44,241 nt of DNA from a virus, in the IMG/VR virus record IMGVR_UViG_3300049825_000297, positions 1-44,241 of that record; one strand, written 5' to 3'. A program made the position numbers and the translations under genes. The notes under the pieces were generated by a model. The model was not told the origin of the DNA, did no database searches, and saw only the letters and a list, made by a program, of their open reading frames with translations. Positions 1 to 44,241 of this stretch are shown here, piece after piece (positions within the stretch are counted from its first letter, which is position 1; each line of letters begins with the position of its first letter).

Positions 1-32
1 CCTCTATACCCCCTTCGCAAAATATATTCCAT
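1..32 (-). CDS. 5' end of a small gene that spans the window ends
   Basis: Read on the minus strand, bases 32 to 1 start with ATG behind an AGGAGG sequence (41-36) and stay open to base 1. Joined to base 44241 the frame continues without a stop into the truncated frame at 44058-44241, giving a 71-residue protein beginning MEYILRRGYRGRLRPD. This is the first gene of the minus-strand operon if the genome is circular. The AGGAGG-to-ATG spacing is only 3 bases, short but usable. I recognise no family. Confidence 0.6.
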   Translation of the reverse strand, partial: MEYILRRGYR

Positions 33-140
33 TTTCCTCCTATATGGCTCCTATATGGCTCTTTCTTGATATGGCTCCTATGCGCAGCGTTCCCGCCATA
101 CCCCCTTGACCGCGCGAAGCGTATGTGGTATCGTCGGGAT
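33..140. promoter_or_regulatory. Divergent control region between early and late operons
   Basis: This gap separates the first minus-strand gene (ATG at 32) from the late plus-strand operon (ATG at 141). A plus-strand sigma70-like promoter can be read: TTGACC at 106-111, a 17-base spacer and TATCGT at 129-134. A GCCATAC sequence lies just upstream of the -35 element (94-100). Three TATGGCTC boxes lie at 43-77. No clear minus-strand promoter could be picked out. The plus-strand transcription start would fall almost on the terS ATG. Confidence 0.55.
43..77. promoter_or_regulatory. Three TATGGCTC boxes, candidate operators
   Basis: Direct copies of TATGGCTC lie at 43-50, 54-61 and 70-77, spaced 11 and 16 bases start to start. 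They sit immediately upstream of the ribosome binding site of the first minus-strand gene. The same 8-mer recurs in other intergenic gaps (4071, 33668, 33693 and, reversed, 39519), which argues for a protein-binding site rather than chance. Confidence 0.55.
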
Positions 141-755
141 ATGATGAACGATCTCGGCCTCGACCTTTCCCGCCTCGCAGCCCCCGGCCGCAAAACGCAC
201 AGGCTGGAGGCGAATATCGTTCGCGAGCTCCGCGAAAGTGACTTCGCCCTGCTTGAGACGCGGCCCGCCGTTCAGGCCTTCGACATAAAGCGCCTGACCG
301 AACGGCATCATTCGCTCGCTCGGCTGCTCGCCGGTGGTGTCCCGCCCGGCGAGGCCGCAGTAATCACCGGGTACGTTCCGAGCCGTGTCAGCGTACTGCA
401 GGAATCCCCCGCGTTTCGCGAGCTTGTCGCATTCTATTCCGATGCCAAGGACGTGCAATTTGCACAGGTTCATGAGCAGATCGCGGGACTGAGTAAGGAT
501 GCCCTGCTCGAACTCCGTACTCGGCTGGAGGACTCCCCCGAGGACTTCTCTAACGGGATGTTGCTTGAACTGATCACCAAAACCCTGGACCGATCCGGTT
601 TCGGCCCCACCTCACAGGTGACTGCCGTCAACATTAACGTGGAACTCGGCAACCGGATCGAGCAGGCCCGGCTGAGGGCACGCGCTGCCGCAAGGGGCGA
701 CCTGATCGAGGGCACAGTGGAAACTTCAGATTGGACCCCGGCCAGTGACACTTGA
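141..755 (+). CDS. terS: Putative terminase small subunit
   Basis: The 204-residue protein directly precedes and overlaps (11 bp) the large terminase gene, the usual place for the DNA-recognition subunit of the packaging motor. I assign it by position and size; no motif is decisive. The middle (LLAGGVPPGEAAVITGY) looks like a helix-turn-helix segment of the kind small terminases use to bind pac/cos sites, followed by a helical region that could oligomerise. I chose the ATG at 141 over an upstream TTG at 66 because 66-140 reads through the promoter region. No strong ribosome binding site precedes 141; ATG codons at 141 and 144 are both possible. Confidence 0.7.
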   Translation: MMNDLGLDLSRLAAPGRKTHRLEANIVRELRESDFALLETRPAVQAFDIKRLTERHHSLARLLAGGVPPGEAAVITGYVPSRVSVLQESPAFRELVAFYSDAKDVQFAQVHEQIAGLSKDALLELRTRLEDSPEDFSNGMLLELITKTLDRSGFGPTSQVTAVNINVELGNRIEQARLRARAAARGDLIEGTVETSDWTPASDT

Positions 756-2241
756 CGAGGAACTCATTGAAGAACTAGGCAGTTTCGCCTACGACCCCCT
801 CGGTTTCGTCATGTGGGCGTTCCCCTGGGGCGAGCCGGGGGAACTCGCGAAATTCTCCGGCCCTGATGAGTGGCAGCTTTCGGTCCTCCGCGACCTCCGT
901 GATGGTGTTATTTCGACCAGCGAAGCAGTTCGCATCGCCACCGCCTCCGGCCATGGGGTTGGCAAATCTGCCCTCGTTGGCTGGCTCGTCTGGTGGGCCT
1001 ACTCAACCTTCCCCGGCACCCGCGGAGTCGTTACCGCGAACACCGAGAATCAGCTTAAGACAAAAACGTGGGTCGAGATTGCGAAATGGCACAGGCTCTT
1101 CATCGCCAAGCACCTGTTCAAATGTACCGCGACCGCGATTTTCTCCGTGGACGAAACTACTGCCCGTGAGTGGCGCATCGACATTGTGCCATGGTCGAAG
1201 AACAACCCGGAAGCTTTCGCCGGTCTGCACAACAAAAGCAAGCGAATCCTCGTCGTGTTTGATGAAGCCTCGACCATCGAGGATATCATTTGGGAAACTA
1301 CCGAGGGAGCACTGACCGACAGCGACACCGAGATCATTTGGGTCGTATTCGGGAATCCTACAAAGAACACTGGTCGGTTCCGCGAATGCTTTGACACGGG
1401 CCGGTTCGCCCACCGCTGGAAACAACACCGTGTGGACTCTCGAACTGTCAAGATCACGAACAAGGCGGAAATCGCAAACTGGATCAAAGACTATGGCGTC
1501 GCCAGCGATTTCATCAAGGTCCGCGTTCTCGGTGAGTTCCCGGCCAACGATGCCAGCAGCTTCATTTCTTACGACGCTGCCCTCGCCGCGACTGCCCGCG
1601 AATACGAGGACCAGCGGGGCCTGCCCATCATCCTCGGCGTTGACGTGGCCCGCTTCGGCGACGACTGCACCGTGATCTACCCCCGCCAAGGCCGCGATGC
1701 CCGTTCCCGCCTCCCGCTGGTCCTTCGAGGTCTTTCAACCGTAGAAGTTGCACAGCACGTTCTTTCGGAATACTTCCGTCTCGGGGCGTCAGTGGTGATG
1801 GTTGACGGCGGGGGAGTCGGCGGCGGAGTCGTGGACCAACTTCGTCTGACGCAAATCCCCGTCATCGACGTGCAGTTTGGCGCGAAGCCTTCCGGCTCCC
1901 CCGTGCTAACCCCCGGAATCCTCTATGCAAACAAGCGGGCGGAAATCTGGGGCGAGCTTCGTGAGTTCATCAACACCGTAGGCTGTATCCCCGATCGCGT
2001 CAAAGGCCTCGACCGCACCTTCCCCGCCGAGCTTTCTGCCCCTCAATACACCCTTGATGCCAAGCAGGGCATCCAGCTTGAGTCCAAGGCCATGATGAAG
2101 TCCCGTGGGCAGGCTTCCCCCGATCTCTCCGATGCGCTCGCTTGCACCTTTGCAATGCCGTGGAACTCCACCGCTAAGTTGGCCCTGCCAAAAGCTCAGG
2201 CCGATTACAATCCCTTCTCAGAGGACGCCATCTATGCCTAA
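745..2241 (+). CDS. terL: Terminase large subunit
   Basis: This 498-residue protein is the ATP-driven packaging motor and headful/cos nuclease. The ATPase domain is N-terminal: Walker A GHGVGKS at residues 69-75 and Walker B ILVVFDEAS with D173/E174. The C-terminal RNase H-like nuclease shows LGVDVARFGDD (acidic D300) and a later acidic SPDLSDALA near residue 465. The length fits the family. It starts with GTG at 745 inside the end of terS, so the two are probably translationally coupled. It assembles with the small subunit and docks on the portal encoded just downstream. Confidence 0.95.
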   Translation: MTLDEELIEELGSFAYDPLGFVMWAFPWGEPGELAKFSGPDEWQLSVLRDLRDGVISTSEAVRIATASGHGVGKSALVGWLVWWAYSTFPGTRGVVTANTENQLKTKTWVEIAKWHRLFIAKHLFKCTATAIFSVDETTAREWRIDIVPWSKNNPEAFAGLHNKSKRILVVFDEASTIEDIIWETTEGALTDSDTEIIWVVFGNPTKNTGRFRECFDTGRFAHRWKQHRVDSRTVKITNKAEIANWIKDYGVASDFIKVRVLGEFPANDASSFISYDAALAATAREYEDQRGLPIILGVDVARFGDDCTVIYPRQGRDARSRLPLVLRGLSTVEVAQHVLSEYFRLGASVVMVDGGGVGGGVVDQLRLTQIPVIDVQFGAKPSGSPVLTPGILYANKRAEIWGELREFINTVGCIPDRVKGLDRTFPAELSAPQYTLDAKQGIQLESKAMMKSRGQASPDLSDALACTFAMPWNSTAKLALPKAQADYNPFSEDAIYA

Positions 2242-2401
2242 GCCTCCGAAAATCCCGCCCGCCGCGCTTCCCCCAACGACCGCCCAGGCCCGTGGTAGTT
2301 TGACCCCCGCGCAGGGCTTCTTGCCTCCGACTCTTCTAACCTCCCCCTCCGGCACCAAGCGCGCCATTACGCAGCGCCGCACCCTTTTGGGAGGCATGTA
2401 A
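2234..2401 (+). CDS. Small protein between terminase and portal
   Basis: A 55-residue proline-rich protein (MPKPPKIPPAALPPTTAQAR...) ends in RAITQRRTLLGGM. It starts inside the terL stop region (ATG at 2234, terL TAA at 2239-2241) and its TAA (2399-2401) shares its last base with the portal ATG. Small proteins with a basic stretch and a C-terminal TLLG tail between terL and portal genes are common in BPP-1/epsilon15-like and related podophages, as far as I recall. The role is unknown; a minor head component is a guess. The tight double overlap supports it being a real gene. Confidence 0.65.
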   Translation: MPKPPKIPPAALPPTTAQARGSLTPAQGFLPPTLLTSPSGTKRAITQRRTLLGGM

Positions 2402-4068
2402 TGCGCGTCTCCCCAGCCGATCTTACTGAAATGCAGCAGCTGATAGCGGCGATGGAAAGCGAGTTCACTGATTGGGAATCGCACTTCCAGGACCTCGCCA
2501 AGTTTATTCTTCCCCGCCGCTACACATGGCTCCACCGCAATGGCACCGCCAAGGGCGAAACCGCGAAGCGCCGCAATGAGTTCATTCTCGACCCGACCGC
2601 GACGACTGCGTTGCGTGTTCTTGCCTCCGGGATGCTTAATGGCATCACCAGTCCGTCCCGGCCATGGCTCCGCCTGCGTTTCACTAACTTCAACGACGAG
2701 ACGCTTTCAAGCGAAGCCTCTCTTTGGCTCGAAGAGTGTGTTCGCCGAATGCTGATTGTCATGGCCGAGTCCAACTTCTACTCCGCGATGGCCATGCTCT
2801 ACACCGATCTGCCCTGCTTCGGCACCGCGGGCATGATTATTTACGAGGACTTCCACGATATTATTCGTTGCTACAACCTCGCCTGTGGGGAGTACCGCAT
2901 CGGGCAGGACGACCGGAAGATCGTTGATCGTGTCTGCCGCGTTTACGAGCAGACCGTCGCGCAACTCGTGGGCCGCTTCGGCATTGATCAGGTTTGCGAG
3001 CAAACCTCCTACAAGTTCCGCGCCGGGGGCCCCCGCCTGCTCGAGACCGTTCCCGTCTGCCACCTCATCGAGCCAAATGATGATAGGGGCCGAAAACTCG
3101 GCGGTCAGTTCACTCACCGCGAATACTATTGGGAACAAACCCGCACCACCGGCGACATGCTGGAAATTTCCGGCTACCGCGACACCCCAGGCATTTTCCC
3201 TCGATGGGAGTTGACCGGGAACGATACCTATGGGACCTCTCCCTGCATGGACGCCCTTCCTGACATCATGCAACTTCAGCAAGAAACCAAGAACAAAGGC
3301 ATGGGCTTGGACTACATGAATAAGCCGCCGATTGTGGCAGATATTGCGTTCCAAACCAAGCCCAACAGCCTACTCCCCCGCGGCATAACCTTCGTTCCCT
3401 CGCACTCCCAGATCGGGGCGAAACCCATCTACACCGTCAATCCTCCCATCAACGACATGCGGATGGATATCCGCGATATTCAACTGCGGATCAAGGAAAT
3501 CCTCCACAACGACCTGTTCTCCATGATTTCCCAGCTTGAAACCGTCCGCACCGCCACAGAAATCGACGCCCGCCGGGAGGAAAAACTTATCCGCCTCGGC
3601 GCAGTTCTGCAGCGGTTTGAAAACGAAGCCCTCGATCCCGCCGTCAAACGAGTATTTAACATTATGAAACGGCGGGAGCTCCTGCCCCCACCACCTCCAG
3701 GCTTCGAGGATCAGCCCATTGAGGTCCAGTACGTCTCCGTCCTTCAGGACGCTCAACGCGCCGTGGGCACCGCTTCGACTGAACGTTTCCTCCAAGTCAT
3801 CGGCTCGCTGGCCGCCGCTGCCCCGGAAGTCCTGCAAATTCCCGACTTCCCCGAGTTGCTGCGCGATTACGCCGAACGCCTCAACGTCCCGGCCGTCGGC
3901 GTAAAGTCTCGTGAGCGTGTCGCCGAAGAACAGGCTGCTCAGGCCGACCAACTTGCGGCGCAGCAATCCGCGCTCGTCGGCGGGGAACTCGCTAGTGCTG
4001 CCAAAAATCTTTCCGCCGCTGATGTTGGCGGGGGCCAGAATGCCCTTCAAGCCTTGATGGGAACCTGA
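2401..4068 (+). CDS. Portal (head-to-tail connector) protein
   Basis: This 555-residue protein resembles the T7-type bacteriophage head-to-tail connecting family (PF12236): a helical N-terminus, then FILPRRYTWLHRNGT and LDPTATTALRVLASGMLNGITSPSRPW, and later MDIRDIQLRIKEILHNDLF and SQLETVRTATEIDARREEKL near the C-terminal stem. It would form the dodecameric ring at one capsid vertex through which DNA enters and leaves and to which the tail adaptor binds. The C-terminus is rich in Ala and Gln (EEQAAQADQLAAQQSAL), as in other members. Its position after terL and before the scaffold/capsid genes fits. Confidence 0.93.
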   Translation: MRVSPADLTEMQQLIAAMESEFTDWESHFQDLAKFILPRRYTWLHRNGTAKGETAKRRNEFILDPTATTALRVLASGMLNGITSPSRPWLRLRFTNFNDETLSSEASLWLEECVRRMLIVMAESNFYSAMAMLYTDLPCFGTAGMIIYEDFHDIIRCYNLACGEYRIGQDDRKIVDRVCRVYEQTVAQLVGRFGIDQVCEQTSYKFRAGGPRLLETVPVCHLIEPNDDRGRKLGGQFTHREYYWEQTRTTGDMLEISGYRDTPGIFPRWELTGNDTYGTSPCMDALPDIMQLQQETKNKGMGLDYMNKPPIVADIAFQTKPNSLLPRGITFVPSHSQIGAKPIYTVNPPINDMRMDIRDIQLRIKEILHNDLFSMISQLETVRTATEIDARREEKLIRLGAVLQRFENEALDPAVKRVFNIMKRRELLPPPPPGFEDQPIEVQYVSVLQDAQRAVGTASTERFLQVIGSLAAAAPEVLQIPDFPELLRDYAERLNVPAVGVKSRERVAEEQAAQADQLAAQQSALVGGELASAAKNLSAADVGGGQNALQALMGT

Positions 4069-4070
4069 GA

Positions 4071-4078
4071 TATGGCTC
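4071..4078 (+). promoter_or_regulatory. TATGGCTC box after the portal gene
   Basis: A copy of the TATGGCTC box sits in the 37-base gap between the portal stop and the next gene, upstream of its AAGGAG ribosome binding site (4093-4098). It is one of the few intergenic gaps in the late operon, so this may be an internal control point. No promoter hexamers were recognised beside it. Confidence 0.35.
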
Positions 4079-4105
4079 TTGCAATCCCCGTCAAGGAGCG
4101 TTATC

Positions 4106-4462
4106 ATGGCAAACGATAGAACCATTGCCCGAGCCACTTCTAAACTCGCAAAGGAGCAGCGTCAACAAGTTGAGGCCGGCCTCCGTCACCTCGTCTCCCG
4201 CAAAGAAGGCCGAGTCTACCTTTGGCACCTTCTCGGCCAAACCGGTCTCTTTGCGAACCCACACTCCGCGAATGCCCTCAACACAGCATTCGCTTGCGGG
4301 GAACAAAACGTGGGTCAGAAAATCCTGGCCGACCTGACTGACGCCGACCCCAATGCCCTCCTGCTCATTATGAAAGAGAGCCAAGACGATGAACGAATCC
4401 GTAACGCCGCCCTCGCTCGAAACGTCGCTACTGACGGAGGCGACCCCGCCGACTACGACTGA
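4106..4462 (+). CDS. Bbp19-like phage protein
   Basis: A 118-residue protein with the pattern GRVYLWHLLGQTGLF...AFACGEQNVGQKILADL, which I recognise from the Bbp19-like family first seen in Bordetella phage BPP-1, always near the portal and capsid genes. The exact function is not known; a structural or assembly role is inferred from position. The start at 4106 has a strong AAGGAG at 4093-4098. The C-terminus overlaps the scaffold gene by 74 bp in another frame. Confidence 0.75.
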   Translation: MANDRTIARATSKLAKEQRQQVEAGLRHLVSRKEGRVYLWHLLGQTGLFANPHSANALNTAFACGEQNVGQKILADLTDADPNALLLIMKESQDDERIRNAALARNVATDGGDPADYD

Positions 4463-4994
4463 GCCTGCGGCAACCTTGCTGACCGAGCCCGCGACTCCGG
4501 CCGTCGAGTCAACCTACGTCGCCCTCGCTGCCACTGACATTGCCGAGCTCGCAGGCGCCGATTTCACCATCCCCGAGGCCCTGCAAACCAAGGCCGCGGA
4601 ACTCTTTTCTACACTGAAACTCACCAAAGAGACGGCGGCCCCGCTTGTCTCTCTCTACACAGACCTCGCGCGGGAAGCTGGCGAAGCGAACGCCGCCGCT
4701 TGGTCTGCTACCATCGACGAATGGCAAGCTGCCACGAAGGCTCACCCCGATTTTGGCGGGGACAAGCTGGAAGCATCTCTTGCAACCGCGAAGCAGTTCA
4801 TCATCGACTACGGTGATCCTGACTTCAACAAGATGCTCGCCGTCACCGGCACGGGCAACCACCCGGCCATGCTGGCGTTTATCCTGAAAGCGGCGAAGGC
4901 TGTCCCCGGCGAGGCCAAACCGGCCCCCGCCACAATGCAAAGTTCGGCGAAATCCCTCGCTGAACAAATGTTCCCAAACATCGGAGCTAACTAA
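4389..4994 (+). CDS. Putative capsid scaffolding protein
   Basis: A 201-residue acidic Ala/Thr/Glu-rich protein lies directly upstream of the major capsid gene, the canonical scaffold position in podoviruses. Residues 1-45 are low-complexity and probably disordered (repeated TEPAT-type units); the middle includes LKLTKETAAPLVSLYTDLAREAGEANAAAW, a helical stretch seen in phage scaffold/assembly proteins, and HPDFGGDKLEASLATAKQFI. The C-terminus (SSAKSLAEQMFPNIGAN) could contact capsid subunits. No protease motif was seen. It overlaps the previous gene by 74 bp and is 2 bp from the capsid gene. Confidence 0.75.
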   Translation: MNESVTPPSLETSLLTEATPPTTTEPAATLLTEPATPAVESTYVALAATDIAELAGADFTIPEALQTKAAELFSTLKLTKETAAPLVSLYTDLAREAGEANAAAWSATIDEWQAATKAHPDFGGDKLEASLATAKQFIIDYGDPDFNKMLAVTGTGNHPAMLAFILKAAKAVPGEAKPAPATMQSSAKSLAEQMFPNIGAN

Positions 4995-4996
4995 CT

Positions 4997-6001
4997 ATGG
5001 CTGCACTTCAAACTCAGTGGCCTACGATACTGGACCACTCGCGAGCAATGGGGGCCGATGGCCGCCTGCTTGCCTTCGCAACTCTGCTGTCGCAGACGAA
5101 CGAAATTCTCCAGGACATGCCGTTCATCGAGGGCAACCTGCCGACCGGGCACGTTGTCGGCGTCGAGACCGGCCTGCCCACCGCTACCTGGCGCCGCCTC
5201 TACGGCACCGTCCAGCCGTCCAAAGCCACGACCGAACAGGTCACCGAAGGCATTGGGATGCTGGAAGCCTACAACGAAATTGATGTTGACGTGGCGAACC
5301 TGAACGGCAACACCGCCGAGTTCAGATTGCGTCAGGCCCAACGGACCGTTGAGGGCATGAACCAGAACCTGGCCGAAACGCTTTTTTATGGTAACACGCT
5401 GATCAACCCCGAACGTTTCGAGGGCTTCACGCCGCGCTTCAACTCCTTGGCTGCCCCGAACGCCGAAAACATCATTCCCGGCGGCGGCGTAGGCGCGGAC
5501 AACCGTTCGATCTGGCTGATCGTCTGGTCCCCTGCCACCGTGTTCGGCATCACTCCGAAAGGCTCTCAATCCGGGCTGAAGATGGAGGACAAGGGACAGG
5601 TCACTTCTGAAAACAAATCTGCCACCTTCAACGGTGGTTTGATGGAAGTCTACCGGACGCACTTCCAGATCAAAGCCGGTCTGTGCGTTGCCGACTGGCG
5701 CTACGTCGTTCGCATCTGCAACATCGACCGTTCGGACCTGACCGCCAACGCGGCAACCGGGGCCAACTTGCCGAACCTGATGTTCGAAGCACTCGCGCGT
5801 ATTCCCTCGATGGGCATGGGCCGGGCAGCTTTCTATTCCTCGCGCGACGTCTGGACCAAGTTCCGCCAGCAACTGGCTGCGGCCACAGCCGCTTCCACGC
5901 TGACAGTTGAAAACGTGGGCGGGGTCTTGACTACCTCGTGGCACGGCATCCCCCTCCGCCAAGTTGACCGCCTCGCCGTCAACGAAGCCCTGGTTACGTA
6001 A
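4997..6001 (+). CDS. Major capsid protein (HK97 fold, BPP-1 type)
   Basis: A 334-residue protein resembling the major capsid proteins of BPP-1-like podoviruses in length and in segments such as LLSQTNEILQDMPFIEGNLP and RRLYGTVQPSKATTEQVTEG. These correspond to the N-arm/E-loop region; the P-domain and A-domain follow, with ENIIPGGGVGADNRSIWLI and TSWHGIPLRQVDRLAVNE at the end. It forms the icosahedral shell, likely stabilised by the cement protein encoded next. GGAG lies 10 bases before the ATG. No covalent cross-linking residues can be judged by eye. Confidence 0.9.
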   Translation: MAALQTQWPTILDHSRAMGADGRLLAFATLLSQTNEILQDMPFIEGNLPTGHVVGVETGLPTATWRRLYGTVQPSKATTEQVTEGIGMLEAYNEIDVDVANLNGNTAEFRLRQAQRTVEGMNQNLAETLFYGNTLINPERFEGFTPRFNSLAAPNAENIIPGGGVGADNRSIWLIVWSPATVFGITPKGSQSGLKMEDKGQVTSENKSATFNGGLMEVYRTHFQIKAGLCVADWRYVVRICNIDRSDLTANAATGANLPNLMFEALARIPSMGMGRAAFYSSRDVWTKFRQQLAAATAASTLTVENVGGVLTTSWHGIPLRQVDRLAVNEALVT

Positions 6002-6012
6002 GGAGAACCAAG

Positions 6013-6465
6013 ATGATCCTCGACGAGTCCCTTTCCATCTGCAAAGCCACGGCGGTTTCAGCTGCGGCAGGTACAGCACTGGTTGGCAACCAAATCGACC
6101 TCGGAGTTGGCGAACGAAATCCGCTCCGGGGTGTGCAGCCCTTGTACCTGGTGCTGACTATTGACGTGGCCTTTACCTCCGGGGGTGCGGCTACTGTCAA
6201 CTTTCAGCTGGTTTCGGATGCTCAAGTTGGCATCCTGACCGACGGCACCGCCACCGTCCACTATCAGACCGGCGCGATTGCTCTCGCGGGCCTGACCCTC
6301 CGCCGTCGGTGGATCGTACCGCTGCCTTGGTCGCCCGACACGGAGCGCTTCCTCGGCTTGCTGGTTGTGACTGCGGCCGCCACTACAACTGCAGGCTCGA
6401 TCACCGCCGAAATCACGGCCTTCCCGCCGAGCAACTACGCGCCTTATCCTGACGCGGTGAACTAA
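6013..6465 (+). CDS. Bbp16-like capsid cement protein
   Basis: A 150-residue protein with a beta-rich pattern (VNFQLVSDAQVGILTDGTA, WIVPLPWSPDTERFLGLLV, ITAFPPSNYAPYPDAVN) of the type known as Bbp16 family capsid cement protein, which decorates and stabilises the BPP-1 shell. Location directly after the capsid gene agrees. AAGGAG lies 7 bases upstream of the ATG. The next gene starts one base after its stop codon. Confidence 0.8.
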   Translation: MILDESLSICKATAVSAAAGTALVGNQIDLGVGERNPLRGVQPLYLVLTIDVAFTSGGAATVNFQLVSDAQVGILTDGTATVHYQTGAIALAGLTLRRRWIVPLPWSPDTERFLGLLVVTAAATTTAGSITAEITAFPPSNYAPYPDAVN

Positions 6466-6466
6466 T

Positions 6467-6709
6467 ATGTGGGTAAAACTCCGCTTCCCCTTTTTCGATG
6501 GTCTGCGAGTCTATCCCTACGGCGTCAGCGAAATCTCCGATGGCACGACCTTGCCCTCGGATGCCGTAATTCTGGAGGCTGCGCCGGTTGAGCCTGCGCC
6601 TCCTCCAACCCTCGACACTCTCTTCGAACTCGGCAAAACTGGCCCACAAACCATCATTGCCGAGCCGAACAAAGAAACTACCTTTAGCGAGCTAGGGAAA
6701 AAGAAGTGA
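6467..6709 (+). CDS. Small protein after cement gene, unknown
   Basis: An 80-residue protein: an N-terminal beta-like segment (MWVKLRFPFFDGLRVYPYG), a Pro/Ala-rich linker near residues 44-52 and a polar C-terminus ending in lysines. I do not recognise it. It is packed between the cement gene (1 bp gap) and the tail adaptor gene (GTGA overlap), which supports expression as part of the head operon. A minor head or joining component is possible but not shown. Confidence 0.7.
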   Translation: MWVKLRFPFFDGLRVYPYGVSEISDGTTLPSDAVILEAAPVEPAPPPTLDTLFELGKTGPQTIIAEPNKETTFSELGKKK

Positions 6710-7389
6710 CAACATCAGTCCTTGACGTGTATAATCTCGCCTTGAGTGCTATCCACGCCAAGGGCGCTGTCGCTTCCCTCCTCGAACGGTCCCGCGAACG
6801 CGAAGTCTGCGAACGTTGGTACCCGCTCGTCCGTGACACCGTGCAGGAGGCTGCCTATTGGCCTTCCTGCACGGCCACGGAACGGCTTGCCCTCGCGGAA
6901 GAACGCAATTTTTCTTTGGCTTGGTCTGCCGGAAATCCCGCGCCACAGTATTCCTTTGTCTATTACCTGCCCGCGGACTATCTCCGCGCCCGCTATCTCG
7001 CATCTTTCCTCCCCTTCACTGTCGAGTTCGACTCGACGCGCTCGCGTCGGATGCTCCACACCTCGGAACCCGACGCCGCGCTCGTCTATACAAGGCAGTC
7101 CGATAACGTTCTTGACTGGACGCCCGGCCAAAAAATGGCCACGGTCTACGGCTTGGCCGCTCACATTGCGGGGCCGATCACAGGTTCTCGTGCCCTGACA
7201 GCGGATTGCATCAGCAAAGCAAATTCAATTCTGATGGATGCACAGGCCTCCGCACAGAACGCCCAAGACCAGCAAGCGGAAATACTCCCAGCGGTCTTTC
7301 AGGCCCGTGGCTACGCCGGTGGGGTGTCCTCCCCGGCCTTCTACTATCCAACTGGCGGATATTTCAGCGCGGCGGTAGTCAATGTCTGA
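6706..7389 (+). CDS. Tail adaptor / tail tubular protein A-like
   Basis: A 227-residue protein with the signature of podovirus head-tail adaptors (T7 gp11-like): SVLDVYNLALSAIHAKG, REREVCERWYPLVRDTVQEA, then SFVYYLPADYLRARYL and VYTRQSDNVLDWTPG. Members form the ring between portal and nozzle. It starts with GTG at 6706, overlapping the preceding TGA as GTGA, and ends overlapping the nozzle gene by 8 bp. The C-terminal tail (SPAFYYPTGGYFSAAVVNV) is aromatic-rich and may contact the nozzle. Confidence 0.85.
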   Translation: MTTSVLDVYNLALSAIHAKGAVASLLERSREREVCERWYPLVRDTVQEAAYWPSCTATERLALAEERNFSLAWSAGNPAPQYSFVYYLPADYLRARYLASFLPFTVEFDSTRSRRMLHTSEPDAALVYTRQSDNVLDWTPGQKMATVYGLAAHIAGPITGSRALTADCISKANSILMDAQASAQNAQDQQAEILPAVFQARGYAGGVSSPAFYYPTGGYFSAAVVNV

Positions 7390-10132
7390 CGACTTTATCA
7401 AATTCGCCTTTACCGGTGGCGTAATTTCTTCTAGCCTTGTTGGCCGGGATGATCTGGAAAAGTATGAACTTGGAGTCCTCGAGGCGAAAAACTGGTTCAT
7501 CAATTTCCAAGGCGGGGCCTCCACACGTGCGGGTACTGCTTTCGTTGATTACGTCGAGGATGACGATCTGCCGATCCGCCTCGAGCCTTTTCGTTTTAAT
7601 AGCAAAATTGCCAACACCTACATCTTGGTAATCTCTGACAATAAAATTCGTTTTGTTCAGGACGGCGGATACGTATTAGAAGCTGCCAAGACAGTTTCTG
7701 CAATTGCCCCCGATGGTACAGTAACCTCGATCGGGCATGGTTTCATCAACGGGGACTGGGTTAAGCCCTTCGGTATCCCTGAGTTTTCCTACGGTACTTA
7801 TGAAATACAGTCCGCAACAGCCAATACCTTCAAACTCCGGCGCGTCTATGGCACAAACGAAAGTTTTGCTGGAACTTTTACCTCAGGAACCTTCTCCCGT
7901 ATCTATACCATTTCTCACCCCTACGACAGCGCAATCTTTCCCGCGCTCGTATTCAGCCAAAACAAAGATCGTGTTTATATCACACATCCTGACTATCCAC
8001 CTAAAATTCTTTCGCGTTTCGCACCTACCAACTGGACCCTTACTAATGTTTCCTTTAGCGGAAACTCCAATTATCCGGCCGCACCTACCTTGACACCATC
8101 CTCAGCTGGAAGCGCAGGTGTTGTCTTTGGTATTACCTCTGTCGATCTGGCCGGGCAGGAAAGCCGGATTAACAACTTCGCCATTAACGAGGTTTCCGTC
8201 AACTACACTCTCGTAAACGGGCAAATGAGCCTTAGCTGGCCCGCGCTTAACGATGTGCAGTATTACAACATTTACCGTTCTCTGATCTTTCCTGCAGGAT
8301 CCAACGCTACACTTTCTCAAGAACTCGGCTATCTCGGCCGGGCGATAGCCCCATATTTCCTAGACCTCAACATTGTTCCCGATTTCACCACGCAGGCCCC
8401 ACTCACGCAAGACCCCTTTAATCCTGGGGCTATCCTCGCAGTCAATATGACTGCTGGAGGATCAGGCTACGATAAAACCACCGCCACTATTTCAGTCGCT
8501 GATGGAGTTGGTTTTGTCGGACGCCCTGTGGTTAATTCCGCGGGCGCAGTCATTTCGGTCATGGTCTTGCAAGGGGGAAAGAATTACCTTTCCGGCTCAG
8601 TCATCACCTTCGGGGGAGGCTCCGGGGCAACCGCTACCCTGACTGTGGCTCCAGCTTCTGGAACCTGGCCACAATGTTCCACTCTCTTCCAGCAGCGTCG
8701 CGTCTACGCAGGCACCGATGCACAGCCAATGGGCATTTTTGCCTCACGACCGGGCCAACCTGAAAACTTTGATGCCTCTACCATCCTAACAGCGGCCGAC
8801 AGTTATTCTTTTGAACTCGATGGGCAAGAAGTAACTCCGATCAAATATATTCTAGCAAGCACTACGGGTATGCTCGTCTTTACTGATAGCATGATTTGGC
8901 GCCTTCGTGGAGCCGAAGATCAAGTAATTTCTGGACTGTCTGCCTTAGCCGAACCTGCGCTTTACATGGGCTGCGCTACCATTCCACCGCTTCAAATCGG
9001 CAATGATATTCTTTTCGTTCAGAATAAAAATACCGCTATTCAGTCTTTCAATGTGAGGCAAACCCAAAATCAAGCTATTGTGCGTGATCTTTCTATCCTA
9101 TCGTCCGATTTTTTTACGCAGGGCGAAATTATTGAAAGCTGGACTTATGCGAAAGACCCCTTCCGGCTGGTTTGGGCAAACCGCGACGATGGAACATTCC
9201 TTTCTATGACCTATGAGGCAGACCAAAACGTCATGGCCTGGGCGGAACACTACACGCAGGGCTACGTGCGGTGGCTCACCTCCATAATCGAGCGCGCCCG
9301 TGATCGAGTTTATATGACAGTAGAACGTATCGTTGAAGGCCAACATAGGGTCTTTATCGAACGTATGGCTCCCCGCCAGAATTTGTCCGTAGAAGCCCAA
9401 TGGGCGGTTGATGCGGCGTTGGCTTCATCGCAGATTGTTGGGCTTTCTGATCTTTCCATCAACGGCGCACAGGTGCTGGCCGCTACCCCTACTTTCACCC
9501 TTGGTGATGTTGGCAAACATCTGCGCGTGAATGGAGGGCGTGCCCTGGTGACGGCGCTTGTTAATTCGCAAGAACTGACCGTTGAATGGCAACTTGCAAT
9601 GCTGGATTTTCACCCACCAGCCAGCCCTGACATTATAATTCCAGCCGGGGACTGGACGTTGGACGCCCTGCAATCTTCCTTCGGCGGCCTTTGGCACCTC
9701 GAGGGCAAGACCGTTCAAGTCCTTGCTGATGGTTCTTACCATCTTGACCTCATTGTTACCAACGGTTCCATCACACTTCCTCAACCGGCGTCCTTTGTTA
9801 TTTGCGGCCTCGGTTTTGATGCCCGCCTCAAAACCCTTCCGCTATCATCCAACAGCGAATTAATCACGCGTTTGAAAAAGCGGCCCGCTGCGGTAAGTGT
9901 CCGTGTGAAAGACACTCGCGGCCTCTTCATCGGTGATGACAAAACCACCTACGAACAGAAGGGCCGGTCGTGGGAGGAATACTCCACCCCGCTCAGCTAT
10001 CTTCAAGGCCTCTATGAAATTAACATCGGGGCAGAGTGGGACCTCGAAGGCTCCATCGTTTTTGAAAAACACTACCCGACCAACGCATCTGTGCTGGGCT
10101 ACGTAATCACTGCGGAACTCGGCGATGTTTGA
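7382..10132 (+). CDS. Tail nozzle / tail tubular protein B-like
   Basis: A 916-residue protein with the N-terminus typical of podovirus nozzle or stabilisation proteins: FAFTGGVISSSLVGRDDLEKYELGV, an acquired-sounding QGGASTRAGTAFV stretch and LEPFRFNSKIANTYILVIS. The middle contains RVYAGTDAQPMGIFASRPGQP and MLVFTDSMIWRLRG, matching beta-propeller-like blades of this family, and later VKDTRGLFIG. It forms the tip of the short tail, closing the DNA channel and carrying fibres. Base composition between about 7600 and 9400 looks more AT-rich than neighbouring head genes. It overlaps the next gene by 8 bp. Confidence 0.85.
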   Translation: MSDDFIKFAFTGGVISSSLVGRDDLEKYELGVLEAKNWFINFQGGASTRAGTAFVDYVEDDDLPIRLEPFRFNSKIANTYILVISDNKIRFVQDGGYVLEAAKTVSAIAPDGTVTSIGHGFINGDWVKPFGIPEFSYGTYEIQSATANTFKLRRVYGTNESFAGTFTSGTFSRIYTISHPYDSAIFPALVFSQNKDRVYITHPDYPPKILSRFAPTNWTLTNVSFSGNSNYPAAPTLTPSSAGSAGVVFGITSVDLAGQESRINNFAINEVSVNYTLVNGQMSLSWPALNDVQYYNIYRSLIFPAGSNATLSQELGYLGRAIAPYFLDLNIVPDFTTQAPLTQDPFNPGAILAVNMTAGGSGYDKTTATISVADGVGFVGRPVVNSAGAVISVMVLQGGKNYLSGSVITFGGGSGATATLTVAPASGTWPQCSTLFQQRRVYAGTDAQPMGIFASRPGQPENFDASTILTAADSYSFELDGQEVTPIKYILASTTGMLVFTDSMIWRLRGAEDQVISGLSALAEPALYMGCATIPPLQIGNDILFVQNKNTAIQSFNVRQTQNQAIVRDLSILSSDFFTQGEIIESWTYAKDPFRLVWANRDDGTFLSMTYEADQNVMAWAEHYTQGYVRWLTSIIERARDRVYMTVERIVEGQHRVFIERMAPRQNLSVEAQWAVDAALASSQIVGLSDLSINGAQVLAATPTFTLGDVGKHLRVNGGRALVTALVNSQELTVEWQLAMLDFHPPASPDIIIPAGDWTLDALQSSFGGLWHLEGKTVQVLADGSYHLDLIVTNGSITLPQPASFVICGLGFDARLKTLPLSSNSELITRLKKRPAAVSVRVKDTRGLFIGDDKTTYEQKGRSWEEYSTPLSYLQGLYEINIGAEWDLEGSIVFEKHYPTNASVLGYVITAELGDV

Positions 10133-10430
10133 ACCTTTCATGCAGCCCATTAAACACGAATTTACAGATTTCTTGATCTACTGGCCGGGCATCCGTGTCG
10201 GGGTCAAAGAGACAAATTTGTTAACCGGGGAACTTTACCTTTGGGTTGATCGGGTTGACTCACCAAGCCTTGCGGCACTTCGGCGGATGCGTAGAGTTTT
10301 TGACACCATCCAACTTCCGATGGTCTGCAATGTCGATGCCAGGAATGAGGCTACCCGCCGTTTCGCTGAGTTCTTTGGCTTCGCTATTGCCCACACTACT
10401 GACAACGTTCATATAATGACGAGGAATTAA
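10125..10430 (+). CDS. GNAT-like small protein of the ejection module
   Basis: A 101-residue protein whose C-terminal half (NVDARNEATRRFAEFFGFAIAH) has the helix-loop pattern of the acetyl-CoA-binding end of GNAT acetyltransferases. In T7-like phages a GNAT-fold protein (gp13) sits at this place, before the internal core proteins. The N-terminal half is short for a full GNAT domain, so enzyme activity is doubtful. It overlaps the nozzle gene by 8 bp (ATG at 10125, nozzle TGA at 10130-10132) and lies 1 bp before the next gene. Role inferred: ejection or core assembly factor. Confidence 0.6.
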   Translation: MFEPFMQPIKHEFTDFLIYWPGIRVGVKETNLLTGELYLWVDRVDSPSLAALRRMRRVFDTIQLPMVCNVDARNEATRRFAEFFGFAIAHTTDNVHIMTRN

Positions 10431-10431
10431 C

Positions 10432-10974
10432 ATGGCTTTTGCTGCACCTCTACTGGCTTCGCTTGGCGCGGGCAGCGTTGTTGGCGGACTTGCTACCGCG
10501 GGTAGCTTGATCGGCGGAGTCTCGTCATTTCTTTCCGGCCAGTATCAAGCCGGAGTACTTCGCAATCAAGCGGCTGTTGCGGATCAAAACGCTGCCCGCG
10601 CAATCTTCGCCGGGCAGATCACACAGCAAGATCAAGACATCTCGGCCCGCCAAGCCATCGACCAAGACATTGCCGCGCAAGCAGCCTCCGGTTTAACCCT
10701 TTCCTCTGGAACATTTGCCCGCCGCCGAGATAGCCTGCGCATCCTCGCCCGCCGAGATGCCCTGCGAACGCGCAATGATGCAGAAGTTCAGGCACAAGGC
10801 TTGAAGGCCGGGGCTTCCGCTGCCCGCGCCGAAGCCCGTCAGACCTCCTTCGGTTCCTTCCTATCTTTGATCGAAACAGGTTTCAACGTAAAAGCTGATC
10901 TTATAAACTCCGCAGGCCTTGTGGCTTCAAGCAAGGCTGCTCAAATTCGCCGCGACACCCTGGGAGTTCGCTGA
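10432..10974 (+). CDS. Internal virion protein B-like (gp14 type)
   Basis: A 180-residue protein: a Gly/Ala-rich hydrophobic N-terminus (SLGAGSVVGGLATAGSLIGG, within residues 10-29), then a long Ala/Gln/Arg-rich helix (ARQAIDQDIAAQAASGLTLSS, ARRRDSLRILARRDALRTRN). This architecture is that of T7 gp14-like ejection proteins, which leave the capsid first and form a channel in the outer membrane. Position between adaptor/nozzle and the two large internal proteins fits. The stop overlaps the next start (TGATG). Confidence 0.8.
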   Translation: MAFAAPLLASLGAGSVVGGLATAGSLIGGVSSFLSGQYQAGVLRNQAAVADQNAARAIFAGQITQQDQDISARQAIDQDIAAQAASGLTLSSGTFARRRDSLRILARRDALRTRNDAEVQAQGLKAGASAARAEARQTSFGSFLSLIETGFNVKADLINSAGLVASSKAAQIRRDTLGVR

Positions 10975-13658
10975 TGGCACAACTTGGTTCAGTCGGCGTA
11001 ACCGGACGACTGCTTGAGGCCCCGCAACCACGCGTCAATCCTCAGGCCTTTGGTGCCGGTATTGGCACTGCGCTACGTGGGGTCTCCGCTAGTCTTGCCG
11101 CATTCGGCCAAACTCAGGAAGAAACGCGGAATGCTGAGGCACAGCTTCAGGAAGCCTACGCGGAACGCAAACGCAAACTGTCCCGGACACAAGCCGAAAT
11201 CGGACTGATGCGCATGAACACCGCTCTCGATCAAGAGGTGGTAGAACTTTCCCGGCAGATGCCGCGCGACGGAGCGCAGTTTACGGAAACCGCAACACAG
11301 CTGGCCACGAAGCGTGTCAACGAATGGCTCGGAACTGTCCCAAAAGACCTGCAGGATGAATATCGCATCAAGGCTGAGTCTATCAGGCTCGCCACCAACC
11401 GTTCAGCCTTCGACGTTGAACTCGCAGCCGGGGACGCAAGCTACAAAATTGACCTGCAGGACTTCGCCCAGAAAGCCCTCGACTCCATCCAATCAGGCCG
11501 TTCGACCTATGAAGATTGGGGACCAACGCTTGGCATTCTACTCGATAACTCTCCGCTGACTCAGCTGGAAACTGAGGACTTGGCGGATCAATACATGACC
11601 TCGCTGCAAACCGCGGCGCTGCAGCAAGATGCGCAAGCGCTTGCCCTCGCCCCTGAGCAAGGCATCGGGACCACAGGTGCCCCGGCCGACGGCTCCGACA
11701 TTGTGGCTGCGGGGATGCCTGGTGTTGCACGTGGCCTGCTTAATACCGTCGCGAGCGTTGAGTCCCCCGGCTACGACGTTATTAATGGCGGAGGGAAGTT
11801 CTCCAGCTTTGCGGATCACCCGCGTAAACGCATTCTCCTACCGAATGGCCAATATTCCTCTGCAGCCGGGCGCTACCAATTCATCGGTTCCACCTGGGAT
11901 GAAGCGGCGGCCGCTCTGCAGCTTACCGATTTCTCCCCGGAAAACCAAGATCGGGCTGCATGGTGGCTTGCCCAACGCGACTACAAAGCGCGCTCCGGCC
12001 GCGATCTTCAACTCGATCTTGAGTCTGGCAACTTCACCCTTATCGCCGGGGTACGCCGGTTCCTCGCAGGCTCGGGTAACGCTACTACTTGGGAAGGGCT
12101 GCAGTCGCTTAGCGACGACGAGTTCTTCGCCAAAGTCACAGTCCAGCAGGGTACCCCGTCTGCCCTCTTAGCCTCAGACCGCTACGGTGCGCTTTCCTAC
12201 GACCAGCGTATTGCAATCATCTCTGACGCAGAGAAGGTCTCTGCAAGCATCCGCGCCCAGACTGCCACACAGGCTTCTGCAGCCCTTTCCGCGCAAATCG
12301 CCGACATGACTTCTGGCCTGCAATCCGGTCGTCTTGGGGCGGCTGATCTTCTTGCGGTGCAGGGACAAATCCCTGTTACGGATTTTGAAGGACTGCAATC
12401 TGTTTATCAGAAATCTAACTCTGATCGCGCCCTGCTGGAGCGGTTCGCCGCCAACGTCACCTCCCCGACCTATCAGTTCGACCCTACCGATGGCGATGCC
12501 AAAGCCGGGTTCCAGCTTTTTTACGAAAAAGAAGCTCGCGGGAAAATCGCGGAGGGCGACCAAACCTACATGGCCTCGACATTCCTGCCCCTCGTCGCCC
12601 GCACCGGCTACCTACCAGAGGCGGCAAGCCAACAACTTGCGAGTCTTTCTGCCTCTCCCGATCTCAATCGAGCTGCCTTCGCTTTCGATAGCATGGCGGC
12701 GTTGCGTGAAACCAGCCCGATCGCGTTCGGCCGTCTCCCCGCCGTGGCACAGAACGACACAATCCTATACCAAACAGCCGCGCCTTACATGAGCCGTGAT
12801 CAACTAATGACCTCACTTCGGGCCTCGACCGATCCGCTCATGGCTCAGACTGTCGAACAGCGTCGCAAAGAAGCCGACAAAGTTTTGGCGGGAACTTCTG
12901 AGCTTTCCGGTTCTGCCACCATCACCGCGCTGGTCAACGATCACTTCGGGGCTTCCCCGGCATCGTCCGATCCTCTCGCCAATCTTGCCATTCAATCGGA
13001 ATACTCCATCTTGTTCCGCAGCTTCTACGAGAAAATGCCGGATGCTTCTATTGCACAGCAAGCCACACTGTTGGCGCTTGAAAAAGTCTGGGGCGTGACA
13101 AGCCTCGGCGGGGACGAGCAACTAATGAAGTTTGCCCCAGAAAAAATCCTTCCAGTCTACCAAGGCTCCCACGATTATCTGCGTGATCAACTTAACCTTG
13201 ATTTCTCCGTTGGTGACGACGAGCAGCTGCAACTTATCAGTGATGGACAAACTGCTAGCGAATACCAGCGCGGGGAGTCCCCGTCGTGGATCGTGCTGCG
13301 CAAAAATGCTGATGGCGTATTCCTGCCGGTAACACAAAATGCCCCCGGACCTGCAGGATCTCCCGGCCCTGCTTCACTCGCTCGAGCCTTCTTCGAGATC
13401 ACTCCGGAAATGAAACTCAACGAAATCGATCGCGTTATCAGTGTTTCCCGTGTTCAGCAGCTCTACCAAGACTATCTAACTCTTGATTCACAGCAGCCTA
13501 TAACCTCCCCGGAAAGTCCTGAGATGGAAGCAATCCGGCGGGAAATCGAAGCCGAACAAGCTGCTCGTCCCGCACCTTTCCAGACCCAGGCTCCCGTTGG
13601 TGTTGCGCCTGCTCCAAATAAATTAACCAACCACGGCCTAAGAGGATTGTTTGAATAA
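10974..13658 (+). CDS. Internal virion protein with lambda-R-type lysozyme domain
   Basis: An 894-residue ejection protein. Residues about 45-215 are helical and coiled-coil-like. Residues about 248-388 form a glycoside hydrolase domain of the lambda R/GH104 lytic transglycosylase type: ASVESPGYDVINGGG with the likely catalytic E263, FADHPRKR, SSAAGRYQFIGSTWDEA and DFSPENQDRAAWWLA. It would cut peptidoglycan during DNA entry, like the lysozyme-bearing T7 gp16. The remaining 500 residues are largely helical, ending in a Pro-rich tail. It is the only peptidoglycan hydrolase I find in the genome. TAATG overlap with the next gene. Confidence 0.88.
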   Translation: MAQLGSVGVTGRLLEAPQPRVNPQAFGAGIGTALRGVSASLAAFGQTQEETRNAEAQLQEAYAERKRKLSRTQAEIGLMRMNTALDQEVVELSRQMPRDGAQFTETATQLATKRVNEWLGTVPKDLQDEYRIKAESIRLATNRSAFDVELAAGDASYKIDLQDFAQKALDSIQSGRSTYEDWGPTLGILLDNSPLTQLETEDLADQYMTSLQTAALQQDAQALALAPEQGIGTTGAPADGSDIVAAGMPGVARGLLNTVASVESPGYDVINGGGKFSSFADHPRKRILLPNGQYSSAAGRYQFIGSTWDEAAAALQLTDFSPENQDRAAWWLAQRDYKARSGRDLQLDLESGNFTLIAGVRRFLAGSGNATTWEGLQSLSDDEFFAKVTVQQGTPSALLASDRYGALSYDQRIAIISDAEKVSASIRAQTATQASAALSAQIADMTSGLQSGRLGAADLLAVQGQIPVTDFEGLQSVYQKSNSDRALLERFAANVTSPTYQFDPTDGDAKAGFQLFYEKEARGKIAEGDQTYMASTFLPLVARTGYLPEAASQQLASLSASPDLNRAAFAFDSMAALRETSPIAFGRLPAVAQNDTILYQTAAPYMSRDQLMTSLRASTDPLMAQTVEQRRKEADKVLAGTSELSGSATITALVNDHFGASPASSDPLANLAIQSEYSILFRSFYEKMPDASIAQQATLLALEKVWGVTSLGGDEQLMKFAPEKILPVYQGSHDYLRDQLNLDFSVGDDEQLQLISDGQTASEYQRGESPSWIVLRKNADGVFLPVTQNAPGPAGSPGPASLARAFFEITPEMKLNEIDRVISVSRVQQLYQDYLTLDSQQPITSPESPEMEAIRREIEAEQAARPAPFQTQAPVGVAPAPNKLTNHGLRGLFE

Positions 13659-16600
13659 TGGGCATTCGGCTTTCACCACTTAACGGTCAGACTCCTTTCA
13701 ATCCCGAAGCGGCTACTGAGCCTCCGGCTCCGTCCGTTCTCGGTGCAGCTTTTCGACAAGAGAACGATGTTTACGCCCTGTTCGATATTATTACGCGGGA
13801 TGACTTTGCCCCCGATCCAACCTTTGACTTGCGTAAGCGACTCGGCGAAAGCGAACTATTTTCCACCTCTCCTGAATCCTTCATTGGGGTACAGTCTGAA
13901 GCCGAGTTCCAATTCAAAGAACAAAAAGTTGCAGCAGAACTGCGTGATCGACAGCTTCTGGCAACTTCAGGCATTGGTGGAATTGCTGCGGCGATGCTCG
14001 CGGGCACGCTTTCCCCGACTATATTACTTCCCGCCGGTGCTGCCGGTCGTGGTGTCGGTGTTTTGAAATCTGCGAAGAATGTCGCCGCCTGGACTGTTAT
14101 CGGTGCAGGACTTCAGGAAGTGACACTTCAAGCCAACCAAGAACTCCGAACCGGAACTGAGTCCGCGACCAGCATTGGCGGGGCACTTGTTCTCGGAGGT
14201 ATCCTTGGCGGGGCAATCGGCTATCTCTCAAAGGGGCGGATTGAAGAAATAGCCTCTGGTATGGCTGATGGGATGGGCACAACAGCCATACCGAAACCTG
14301 TCCCGCTTACGTCCGATCCAGTCGGACTTTCGGCCGAGTTCACCACTCCTGACTTCCGTAAAGGTGCCGGTGGACTCGCACCCAGCTTTGGCCTCGCTGA
14401 GGGCATGGCTCGTTTCAATCCGATGCTACGCAACTTCGGTCAGAAGTCCTCCGATACGATAAAGTGGATGCAGGCACAACTTACTACTGGTGGACTCAAG
14501 CTGAAGGGCAACGTCGAAGGCATAGCCTCGGCGTCGGGCGGGAATATTGAGGCTCGGACCAACATTCACTATGGCAAAGTGGCTGAGGCAATCCAAGCCA
14601 CGCACGTTGCCTACGCAGAACGCGCCGACCTATCCATGTCGCGGGGTGCTTTTGACGAGGCCGTTGGTATGGCTCTTCGCCGGGGAGGCCTCTCGATTGA
14701 TCCTGCCATCAGTAAAGCGGCGGCGTTGATCCGTGATCGAGTCTTTCGGCCTATGTTTGAAGAACTTCGTGCAGTTCAGTTCCCCGGCTTCGCTGATCTC
14801 AAAGTTCCGGCCAAGTTGGACGCTGATGGTGTGGAACTTTCCCCGGCGAAGTTCACGCCTCGCTTCACAGAGGATGAGCTGAACAAATACGTCCACCGGA
14901 TTTACAAACGAAACCTGGCCCTGCGGGAACGCGAGGACTTCGGGCAGATCATCGCGGAGCATCTGAAGGAAAAGCTTGACGCGAAATACCTCAAGAAGCT
15001 GGACGTGGCTACCGTTCGCGCAAAGGCTGAAGAACAGCAAGCCGCCGATTTATCCCTTGGACCAGATCAAATCACCGCCGCTCGGACTGAACTCGAAAAA
15101 GAAATGTTCAGCTTGCCACAACAATTCGGCCCCGAAACCGCCAATGTCGCGAGCGAAATTCGCGCCCTTCGCGCTCAGGCTAAGGAAGTTCGCGGGAACA
15201 GAGCGCTGGCGAAGCAACTCCGCGACGAGGCCGCTGCGCTGGAGGAATCCAACAAAGAAGTCTTACAGCCATTTACGGTCGCGGAGAGCAAACTCCGCAA
15301 GCGGTTTCTTTCCCTTGATCAAACTCGAACCGCGCTTAAGGATAAGCAGGCGGCAAAACTGGAACAAATTCAATCCTTAGAAGATATGCAACTTGATCAG
15401 CTTGCTTCAGTAGCTCGTGCGGGCCAACGCCTGCTAGGCAAGATCGCCCGGCTTGAAAAGGACGTTCCTGAGGAAATGGCCCGGTTCGAGGCCCAAGCCG
15501 ATGCCGCGCTCACTCGACTTGAAAAGGCCGAGGCTCGTGTGATCAAATTGACCGAGGCAACTGCCGCAGAAGCTGAGGCCGCACTTGCAATCCGCACTGC
15601 CCGGCGTGTAGCCTTTGAAGAATCTCTTGCCAAAATGGACGCGGCTCAATCCCTTGAGGAACGCATTATCGCGGTGCAGGAAATCCTCGACGAGACCCTT
15701 GTCCGCGCTCGCGAGGTCAATCACAAACGCAGCCTTCGTATCGCTAAGCTGCAGGAGCAGGCTGCGTCCATCGACCCGACTGCGGCAGCCACCCGTGCAG
15801 CTCAGCTTCGTTCCCGCGCAGCCGCTCGCCTCAGCGGTGTCATGGACGATATCGAGTTTAACAATGGTCGCATCGTCGATGGCAAAGTTGATATGGGCGA
15901 TATGGCCAAGCAGCTTTCAAGTGAAATCGCGGAAAAGTTGATTGGTGATCATACCCGCGCTCCAGGTATGACCCTGCTGATGGAACGCGGGGCGGAACTT
16001 GCCCGGCTTCTCGATATTGACGAGACCCGCATTTGGTCAAATGGGAAGAAACTTGAGGATTATCTCGAGAACAACATCGACATTATCACTCGCCGGTATA
16101 TTCGTACCGTCGCGCCAGACTTGGAAATCTATCGCACATTCGGAACAGTCAATCCGTTAGCCAAGGACGAAAAAGCTTTGTATAAATCGGGTGCGATGCA
16201 GCAAATTCAGCGAGAGTTGGATGCGAAAATGGCTGAGGCCCGCGCAATCACTGATCCGAAAAAGCGTGTCAAGGCTATCGACCGCGTTACCGACGATAAA
16301 TCTAACTTCATCCGTGATTTCGGTGCGCAGCTTGACCGACTCCGCCACATTCGCGGAGTCCCAGAAGATCCGACCGCGATCGGTTTTCGAGCTGGACGGG
16401 CGGTTCTCAACCTTAACGTCCTGCGCTTGATGGGTGGAATGGGGAACAGTTCTATCCCCGATCTGGCGGGGCCTATCATGAAATTTGGCCTGCTTAATGC
16501 CTTTGGCGATGGCTTTGGAAAACTTATCACTGACTTGAAAGCCTTCAAGCATATACAGGGTGAGGCTCAAGCCGGTGGTGTCGCCGTGGACCTGCTCACG

Positions 16601-17632
16601 CATTCCCGTTCCAACGCGATGATGGATATTTTTGACGAGTTTGAGAATGGCACCGCGGCCGAACGGGGACTGCAGTTTGTTACCAACAAAATGGGCCTGA
16701 TCACCGGGATGGATTGGCTGAACACACAGACCAAGACCCTCGCCGCCATGATGTATAACGCGGAATTGATGCGAGGCCTGGATGCGATATTCAATGGGAC
16801 GCCGACTCCCGCGCAACTTTCCTTCATGGCAGACCTTGGCATCGGAAAACAAGAGGCCAGCGATATCTGGAAACAGCTTCAGCTTCCCGGCGGATCGACC
16901 CGGTCCGAGTCCGGTGTGTTGATGCCGAACACCGAGGCCTGGTCCAATGACGCTTCCGGCCGGGCAGCCAAACGCGCTTATCGCGCAGCCTTGTGGACCT
17001 CGACAAACAAAACTATCGTCACGCCGGGAATTGATCGGCCTTTGTGGATCGACACCTCAATGGCCGCTCGTCTTATCTCGCAGTTCCGTTCCTTTACGCT
17101 TGCGGCTACGACGAAAATCCTGATCGCCGGAGCGCAAGATGCACGAGCCGGAAGTATGGCTCCCGTGATCGGTGCGGTCTTTTCTCTTGCTTTGGGCGCA
17201 CTTTCATATTATACTTGGGCCAGTGCGCGAGGTGGGAAAGCCTACGAACAGATGATGAGTGCAACACCTGAACAGTGGGCCGATCAGGCCATTGACCGTT
17301 CTGGTCTCCTCGCCGTCTTTGGTGATTTGCGCAAGATGGCTCGTGGAACAGAAATTGGGGCTGCACTTACCACGTTTGAGGGTAAAGGTGCTGCGGCCAA
17401 TCCACGGTTTGCCACACCCGTATCTGATCAGTTCGGGCCTTCTATAGACGTGCTGAATAATTTTAATAAAATTGTTCGCGGAATTGGACAGCCAAACCAG
17501 GCAAGCCAAACAGGTGAAGCTATTCGCAATTTGATGCCGTTGCAGAACCTATTGTTTCTCAGCCGGGCATTCGACAGAGTTCAAAAGATGACCACTGGAG
17601 GCGGGAATGACGGTAGTATCGCAGGTTTCTGA
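13658..17632 (+). CDS. Largest internal virion (DNA ejection) protein
   Basis: A 1324-residue protein in the place of T7 gp15/gp16 core proteins. The N-terminal 200 residues contain Gly/Ala-rich hydrophobic segments (GIGGIAAAMLAGTLSPTILL; SIGGALVLGGILGGAIGYLS) that could span membranes. Residues about 480-740 are a long Glu/Lys/Ala/Arg-rich coiled coil. Near the C-terminus another hydrophobic helix appears (APVIGAVFSLALGALSYYTW). Such proteins are stored in the head and extend across the envelope to form the ejection conduit. No enzymatic motif is visible; the lysozyme domain is in the preceding gene. It overlaps the tailspike gene by 26 bp. Confidence 0.82.
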   Translation: MGIRLSPLNGQTPFNPEAATEPPAPSVLGAAFRQENDVYALFDIITRDDFAPDPTFDLRKRLGESELFSTSPESFIGVQSEAEFQFKEQKVAAELRDRQLLATSGIGGIAAAMLAGTLSPTILLPAGAAGRGVGVLKSAKNVAAWTVIGAGLQEVTLQANQELRTGTESATSIGGALVLGGILGGAIGYLSKGRIEEIASGMADGMGTTAIPKPVPLTSDPVGLSAEFTTPDFRKGAGGLAPSFGLAEGMARFNPMLRNFGQKSSDTIKWMQAQLTTGGLKLKGNVEGIASASGGNIEARTNIHYGKVAEAIQATHVAYAERADLSMSRGAFDEAVGMALRRGGLSIDPAISKAAALIRDRVFRPMFEELRAVQFPGFADLKVPAKLDADGVELSPAKFTPRFTEDELNKYVHRIYKRNLALREREDFGQIIAEHLKEKLDAKYLKKLDVATVRAKAEEQQAADLSLGPDQITAARTELEKEMFSLPQQFGPETANVASEIRALRAQAKEVRGNRALAKQLRDEAAALEESNKEVLQPFTVAESKLRKRFLSLDQTRTALKDKQAAKLEQIQSLEDMQLDQLASVARAGQRLLGKIARLEKDVPEEMARFEAQADAALTRLEKAEARVIKLTEATAAEAEAALAIRTARRVAFEESLAKMDAAQSLEERIIAVQEILDETLVRAREVNHKRSLRIAKLQEQAASIDPTAAATRAAQLRSRAAARLSGVMDDIEFNNGRIVDGKVDMGDMAKQLSSEIAEKLIGDHTRAPGMTLLMERGAELARLLDIDETRIWSNGKKLEDYLENNIDIITRRYIRTVAPDLEIYRTFGTVNPLAKDEKALYKSGAMQQIQRELDAKMAEARAITDPKKRVKAIDRVTDDKSNFIRDFGAQLDRLRHIRGVPEDPTAIGFRAGRAVLNLNVLRLMGGMGNSSIPDLAGPIMKFGLLNAFGDGFGKLITDLKAFKHIQGEAQAGGVAVDLLTHSRSNAMMDIFDEFENGTAAERGLQFVTNKMGLITGMDWLNTQTKTLAAMMYNAELMRGLDAIFNGTPTPAQLSFMADLGIGKQEASDIWKQLQLPGGSTRSESGVLMPNTEAWSNDASGRAAKRAYRAALWTSTNKTIVTPGIDRPLWIDTSMAARLISQFRSFTLAATTKILIAGAQDARAGSMAPVIGAVFSLALGALSYYTWASARGGKAYEQMMSATPEQWADQAIDRSGLLAVFGDLRKMARGTEIGAALTTFEGKGAAANPRFATPVSDQFGPSIDVLNNFNKIVRGIGQPNQASQTGEAIRNLMPLQNLLFLSRAFDRVQKMTTGGGNDGSIAGF

Positions 17633-20126
17633 ATACACAGCAACGGGGAACGGGAGTCTTACTGTTTTTGCCAGTGGAATTTATCTGCTGGATACGGCGA
17701 CACTTGACGTAAAGCTGCGGACGATTACGACCGGGGCTGAAGTGACGCAAGTCCTCGGTTCCGACTTCACGCTCTCTGCGGTCGGGGTAGCCACAGGCGT
17801 TATTGTGACTTTCATCGTTGCTCCACCCTCCACCAAGCAAATTGCCGTTTCACGAAATATTCCCTATACGCAGCAACTTGACATCAGCAATCAATCCGCA
17901 TACTATCCTGCTGCGATCGAGGACGCTCTCGACACACAAGAAATGCAAACGCAGCAAATAGCTGCTAAAATGGGCAGGGCAATGCTGGCCCCGGTTGGTG
18001 AGACAATCGGAGTAATGCCAAAGGCTTCACTTCGAGCCAACACTGTGACACTTTTTGATGCCTCAGGCAATCCGACTGTTGGTCCAACTGCCGCAGCAAT
18101 TTCTGCGGCTCAGGCTAACGCGGATCGGGCGCAGTCCTACGCTGATCTTTCCACCAAAACCATCTTTGCCGATGGCATCGCCGAAATGAAGGCGATACTC
18201 AAGGCCAGCCTGACAACCGGGCAGCCCTGCATAGTCTCCGGCTACACCAATGCTGTGAAAAAGGGCGGCGGCCGGTTCATCTGGGTCGCGGCCAGCACGG
18301 CGACAGTCGATTTGGGCATGGTGTTTGCAGCGAACGAGGGTGGCACCGGGAGATGGCTGCGGCAGGTAGAAGGTGCGTTGAATTTCTACATGTTCGGGGC
18401 CAAAGGCGACGGCACTACCAATGATTACGCCTCATTGCAGGGCGCGATTGATGCCGCAATCGGCCAGTACGAACTTGTGGTGCCTGTAGGCACGTTCAAG
18501 ACCGCGACGAGTTTGCGAGTGAAGAGCGCTACCGGCCTTGTCATGCGCGGCGAAAATCGCGAGCAGAGCATCATCAAGCGCAACGGCAACAGCGGCGGTG
18601 CGCTTTTGCAAAGCCGTGGCGGCGACGGAAACAGGTTTCAGGACTTTACGCTTGACTGCGCCGGATATGACGGGCGTGGCATTTTCGTGCTGGACCGGTT
18701 CAGCATCGTGGATGGTTTGCGGGTACTGGAGTGCCCTGACCGGGCCTACGGCCTGAATGGCGGGGAGAACAACTTTTACGGGGTCACAACCTTCGACATA
18801 CCGTCCGTCACAATCAGCGCGATCAGCAAGGCCAACCCTGCGGTTGTCACCACGGCAACGGCGCACGGGTACACGACCGGCAACAGCGTCACCATCAGCG
18901 GCGGGGAAATGACGCAGATTGTGGACCGGCGTTTTGTAGTCACCGTGATCAACCCGACATCTTTCTCGCTGCAAGAGGACGGGGTGAACGTCAACTCGAC
19001 CGCCTACACGACATACGTTTCCGGCGGCACGGTGACACTCATCGACTTCTTCCCCATGGGCTGCAAGATCGTCAACAGCTACGCTTATCGCTCGGCAAGG
19101 ACGGCCTTCAGCGCCAAACGGATGCGGTATGCGGAGATTTCCAGCAACTATGCCGAAAAGGTCTATTCTGAAGGGGCAACGCTGGACAAATGCGACTGGT
19201 CAATGCTGACCAACAACACCTTCATCGACGTTGCGCGCACCGACAGGTCTACAACCTGGCCTGATCTGGTTAACGGCGGGCAGTTGATGGCTGGCGATGT
19301 TGGCGGCGGAGTTGGCGGGGCTGGGATCGACGGCAGCAATTACTGCAAGATCACCGGCAACACATGGCAGGGCCTGCAAGAGGACGTGCCGCTGATCACA
19401 AACAGGTGGAAAGCCGGGATCAACTTCCCGAACAACATCGCGGGCGCGCTGGGAAACATCGTTTCTGGCAACAGCATTCAAGACGCCAAGATGGGCATCA
19501 AGCTCACAGGCATTGCTGATGGTGGTGTCGGGAACTGCTTCAAGTTCAGCATTACGGACAACAGTTTTCAGAACATTGCGGACAGCGAAACGCGCGGATC
19601 GGGGGTTGATCTGGGGTTGTTTGGCGACCTGTATCTTGGTGAGGGTGGCGGGCACATCGTCACCGGCAACCGCCGTGTCGGCGGGGTGCTGACTGCGCAA
19701 GACACATCAACAGACAGTTCGGTATGGTTTGAAGATGCCTATCTGGTGCGTAACGGGGCCACGAATGTCGCCTTGGCCGGGGCGTTAACGGCTGGTGTCG
19801 GCACATATACAGCGCAGCGCATGACGTGGACCAAGGTCGGGCGGGTGGTACACTTCACTATTCACCTGATCTGGACGGCGCATACCGGGACCGGCCAATT
19901 CCTGATCACCGGACTGCCGTATCTTTCGGGGAATTTTGCCGGGAATATTACGGCAATATCTTGTTCCGTCACCGACTTGGCCATCACCGGCCAGCTTTGC
20001 GGGCATATTCAACAAAACGAGTCTCAGATAACACTTTTCGTGGTGAACAACGGCGTGCGCTCAAACTACAACGTTGAAGCCGCCGGAACCATCACGATTG
20101 CAGGCTCCTACCAAACCGCCAAGTAA
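17607..20126 (+). CDS. Tailspike/fibre with T7 gp17-type N-terminus and beta-helix
   Basis: An 839-residue receptor-binding protein. Residues 1-130 match the virion-anchoring domain of T7 tail fibres (EYTATGNGSLTVFASGIYLL, QVLGSDFTLSAVGV, RNIPYTQQLDISNQSAYYP, AIEDALDTQEMQTQQIA). From about residue 260 a pectate-lyase-like right-handed beta-helix starts (YMFGAKGDGTTNDYASLQGA), typical of polysaccharide-degrading spikes. The last 100 residues form a beta-rich tip. Codon choice in about 18230-20126 looks more GC-rich and different from the N-terminal region, suggesting exchange of the receptor-binding part. A GGAGG-like site precedes the ATG at 17607. Confidence 0.88.
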   Translation: MTVVSQVSEYTATGNGSLTVFASGIYLLDTATLDVKLRTITTGAEVTQVLGSDFTLSAVGVATGVIVTFIVAPPSTKQIAVSRNIPYTQQLDISNQSAYYPAAIEDALDTQEMQTQQIAAKMGRAMLAPVGETIGVMPKASLRANTVTLFDASGNPTVGPTAAAISAAQANADRAQSYADLSTKTIFADGIAEMKAILKASLTTGQPCIVSGYTNAVKKGGGRFIWVAASTATVDLGMVFAANEGGTGRWLRQVEGALNFYMFGAKGDGTTNDYASLQGAIDAAIGQYELVVPVGTFKTATSLRVKSATGLVMRGENREQSIIKRNGNSGGALLQSRGGDGNRFQDFTLDCAGYDGRGIFVLDRFSIVDGLRVLECPDRAYGLNGGENNFYGVTTFDIPSVTISAISKANPAVVTTATAHGYTTGNSVTISGGEMTQIVDRRFVVTVINPTSFSLQEDGVNVNSTAYTTYVSGGTVTLIDFFPMGCKIVNSYAYRSARTAFSAKRMRYAEISSNYAEKVYSEGATLDKCDWSMLTNNTFIDVARTDRSTTWPDLVNGGQLMAGDVGGGVGGAGIDGSNYCKITGNTWQGLQEDVPLITNRWKAGINFPNNIAGALGNIVSGNSIQDAKMGIKLTGIADGGVGNCFKFSITDNSFQNIADSETRGSGVDLGLFGDLYLGEGGGHIVTGNRRVGGVLTAQDTSTDSSVWFEDAYLVRNGATNVALAGALTAGVGTYTAQRMTWTKVGRVVHFTIHLIWTAHTGTGQFLITGLPYLSGNFAGNITAISCSVTDLAITGQLCGHIQQNESQITLFVVNNGVRSNYNVEAAGTITIAGSYQTAK

Positions 20127-20147
20127 CGCAATAGTAAGGACTGAAAA

Positions 20148-20387
20148 ATGGCAATGATTAGAAACGTCCCCTCCGGGGGATATGCAATTACCCCGAACAA
20201 TGGGGCAGACCTCCCCACGCCAGTCGCTTGTCTCAACGTGGCGGTGGCAGGCACAGTCACAGTTGATCTGATGGATGGCGGCACGAACGTGGCCTACTAC
20301 ATCGGCGCGGGCATCCAATTTCCCCTGTGGGTGAAGCGTGTCTATGTCACGGGCACAACCGCAACTGGTATCGTGGGGAGCTTCTGA
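20148..20387 (+). CDS. Spike-base protein of the GTA Rcc01079 type
   Basis: A 79-residue beta-rich protein (YAITPNNGADLPTPVACLNV... then FPLWVKRVYVTGTTATGIVG). I recognise the ending, V-x-R-V-x-ATGTTATGIV-like, from a small family annotated as spike base protein, RCAP_Rcc01079, in Rhodobacter capsulatus gene transfer agent and many alphaproteobacterial prophages. It likely forms a small trimeric adaptor at a spike or fibre base, matching its place between two fibre genes. AAGGA lies upstream of the ATG; the next gene begins one base after its stop. Confidence 0.75.
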   Translation: MAMIRNVPSGGYAITPNNGADLPTPVACLNVAVAGTVTVDLMDGGTNVAYYIGAGIQFPLWVKRVYVTGTTATGIVGSF

Positions 20388-20388
20388 A

Positions 20389-23300
20389 ATGTTTGGCGTT
20401 GGTTTGGGAGACTTGATGAACTCAACCGCTACTTTTGGTGGTGGAGGTGGTTCCGGTATTCCCATAGAAACTACGCCGATCAGTGATGTTACGATAAGTC
20501 GGGCAACGACAGGGGTTTATACGCTCGATATGTGGCAAGGCCTGACCGGGGGAACTCCGTGGGCCTTCTGCTCAACTCCGCCAATCGGTGCAACGTTCCG
20601 GCTAGGCCGTTATATGGATTGGAACTACAATGATATGATGCTCGGCAAGCACGAGATTATCATTTTCGCTTGGAATGCCAGCGGACTTATGGAGCGTACG
20701 AGGTTCTTTATAACTGTTGATCCACCGACCACGCTGACCGAATGCAAATTTGGTGCTTTGACGCTCGCCGCGGCAGGCAAAATCAACACTGCGAAACTCC
20801 CTGGCGGACCCCTCACACCATCAACTGTCTACGCGGGTGCGTGGGGCAGTTTCACGACTGATGCCTCATCCTATATGTCTCCGACCGCCGCGACACTGGT
20901 AGCAGGAAGCTACACTATTGGAACGCTGTCGGTACCTGTGGTCATTGTCGCCGGGGAATATACAGTGATCGATCAGACCGAGGCACTTGCTGCCGGTGCG
21001 GCGGCGGGCGGGTTCAGCGGCAAGACGATCAAATTGCGCGGTCATGCGGCGAGTGGCTTGTCGATACCTCTGTCGATCACTACAACTCCATCTACATGGC
21101 AGGACAAATTCAACGCGCTGGCGGCGCTCTGCACTATTGCCGGTGCGGACCTGAATGACCGACCAGTACTGAATAGGTTCTCGGTCTACTCGGGCGGTGG
21201 TACGCCGAACAATCTGCGTCTGACCGGTCTCGCTTTCCAGCGCTTGACTACATTGCAGGACAAGAACGCGACTCAAACTGTTACCAATATGGTGTTGGTT
21301 CAGAACGGCGCGACAAATATTCGGATCGACCACTGCGACTTCAACGAAAACTGGTATGTTGGTCGGATCGCCAACCTGCGTCCGACCGAGCGATTTTACG
21401 AGATTGAAACTGCGTCGGGTGTTGGGGTACTTATTGAACTGAATCGTTTCACTCAGGTCTTTTCTCCGTGGTTCAACGATATCAGTTCTTATGGACCAAT
21501 TTTTCGGTTCAATACCTCGCATATGGTATTTGATGACTCTTGGTACAATCAAGGGACAGACTCTGCCGGGCCAACCTACGCCGGAGCACAGATTTACGGG
21601 AATGTGACCGCCCACGAGACTGGTGATAGTGGATTTCACGCCGATGCGGGCGGGCACTTCTCGCCAAAGCGCGCCAATTTTGATGCAAGCAATCAGGCAA
21701 TTTACGGCAACATAACTATCGGCGGATGGGAAAAGCTGATGGGCTATCCTTGGCCTACAGTAACGTCTATGCCCGCAGCCGCAACTATTCAGGCGTCAAC
21801 CAATCAATCTCCGGCGTTCAGCAAATTCAAAGCTGAAATGGCACCAGGTGCGGGTAATACGATCACTTTGACACTGCCTGCTCTAACCGGTGTTGGTACA
21901 GTTTGGATAACCGCTACATCATATATTGTTGGTGATTTTGTACGTCAGGGTGGTGCATTCTATCGGTGTCAGACAGCACATACCAGCGGTGTATTTGCCA
22001 CTGATCTTGCGGCAGCGAGGTGGTCGGAAGCCCTGTCTTGTGTTCAAAAAATGTACCGTGGTGGAACGCTGAATGTGGTGGTCGCGGACGGCTCATCAAT
22101 GGCTTGGACCGGCCGAGGCAGTGCAACGTCTTGGTCGCTGACTAACCCCGGCATGTTCCTGCGTTTGACACCAAACTCAACAACGAACCTGTGGGGATTG
22201 AATCAGGAGTTTCATGCAACACAGATTTTGTTTATGGAAGCACCGTTTACTAATCCATTCAAACATGTCAACCTCAAGCTGCAACACAACATTTTTACCG
22301 GCACAACTAAGCCGATTGATTTGAGGTTGCAGACCGCGGCATCAGTTTTGGGCAACTGGTTGCCACCACTGTTTCCGGGCGACCTGTATAACAAAGGTAC
22401 ATTCAACGATTTTCAGTCTGACATTGATGATCAAGATGATCACAGTGGTATTCTGAACGGCTCAGGATATCGCTACATGGGAAATGGACCTTTTCCTGTA
22501 GATGTGAACGGATCACGCTTGACACCGAATCCGCTCAATTTCCAGCCTTGGAATACGGCAGCGACTAAGACTCTTGCCGAGATGGACGCTGCTGTGAAAA
22601 TCACCAGCACCTTACTCGGAAACATGCCAAACTGCTACTGCCCGATGTCGCCAGCCGAGGCTATCGAGATGTCCCGTCCATTAGCGAACAGTGTATATCA
22701 GCGCAGTGGCGCAGGTCCGATGTTCGGTGCGTCAGCGGCAAATGATGGTTTCAAACTGGACGGCGCAGGGCATCTGAACGACGTTAGTGGTCTGCCTTGG
22801 GGTCGAGTTGACACGAAACCATGGAAGGTTGTCGGATTTAATGTCGTGGCAATCAACGGTGGTTTCATCGCCACATGGAATGAACCAGCTTTCATCGAAG
22901 ATGGGGCGATCACAAACTACCGACTGGAATACAGGATCAACGGTGGCGCATGGGTTGATCTGCTGGTCGGTACGGCGCTAACAGGTTTCTTTGAGAACGG
23001 GACAACTGGGCAATCAATTGAAGTACGTGTCTTTGCGGACAACGTGAACGGAACCGGAACAGGAACTTCGTGGCCGACCCCAATCGTAGTGACTCGAGCT
23101 AAGTCTGCATTGATCCCGACCTTCTCGGAACTGTCGCGCCAGGTGTTTAATGCCGCGGGGAATGGTGCTAACACCTCCATCTACAACCACACTTTGACTG
23201 CCCCACCAGGCGGAACCAAGCCGCTTGTTATTATCGCAGGACTGAGGACGAGCGGGACAGGCGATCCTACCATCGACGCCGCGACCCTGAATGGAGTGGC

Positions 23301-23781
23301 GCTGTCCGGTTGGGTTGGCAAGGCCGCTGCGGTGACTGAAAACATTTCGGTTCACATGTGGTATGTTCCAACCGCCTCTGTGTCGACTGGTGCTGGGCAG
23401 GTCTTGTCGCTTGACTTCTCACAAGCTGGGAATAGCGCCGAGGTTTTGGTTCTTGAGGTGACAGATGGGGCTGCGACGAACTTGTTTGGCAATACAGCCA
23501 ATGGAGGTTCCGGTACGAACCTGACCACGCGGACCATCACCTTGTCCGCGACAGCCGGAACAAAGTCAGCTATCCTCAACACGTTCATTTGCGAGAACAA
23601 TAGTGCAGTAACGCATGATGCAGTTGATTTGCCTACCGCGTTCAACGTGTCGCCGAACACGACGCACCGTACTGTCGTTGCGCGGGAAGATGCTGCGACA
23701 TTTGGTAGTTATTCAGTTATCTTCACCTACACCAGCGGGGCCAGCGCGGCAATCGCGGTTGAAATATTTGGGGCACCTTAA
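20389..23781 (+). CDS. Second large tail fibre/spike with fibronectin-like domain
   Basis: A 1130-residue protein; I start it at 20389 (TGGGGAGC site upstream) rather than at an in-frame upstream codon inside the previous gene. The N-terminus carries a Gly run (FGGGGGSG) after a short anchor. The middle (about residues 300-560) has beta-helix-like repeats with short strands (ATNIRIDHCDFNENWYVG, IYGNVTAHETGDSGFHADAG). Residues about 815-905 look like a fibronectin type III domain (ITNYRLEYRINGGAWVDL). The last 200 residues are a beta-sandwich-like putative binding domain. Base composition is lower in GC than the preceding spike. Role: adsorption, inferred. Confidence 0.8.
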   Translation: MFGVGLGDLMNSTATFGGGGGSGIPIETTPISDVTISRATTGVYTLDMWQGLTGGTPWAFCSTPPIGATFRLGRYMDWNYNDMMLGKHEIIIFAWNASGLMERTRFFITVDPPTTLTECKFGALTLAAAGKINTAKLPGGPLTPSTVYAGAWGSFTTDASSYMSPTAATLVAGSYTIGTLSVPVVIVAGEYTVIDQTEALAAGAAAGGFSGKTIKLRGHAASGLSIPLSITTTPSTWQDKFNALAALCTIAGADLNDRPVLNRFSVYSGGGTPNNLRLTGLAFQRLTTLQDKNATQTVTNMVLVQNGATNIRIDHCDFNENWYVGRIANLRPTERFYEIETASGVGVLIELNRFTQVFSPWFNDISSYGPIFRFNTSHMVFDDSWYNQGTDSAGPTYAGAQIYGNVTAHETGDSGFHADAGGHFSPKRANFDASNQAIYGNITIGGWEKLMGYPWPTVTSMPAAATIQASTNQSPAFSKFKAEMAPGAGNTITLTLPALTGVGTVWITATSYIVGDFVRQGGAFYRCQTAHTSGVFATDLAAARWSEALSCVQKMYRGGTLNVVVADGSSMAWTGRGSATSWSLTNPGMFLRLTPNSTTNLWGLNQEFHATQILFMEAPFTNPFKHVNLKLQHNIFTGTTKPIDLRLQTAASVLGNWLPPLFPGDLYNKGTFNDFQSDIDDQDDHSGILNGSGYRYMGNGPFPVDVNGSRLTPNPLNFQPWNTAATKTLAEMDAAVKITSTLLGNMPNCYCPMSPAEAIEMSRPLANSVYQRSGAGPMFGASAANDGFKLDGAGHLNDVSGLPWGRVDTKPWKVVGFNVVAINGGFIATWNEPAFIEDGAITNYRLEYRINGGAWVDLLVGTALTGFFENGTTGQSIEVRVFADNVNGTGTGTSWPTPIVVTRAKSALIPTFSELSRQVFNAAGNGANTSIYNHTLTAPPGGTKPLVIIAGLRTSGTGDPTIDAATLNGVALSGWVGKAAAVTENISVHMWYVPTASVSTGAGQVLSLDFSQAGNSAEVLVLEVTDGAATNLFGNTANGGSGTNLTTRTITLSATAGTKSAILNTFICENNSAVTHDAVDLPTAFNVSPNTTHRTVVAREDAATFGSYSVIFTYTSGASAAIAVEIFGAP

Positions 23782-24095
23782 TGGGACTGCAATGGGACAA
23801 TAAAATCAGCCTTGGTCATTTGTTGACTGCAATCGGAATGCTGTTAGCGATGATGATCGCATGGTCAGATTTGCAAAGAGAACAAGCACTGCAATCGAGT
23901 CGGCTAACAACGGTGGAAGAAGCCCTGCGAAACCGGATTGCTGAAGCAGACAATAGCGATGCAAATACGGATACTCGGCTGCGAAGCCTTGAAGTTTCAG
24001 GCGCTAGCTTCTCAGCCGACTTACGAAATATTCAAATCGGGATTTCCCGAATTGAGACCGCACTTGAGGAACTGAAAAGGAAAAGTGTAAAATGA
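23781..24095 (+). CDS. Membrane protein with coiled coil, possible inner-membrane spanin
   Basis: A 104-residue protein with one transmembrane helix (ISLGHLLTAIGMLLAMMIAW, residues 9-28) and a following coiled coil rich in Leu, Arg and Glu (LTTVEEALRNRIAEADN, ISRIETALEELKRK). A short cytoplasmic N-terminus and long periplasmic coil is the layout of i-spanins (Rz-like), and it is followed by a lipoprotein gene, as expected for a spanin pair. It could also be a holin accessory protein of the XhlA kind. The ATG overlaps the fibre stop (TAATG). Confidence 0.6.
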   Translation: MGLQWDNKISLGHLLTAIGMLLAMMIAWSDLQREQALQSSRLTTVEEALRNRIAEADNSDANTDTRLRSLEVSGASFSADLRNIQIGISRIETALEELKRKSVK

Positions 24096-24146
24096 GTTTT
24101 ACCTTGTTAAGCCTCACTTTGAAATCGTAACCTGAAAGGAACTGAC

Positions 24147-24395
24147 GTGAAGAAATTTCTTATCTTGCTAGTACTCGGGGCTTGCACGCAGCTTACCGGT
24201 GATCCGGCGGCTGATTGCCTCGCAGCGCGCAATGCTACCGTTCAGGCCCAGGGGCTGGCTTCTGCGACGGCTGCCGTCGCACTGAGCAACCCGCAATTGG
24301 CACGGATGCAGTCGGCGGCGGCACTCGCGGCAGCTAATCTGGCGACCGCGCAATCCATGCAACTGAACATATGTCCGGCGGTGTCAAATGATTGA
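24147..24395 (+). CDS. Lipoprotein, possible outer-membrane spanin
   Basis: An 82-residue protein with a type II signal peptide: MKKFLILLVLGAC, lipobox LGAC with Cys13, followed by about 70 Ala/Gln-rich residues that are probably helical. Size and position after a membrane coiled-coil protein fit an o-spanin (Rz1-like), which fuses outer and inner membranes at lysis; unlike classic Rz1 it is not proline-rich, so the call is tentative. The GTG start at 24147 has AAAGGA 7 bases upstream. Overlaps the next gene by 8 bp. The 51-base gap before it holds no clear signal. Confidence 0.6.
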   Translation: MKKFLILLVLGACTQLTGDPAADCLAARNATVQAQGLASATAAVALSNPQLARMQSAAALAAANLATAQSMQLNICPAVSND

Positions 24396-24618
24396 AGTAG
24401 TTACTGTGAAATCGGCCTGGGCCAGTCAAACGAACTGGGCACAGGCTTTGGCGCTTGTCGCTATCCTGCTGAACAACATGGGGATTAATATTCCCCCGGA
24501 AATGCAGGTGAAAATCCTGGAAGGTGTCATCGCCTTCGTCAGCATTTTCACTATGATTCGCCGGACATTCTTTACTCGAACTGTCACACCTTCCGTTGCG
24601 GCTTCGCTGATCCTTTGA
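24388..24618 (+). CDS. Holin-like small membrane protein
   Basis: A 76-residue protein with two hydrophobic helices (WAQALALVAILLNNMGI; ILEGVIAFVSIFTMIRRTF) separated by a short PPEMQ turn and a basic tail. This is the class II holin-like layout seen in alphaproteobacterial phages. Place at the end of the late operon next to spanin-like genes fits a role in timing lysis. No endolysin gene accompanies it. Its 3' end overlaps the convergent minus-strand gene by 35 bp (24584-24618). Confidence 0.6.
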   Translation: MIEVVTVKSAWASQTNWAQALALVAILLNNMGINIPPEMQVKILEGVIAFVSIFTMIRRTFFTRTVTPSVAASLIL

Positions 24619-24850
24619 TATGAATTTCTACAGAAGCCTGTAAGACTCCAGCAGCCGCTGTGACTAAGGCGGCTGCACAGGTCGGGCAAGAACAGCCATT
24701 GATTGCAGCGGTTGCGCTGTGGTCAGAGTCAATTAAAATCAAAATAACACTGTTAACCTGAATGTGCAGTCTTTTGGCGGCATCTTCTATTGTTTGTCTC
24801 AGATCGCCGAGGATCATTTGAACGTCGTGGGACTCTAATACATTAGCCAT
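24584..24850 (-). CDS. 88-aa Cys-containing protein, last gene of early operon
   Basis: An 88-residue protein starting MANVLESHDVQM; start chosen at 24850 because GGAGAA lies about 9 bases upstream. Contains a GCSCPTCAA motif (C-x-C-x2-C) that could bind metal or be redox-active, and Ala-rich helices. I do not recognise the family. It overlaps the upstream ATPase gene by 8 bp and the convergent holin-like gene by 35 bp. Being promoter-distal in the replication operon, it may be a small accessory factor. Confidence 0.65.
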   Translation of the reverse strand: MANVLESHDVQMILGDLRQTIEDAAKRLHIQVNSVILILIDSDHSATAAINGCSCPTCAAALVTAAAGVLQASVEIHIKGSAKPQRKV

Positions 24851-26096
24851 TGTTTCGTTTCTCCGTTGGGCGGTAGGTCTTACCGCCGATTGATGTGGCT
24901 TCACTCAGGATGCCCGCGCGAACCATCATTTCAAGGACTCGCATGATGTTGTGCGCGGGAACCCGCTCAGCGAGAAAATGTACGATGCGGGACTCGAGAA
25001 CAGGCTTCTTCCCCTCTCGCATGTAGATTGTGTAGACGTGATGCCAAGTGTCCTCGATGGCCTTGCTATCCCCGCCAACTTTCATAGCTTTGAAAGTGTC
25101 GGGCATGTAAGCTTCGGCCTCAATCATCCAGTCCAGTGCGGTTATGAAGTCCTCTTCTGATATGATGAAGCTATCGGAATGGTTCACGCTGGCAATCATG
25201 CAGAGTTTTATCAGGTGGTGAACGCGCCGGGTATTGTAGTTGGTTAGCTTAGGGTGATCCGGCTGCGGCTGTTGCCCGTTCTTGGCCCAGTTATTTATTA
25301 GAAGTGCCGCCTCAGGAGAGAAGGAAATTTTTCCAACCAGTTCACCGATGTGTTTTATTCCGTCTTTGAGTTCACGTTCCATTTTGTTGTTTTTAGTATC
25401 CTCGGCAAATAGGTCGCGGATTTGACGTTCGCCTGAGAAGATGATAATTACTCGGGAAAGGAAGCCTTGGTCCCACGCTCCCTCTGGTAAGGTAGTCATC
25501 AAGTACGAGGGTGTACAACAGGCAAGCATATTAAGCTGCACATTTTCGATTTTGAATTTGGTGTCCTTGGTTCGGCGGCGTTCGCTGTAGGATTTGCAAT
25601 CCCAAAGGTCCGTCAGGGTAGACATGAACTCAGTGTCGTATTGCGGAATAAGTACGCCGAGTTCTGTCGAAAGGATTGATAGGGAGTGAAAGGAAATTGG
25701 GGGCTCGAGAATATTCGGCATGAATATTCGGCGCTGGGAATCTTTCAGGTTGTCAATTAGTGCTGCTTTGGTCAAGCTGCTGGCCGCGATGTGATGATCC
25801 TCAAGATGCTCAAGCATGAGCGATGCCCGATTGAGGGACTCTGACTTCCCGATCCCTGGTCCAGCTACGAATAGAACGAATAGATTTGGATAGGTGTCAG
25901 AGCCGAATGAACGAGTCCAGACCTTGCGCTCAAGTGCTGCTGCAATGGTATAGATAGCTGACCATTTGCGAAAGAGTCCGGGGGAGTTGATGTTCTCCGT
26001 GTAAGTGCAGTAGTCTCGAACCCAGTCACGTTTTAAAGGAAGTCGGACAACCTGCGCTTTGGGTTTGGAGGCAGGCGATTGTTGAAAGTTTTCCAT
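24843..26096 (-). CDS. DUF3987-like ATPase, putative replicative helicase
   Basis: A 417-residue P-loop protein: WSAIYTIAAALERKVW near residue 50, Walker A AGPGIGKSES near residue 80, Walker B-like SFHSLSILSTELG, then LNMLACCTPSYL and WDQGFLSRVIIIFSGE with a sensor-like Arg. This pattern fits DUF3987/primase-helicase-type proteins of phages, so I infer a DNA helicase acting with the polymerase encoded just upstream (64 bp overlap). The N-terminus is too short for a primase domain. The C-terminus looks like a winged-helix (HNIMRVLEMMVRAGILSEAT). Confidence 0.75.
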   Translation of the reverse strand: MENFQQSPASKPKAQVVRLPLKRDWVRDYCTYTENINSPGLFRKWSAIYTIAAALERKVWTRSFGSDTYPNLFVLFVAGPGIGKSESLNRASLMLEHLEDHHIAASSLTKAALIDNLKDSQRRIFMPNILEPPISFHSLSILSTELGVLIPQYDTEFMSTLTDLWDCKSYSERRRTKDTKFKIENVQLNMLACCTPSYLMTTLPEGAWDQGFLSRVIIIFSGERQIRDLFAEDTKNNKMERELKDGIKHIGELVGKISFSPEAALLINNWAKNGQQPQPDHPKLTNYNTRRVHHLIKLCMIASVNHSDSFIISEEDFITALDWMIEAEAYMPDTFKAMKVGGDSKAIEDTWHHVYTIYMREGKKPVLESRIVHFLAERVPAHNIMRVLEMMVRAGILSEATSIGGKTYRPTEKRNNG

Positions 26097-27571
26097 TTGT
26101 CCAGCCCATTAAGATTGCCGCTTGGCATATTGTTTTTGTATTCAATGTCTCCCCAGTTCCACCCGACTTTAGCGTCAAGCGGAACGAGGAAGGTTCGTCC
26201 CCGCGAAAGCTGCAATGGAACTTTGAGAGTTTCCAAATAAACTGGAAGGCGGTCTTTGATAGTTGCATAGGGGGCTTGGAATGTGATGGAGTCGTGAACC
26301 TGGACGAGTAGTTGTGTGTCGGGACAGGCACGCCAAAGCTGCGTATAACCTCGATCAATTTCTTCCGCCGTCATAGACTGAGGAGCGTAGGCCACGGCCT
26401 CGCGGATGGTGGTGTCCTCAGAGGGGCGGCCGAAGAAGAAACGCCTACGCCCGAAAAGGGTGGTAAGGCTGCCAGAAAATTGTAGTTGCTCCGCAACGTC
26501 CTCGTGCCACTTTTTTATAAGAGGGAAAGCGGCGAAGTAGCGTTCCTGAAATTCCTCAATGAGTTTCTGTTCAGTCTTTGTGTGATGCGCCATCGTGCGG
26601 GGAGTGCCAAGATAATTTGTTCCGTGCCCCAGCCGTTTCGCAAGGTCGCGGTAAGACATTTCGCGATAGGCGTTTTGGTCAGCGATGGCTCGCCATCCGG
26701 CACGATCATCAGGCCAGGCCAAATCGGGCCAAGCCATTCTACAGACGGTGGTGTGAAGGTCGCCAGACTCGCAAGCATCAAGATAGTCCCCGGCTCTGGG
26801 ATCGTCGGAGAAAGTTTCCCAGATAATTGCTCCCACGTTTCGCGTGTCGGCTTGCTTCAGATCGACGTTGACGATAATCATCTTAGGGTCTGCAATGAAG
26901 GGATAACGCAACTGGCGAGAGACGTTTTGAACATTTGTTCCCGTGCCGAACTCATTCATGCGCGAGGCCAACCGCCCGGAGTTTGTCCCCGCGATGTTGA
27001 AGCTGCTGCGCATCCGACCATCCGGGTCGATCTCAGTTTTCAGAAATCCTATCTGCTTGCCAAGGTCACGCATGGCGAGGATGTAATTACAAAAGACCTT
27101 GGCGAAGAAATGCTCGGAAAGTTTTTCAAGCGCGGCCCGACCAGTTGTAGCGGAGTATTCCCCCTTGGAATTGCGCCCGCGAACCGGCTTAAGGCCAAGG
27201 GTGCCATAGAAGAAGTTTTTAAGCTGAAGCGGACTGCGCCAGTTAAGCGTTGTGTTGAACGCCCCGGCCAGAAGCCGGTCGAAATTTTTCTGCAAATGCA
27301 ACAAGTCCACAGTCAGCGCGCGGAGCGCTGTCTGCCGTGCCGCCTCGTCAATACGAAACCCCCGCATGGACATTTCCATAACCGGGGCTTGTTTAGCGAG
27401 GGCGTTGGCGTAGGTAAGCTGGACGCATTCTGGTTCGAGGGCAAGCTGACGCTTTAGCTCATCCCGGATTTCATAGGTTACGGCGCAGTCGAGGCCGTTG
27501 TATACCCACGAAGCTTCGTCAGAATTTATGACCGGCTGTTCATCAAGTAGGGCTGTGTTGATGATCTTCAT
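26033..27571 (-). CDS. Family A DNA polymerase, C-terminal part of a split protein
   Basis: A 512-residue protein with the polymerase domain of Pol I. The N-terminus keeps only exo motif III (WVYNGLDCAVTYEI, Y24 and D28). Polymerase motif A is NVDLKQADTR (D237); motif B is R308-x3-K312-x3-H316-x3-Y320 in RDLAKRLGHGTNYLGTP; motif C is QVHDSI (D427). H316 stands where E. coli Pol I has Phe762. Exo motifs I and II are in a separate protein at 32652-33656, 5 kb upstream. The ATG at 27571 overlaps the DUF1937 stop as ATGA, so I reject the longer upstream frame. It synthesises phage DNA, probably with the exo protein as partner. Confidence 0.93.
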   Translation of the reverse strand: MKIINTALLDEQPVINSDEASWVYNGLDCAVTYEIRDELKRQLALEPECVQLTYANALAKQAPVMEMSMRGFRIDEAARQTALRALTVDLLHLQKNFDRLLAGAFNTTLNWRSPLQLKNFFYGTLGLKPVRGRNSKGEYSATTGRAALEKLSEHFFAKVFCNYILAMRDLGKQIGFLKTEIDPDGRMRSSFNIAGTNSGRLASRMNEFGTGTNVQNVSRQLRYPFIADPKMIIVNVDLKQADTRNVGAIIWETFSDDPRAGDYLDACESGDLHTTVCRMAWPDLAWPDDRAGWRAIADQNAYREMSYRDLAKRLGHGTNYLGTPRTMAHHTKTEQKLIEEFQERYFAAFPLIKKWHEDVAEQLQFSGSLTTLFGRRRFFFGRPSEDTTIREAVAYAPQSMTAEEIDRGYTQLWRACPDTQLLVQVHDSITFQAPYATIKDRLPVYLETLKVPLQLSRGRTFLVPLDAKVGWNWGDIEYKNNMPSGNLNGLDKWKTFNNRLPPNPKRRLSDFL

Positions 27572-27891
27572 TCGAAAAGGCTCACGAATTTCGGGGACCG
27601 CTGATGAAGGAATTGAAAAAGGGAGATTTCCTGCTGGACTCCAGAACTTTCCTGCCAACCCTCGATTTCCAGAACCCAAAGTTCTTTTGAGTGAAGGATC
27701 ATGGCTTCGTTCAGGGCTTTCCATGCAGCAGCGAAAGTTCCAACCTCTTTGGCCAGCTGATGCCCGTAGACGATCGGAGAAAATATTGCAACTCCTAACC
27801 GAAGTTGCGTGGCGGTGTAGGCCAAAGCCAAGCGGTAGCGATGTTCCATTTGCTCCGGAGTGCCGGAGTATGGCGATGCAAGGTAAATCAT
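27568..27891 (-). CDS. DUF1937 / nucleoside deoxyribosyltransferase-like protein
   Basis: A 107-residue protein starting IYLASPYSGTPEQMEHRY, with FSPIVYGHQLA and SSGVQQEISLFQF, the pattern of DUF1937 (PF09152) in the nucleoside 2-deoxyribosyltransferase-like superfamily. The conserved N-terminal YLASPYS loop and downstream Glu residues would form a nucleotide-binding pocket; a role in nucleotide salvage or modification is inferred only. GGAG precedes the ATG. Its TGA overlaps the polymerase ATG, so the two are translationally coupled. It is the last gene of the block that separates the polymerase halves. Confidence 0.8.
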   Translation of the reverse strand: MIYLASPYSGTPEQMEHRYRLALAYTATQLRLGVAIFSPIVYGHQLAKEVGTFAAAWKALNEAMILHSKELWVLEIEGWQESSGVQQEISLFQFLHQRSPKFVSLFE

Positions 27892-27930
27892 TGGAGGCTC
27901 CTTATTTTTGATAGTTGAACAAAAGGTTTA

Positions 27931-30279
27931 TTACGACCATGCACCCTTAGTGTTACTGCCGGTTGGTCCAAGATAATCCAACACAATATAGCTGCCAGCT
28001 TGCACGATAGCTGCCACCGCAGTAGTCAGTGTGATTGATGGAATGAGTGTACCAGTTCCCGTAACATTAAGGATCCCATTAATTTCCACCGCCATACCAG
28101 TGCCAACAGCTAATGCCACCAAATTGGCCGGACTGGCACTAGTGATCGAGAAAGTACCTCCCTGTGCGTTGACTGTAAGTGGCGTTGAGCTATCAAAACC
28201 TACTGCATGATAAAAGATGTTGGCAATTGTGGCGGTGCCTGCCCCTTTCAGGTCAAAAGCTGCGTTACCGCTGGTAGCTGACATGCTCAGAATATGAAGC
28301 ATACAGCGAAAAGCATAACGTCCAGTTGCTAGTGTCACTGCTCCGTTGGCCGTGAAGTCGAACAATTTTTGAGATGTACCAACGTTAGCTAGGGCATAAT
28401 TAGCTGTCAATTGCCCGTATATCTGTAGCCCCTGCACAAAGGCAGTGGTGGCAATCGACGTGTCATTGTCACCAAATGCGGCGGTAGGGGCTAGTGGGTC
28501 TCCGGTGAAAGTTGGCGACGCCATCGGCGCTTTTAGCGCAAGGTCGCTAACAAGATTGGTGACGGCGCTTTGTGGTAAGGCAATCGTAGTGTTGGCGGCG
28601 GCGGTAATCAGCCCCTTGGCGTTGACCGTGATTGCCGGAACCTGCGTGGCACTGCCGAACGAACCAACTCCGGCATTGACCGTGGCAAGCGTGGTGGCGA
28701 ATGATCCTGTACCAGAACCAGTTGCATCGCCGGTAAGCGTAATGGTCTGGTCGCCGCTATTAGTTCCAGTCAGGTTCAGATCGACCTTAACCTGCGCCGG
28801 GGTCCGCACGGACCATGCCGATGCTTTGGCTTGCAGGAAGCTATCCGTTGTCGCCGTCAGACCGGCAATCGTGGTCAGATCAGCATCCAGAGGCTGTTTG
28901 TTGGACAGGTCCGTCACCAGATTGGTGATGTCGCTTTGCGGGTGTACATGCGCGGTCGGGGCATCGCCGATGTAGATCACATTCCCGTCGCTGATTGCCG
29001 TGTCGAGTTGGGATTTGGTGAAGCTGCCAAGCGCGGTAGAGTTGCTGCCAGCGCTTGCGGTAACAGCCCCGGTCAGCGCAGCCCTTTGCAGCAACGGCGT
29101 GGCATCGACATAGGTCAGTGACCCGTCGATCATCGCGCCAATGGCATCTTGGGCCAGTTCATCGGTGTATTGCGTTACGTCGCCAACGTAGAGGATGTTT
29201 CCGTCAGAAACGGCGGCATCGAGTTGCGCCTTTGTGAAACTGCCTAGCGAAGCCGCGAAGCTGCCAGTGCCGCTACCCGTGACCATGCCCGTGAGGGTGA
29301 TAGTCTGGTCGCCGGTGTTTGTTCCCGTAGCCGTCCCGCCACCAGTGGCGAAATCCGCACTGGTCAGGGCGGCATTGAACTCCGCAAGGGTGCCGGTGAT
29401 GCCGACAATCGTTACCTGATCGCCTGTGTTGGTGCCGCTTGACGTGCCGGAAAAGGTGCCGCTTTGGGTTGCCAGTGAGCCAAGGCCGAGCGTGGTGCGC
29501 CAAGCCACCGCCGTGGTGTCATCCAGCAAGGTGCGTGAAAACGCCGTGAAATCAGTTACCGTTGCCGCCCCGGCCCCGGTGAAATAGCCCAGCTTGTCTG
29601 CCGCGCTTGCAAGTCCAGCCCATGCCGTCAGGTCAGTATCCAGCGGCTGATAGGCCGCGTTGCCTTCCGCCGCCGTCAGATAGACTGGGTGTGGGTCTGC
29701 CAACCCGGCATGATCGGCGACAGCGCCGGTGACGAACGCCGTTGTGGCGAGGCTGGTGTCATTGTCCCCCGTCGTTGCCGTAGGGCCGCGCGGGTTGCCG
29801 GTGAACACAGGCCCCGCGAGGTCAGCCTTTGCCGTCAGCGCCGCGTCAAGGTCGACCTGTGCCGATAGGGTGCCGGTAATGGTGCCCCATGCCGTGGCTG
29901 CGGCTGCCGTGGTGATTTTTGGCACCCCTGCGGCGTCAAAATACGACCAGTTGCCTTCGTCAAGAACAACTCCTTCCCCGGCCAACAGCGTGACCTTCAG
30001 CACCCGGCTTGCAATAGACCCATCATAGCGCTGCACCGTGACAGTATTGCTGGCGCTGGCATGGGTGTTGAAGATCGAGAGTGCTTTGACCCCCCTCGAC
30101 GCGCCAGAAGCCGGAGCAGCAACAACCGTAGTGGTGGCGGCTGTCGTGATGGCGATATTCAACGACCCCGGCGTTATCGTCGTAGCGCTGAAATCGCCCC
30201 AACTCGCAGCAACGTCAATATTGGCCGTGCCGCTGGTGATAATCCGCAGAACCGTGCTAGTGGTGGAAAGGATAATCAT
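27931..30279 (-). CDS. Long tail fibre protein on the early strand
   Basis: A 782-residue fibre. The N-terminus ([20 protein letters not shown], then [20 protein letters not shown]) is a module common in alphaproteobacterial prophage fibres. The shaft repeats units such as [13 protein letters not shown] (three copies), [16 protein letters not shown]-like (two) and FTGxPxxPTAxxGDNDTSxATTAFV (two), typical of phage fibre stems. The last ~195 residues, encoded by about 27931-28520, form a distinct AT-richer beta-rich tip. The ATG at 30279 overlaps the preceding spike stop as ATGA. It is unusual in lying in the replication operon, inside the split polymerase locus. Confidence 0.85.
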
Positions 30280-32303
30280 GCAAACCAACTCCCTAAAGGA
30301 TTAGAAATGCCGCTTTGTGTGGCATTAATCGGATCAAGGTCGCGGGTGGCAAAGTTGCCAAGCTGGACTGCGACGTTGAAGATTGAGAATGTTCCAGACA
30401 GTGTTCCCGCTCCGACGTTAAGGCGGAAAAGTAAGTTCCAAAATGCGGCGGGGTCTAGGACTGTGTAGGTTGGAAGGGTGAAGGTGAACTCATAGCGCTT
30501 GAGCGTCGTATCAAACTGCAGACGATAGTTGTTCCCGAATTTGACACGGAAGAATGTTGAGGCAGGGGTTCCCGCGCCGTTGTCAAGAGACATGATTATG
30601 TCCTCAAGTTGTTGTCCAGCAACGGCAGCGAAGGCCTCGAAGGATAAGGTGACGACCTGCCCAGACAATGGCAGCACGGCGGGAATTTTGTGCTGCAGGA
30701 AACAGGTGTTACCGGTGAACCCTATGTTGTTGACACGGATACCGTAAGTCTCCCGGCCGTTCCCTGCAACGCGGGAAATACGCTCCCCGGTAAGCTGGGC
30801 CGCGCCAAGGGCAATAACGTTCCAGCCCGTGGCGATCTCAACAGCGGCAGCCCCGGTGGAGGTGCCAGTTGTGGCTGTCCAGTTTTCGAACGTAGCATTG
30901 CTGACCCAATTGCGGAGAGGTGACTGGCGCAACTTAACGGCGGGGTCGAATAGCCGCCAAACTCCGTTAAGCATGTCTGTCTCGTCCGCGTTATCATCAA
31001 GCGGGTAGACTGACCACTGAGACGGCTCCGGGAAAATGAAATTGTAAGTTCCGAGGGCTCCCGCCACACGTCGGGCATAGAGGAAGTTAAGAACTCGAAC
31101 GCCGGTCGGAGTCCAGGTGCCTAGAATAGCCGAGGGATTATTTAGCCCCCGACAGGTCCAGCGCTGAACTGTTATGGTGGATTTATCGGTCTGCGAAGTT
31201 CCGGCGGCGACCGGGTAGCCAGCGTCACCGAGAAGGAACAAGCTTGGGTTAACTGTATTGAAGCCAAGGCTCTGCATGTTCAGGGAAAGGAACGTGATGG
31301 AGGATTTGATTGCGTGAACCAGGCCCATGTTGTCCGCGTACATTGCGGAATTTTCGAGGTGTGTTGCCCCGATCGTCAGGTTGGTAATGGAGTCGGCACG
31401 AATCAGTGGGCCATTGACACGGGCCAAGTGAATGTTAAGCTGGGTGATATTGATAGCGGTACCAGAGTTTTCCTTCCCGGTCGCCTTCTCAATATTCAGG
31501 GCACAATCGGCACGGTGAGCGGGGAAGGCTGTCGCGTAACCCTCGATGTAGAATTGCCCCTCGATCGTGTTACCCGTGCCAAGCGGGGCATCCCAGCCAC
31601 GGAAGGAATAGCCCTGAATGTAAAGGTTCCGAAGCGAGACGTTGAACGGGGTAGTGTCAGAATAGATTGCGGTGCCTGAGTCGCGGAAGGTAATGTCGGT
31701 GACGGAAGTTCCCCGGCTGGCGTTTGTTGCTCCGCTTCCGAGGTTAAGCAGAATACGCTGCCCTTCAACCTCGGTCAGAGCGATGGCAGCGGGGGTGTAA
31801 GCTAGCGTAAGGCTGGAAATCCCCGATTGTTGTGCTAGGGAAACAAGTGGAGTGGAAACTGCCAGACTGGCGAGGCCTATGATGGAACAAGCCTGACGTC
31901 CGCACCCGAAGATATACTTGCCGATTAGGGAAATGCCACCAGAGATCGCAAGGTTGCCGATAAGCTCGATGGAGCTGTGGTTAGTCAAGGTAAGCTGCGC
32001 GGCGGTATTATCGTCGGTAACTCCGTCGCAATAGGCGCCGCAATGCTGGAAGTAGACTGGTCCGGCTGCGGTCCAGGTGGAACCATCGGCCAACGTAATG
32101 TCGGCGGGGGTGCCCCGGACATACTGGCAGAGGACTCCGCCATGAACACAGCTGACATTGTTAATGATCGCGGGCGGAGAGCTTGCGAGAAGTTCCGCCC
32201 GCGTGGCATAGGAATAGCCGACCGGAGACCAGCCACCAAGGGGAAATTTGCGAAGCTGTTTGAAGAGTTCCCGGAAATTGGCCTCGATCTGCGACATTTT
32301 CAT
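30276..32303 (-). CDS. Beta-helix tailspike on the early strand
   Basis: A 675-residue protein. Residues 1-40 are helical ([20 protein letters not shown]) and may anchor it. About residues 85-450 look like a pectate-lyase-type right-handed beta-helix ([18 protein letters not shown]; later [19 protein letters not shown]). The C-terminal 200 residues contain a carbohydrate-binding-like sandwich ([18 protein letters not shown] ... [17 protein letters not shown]). The ATG at 32303 overlaps the preceding TGA as ATGA, which fixes the start. It may digest capsule or O-antigen as part of the virion, or act as free depolymerase made early. Confidence 0.82.
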
Positions 32304-32659
32304 TGGAACGGACACTCCATGGGTAGGCCGGTACGGTAGGCAACTTCCCGCTCGAGATAGGCTGTCCACAGAAATAGCGGAAGGTTGTGGGCACGAACCA
32401 GCCCGGCCGCAGTTTGTGCAAGCTGCAAAATGATGTAGCCCTTGGGGTCAGGAACTTTGTTGATGAAGGCCTCATCGAGTTTGAGGACAAACTCGAAGAA
32501 CCCGCCCTCGCCGGAGGTTCCTTCCCCATGATCGCGATTCATGATGGAGGATTTGAAGGTGGCGATTTTCAATGCTGCCTCCAGACCAACCAAATCAGCA
32601 GGAATTGCAGTGCGAAGTGAGCCGTAATCAGCGTCGGGATTGTGAGGATCATTATTCAT
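32300..32659 (-). CDS. 119-aa protein between exonuclease and tailspike genes
   Basis: A 119-residue protein (start MNNDPHNPDADYGSLRTAIP). The C-terminal half has hydrophobic helices (GYIILQLAQTAAGLVRAHNL, PLFLWTAYLEREVAYRTGL). I do not recognise the family. The ATG at 32659 overlaps the exonuclease TAA (8 bp) and its TGA overlaps the tailspike ATG, so it is coupled to both. A spike chaperone or an unrelated early protein are both conceivable; nothing in the sequence decides. Confidence 0.7.
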   Translation of the reverse strand: MNNDPHNPDADYGSLRTAIPADLVGLEAALKIATFKSSIMNRDHGEGTSGEGGFFEFVLKLDEAFINKVPDPKGYIILQLAQTAAGLVRAHNLPLFLWTAYLEREVAYRTGLPMECPFQ

Positions 32660-33656
32660 CCGCCTGTTTGAGGGTGTCGTGGTCAGCCCGCATGAATTTC
32701 CAGTTTGGCTCATCGGTGTAAAGGGAACCGAGGAAGCCGAGGCCTTTTTCCATCTCGGGCTGGAGGGAGTGGTGAAGCAACATTGTGTCGTCGCAGAAGC
32801 CGGGGCAGGGGATGCCCACGGTTTTCCATAGGTACTGCATGTCGTACTGAAAGTTCTGGCCGAAGGATTTGTGGTGTCGGAGGATAAGGCGAACCCATTT
32901 CCATGCCTCGCGCTCCTCAGCTAGTGTCGGCCAGTAGTTCCCCGAAGGCTTGGCGCGAGAATAAAACGGGATAACTAGGGCACGTTCTGGCGATGGGGCG
33001 AAGCCAATCTCGGTGATCTGCCCGCCCTTTGTCTCAATGTCCACAGATAGATCGCTGACACCTTTGACGTAGGTTTTGTAGAACTCGCCTATGTCGGCCA
33101 AGCTTGGTTCAACATGAACAAAGCGCACAGGGCGTCGTAAATCTGGGAACTCAGCTTCCCGGCGAGCCTTGGTGAAGTCTGCAATGGCGATGGGACGAAG
33201 TGACCAGTTTCTGATAATAGAAAGAGGAGCATACGTAGGGAGGATTTTCCAGGGTCGCCCGTAGGCAAGGATGGGAGTGCCCCGATATTTCTTGAGTCCT
33301 GTTTTCTTGGCGAGAGCCCAAAGAGGTAACTCTCCAAGAGATATGATAAGGCTGGGTCGAACGTAGTCCAGCTCTGCGAAGAGTCTGTCAATTTCATTCT
33401 GAAACTCACGACGAATGTATCGGGCGGGGCGAATGGGTCGGAAATCAGGAATAGCATCGAGTTTTGATCCACAGTAAGACTCCACGTCCATCCGGGCCGG
33501 GCGAGATTGAAAGACGACTGTCTGGTGACAATCGTTAATATCAATTCCTGCATGAGAGAGCATTCCTTTGAGAAGGTGGAACTTTGTTCCCGCGAACGGG
33601 AGTCCTTTGGCGGCCTCGTCGTCGCCCCAAAACTCCCCGACGATTGCGATTTTCAT
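32652..33656 (-). CDS. UDG-like domain fused to half of the polymerase 3'-5' exonuclease
   Basis: A 334-residue protein. Residues 1-165 resemble family 4/5 uracil-DNA glycosylases: IVGEFWGDDEAAKGLPFAGT (residues 5-24), PSLIISLGELPLWAL, and ILPTYAPLSIIRN (138-150). Residues 198-334 are a DnaQ-like exonuclease as in Pol I: exo I SVDIET (D206, E208), exo II GQNFQYDM (N268, D272) and DDTMLLHHSLQPE. The domain ends before exo III, which is found in the polymerase at 26033-27571. Start at 33656 (GGGGGC site upstream). A near-consensus promoter lies just upstream. Role: proofreading or uracil surveillance with the separated polymerase, inferred. Confidence 0.88.
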   Translation of the reverse strand: MKIAIVGEFWGDDEAAKGLPFAGTKFHLLKGMLSHAGIDINDCHQTVVFQSRPARMDVESYCGSKLDAIPDFRPIRPARYIRREFQNEIDRLFAELDYVRPSLIISLGELPLWALAKKTGLKKYRGTPILAYGRPWKILPTYAPLSIIRNWSLRPIAIADFTKARREAEFPDLRRPVRFVHVEPSLADIGEFYKTYVKGVSDLSVDIETKGGQITEIGFAPSPERALVIPFYSRAKPSGNYWPTLAEEREAWKWVRLILRHHKSFGQNFQYDMQYLWKTVGIPCPGFCDDTMLLHHSLQPEMEKGLGFLGSLYTDEPNWKFMRADHDTLKQADE

Positions 33657-33667
33657 TGTGCCCCCGG

Positions 33668-33675
33668 TATGGCTC
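33668..33675 (+). promoter_or_regulatory. TATGGCTC box just downstream of the -10 element
   Basis: On the minus strand this is GAGCCATA, covering about +1 to +10 of the promoter at 33684-33712. A bound protein here would block transcription initiation. It extends to GAGCCATACC. Confidence 0.5.
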
Positions 33676-33683
33676 TTATGACA

Positions 33684-33712
33684 AGCATAGCGTATGGCTC
33701 CCCTTTTGTCAA
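33684..33712 (-). promoter_or_regulatory. Near-consensus sigma70-like promoter for the exo/polymerase block
   Basis: Read on the minus strand: TTGACA (33712-33707), a 17-base spacer, then TATGCT (33689-33684). The -35 element overlaps the TGA stop of the methyltransferase gene. It would drive the UDG/exonuclease gene, the tail genes, DUF1937, polymerase and ATPase. One GAGCCATA box lies in the spacer (33700-33693) and one just after the -10 (33675-33668), a repressor-like layout. Confidence 0.7.
33693..33700 (+). promoter_or_regulatory. TATGGCTC box inside the promoter spacer
   Basis: Between the -35 and -10 hexamers of the promoter at 33684-33712, 18 bases start to start... 25 bases from the second copy at 33668. 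Read on the minus strand as GAGCCATACG. The position between the hexamers suggests repression by steric exclusion of RNA polymerase. Confidence 0.5.
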
Positions 33713-34986
33713 GCACTTAGCTTGAGGTTTTCCCTAGCGCGGTCCGCGAACTCAGGATTGCGCTCAATGCCGAGGGCGAACTGTGCACCAAGGGCTTCCG
33801 CAACCTTGACTGCGTTCCCGCCGCCGCACGTTGGGTCGAGGAACATGGTGTATTCATCGACCAGCATACGGAAGAAATGCTCCAGCATGGTGGAGGATTT
33901 CTCGCTCATGTGGAAGTCTTTGGTGGTGGCGCAGGCGATAGCGTTGCCGACTGCGCGGACGATCTTTGGGTCGCCTCGAGTTGCGAATAGAGCGGTTTCG
34001 TAGACACGGCGAGGTCCTCGGTTGGAGTCGGGAAGGATGCCCTTGTTGTCGGACTTCAGCCAGATCAGGGGGAAGGGGGAGACTGTCCAGCCTGCGGCAG
34101 CAAAGGTCTCGATGGTCTGCTGATAGAAGTCCATGGAAAACCAGAACATCAGGTGCGCCTGCGGAGCAATGAAACGATCCTGCATAGCGAGAAACGAACC
34201 GACAAGGTCGAAGTAATCACCTGCGGTGTCGGAGTAACTTCCGAGGACTTTGGAGCTGGATTGCCCGCGCTTGTCGACTCCGACGCCGTAGGGGAAATCA
34301 CAGTGGATGAAGTTGAAAGCGGGGCCGGAATAAGAGACTGCCCAAGACATGAAGTCTGCTTGAAGGATAGATGCTCGACGCGCTGGAGCTGACAACTGAA
34401 CCTCTCCGCTTCCTGTGCCGCCTTCTGGCTCTGGCTCATTGATCTCAAGAAGAACAGCATTGCGTTGACGCTCCTGTTTCCGCAACATGACGTTGCGGGC
34501 GACTGAGAAAGTGTCGGCGGCGACGACCATCGGCTCGCCCTCGTTAAGGCCCCGTGCCACGGTCAAGACCTGCTGGATATAGCTTGTGGATAGGCCGAGG
34601 TTCCCGGCCGAGTCGGTGATGGTCCAGTCGGCAGCAAGTTCGGCGCGTAGCTTGTGATAGCGGTCAACTGCGATGGCGTGATCTTGCCATGTGAGGTTTT
34701 CGCGCTTGACGTTTTCCTCGAGCTCGAGAAGCTGAAGTTGGACGGGATCGAGATCTTCGGCGAACTGCACCGGTATGGAGTCCCAACCGAGGGAACGGCA
34801 GGCTGTGACGCGACGTTCCCCGGCGACAAGCTGGCCTGCGCGGGTGACAACGGGAGGATTGATAAGGCCAACGGAGGCGATGGACTCTGCTAGTTCGGAA
34901 ATTCCCGTCAACTCCCGGCGCTGGCGCTCGGCACGCAGGATGATAATGGAGTCGAGGGGGAAGGGAGAGAAGTTGCCGGAGGTCAT
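33709..34986 (-). CDS. ParB-like / beta-class DNA methyltransferase fusion
   Basis: A 425-residue protein. Residues 1-170 are ParB/Srx-like with a helix-turn-helix tail: LTGISELAESIASVGLINPP, VAGERRVTACRSLGW (GERR box), LELEENVKRENLTWQD. Residues 210-425 are an SAM-dependent methyltransferase with catalytic motif IV as CDFPYG (near residue 230, in place of the usual DPPY) ahead of the SAM-binding DPTCGGGNAV (near 381), the order of beta-class N6-adenine/N4-cytosine enzymes. Such fusions are frequent in phages, where they may protect DNA from host restriction. It overlaps the DUF6378 gene by ATGA. Confidence 0.88.
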   Translation of the reverse strand: MTSGNFSPFPLDSIIILRAERQRRELTGISELAESIASVGLINPPVVTRAGQLVAGERRVTACRSLGWDSIPVQFAEDLDPVQLQLLELEENVKRENLTWQDHAIAVDRYHKLRAELAADWTITDSAGNLGLSTSYIQQVLTVARGLNEGEPMVVAADTFSVARNVMLRKQERQRNAVLLEINEPEPEGGTGSGEVQLSAPARRASILQADFMSWAVSYSGPAFNFIHCDFPYGVGVDKRGQSSSKVLGSYSDTAGDYFDLVGSFLAMQDRFIAPQAHLMFWFSMDFYQQTIETFAAAGWTVSPFPLIWLKSDNKGILPDSNRGPRRVYETALFATRGDPKIVRAVGNAIACATTKDFHMSEKSSTMLEHFFRMLVDEYTMFLDPTCGGGNAVKVAEALGAQFALGIERNPEFADRARENLKLSA

Positions 34987-35339
34987 GACTGTTCCAATAC
35001 AGCTGCGAGGGTGGTCGGGCGTTCCGGCTCGTCGATAGCGCGGACCTCCCCGGCGATGGCGATGTAGGCTGCGGCGTCTACGTAGTTGTCCTCGCGGAAG
35101 GCGGGTGAAGCAGTGCGCGCGATCTTCATCAGGACATTCATGTGCGCCACGTCCTCAGGGGAAATCATGTACTCAAGTTTGCCGGTGCCGATGGTTTTGC
35201 CCCGTGTTTTGACGGAGAGATACGCCTGCCAGAGCTCGGCAATGTTGCTCATGTTCCAGAAAGGCTCACCGTAGGCGCGGTTGCGGTCGCCGGATGTAAG
35301 CTTGGCTGCGGTGGTCAGGATTGTTTTGCGGTGGGACAT
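34983..35339 (-). CDS. DUF6378-like protein
   Basis: A 118-residue protein whose core matches DUF6378: LTSGDRNRAYGEPFWNMSNI, ELWQAYLSVK, MISPEDVAHMNVLMKIART and FREDNYVDAAAYIAIAGEV. Conserved acidic residues around EDN/D suggest an all-alpha fold similar to MazG-type nucleotide pyrophosphohydrolases, though activity is not established. I start at 35339 (MSHRKTIL) because GGAG lies 7 bases upstream. Its TGA overlaps the methyltransferase ATG. Confidence 0.8.
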   Translation of the reverse strand: MSHRKTILTTAAKLTSGDRNRAYGEPFWNMSNIAELWQAYLSVKTRGKTIGTGKLEYMISPEDVAHMNVLMKIARTASPAFREDNYVDAAAYIAIAGEVRAIDEPERPTTLAAVLEQS

Positions 35340-35515
35340 AGCAAGCTCCATGTGATAGTTGGCAAAGAATTTTTGATTGCAGGCCTGTAGACAAGTTCTT
35401 CCAAAATTGGATTTGGCCTTGAGATACAATCAATGAGCGTGAAACGTCGTTGTCTATCGACAGTAAACTTTTTCAAGCGTTTTTTCAGCCGCTTCAATTT
35501 CTTACGCTTTGACAT
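35315..35515 (-). CDS. Small very basic protein, possible gene
   Basis: A 66-residue frame starting MSKRKKLKRLKKRLKKFTVD with GAGG about 6 bases upstream of its ATG. The first 22 residues carry many Lys/Arg, suggesting nucleic-acid binding. It overlaps the DUF6378 start by 25 bp and fills a gap that would otherwise be empty. No family recognised; the C-terminal half may not be conserved. Confidence 0.45.
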   Translation of the reverse strand: MSKRKKLKRLKKRLKKFTVDRQRRFTLIDCISRPNPILEELVYRPAIKNSLPTITWSLLCPTAKQS

Positions 35516-35564
35516 ACTGGACCTCATGGTTGCGCGGGGAGCCTTGCGACCCCCCGCTTTGGTT

Positions 35565-36044
35565 TCAGGGCGCCGGCGCGGTCTGGCGAACTTCCGGATA
35601 GAGGTTTTCCGGGTTGTTCTTGTCGGCGCGGTGCGTGACCTGGCCCTGGACCTGCGCGCCCGGCAGATTGGCTATGGCTTCGCCCACGGTCATTTCACCG
35701 CCAGCTGTGAAGCCGACTTGGCAATGCTCGAGGAAGCGCTTGAGGTCGTTCATGGACAACTCGAAGCCCCTCGACTCCGCCTCGTCATTGCTGAACATGA
35801 TCCGTTTGCGGATCATCTGCCCGTCGATGTTTGCGCCAAAGGCCTCGATCTCGTCGGGGTCCACGTCGTCACAGGGGGACTGCACCACCAGCAGGAAGTC
35901 GAGGGTTTCCCACGAGCCTTTGGCTGAGGACATTTCGCCCTGTTCAACGGATTTCACAGTGAAGATGTAATTTCCGATTGGCAGATTGGCGGGGCGTTTG
36001 ATGTCGTCAGCGGTGCGGTTCAATGCGTCAGAAAACTTAGGCAT
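35565..36044 (-). CDS. Putative ssDNA-binding partner of the Sak4-like ATPase
   Basis: A 159-residue acidic protein starting MPKFSDALNRTADDIKRP; AAGGAA 7 bases upstream fixes the start. A beta-rich core (GNYIFTVKSVEQGEMSSAKG, WETLDFLLVVQSPCDD, GANIDGQMIRKRIMF) and a Pro/Ala C-terminal tail fit an OB-like single-strand-binding protein, and it is coded directly after a Sak4-like recombinase, whose family usually works with an SSB. I cannot assign it by motif; the partner role is inferred from the neighbourhood. Confidence 0.65.
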   Translation of the reverse strand: MPKFSDALNRTADDIKRPANLPIGNYIFTVKSVEQGEMSSAKGSWETLDFLLVVQSPCDDVDPDEIEAFGANIDGQMIRKRIMFSNDEAESRGFELSMNDLKRFLEHCQVGFTAGGEMTVGEAIANLPGAQVQGQVTHRADKNNPENLYPEVRQTAPAP

Positions 36045-36054
36045 GTTGAGTTCC

Positions 36055-36834
36055 TTATTTGCCTTTGAGTTGCTTGAAAAGGGTGGCAAGTCCTGTTTCA
36101 AGTGGGTACTCCGCCTCGATCTTCATCGGCGCGGGGTTCTTGAGGTCGATCATCGCGGTCGGGAGTGTTTTGATCCGGCGGCGAACGGCCTTTCCTTGTC
36201 CGACCGACTCGGCCAGAACAAGGGTGTTGAAGTAGCGGGGCAGCTTCGGTCCGAGGGCGGCACCGATGGAGCTGACAAAGCCGCGGGTCAGCCCGGCATC
36301 CTCACGGTAGTCAATGTGAGAAATCACGATGACGTTGGCGTGGAAGGACTCGGCGGTGAGAAGCGCGATGATGTCCTCGACGGCGTTCTGGGCCTCCTGA
36401 TACCACTGGCGCTTTTCTTTGGTCGCAGGGTTCACGGCCATCGCCCACGCATAGGCGGCTTTGCCGAGCGCGGTTAGGCTGTCGAGGACGAAGATGGTCT
36501 CAGACCCCCATTCCGCGGGGATGGTCTGGTCGGTCCATTTGTCCATCAACTGGGCGGAACGGACGAAGGCTTTCGCGCCATCGACTTTGGGGCCAGCGGT
36601 GGTAGCCTTGATCTTGTCGCGGACAGTCTCGTACTCGACGTTGCCGATCTTGCCGGGGCACTCGGCGCGGACGTGGTTGACGAGGGCGTCGAGGCCGTTG
36701 TCAAGGTCGAGGATGCGAAGGCGATACCCGGCCGCGACGAGGGAGGTCAGCGCCCCGGTCTTTCCGCTACCGCTGTTTCCGATGAAGAGGAGCTTAGCGA
36801 AGTCCGAGGTTGAATGAGAGGCTAGGGCTGGCAT
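36055..36834 (-). CDS. Sak4-like RecA-fold ATPase
   Basis: A 259-residue P-loop ATPase: Walker A IGNSGSGKTGAL near residues 18-29, LRILDLDNGLDAL, Walker B TIFVLDSLTAL, and NVIVISHIDYRED with a following Arg-rich SIGAALGPKLPRYFN. This is the AAA_24 layout of Sak4-type single-strand annealing recombinases found in many phages. With the nuclease at 37020-37922 and the putative SSB downstream it would form a recombination/repair module. The 5' end overlaps the preceding small gene by 41 bp. Confidence 0.85.
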   Translation of the reverse strand: MPALASHSTSDFAKLLFIGNSGSGKTGALTSLVAAGYRLRILDLDNGLDALVNHVRAECPGKIGNVEYETVRDKIKATTAGPKVDGAKAFVRSAQLMDKWTDQTIPAEWGSETIFVLDSLTALGKAAYAWAMAVNPATKEKRQWYQEAQNAVEDIIALLTAESFHANVIVISHIDYREDAGLTRGFVSSIGAALGPKLPRYFNTLVLAESVGQGKAVRRRIKTLPTAMIDLKNPAPMKIEAEYPLETGLATLFKQLKGK

Positions 36835-37054
36835 TGAGGGATACCTCGTAAAGGTCGGGGTTTACTCCGAGTTGCATGAAGTGGGCTTTGATCGAGATGT
36901 TGATGGTAAGGCGTTCGCCAGTCAGGCGGAGGACAAGGCGAAGGAAGTCCTCAATGGTGAGGCATTCTTGATCATCTTGCGTTGGTTCTTGGTCTCCAAT
37001 AAAAACGTGTACGCTTTGTTTATCGCGGAACGAGGGGGTCCCAGGGTTTGTCAT
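36794..37054 (-). CDS. 86-aa protein between nuclease and Sak4-like ATPase
   Basis: An 86-residue protein starting MTNPGTPSFRDKQSVHVFIG with AAGGAGA about 9 bases upstream, a strong site that decides this start. The middle (CLTIEDFLRLVLRLTGERLT) is helical and the C-terminus beta-like. I do not recognise it. It overlaps the nuclease gene by 35 bp and the ATPase gene by 41 bp. Confidence 0.65.
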   Translation of the reverse strand: MTNPGTPSFRDKQSVHVFIGDQEPTQDDQECLTIEDFLRLVLRLTGERLTINISIKAHFMQLGVNPDLYEVSLNASPSLSFNLGLR

Positions 37055-37922
37055 GGTAGAAGTCTCCTTCGAGATAAGCTTGACGGACGCCGGGGGATTT
37101 GGAGCAAACGCGCCGGTAGGGGCACCCGCCGTAATTGCCACAGGCCGAAAGGTTCATCGGGAAGAAACCGGACTCGGCGGCATAGCGGGCTTGCGCGATG
37201 GAGTAGCGTGCCCCGGCGAGCCATTCTTCCAGTTGGTCGGGCGTTCGGTAGACAAAGCCGCGCTCGAAACGCGTGAAGCCAACCGCGATCTGAGCCCCGT
37301 CGATGATAACGCCGCGGATGGGGCTGTGCAGGACGGCTTTTCCGGCGAGTGTGTAAAGGGACATTTGATTGTGCGGGGAGAACTGCTCGAAGAAGGTGGA
37401 GGAAATCGTCGAGCCGGTGGTCTTCTGATCCATGATGTAGAGGTGGTCTTGGAATTCAACTACGCGATCGAGGTGGCCGCAAAGAAGCAGCTCGTCGTCG
37501 ATCTCGATGGTGAAGGATAGCTCGACAGCCGGGGTACCGTCGGCGAGATGGTACGTGACCATTGCCTCGTCCTCGAAGTTGTCAAGGTACCAGATGATGG
37601 AGCGGATCAGTGTCATACGGGTTTTGGCTGAGTGATCGAACTGCTGGGGTTCGTTCTTCTCATAGTCCCAAGTTGCGATCATAGTTTCGCGGATGATTTC
37701 GTGCAAGGCCTCGGCGAAGCTGGAACCAGTTGCGCGCTTTTTGTAGAAAGTTTCCAGCGCGCGGGCGTAGTGCCCGCCGAAGATAAGGTGGACGGAGGAC
37801 TCGCGGGGGGTCCAGTTTTCAATCATGCGGTAGTAATATTTCCGCAAGCAGGTCTGCGCCAGTTCTATGGAGGTGGAGTCCCACGCGAACTGGCGGCCCT
37901 CGGCATCGAAGGACTTTTTCAT
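37020..37922 (-). CDS. Cas4/RecB-like PD-(D/E)XK nuclease
   Basis: A 300-residue nuclease. Signature: LLLCGHLDRVVEFQDHLY then IMDQKTT (D and D-x-K of the active site), followed by QMSLYTLAGKAV (QxxxY motif). An N-terminal Cys (QTCLRKYYYRM) and C-terminal CGNYGGCPYRRVC suggest a four-cysteine iron-sulfur cluster as in Cas4/AddB-like enzymes. Function inferred: 5'-3' exonuclease supplying single strands to the Sak4-like ATPase encoded next. The ATG at 37922 overlaps the upstream stop as ATGA. Confidence 0.87.
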   Translation of the reverse strand: MKKSFDAEGRQFAWDSTSIELAQTCLRKYYYRMIENWTPRESSVHLIFGGHYARALETFYKKRATGSSFAEALHEIIRETMIATWDYEKNEPQQFDHSAKTRMTLIRSIIWYLDNFEDEAMVTYHLADGTPAVELSFTIEIDDELLLCGHLDRVVEFQDHLYIMDQKTTGSTISSTFFEQFSPHNQMSLYTLAGKAVLHSPIRGVIIDGAQIAVGFTRFERGFVYRTPDQLEEWLAGARYSIAQARYAAESGFFPMNLSACGNYGGCPYRRVCSKSPGVRQAYLEGDFYHDKPWDPLVPR

Positions 37923-38119
37923 AGCTTGATGTCCAAAGTGAGGCCGAGCTGGCTGACCTTTTTCTCCCCGGCGGTCAGGGTTTTAGGCCGGGCGGCGGTG
38001 GCGTTGCCAGAATTGAACAAGTGGCGGGCAGAGCGGAAGCGCTCGATCATTGCGTCAATGTCCTCGGTGGTGTGTTTCAACGGATCAGTTGCGAAGAGAC
38101 GGGCTATGTCAGTTGTCAT
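37919..38119 (-). CDS. 66-aa protein upstream of nuclease
   Basis: A 66-residue protein (MTTDIARLFATDPLKHTTEDI...), mostly helical with a basic middle and TLDIKL at the end. No family recognised. ATGA overlaps with both neighbours place it firmly in the operon. Confidence 0.65.
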   Translation of the reverse strand: MTTDIARLFATDPLKHTTEDIDAMIERFRSARHLFNSGNATAARPKTLTAGEKKVSQLGLTLDIKL

Positions 38120-38304
38120 TCGATGTTTACCTCAATGTCGGGGGCAGTCGTGGACTCGCGATTGCGAAGTTTGTTGACGTGTCCGCTGACGAGGGCGCGG
38201 ACAACGGCGGCGGTAGGAACGCCTTGTTGCTGGTAGACGGACTCGAGAAAGTCCCAATCACCCTGACGAAGGTTCAGGGTGTGTTTCGTCAGGTCTAGTT
38301 TCAT
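38116..38304 (-). CDS. Ribbon-helix-helix-like small protein
   Basis: A 62-residue protein: a short strand (KHTLNLRQGDWDFLESV) followed by two helices (VPTAAVVRALVSGHVNKLR), the Arc/MetJ-like ribbon-helix-helix pattern. Such proteins bind operators as dimers, so this is a candidate regulator. It overlaps the next gene by ATGA and its 5' end lies inside the upstream gene (47 bp). Confidence 0.65.
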   Translation of the reverse strand: MKLDLTKHTLNLRQGDWDFLESVYQQQGVPTAAVVRALVSGHVNKLRNRESTTAPDIEVNIE

Positions 38305-38482
38305 TTTTCACAATCCAGATTTCCCCGGTCGGGTTAGTCGGGGAGGTGAGAAGGGACAGGCAGGCCAAGGCGGGGTCTTGGCGGCGGAGGTTGTAGAGGC
38401 GGGCCTTTACCGCCTCTACGTTGGAGGACTCCACGATGACGCCCAACGGGGAGTTGAGGGCTTCGTAGAGTAGCTCGATCAT
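38258..38482 (-). CDS. 74-aa conserved-looking phage protein
   Basis: A 74-residue protein (MIELLYEALNSPLGVIVESS..., KARLYNLRRQDPALACLSLL, NPTGEIWIVKNE) with an alpha-beta pattern I have seen in small phage proteins of replication regions, function unknown. Its ATG overlaps the HIRAN stop (ATGA). Confidence 0.65.
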   Translation of the reverse strand: MIELLYEALNSPLGVIVESSNVEAVKARLYNLRRQDPALACLSLLTSPTNPTGEIWIVKNETRPDETHPEPSSG

Positions 38483-38796
38483 TCTTCGAACTCGATGCGC
38501 AGGACCGGGTGGAGGTTCCGGCCGCGAGATTGCATCGCAGTTACCGTGGCGGTTCCGGTGCCGCCGTGGGCGTCGAGTTCATCCGCGATGTAGATCGCTT
38601 TCTCGCGCTCGACGTAGCCGATGTGAATTGGCTCGCCGTCAAGATCGTACAGGACGCGGATTGCGTTCGGGTCGTAGGGATTTTCCGGTTCTCGGTCGAG
38701 CAGAAGCTCGTTTCCTGGCTCGAGGGCGGAGGCAATCTCGCGGGCTTGTGCGTTGCGAAAGTGCATTCCGACGCAGACGACATCATCAAAGGTCAT
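38479..38796 (-). CDS. Stand-alone HIRAN-domain protein
   Basis: A 105-residue HIRAN domain: GMHFRNAQAREIASALEPGN, LLDREPENPYDPNAIRVLY and HIGYVEREKAIYIADELD. HIRAN domains (PF08797) bind DNA ends or single strands in helicases such as HLTF; here it is free. CAGGAG lies 8 bases before the ATG. It begins only 22 bases after a strong minus-strand terminator, without room for an independent promoter. Confidence 0.87.
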   Translation of the reverse strand: MTFDDVVCVGMHFRNAQAREIASALEPGNELLLDREPENPYDPNAIRVLYDLDGEPIHIGYVEREKAIYIADELDAHGGTGTATVTAMQSRGRNLHPVLRIEFEE

Positions 38797-38818
38797 GGGA
38801 AGGCTCCTGATTGGAGGG

Positions 38819-38850
38819 AAAAAGGGGAGCGCAGCAACTCGGCGCTCCCC
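38819..38850 (-). terminator. Intrinsic terminator upstream of HIRAN gene
   Basis: A 9-bp stem (GGGGAGCGC / GCGCTCCCC; 38824-38832 with 38842-38850) with a 9-base loop, followed on the minus strand by five T (38823-38819). It ends the transcript of the 163-aa gene at 38888-39376. Confidence 0.8.
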
Positions 38851-38853
38851 TAG

Positions 38854-38892
38854 TTTAACGGCCCTGGAACGGGGAAGGACTAGGCCGTTAAA
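38854..38892 (-). repeat. Perfect 10-bp inverted repeat at end of 163-aa gene
   Basis: TTTAACGGCC (38854-38863) pairs with GGCCGTTAAA (38883-38892) around a 19-base loop. It includes the stop codon of the 163-aa gene and stands directly before the terminator, forming a tandem double hairpin in the RNA that may stabilise the message or reinforce termination. Confidence 0.6.
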
Positions 38893-39376
38893 GGGTCAGG
38901 GCTGCGCCCTCGGTCAGCTTGCCCCGCGAGGCGACGGCTTTCTTCGCGGCATCCAGCACGGCCGGCGCGGATGCGATTTCGGCCAGCTTGGCGGCGTACT
39001 TTTCGTCGCCGTAATCCTTGCGGGTGATCTTTGCATCGGCCAGGGCCTTGGATAGCAGGGCACGGGCGATGGAAACGGCTTCCTTGCCAATCGGATCAAT
39101 CACGCGCGGGCCGGTTGAGGTGCGCATTTCGAATACGTAGTTGGCGTCGTAGTCGCTGACCTGCTTCTGGATCGCGGCCAGCTGCTCGGCGGTCAGTTCC
39201 ACGCCTTCAGGCAGTCCGGCTTTCAGATCGTTGATCGCTTTGCGGACGTTGTTGCCGATGTTCTCGGCGCGGATGGTGTTCAGCGCTTTGGCCTCGGCAT
39301 CGTTGATGGCATGGCCGGCGGAGTAGGGAGCACTGATGGTAAGCGCGATACCGGCGACGGTGATTGATTTGGACAT
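38888..39376 (-). CDS. 163-aa protein with its own promoter and terminator
   Basis: A 163-residue Ala/Lys/Glu-rich helical protein (MSKSITVAGIALTISAPYSA..., LNTIRAENIGNNVRKAIND, LTAEQLAAIQKQVSDYD, then FEMRTSTGPRVIDPIGKEA). I do not recognise a family; mixed charge and helices could suit nucleic-acid or protein binding. It is the only gene in the genome flanked by its own promoter (39429-39457) and double hairpin (38819-38892), so it is likely made at high level, independent of its neighbours. GGAA lies upstream of the ATG. Confidence 0.75.
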   Translation of the reverse strand: MSKSITVAGIALTISAPYSAGHAINDAEAKALNTIRAENIGNNVRKAINDLKAGLPEGVELTAEQLAAIQKQVSDYDANYVFEMRTSTGPRVIDPIGKEAVSIARALLSKALADAKITRKDYGDEKYAAKLAEIASAPAVLDAAKKAVASRGKLTEGAALTL

Positions 39377-39428
39377 AGCGGGTGGTTCCTTGGGTTGATG
39401 CGCGGGATTGCGCGGGGGTTGTAAGGTC

Positions 39429-39457
39429 AATGTATGGCATGGTGCCGGGATTGTCAA
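39429..39457 (-). promoter_or_regulatory. Sigma70-like promoter of the 163-aa gene
   Basis: Minus strand TTGACA (39457-39452), 17-base spacer, TACATT (39434-39429). A GCCATAC sequence overlaps the -10 and spacer (39438-39432), and other GTATGGC/GAGCCATA copies lie upstream at 39494 and 39519. Transcript leader would be about 45 bases. Confidence 0.55.
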
Positions 39458-39518
39458 GGGGAAAGCAGGTAAGGGGTAGAAGTTTTTGCAGTCGGTATGG
39501 CGGGTATGCGGGGCATGT

Positions 39519-39526
39519 GAGCCATA
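39519..39526 (-). promoter_or_regulatory. TATGGCTC box upstream of the 163-aa gene promoter
   Basis: GAGCCATA on the plus strand, TATGGCTC on the minus strand, about 60 bases upstream of the -35 element and right at the end of the 69-aa gene. Confidence 0.4.
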
Positions 39527-39736
39527 TCAGAGCTTTTTTTCTTTTCGACGCTTTGCACATAGTTTTTCACCGTAATCTTTTGCATCCTCAAGATTTTCAA
39601 ATTGAAGATAATCGTGAATGGCGGGGCCTAAGACAGCCCATCCACCTGGGATACTTTTTATTTTACACCACTCATTTTCGAGATAGAACATTGTTTCGGG
39701 AGGATAACCCTCCCGTTGATGCCATTTTGAAGTCAT
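39527..39736 (-). CDS. 69-aa protein downstream of SF1 helicase
   Basis: A 69-residue protein (MTSKWHQREGYPPETMFYLENEW... ending KLCAKRRKEKKL), alpha-beta with a basic tail. No family recognised. ATGA overlap with the helicase stop supports translation. The intergenic stretch 39377-39526 after it holds the promoter of the next gene. Confidence 0.65.
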   Translation of the reverse strand: MTSKWHQREGYPPETMFYLENEWCKIKSIPGGWAVLGPAIHDYLQFENLEDAKDYGEKLCAKRRKEKKL

Positions 39737-41301
39737 TCTTCGGCCTCTGCAAATTCCGCCAGTTCGATGTAGCCGAGGTAGTGCCGGGCGCGCGTCTGCA
39801 TGACGTAGAGAACGTTCGGATCTTGGTCTCGCATCTTGATCAGACTTTTGTTCAGGATGAAAACGCGGTCGAACTCGAGGCCCTTAGATTTGTGCCCGGT
39901 CATTAGGGCGATACGGCCTTCGCGGTGGAGGACTTCCTCGGCCTTGGAGCAAGCTTCTTCGAGTGTTGTGGCTTGGCGGGCGAATACACGGAGGCATTCG
40001 GCCTTGTCATAGACCTGACTCTTACGCCGGGAGCGCTCGAGTTCCTTCGCCTGCCAACGGTCAATGGCGTCGAGGACTTCCGGCTGGAGGGTTTTGGGTT
40101 CGCCAAGTTTACGGAGCGCGGTAATCAGCCCTTTGGTGAAGTCGCGGCCGGAAAGTTCAGGCAGGCGTCCCGCGCCGATCATGCGGAGGGCAAGGGAAAA
40201 GAGCGGGGCATTGTTCCTGCAGACGATGGCGTCCCCGTCGAGGATATTGGCGAAGGACCAAGGAGTGATGGTTTCGACTGTGCCCTCTCCGGCCCAATCG
40301 GCGGCGCGCATATCAGGGGCACGCCAGTTGGCGGCGGCGACGATCGAGCGGGCGCAGCGAAACGTCGTGGTCAGGTAGACAACGCGGCAAGAAAATTGCC
40401 GCTGGATCAGATCCATGGAGTCCCCAGCCGCTCCGCGGAAACCGTAGATGGCTTGGCAGGGGTCGCCGACGGCAATTAGACGGGAGCGTTTGCAAAGTTT
40501 GCCGAGAATAATGTGATTGATCGGGGAAAGATCTTGGGCCTCGTCGATCAGGACGGTGGGGTAGAACTCGAAGGTGACGGGGCAGATAGCGGCTGTCAGG
40601 ATTTGATCATCGAAGTCGATCTCCCCGCGGAGGGTCATGTCCCAACTGCGTTTGCTGACCTTGGTGATCAGATAGCGCTGGAGTTCCGTCGGCTCGAAGT
40701 CGAGGCTGGCGAAGAAGTCCTCGTCGGAGCAAAGCGGCTTCCAGTAGCCTTTGGCAACTTCGGGCACCCAGCCCTCGACCTTGGCCGCGCGGATAGCGTC
40801 GAGGGTTTCGGCGAAGAGTTCGGAAATCTCTTGCTGATCGGGTTTGTCGAGCAGCTTGATTTCCTCTTGCAGCAAGGCGTAGAGTTTGCCTTTGTCAAGT
40901 TTGAGGCGCTTGCGCAGGAACTCGCCCCAAGCGCGGTGGCCGAGGCTGTTGAGGGTTTGGGATAGGCAGTTCGGCGGGAGGCGCTTCACCATCTCGTCCG
41001 CGTTGGCCTTGTTGAAGGCGAGGCAGCGCAGGGTGGCGGGCAGCCCCGCGAGCTTGTAGGTTTCCGCGAGCGTAATAAGCGGGTCGTCGTCGTCGCGCCA
41101 CCAACCACCGAGTTGGTCGTTTTCGCGCCAGCCGAGTTTGTGCAGTTGCGCCGGGGCATCGCGGGCGAGAATGGCCTCAGCGATCAGGACCAGTGTGCTG
41201 GTCTTGGCTGCCCCGGCACGGGCCTCGATGATCAGGTTGTCGGAGTTAGAGACAGCGGCCTCGACTGCAGCTTGCTGTTCGAGAGTGGGGGTGAAGGTCA
41301 C
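39733..41301 (-). CDS. UvrD/PcrA-like SF1 DNA helicase
   Basis: A 522-residue helicase with all SF1 motifs: Q-motif region TPTLEQQAAVEAA, I EARAGAAKTSTL, II TVLIDEAQDLSP, III AVGDPCQAIYGFRGA, IV TTTFRCARSI, V LMTGHKSKGLEFDRVFI, VI MQTRARHYLGYI. It is smaller than UvrD (about 720 aa), lacking large insertions, so a compact 3'-5' helicase for replication or recombination. I start at GTG 41301, with AAAGGAA about 9 bases upstream, over a TTG at 41328 lying upstream of that site. Confidence 0.9.
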   Translation of the reverse strand: MTFTPTLEQQAAVEAAVSNSDNLIIEARAGAAKTSTLVLIAEAILARDAPAQLHKLGWRENDQLGGWWRDDDDPLITLAETYKLAGLPATLRCLAFNKANADEMVKRLPPNCLSQTLNSLGHRAWGEFLRKRLKLDKGKLYALLQEEIKLLDKPDQQEISELFAETLDAIRAAKVEGWVPEVAKGYWKPLCSDEDFFASLDFEPTELQRYLITKVSKRSWDMTLRGEIDFDDQILTAAICPVTFEFYPTVLIDEAQDLSPINHIILGKLCKRSRLIAVGDPCQAIYGFRGAAGDSMDLIQRQFSCRVVYLTTTFRCARSIVAAANWRAPDMRAADWAGEGTVETITPWSFANILDGDAIVCRNNAPLFSLALRMIGAGRLPELSGRDFTKGLITALRKLGEPKTLQPEVLDAIDRWQAKELERSRRKSQVYDKAECLRVFARQATTLEEACSKAEEVLHREGRIALMTGHKSKGLEFDRVFILNKSLIKMRDQDPNVLYVMQTRARHYLGYIELAEFAEAEE

Positions 41302-41317
41302 GGGAGGTTCCTTTAAG

Positions 41318-41443
41318 TTAAGAGTCAAATTTCTGGGGAGTTTCGGACCAGTCTGAGATATGTTCTTGGCTTAATCTATCTACCCCCGAAGAGGAATTGT
41401 AGCTGATGTAGAAACCGTCGCCTTGTATGATCTCTTTTGTCAT
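41318..41443 (-). CDS. 41-aa microprotein upstream of SF1 helicase
   Basis: A 41-residue frame (MTKEIIQGDGFYISYNSSSG ... QKFDS) starts two bases after the stop of the previous gene (TGACCATG) and ends just before the helicase ribosome binding site. It fills the only sizeable gap here. The GFYISYN segment is beta-like. No family recognised; translational coupling is the main evidence. Confidence 0.55.
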   Translation of the reverse strand: MTKEIIQGDGFYISYNSSSGVDRLSQEHISDWSETPQKFDS

Positions 41444-41445
41444 GG

Positions 41446-41844
41446 TCAGTTCTTTGAGGTCAGCAGCTTGCGCAGTTCATTGCGCTGTTCCAGCAGCGGA
41501 AGGAGCATTTTCTTGACCATGACGGATTGAAGCTGATCCTTCATTCTGGTGATCCCAGTCAGCAGGCGTGAAAGAACTTCCAACTCGCGCTGGCTGCGGC
41601 CGGGCAGGGCGTAGAGTTTGGCATAAAGTTCGTTCAGGCCTTCGGCACTGATGCCGGAGGAGCTGAATTGTGCTACGCAGTGCTCGCTGGCGATGTTTTC
41701 TTGGAAAATGTCGCTGGCATCGAAGTCGAGGTAGATGTCGGCAGAACGAACTTGCAGACTGCGAACTTGAACAAAATCATAGCCCTTTTCTGACTTGAGC
41801 ATTTCCTCAATGGTGATAAGCTGGCCGCAGATTTCTTCAAACAT
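41446..41844 (-). CDS. 132-aa protein, unknown
   Basis: A 132-residue protein: MFEEICGQLITIEEMLKSEK, a beta-like VQVRSLQVRSADIYLDFDAS, and a long C-terminal helical part (LNELYAKLYALPGRSQRELE, VLSRLLTGITRMKDQLQS) resembling a coiled coil. Not recognised. GAAAGGAAACCAG precedes the ATG. Confidence 0.65.
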   Translation of the reverse strand: MFEEICGQLITIEEMLKSEKGYDFVQVRSLQVRSADIYLDFDASDIFQENIASEHCVAQFSSSGISAEGLNELYAKLYALPGRSQRELEVLSRLLTGITRMKDQLQSVMVKKMLLPLLEQRNELRKLLTSKN

Positions 41845-41855
41845 CTGGTTTCCTT

Positions 41856-42179
41856 TCAGAGGGTTATGTGGAGGTCGGGTATGGTGATTATAAGGCTTTC
41901 CGGTGCGAATGTCAAGCGGTTTTTGCAGGCCAAGTGTTCCGCCAAACTGTCCTTAGCGAGGGCTAGAAGAAAAGTCGGAAAGCGCTCGATCGAGATGGTT
42001 CCGAGGTATTCGCGGGGGTTGATCCCGATCAGGATGGCGACGCCGTAATCGCAAGGGATCAGCGTGAGGTGCGGGTAGGCGTGGTAGGTCGAAAGTGCAG
42101 CTTGCTTAGGCTGGTCCGCCGAGGAGCAATCCCGCGATGACAGCAATGCAAGCGTAGAAGGTGAGAGCCAGTGTGCCAT
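41856..42179 (-). CDS. 107-aa protein overlapping a membrane microprotein
   Basis: A 107-residue frame; AAGGAG lies about 10 bases upstream of the ATG at 42179. The part from residue 30 on (YHAYPHLTLIPCDYGVAILI, EYLGTISIERFPTFLLALAK) looks like a folded protein; residues 1-28 are low in character and overlap the 30-aa membrane frame at 42106-42198 in another frame, so the real start may be further in. No family recognised. Confidence 0.55.
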   Translation of the reverse strand: MAHWLSPSTLALLSSRDCSSADQPKQAALSTYHAYPHLTLIPCDYGVAILIGINPREYLGTISIERFPTFLLALAKDSLAEHLACKNRLTFAPESLIITIPDLHITL

Positions 42180-42198
42180 AGATGATAAGCTCCTTCAT
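42106..42198 (-). CDS. 30-aa single-pass membrane microprotein
   Basis: A 30-residue frame, MKELIIYGTLALTFYACIAV then IAGLLLGGPA, is one hydrophobic helix with a charged start. Its ATG overlaps the preceding stop as ATGA. It lies within the 5' part of the 107-aa gene in a different frame. Possible membrane-acting early protein; function unknown. Confidence 0.5.
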   Translation of the reverse strand: MKELIIYGTLALTFYACIAVIAGLLLGGPA

Positions 42199-42479
42199 TT
42201 CCGGGCCGCCTTGCGAAGGCCTACACCATTGAGCCAACCTTCGCGGGCAGCAATTGATACACAATTTGTTGAAACATTGAGGGCTCGAGAAGCTTCACCA
42301 TGACTGCTGTAGGTTACTCCGCGGATAGTTACCTCTCGTCGAGTTATAGGTTTTGTGAGGTCGTCAATGCGACCTTGATCGAGTGCTTTGCGGATGGTTT
42401 GAGGTGAACAGCCGATTTTTCTGGCCGCGTCCTTGATGGAGGGGTAGATAATTCCCCTGATTCTTATTGGTGTAGCCAT
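42195..42479 (-). CDS. Duplicated helix-turn-helix small protein (NUMOD1-like)
   Basis: A 94-residue protein made of two similar units, each strand plus helix-turn-helix: IRGIIYPSIKDAARKIGCSP (then QTIRKALDQGR) and IRGVTYSSHGEASRALNVST (then NCVSIAAREGW). This resembles NUMOD1-type DNA-binding repeats usually attached to homing endonucleases, but no nuclease is attached. It is a candidate regulator or orphan DNA-binding protein. Confidence 0.7.
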   Translation of the reverse strand: MATPIRIRGIIYPSIKDAARKIGCSPQTIRKALDQGRIDDLTKPITRREVTIRGVTYSSHGEASRALNVSTNCVSIAAREGWLNGVGLRKAARK

Positions 42480-42838
42480 TAATCGAACCCCAAATTGTGC
42501 CGAGCTTCAAGAACGTCATCGGACAGATCATTGGTAATAGGGTCGTCAAGGTTGATAGGGTACCCGTACGCATCAAAGAACTTCGCTGGAACGACGGGAC
42601 GCGGGATTATTTCCAGCTCTGCCCCCCGGCGACGAACGATAAGGTGGTCGTATGTGGACGAGGCCGGGAGGCCGGGTACGAGGCTGACGCGAAGTTTGGC
42701 GCGAAGCGCGTTGAGGCGTTGGTTGACGTAGATGGCTTGGGACTCGGTTTCATATACCATCTTGAGGTAGCCGGTTTTCTCAGCCGTGGCCCAAAGTGGG
42801 GCAACGTCGGAATAGGTTGAGATTGGGCGCGGGGGCAT
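42479..42838 (-). CDS. 119-aa protein, unknown
   Basis: A 119-residue protein: helical, charged N-terminal half (MVYETESQAIYVNQRLNALR) then beta-like segments (YDHLIVRRRGAELEIIPRPV) and an acidic C-terminus. Not recognised. AAAGGAG precedes the ATG; the TAA shares one base with the next ATG. Confidence 0.65.
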   Translation of the reverse strand: MPPRPISTYSDVAPLWATAEKTGYLKMVYETESQAIYVNQRLNALRAKLRVSLVPGLPASSTYDHLIVRRRGAELEIIPRPVVPAKFFDAYGYPINLDDPITNDLSDDVLEARHNLGFD

Positions 42839-42841
42839 TAG

Positions 42842-42901
42842 TTAGGCTCCTTTGTGGGGTGGGCGGCGATAGATCAGAAAAGCAAGGGCTCGGTAGGTCA
42901 T
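42842..42901 (-). CDS. Possible 19-aa microprotein
   Basis: A 19-residue frame (MTYRALAFLIYRRPPHKGA) begins with an ATGA overlap with the stop of the gene upstream and ends 3 bases before the next ATG. The coupling pattern is the same as for confirmed neighbours, but it may only be leader or spacer; the ribosome binding site of the next gene lies inside it. Confidence 0.3.
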   Translation of the reverse strand: MTYRALAFLIYRRPPHKGA

Positions 42902-43296
42902 GCTACGACCTCCTCGGCGATGTATTCGTGCAGGGTGAGGTTCATATCGTGGGCCAGTTTGCGGAACTTGTCGGTGATATGCTCACAAAAAACGTCTCCT
43001 TTTAGGTGAGAAGTGTCATGAATGTGTTGAATGCTGACAAGCAAATTAACATTCTCGATCATCCAGTCCGGGAACAATTCCGGCTTTGCATTAATCCAGC
43101 TAGCAATTTCGGTTCCATAGCCGAGTTCATCGGGGTTATCCAACCGCCGAGCAAATTCATCATCTTCGATCAGTAGCCCGATGCCGCAGGCTGTGCCATT
43201 CGGGCCACGGTAGAGGCAGGTTCCTGAACCCCACGATTCTTGCCCCTGCCGCATCAGGCCAAGGTACGACTTGTTAATGATTTCCTGTGGTGTCAT
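42898..43296 (-). CDS. 132-aa protein, unknown early protein
   Basis: A 132-residue protein (MTPQEIINKSYLGLMRQGQE ... ASWINAKPELFPDWMIENVN, LHEYIAEEVVA). It has a Cys/Gly stretch GSGTCLYRGPNGTACGIGLL, which is typical of small phage proteins with an alpha-helical fold but unassigned. Start at 43296 with AAAGGAGA upstream and ATGA overlap with the previous stop. Confidence 0.68.
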   Translation of the reverse strand: MTPQEIINKSYLGLMRQGQESWGSGTCLYRGPNGTACGIGLLIEDDEFARRLDNPDELGYGTEIASWINAKPELFPDWMIENVNLLVSIQHIHDTSHLKGDVFCEHITDKFRKLAHDMNLTLHEYIAEEVVA

Positions 43297-43523
43297 TTCT
43301 GATCTCCTTTGAGTGCGGCAACGGTAGCGTTGCACAGATTGATATATTTCGTTACCGCTTCTCCGCGGGCTTTCTCAATCGCAGCGACTAAATCGCTGCT
43401 GATCTTTGCAACTGCGCTGTTGTGTTCTGCGATCAACTGATCGTATTTCTCGATCATTGGAAAGGTCTGATCCATGAACTTGAGATTTTCGGGGCCGATT
43501 TGGAAAATCTTTGGCTGGGTCAT
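43293..43523 (-). CDS. 76-aa helical protein, unknown
   Basis: A 76-residue mostly helical protein (MTQPKIFQIGPENLKFMDQT, then MIEKYDQLIAEHNSAVAKIS and DLVAAIEKARGEAVTKY). No family recognised. Its start overlaps the upstream stop, its stop overlaps the downstream start. Confidence 0.6.
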   Translation of the reverse strand: MTQPKIFQIGPENLKFMDQTFPMIEKYDQLIAEHNSAVAKISSDLVAAIEKARGEAVTKYINLCNATVAALKGDQK

Positions 43524-43744
43524 TTATTATACCCCAGGATTTCATTGATGTCCGTGATCGCCTCGGCGTACGCGCCCCGCTTGTAGGCTTTCTTTGTGTA
43601 GAACATCGCCTTGGCGAGGATGGCGGAACCGGAAAGCTGGCTGTTCCGCATACCGAGGGCGAGAAGCTGCAAATGCCCGCGAAGCATGGCGAGGATCAGG
43701 CGGTCCCGAACGGGGTCTGAAGTTTCCACGGGGCTATTCACCAT
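43520..43744 (-). CDS. 74-aa helical protein, unknown
   Basis: A 74-residue helical protein (DRLILAMLRGHLQLLALGMR, ILAKAMFYTKKAYKRGAYAE). No family recognised. It overlaps the membrane protein gene by 11 bp and the next gene by ATGA. Confidence 0.6.
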   Translation of the reverse strand: MVNSPVETSDPVRDRLILAMLRGHLQLLALGMRNSQLSGSAILAKAMFYTKKAYKRGAYAEAITDINEILGYNK

Positions 43745-43874
43745 AAGCCTCCGTGCATTCCATATCCGTCACGCACTCGCGCGGTTCGGGGGCAAGCAGG
43801 GCGATGCCGAAAATTAGCACCACAAAGAATAGAGTTATGAAAATAAACTCGATTCCGAAAATCATATATTTCAT
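43734..43874 (-). CDS. 46-aa single-pass membrane protein
   Basis: A 46-residue protein, MKYMIFGIEFIFITLFFVVL then IFGIALLAPEPRE, one transmembrane helix with an acidic C-terminal tail containing two Cys (CVTDMEC). AAGGA lies 8 bases upstream of the ATG at 43874. It may sit in the inner membrane; function unknown. Confidence 0.6.
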   Translation of the reverse strand: MKYMIFGIEFIFITLFFVVLIFGIALLAPEPRECVTDMECTEAYGE

Positions 43875-43930
43875 TGGATTGATCCTTGTTGGGCCTGTCT
43901 CGTCAGCACACGCTGGCCGGGCAATGTGGA

Positions 43931-43947
43931 CGGGCCAGTGTGGCCCG
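43931..43947. repeat. Perfect 7-bp hairpin in the early operon
   Basis: CGGGCCA-GTG-TGGCCCG, a compact stem with a 3-base loop, lies in the 79-base gap (43875-43953) between the 46-aa and 34-aa genes. On the minus strand no T-run follows, so it is not a classical terminator there; it could shape mRNA processing or partial attenuation. Confidence 0.45.
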
Positions 43948-43953
43948 TTTCGA

Positions 43954-44058
43954 CTATTTTGCTTTGGGGATGATTTTGAGGCGTCCGTCAACATAGGCGA
44001 TTGCGATATCTGGCACGTTATCCTTTTTACCCGTAGTAAGTGGAATATTGTTTTCCAT
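43954..44058 (-). CDS. 34-aa microprotein
   Basis: A 34-residue frame (MENNIPLTTGKKDNVPDIAI, AYVDGRLKIIPKAK) whose ATG shares one base with the stop of the upstream junction-spanning gene (TGATG); GAAGGTGG lies upstream. Beta-like, basic end. No family recognised. Confidence 0.5.
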   Translation of the reverse strand: MENNIPLTTGKKDNVPDIAIAYVDGRLKIIPKAK

Positions 44059-44241
44059 CACGCCACCTTCGTCATAAACACGACTTGATGATACAAGGAT
44101 TGGCACCAAACGTGGCTGAGGTTTTCGGCGATTTCCACCAGCCTTTTCTTTTGCGCTGTTTGAATGACACCTGGCAAGTTAACCGGGGAAAGTTGGAAGA
44201 TTGTCGAAAGCAACTGGGCCATTACATCAGGGCGAAGACGC
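44058..44241 (-). CDS. Partial gene cut by window edge (joins bases 1-32)
   Basis: An open frame entering at the right edge, 60 residues within the window, ending at 44058. Helical core (MAQLLSTIFQLSPVNLPGVI, RLVEIAENLSHVWCQSLYHQ). If the window is circular it begins at base 32 (71 residues). An internal ATG at 44222 lacks a visible ribosome binding site, favouring the upstream start. No family recognised. Confidence 0.6.
   Translation of the reverse strand, partial: RLRPDVMAQLLSTIFQLSPVNLPGVIQTAQKKRLVEIAENLSHVWCQSLYHQVVFMTKVA

Follow-up and report, generated by a model that had tools for sequence, protein, structure and literature searches.

A phage family A DNA polymerase encoded as two genes divided within the proofreading domain

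Introduction

A polA-like gene in two pieces can represent a broken gene, a gene whose products are rejoined after expression, or a polymerase that works as two chains, and the viral record IMGVR_UViG_3300049825_000297 (IMG/VR; 44,241 nt, analyzed over its full length and called the window here) raises the question of which of these applies. On its minus strand, the part encoding the N-terminal half lies upstream of the part encoding the C-terminal half, and the two open reading frames (ORFs) are 5080 nt apart, so polymerase and exonuclease are not found in one polypeptide as is usual, if not strictly defining, for family A enzymes. An original prediction for this locus assigned exonuclease (exo) motifs I and II to the upstream ORF and exo motif III plus the polymerase motifs to the downstream one, and attributed the arrangement to a 5-kb block having been inserted into what was once an undivided polA gene. 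Analysis of this locus and its relatives agrees with the anatomy that was proposed, but leads to a different account of its origin.

Two ORFs that tile one polymerase

The upstream product (N chain, P0001; 32652..33656, minus strand; 334 amino acids) contains a UDG-like region at residues ~2–153 and a 3'-5' exonuclease core, with Pfam matches to UDG at 2–153 (6e-11) and to DNA_pol_A_exo1 at 198–314 (3e-4, slightly below the curated cut-off). The downstream product (C chain, P0002; 26033..27571, minus strand; 512 amino acids) matches DNA_pol_A at 101–474 (1.9e-29), and the two parts align to successive stretches of the phrog_17 (DNA polymerase) profile, 480–788 for the N part and 809–1242 for the C part. 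Exo I (D206-x-E208) and exo II (N268/D272) are found in the N chain, while the C chain has the exo III helix (Y24-N-G-L-D28) followed by thumb, palm and fingers with polymerase motifs A (D237), B (K312) and C (H426-D427). All six DEDD exonuclease residues are therefore present, four on the N chain and two on the C chain, and the ORFs, Pfam, phrog_17 and the motifs all agree with the division of motifs that had been predicted.

When aligned with unsplit phage Pol I proteins (ctMlz233, Mel-JY34 and that of a Desulfofustis phage), the halves tile a single protein with nothing missing, which was the outcome anticipated for a divided gene. The cut falls past exo II, between a conserved ‘WK’ and the helix of exo III. 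Both halves are extended at the cut; nearly all split pairs carry 9–19 residues past the WK and 17–29 ahead of the exo III Tyr, compared with 17 residues in total across the same stretch of unsplit ctMlz233. The same domain order is present in the UDG-exo-Pol family A phage polymerases (PDB 9qhs phiLo, ctMlz233, Mel-JY34), which are single polypeptides; of the unsplit relatives found, ctMlz233 and Mel-JY34 are the nearest, and the solved phiLo structure matches the N chain weakly.

The predicted folds resemble UDG plus the Klenow exonuclease domain for the N chain and Pol I for the C chain. Folded alone, the N chain is confidently predicted to about residue 290, after which pLDDT falls below 60 where contact with exo III is expected, and in a single-chain fold of the C chain residues 1–15 are mostly coil. 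The UDG-like domain matches UDG in predicted fold as well as in Pfam, but its HPS-type motif reads YAP in the window and is variable across the clade. No second full polymerase and no complete exonuclease domain of this kind were found elsewhere in the window, either of which would have spoken against a polymerase in two pieces.

Origin and age of the split

Searches for relatives identified 226 further distinct split pairs, nearly all from IMG/VR, giving 227 with the window, and all are cut at the same place, so the position of the cut is not a matter of chance. They include the cultured Caulobacter phage Kuura. A search of genome contigs yielded only five relatives, mostly fragments, and a plasmid search returned UDG-like matches only. 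The split genes group as a single clade (support 99) and require one change on the tree, indicating that the split is old and that it predates the 5-kb block; L304 and Kuura are the earliest branches of this clade. Outgroups are intact at the cut site, so the two proteins were once one. The close relatives all have two genes, as expected had these always been independent proteins, but the intact outgroups argue against that possibility. From these sequence comparisons, the split appears to have a single origin, in the common ancestor of a large, almost uncultured phage clade, and to have been kept thereafter.

The flanking genes are also shared with relatives. The gene next past the C chain encodes a DUF3987 primase/helicase-like protein (24843..26096, minus strand), an order that is kept in relatives, and on the upstream side of the N chain a ParB-like/DNA methyltransferase fusion (33709..34986, minus strand) has the same position in L006 and other relatives. 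Ribosomal frameshifting or readthrough was rejected because neither is possible across 5 kb, as was a sequencing error or chimera because the cut is common to 226 relatives.

Turnover of genes at the junction

The junction of the window is, at 5080 nt, the largest slot seen. Down the minus strand it contains a 119-amino acid gene of a recurrent slot family, c1 (32300..32659; HMM E 1.7e-13), genes for a tail-spike/baseplate-like protein (30276..32303; ~675 amino acids; phrog_31122) and a tail fibre protein (27931..30279; ~782 amino acids; phrog_2631, 7032, 454), and, directly before the C chain, a DUF1937/nucleoside 2-deoxyribosyltransferase-like gene (27568..27891; 107 amino acids). The seams are clean: the c1 ATG falls within the last N chain codons, the start of the tail-spike-like gene overlaps the c1 stop, the C chain ATG overlaps the DUF1937 stop (ATGA), and the GC content of the block is similar to that of the genome.

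The DUF1937 gene is the usual occupant, being present in 111 of the 227 slots, and HNH genes (Pfam HNH_3) are found in 13; searches of Pfam and PHROG found no homing endonuclease in the window slot. Other relatives have inserts of 318 bp (L006) or 615 bp (L010) at the same cut, Kuura has two unrelated small ORFs, and four relatives (L060, L082, L085, L088) have no insert, their spacing being –4 to 13 nt. Pfam has no name for the c1-family gene of L010 or for the slot protein of L096. In all, the gap is nearly closed in 36 relatives, often with an ATGA overlap, and these still encode two genes; in the minimal slot of L085 the junction is the four letters TAAT. The gap thus reads as a tolerated insertion slot in which small genes, mostly DUF1937 and sometimes HNH endonucleases, come and go.

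The tail genes of the window lie inside an existing slot, between the c1-family gene and DUF1937, and the spike gene is absent from all relatives examined. They are best read as late cargo rather than as the cause of the split, and the proposal that a 5-kb insertion divided polA is not supported, since relatives in a clade of support 99 share the cut with 318 bp, 615 bp or no insert.

Evidence for a probable two-chain enzyme

The exonuclease residues are invariant in every split pair with letters at these positions, D206 and E208 in 224 of 224 and N268, D272, Y24 and D28 in 227 of 227, as are the polymerase residues D237, K312 and D427 among split pairs. The six are also invariant in 41 loci found via polymerase-domain patterns only, so this result is not an artefact of the search, although in theory a structural or DNA-binding constraint, instead of catalysis, could maintain them. 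Conservation of the exonuclease part of the N chain is close to that of the polymerase domain (0.61 versus 0.63).

In addition, a coupling analysis (~180 effective sequences, a single method) places the strongest inter-chain pairs, N297–C57 (z 11.8) and N289–C58 (z 10.4), between the two parts of the exonuclease domain, close to the strongest intra-chain values (z 14.7). Controls gave at most 5.8 in 19 row permutations, 7.6 for the N chain versus C121–480 and 6.2 for the UDG domain versus C1–120. N289–C58 follows a salt-bridge pattern (E/D is matched by K/R in 101 pairs and H by R/K in 56), and weak antiparallel couplings join N181 to C3 and N177 to C7. The invariant residues, the cross-chain coupling, the N chain end that is disordered when folded alone and the lack of another polymerase in the window together lend good support to the predicted existence of one polymerase made of two chains that would share an exonuclease site.

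It is therefore highly probable, as judged from sequence, that a phage-type Pol I has been divided for good between two genes, that the two products come together with no peptide bond joining them, that the division occurred once and was kept, and that the junction became an insertion slot. The upstream chain holds D206, E208, N268 and D272 within the larger part of the DEDD exonuclease fold, alongside the UDG-like domain, while the downstream chain begins with the helix bearing Y24 and D28 and continues into thumb, palm and fingers. Because the last two catalytic residues are on the downstream chain, an exonuclease site would be possible only in the heterodimer, whereas the downstream chain alone could in principle suffice for polymerization. 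Small genes enter and leave the slot, and in this phage two tail genes have joined them.

Alternative explanations

If the halves were rejoined after expression, by split-intein protein trans-splicing or by RNA trans-splicing of a broken intron, the product would be an ordinary polymerase. There are precedents, as split inteins occur in phage PolB (MIJ3, PMC6892783), introns in phage polymerase genes are reported in work cited in PMC10580990, and the C chains of two relatives (L008, L038) contain what read as intein-like insertions. However, the short tails and leads at the cut in nearly all pairs are far too small for intein halves, no splice-junction residues are seen at the break (in line with the earlier reading that splice ends are missing), Rfam detects no intron in the window, and the ATGA stop/start overlap in minimal-slot relatives leaves no room for intron arms, making rejoining very improbable. 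A recent accident, with polA disrupted by a 5-kb tail block in a damaged or mis-assembled genome, could account for the exceptional size of this slot, tail genes inside a replication operon and a spike gene seen in no relative examined; it is harder still to credit, and for the split itself is already refuted, given the same cut without the block in 226 other genomes, including the isolate Kuura, the overlapping start and stop codons at clean seams and the genome-like GC content.

The proofreading exonuclease might instead be dead, the N chain being retained because of its UDG-like domain and the C chain acting as an exo-minus polymerase. Some Pol I enzymes lack an exonuclease site through loss, an insertion would most simply be expected to leave the exonuclease domain broken, and the UDG-like domain may serve another role. 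Yet dead exonuclease domains are expected to lose the six residues that are invariant here, the UDG motifs vary far more than these residues, the exonuclease part is as conserved as the polymerase domain, and the strongest coupling is between the two exonuclease parts, so this explanation is improbable, if less so than the preceding two. A further proposal, compatible with the two-chain polymerase favored above, is that the original cut was the work of an HNH homing endonuclease gene, which most lineages then lost, other cargo taking its place. The HNH genes in 13 of 227 slots and the precedent in T4-like phages, mobE in Aeh1 nrdA (PMC2988022), are consistent with this, but the slots of the earliest branches, L304 and Kuura, contain no HNH gene, those present are scattered on the tree as expected of late arrivals, and what the slot contained ancestrally does not emerge from the sequences compared; a homing-type origin of the slot is thus a tentative suggestion, and somewhat unlikely.

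Comparison to other divided phage genes

A close parallel is the NrdA protein of Aeromonas phage Aeh1, described as ‘genes-in-pieces’, which is split by mobE and whose two chains form an active enzyme (PMC2988022). Both are essential phage enzymes encoded by two genes and cut in a functionally critical region, but the Aeh1 case concerns a ribonucleotide reductase of one phage in that study with a mobile gene in its gap, whereas the family A polymerase split is fixed across a large clade, its gap is usually without an endonuclease, and the cut crosses a catalytic site predicted to be shared between chains. Of the features of genes-in-pieces, intact single-gene relatives and tiling fragments are found here, a homing endonuclease in the gap (common, not universal) is not, and co-assembly into an active enzyme is a prediction on which coupling and invariance bear only indirectly.

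Other phage polymerases are also divided. Gene 43 of the T4-like Aeromonas phages 44RR and 25 (replicative polymerase of family B, 43A/43B) similarly has intervening sequence that differs between relatives, that of 44RR being without a homing endonuclease (PMC2988022), but is not of family A. The family B polymerase of MIJ3 has an HNH gene between its parts and, unlike the enzyme described here, intein splicing blocks at both ends (PMC6892783). The family A polymerase of OM43 phages MEP401 and MEP402 is encoded by two ORFs that a small one separates, as also in related metagenomic genomes, and an intron was considered possible by the authors (PMC10580990); in these phages the cut is within the polymerase domain and the exonuclease domain is whole in the first ORF. 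A similar palm cut was observed in Vibrio phage VS-ABTNL-3 (L161), and possibly in one other locus (L156).

Kuura (OQ067476; PMC9959647) shares with the window the cut and a gene order in which the N chain is followed by the C chain and then a DUF3987-type gene, differing in the two unrelated small ORFs of its slot. In its record the polymerase label is given to the C chain alone, and its paper never uses the word ‘split’; annotation of this kind makes the arrangement easy to miss. Searches of an open-access library returned no description of a family A polymerase split in its exonuclease domain, an absence that is not proof.

Conclusions

The known split phage enzymes found in the literature are from single phages or small groups, whereas here a large lineage has inherited the cut. 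The slot makes repeated gene gain and loss visible between close relatives, and the gene remains split even once the insert is lost. It is conceivable, though distinctly unlikely, that the split is functional and not merely tolerated: fidelity could be tuned by the ratio of the chains, because proofreading would need the N chain and polymerization may not, the new N-terminal extension of the C chain could be an evolved docking strand, to which the weak N181–C3 and N177–C7 couplings would correspond, and the slot could be a regular gene-capture site that takes even receptor-binding tail genes. The cut passes through a catalytic site that nevertheless appears intact across two chains, so this system may be a natural case of a family A polymerase with a separable proofreading module, and proofreading should then be switchable by including the N chain or leaving it out.

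A DNA polymerase I gene in two pieces

Two minus-strand ORFs in the window jointly encode one phage-type DNA polymerase I. The N chain, 32652-33656 (-), is a 334-aa protein in which a UDG-like domain (Pfam, 6e-11) precedes the initial portion of a DEDD exonuclease, while the 512-aa C chain, 26033-27571 (-), starts at exo motif III and contains a full family A polymerase domain (1.9e-29). The two match consecutive parts of PHROG phrog_17 (480-788 and 809-1242, respectively). There is no second polymerase among the larger ORFs scanned in the window, and the C chain matches only once across the 44,241-base record. Matches to a head-tail connector (phrog_332) and an internal virion protein (phrog_342) make the phage look podovirus-like. 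Rfam found no intron in the window; it did report a hammerhead type II ribozyme at 43889-43955 (-), scoring 37.9 against a gathering threshold of 37 bits.

When aligned with the unsplit polymerases of Manatee Spring phage ctMlz233, Microcystis phage Mel-JY34 and a Desulfofustis phage, the halves span the entire protein, and the cut lies between a conserved WK that follows exo II and the exo III helix. In unsplit ctMlz233 the stretch from the WK to this helix is 17 residues long, whereas in split pairs the N chain continues for 9-19 residues past the WK and nearly all C chains have 17-29 residues ahead of the exo III Tyr, so each chain has gained a short extension. Both extensions are too short for intein halves. 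The original prediction of a polA gene split within its exonuclease domain, in the order N then C and lacking intein ends, is borne out. The best reading of the sequences is one polymerase in two chains that functions without splicing, and whose exonuclease site would be complete only once the chains assemble. Elsewhere in the clade, long in-frame, intein-like insertions occur at two different polymerase sites in the C chains of L008 (3780-6185) and L038 (8363-10792); they have Cys at the start and GN at the end before Ser/Thr, with no Pfam Hint match.

A probably single, ancient cut

Relatives were collected by IMG/VR scans (local E-values) that kept the best 80 matches each and thus favour close relatives. 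With duplicates removed, both halves are present in the window and in at least 226 relatives, all cut at the identical place; for example, Caulobacter phage Kuura has two unrelated small ORFs in between. Only six distant sequences among the matches listed, five from the phage collection and one from a genome bin, are uncut at this site. Cut genes fall on one side of a branch (support 99) in a tree of 105 sequences, and a tree with 220 sequences has one change to the cut state (support 99), so the split most likely happened once and long ago. In the outgroup Vibrio phage VS-ABTNL-3 (L161 1373-4507, MF497422), a family A polymerase is cut elsewhere, the first part ending with 'LQN(L/I)P' immediately ahead of motif A and a further ORF separating it from the rest; the L156 polymerase terminates at the same point, and this cut resembles that of MEP401/402.

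It is possible, though we consider it doubtful, that a homing endonuclease made the original cut: Aeh1 nrdA offers a precedent (PMC2988022), yet no such gene lies in the slot between the halves in L304 or Kuura, the earliest branches.

Turnover of cargo between the halves

The slot is 5080 nt in the window but -4 to 1737 nt in relatives. Family HMMs over all 227 pairs placed a DUF1937 (nucleoside deoxyribosyltransferase-like) gene in 111 slots, usually directly upstream of the C chain, members of a small family termed c1 in 23, and HNH endonucleases in 13; 36 slots are shorter than 100 nt. The 1248-nt slot of L305 reads as a ThyX-like thymidylate synthase frame plus a second small gene. Between near relatives the difference is a single inserted ORF: L060 shows an ATGA overlap without any insert, L047 and L051 have differing ORFs at the same point, and similar cases are L117/L118, L151/L070 and L130/L126. 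Copies of 'GA[C/T]GAATGA' border the L047 ORF (L047/L060 junction), possibly a direct repeat from insertion or one used in deletion. Minimal slots sit nested within the tree, and therefore cargo was gained and lost while the halves remained separate.

The proposal that a 5-kb block was inserted into a single polA gene is not supported by the comparison with these relatives; the tail genes appear to have joined an older slot. The 119-aa slot gene of the window is a c1 member (HMM, E 1.7e-13), so the older order was probably N-c1-DUF1937-C, as in L010, with the spike-like and fibre genes apparently added later between c1 and DUF1937. The fibre gene gave only repeat-like matches among the other loci compared; a phage-collection search and the clustering of slot genes, where the spike is a singleton, indicate that the spike gene is absent from those loci. 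GC content of the block is unremarkable. A slot gene in the window's subclade (L096 5903-6382) is virion-protein-like by eye, with no Pfam match, and tail-type cargo may thus not be unique to the window.

Probable contact between the chains and selection on the proofreading site

Mean-field coupling analysis, one simple method applied to 221 pairs (about 180 effective), singled out N297-C57 (z 11.8) and N289-C58 (z 10.4) as the two outstanding couplings between the chains, close to the best intra-chain ones (z 14.7). Maxima were 5.8 in 19 row permutations and, in controls that keep pairing and shared ancestry, 7.6 for C121-480 and 6.2 for the UDG domain against C1-120. At N289-C58, 101 pairs combine an acidic with a basic residue and 56 have His with Arg/Lys, a pattern as for direct contact. 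Weaker couplings (N181-C3, N177-C7) have an antiparallel-strand register yet lie inside the control range, and only hint at a strand pair between the chains. AlphaFold predicts the N chain alone confidently to about residue 290 and poorly from 293 to the end; this poorly folded end should be the region that packs on the C chain, for which a Pol I fold is predicted, with the opening residues largely coil.

D206 and E208 are present in all 224 pairs with letters at those positions, and N268, D272, Y24 and D28 each in 227 of 227. The same residues are invariant in 41 loci recruited by polymerase-domain patterns alone, so the search did not create this invariance, which indicates that the proofreading site is still under selection. 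Together with the couplings above controls, it agrees with the predicted assembly of the exonuclease site between chains. The UDG motifs are far more variable; 'HPS' is 'YAP' in the window (N chain residues about 141-146) and differs among members of the clade; glycosylase activity may thus be lost or changed.

Relation to other split phage enzymes

Genes in pieces are known for NrdA, topoisomerase and family B polymerase of T4-like phages (PMC2988022). In OM43 phages a family A polymerase is cut within the polymerase domain (PMC10580990), whereas the cut described here passes through the exonuclease site; the cut PolB of MIJ3 has a split intein (PMC6892783), unlike this family A enzyme with its short extensions. 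The Kuura paper names a polymerase without the word 'split' (PMC9959647), and the literature searched contains no family A polymerase whose exonuclease site is divided by the cut and which has become fixed in that state across a large lineage.
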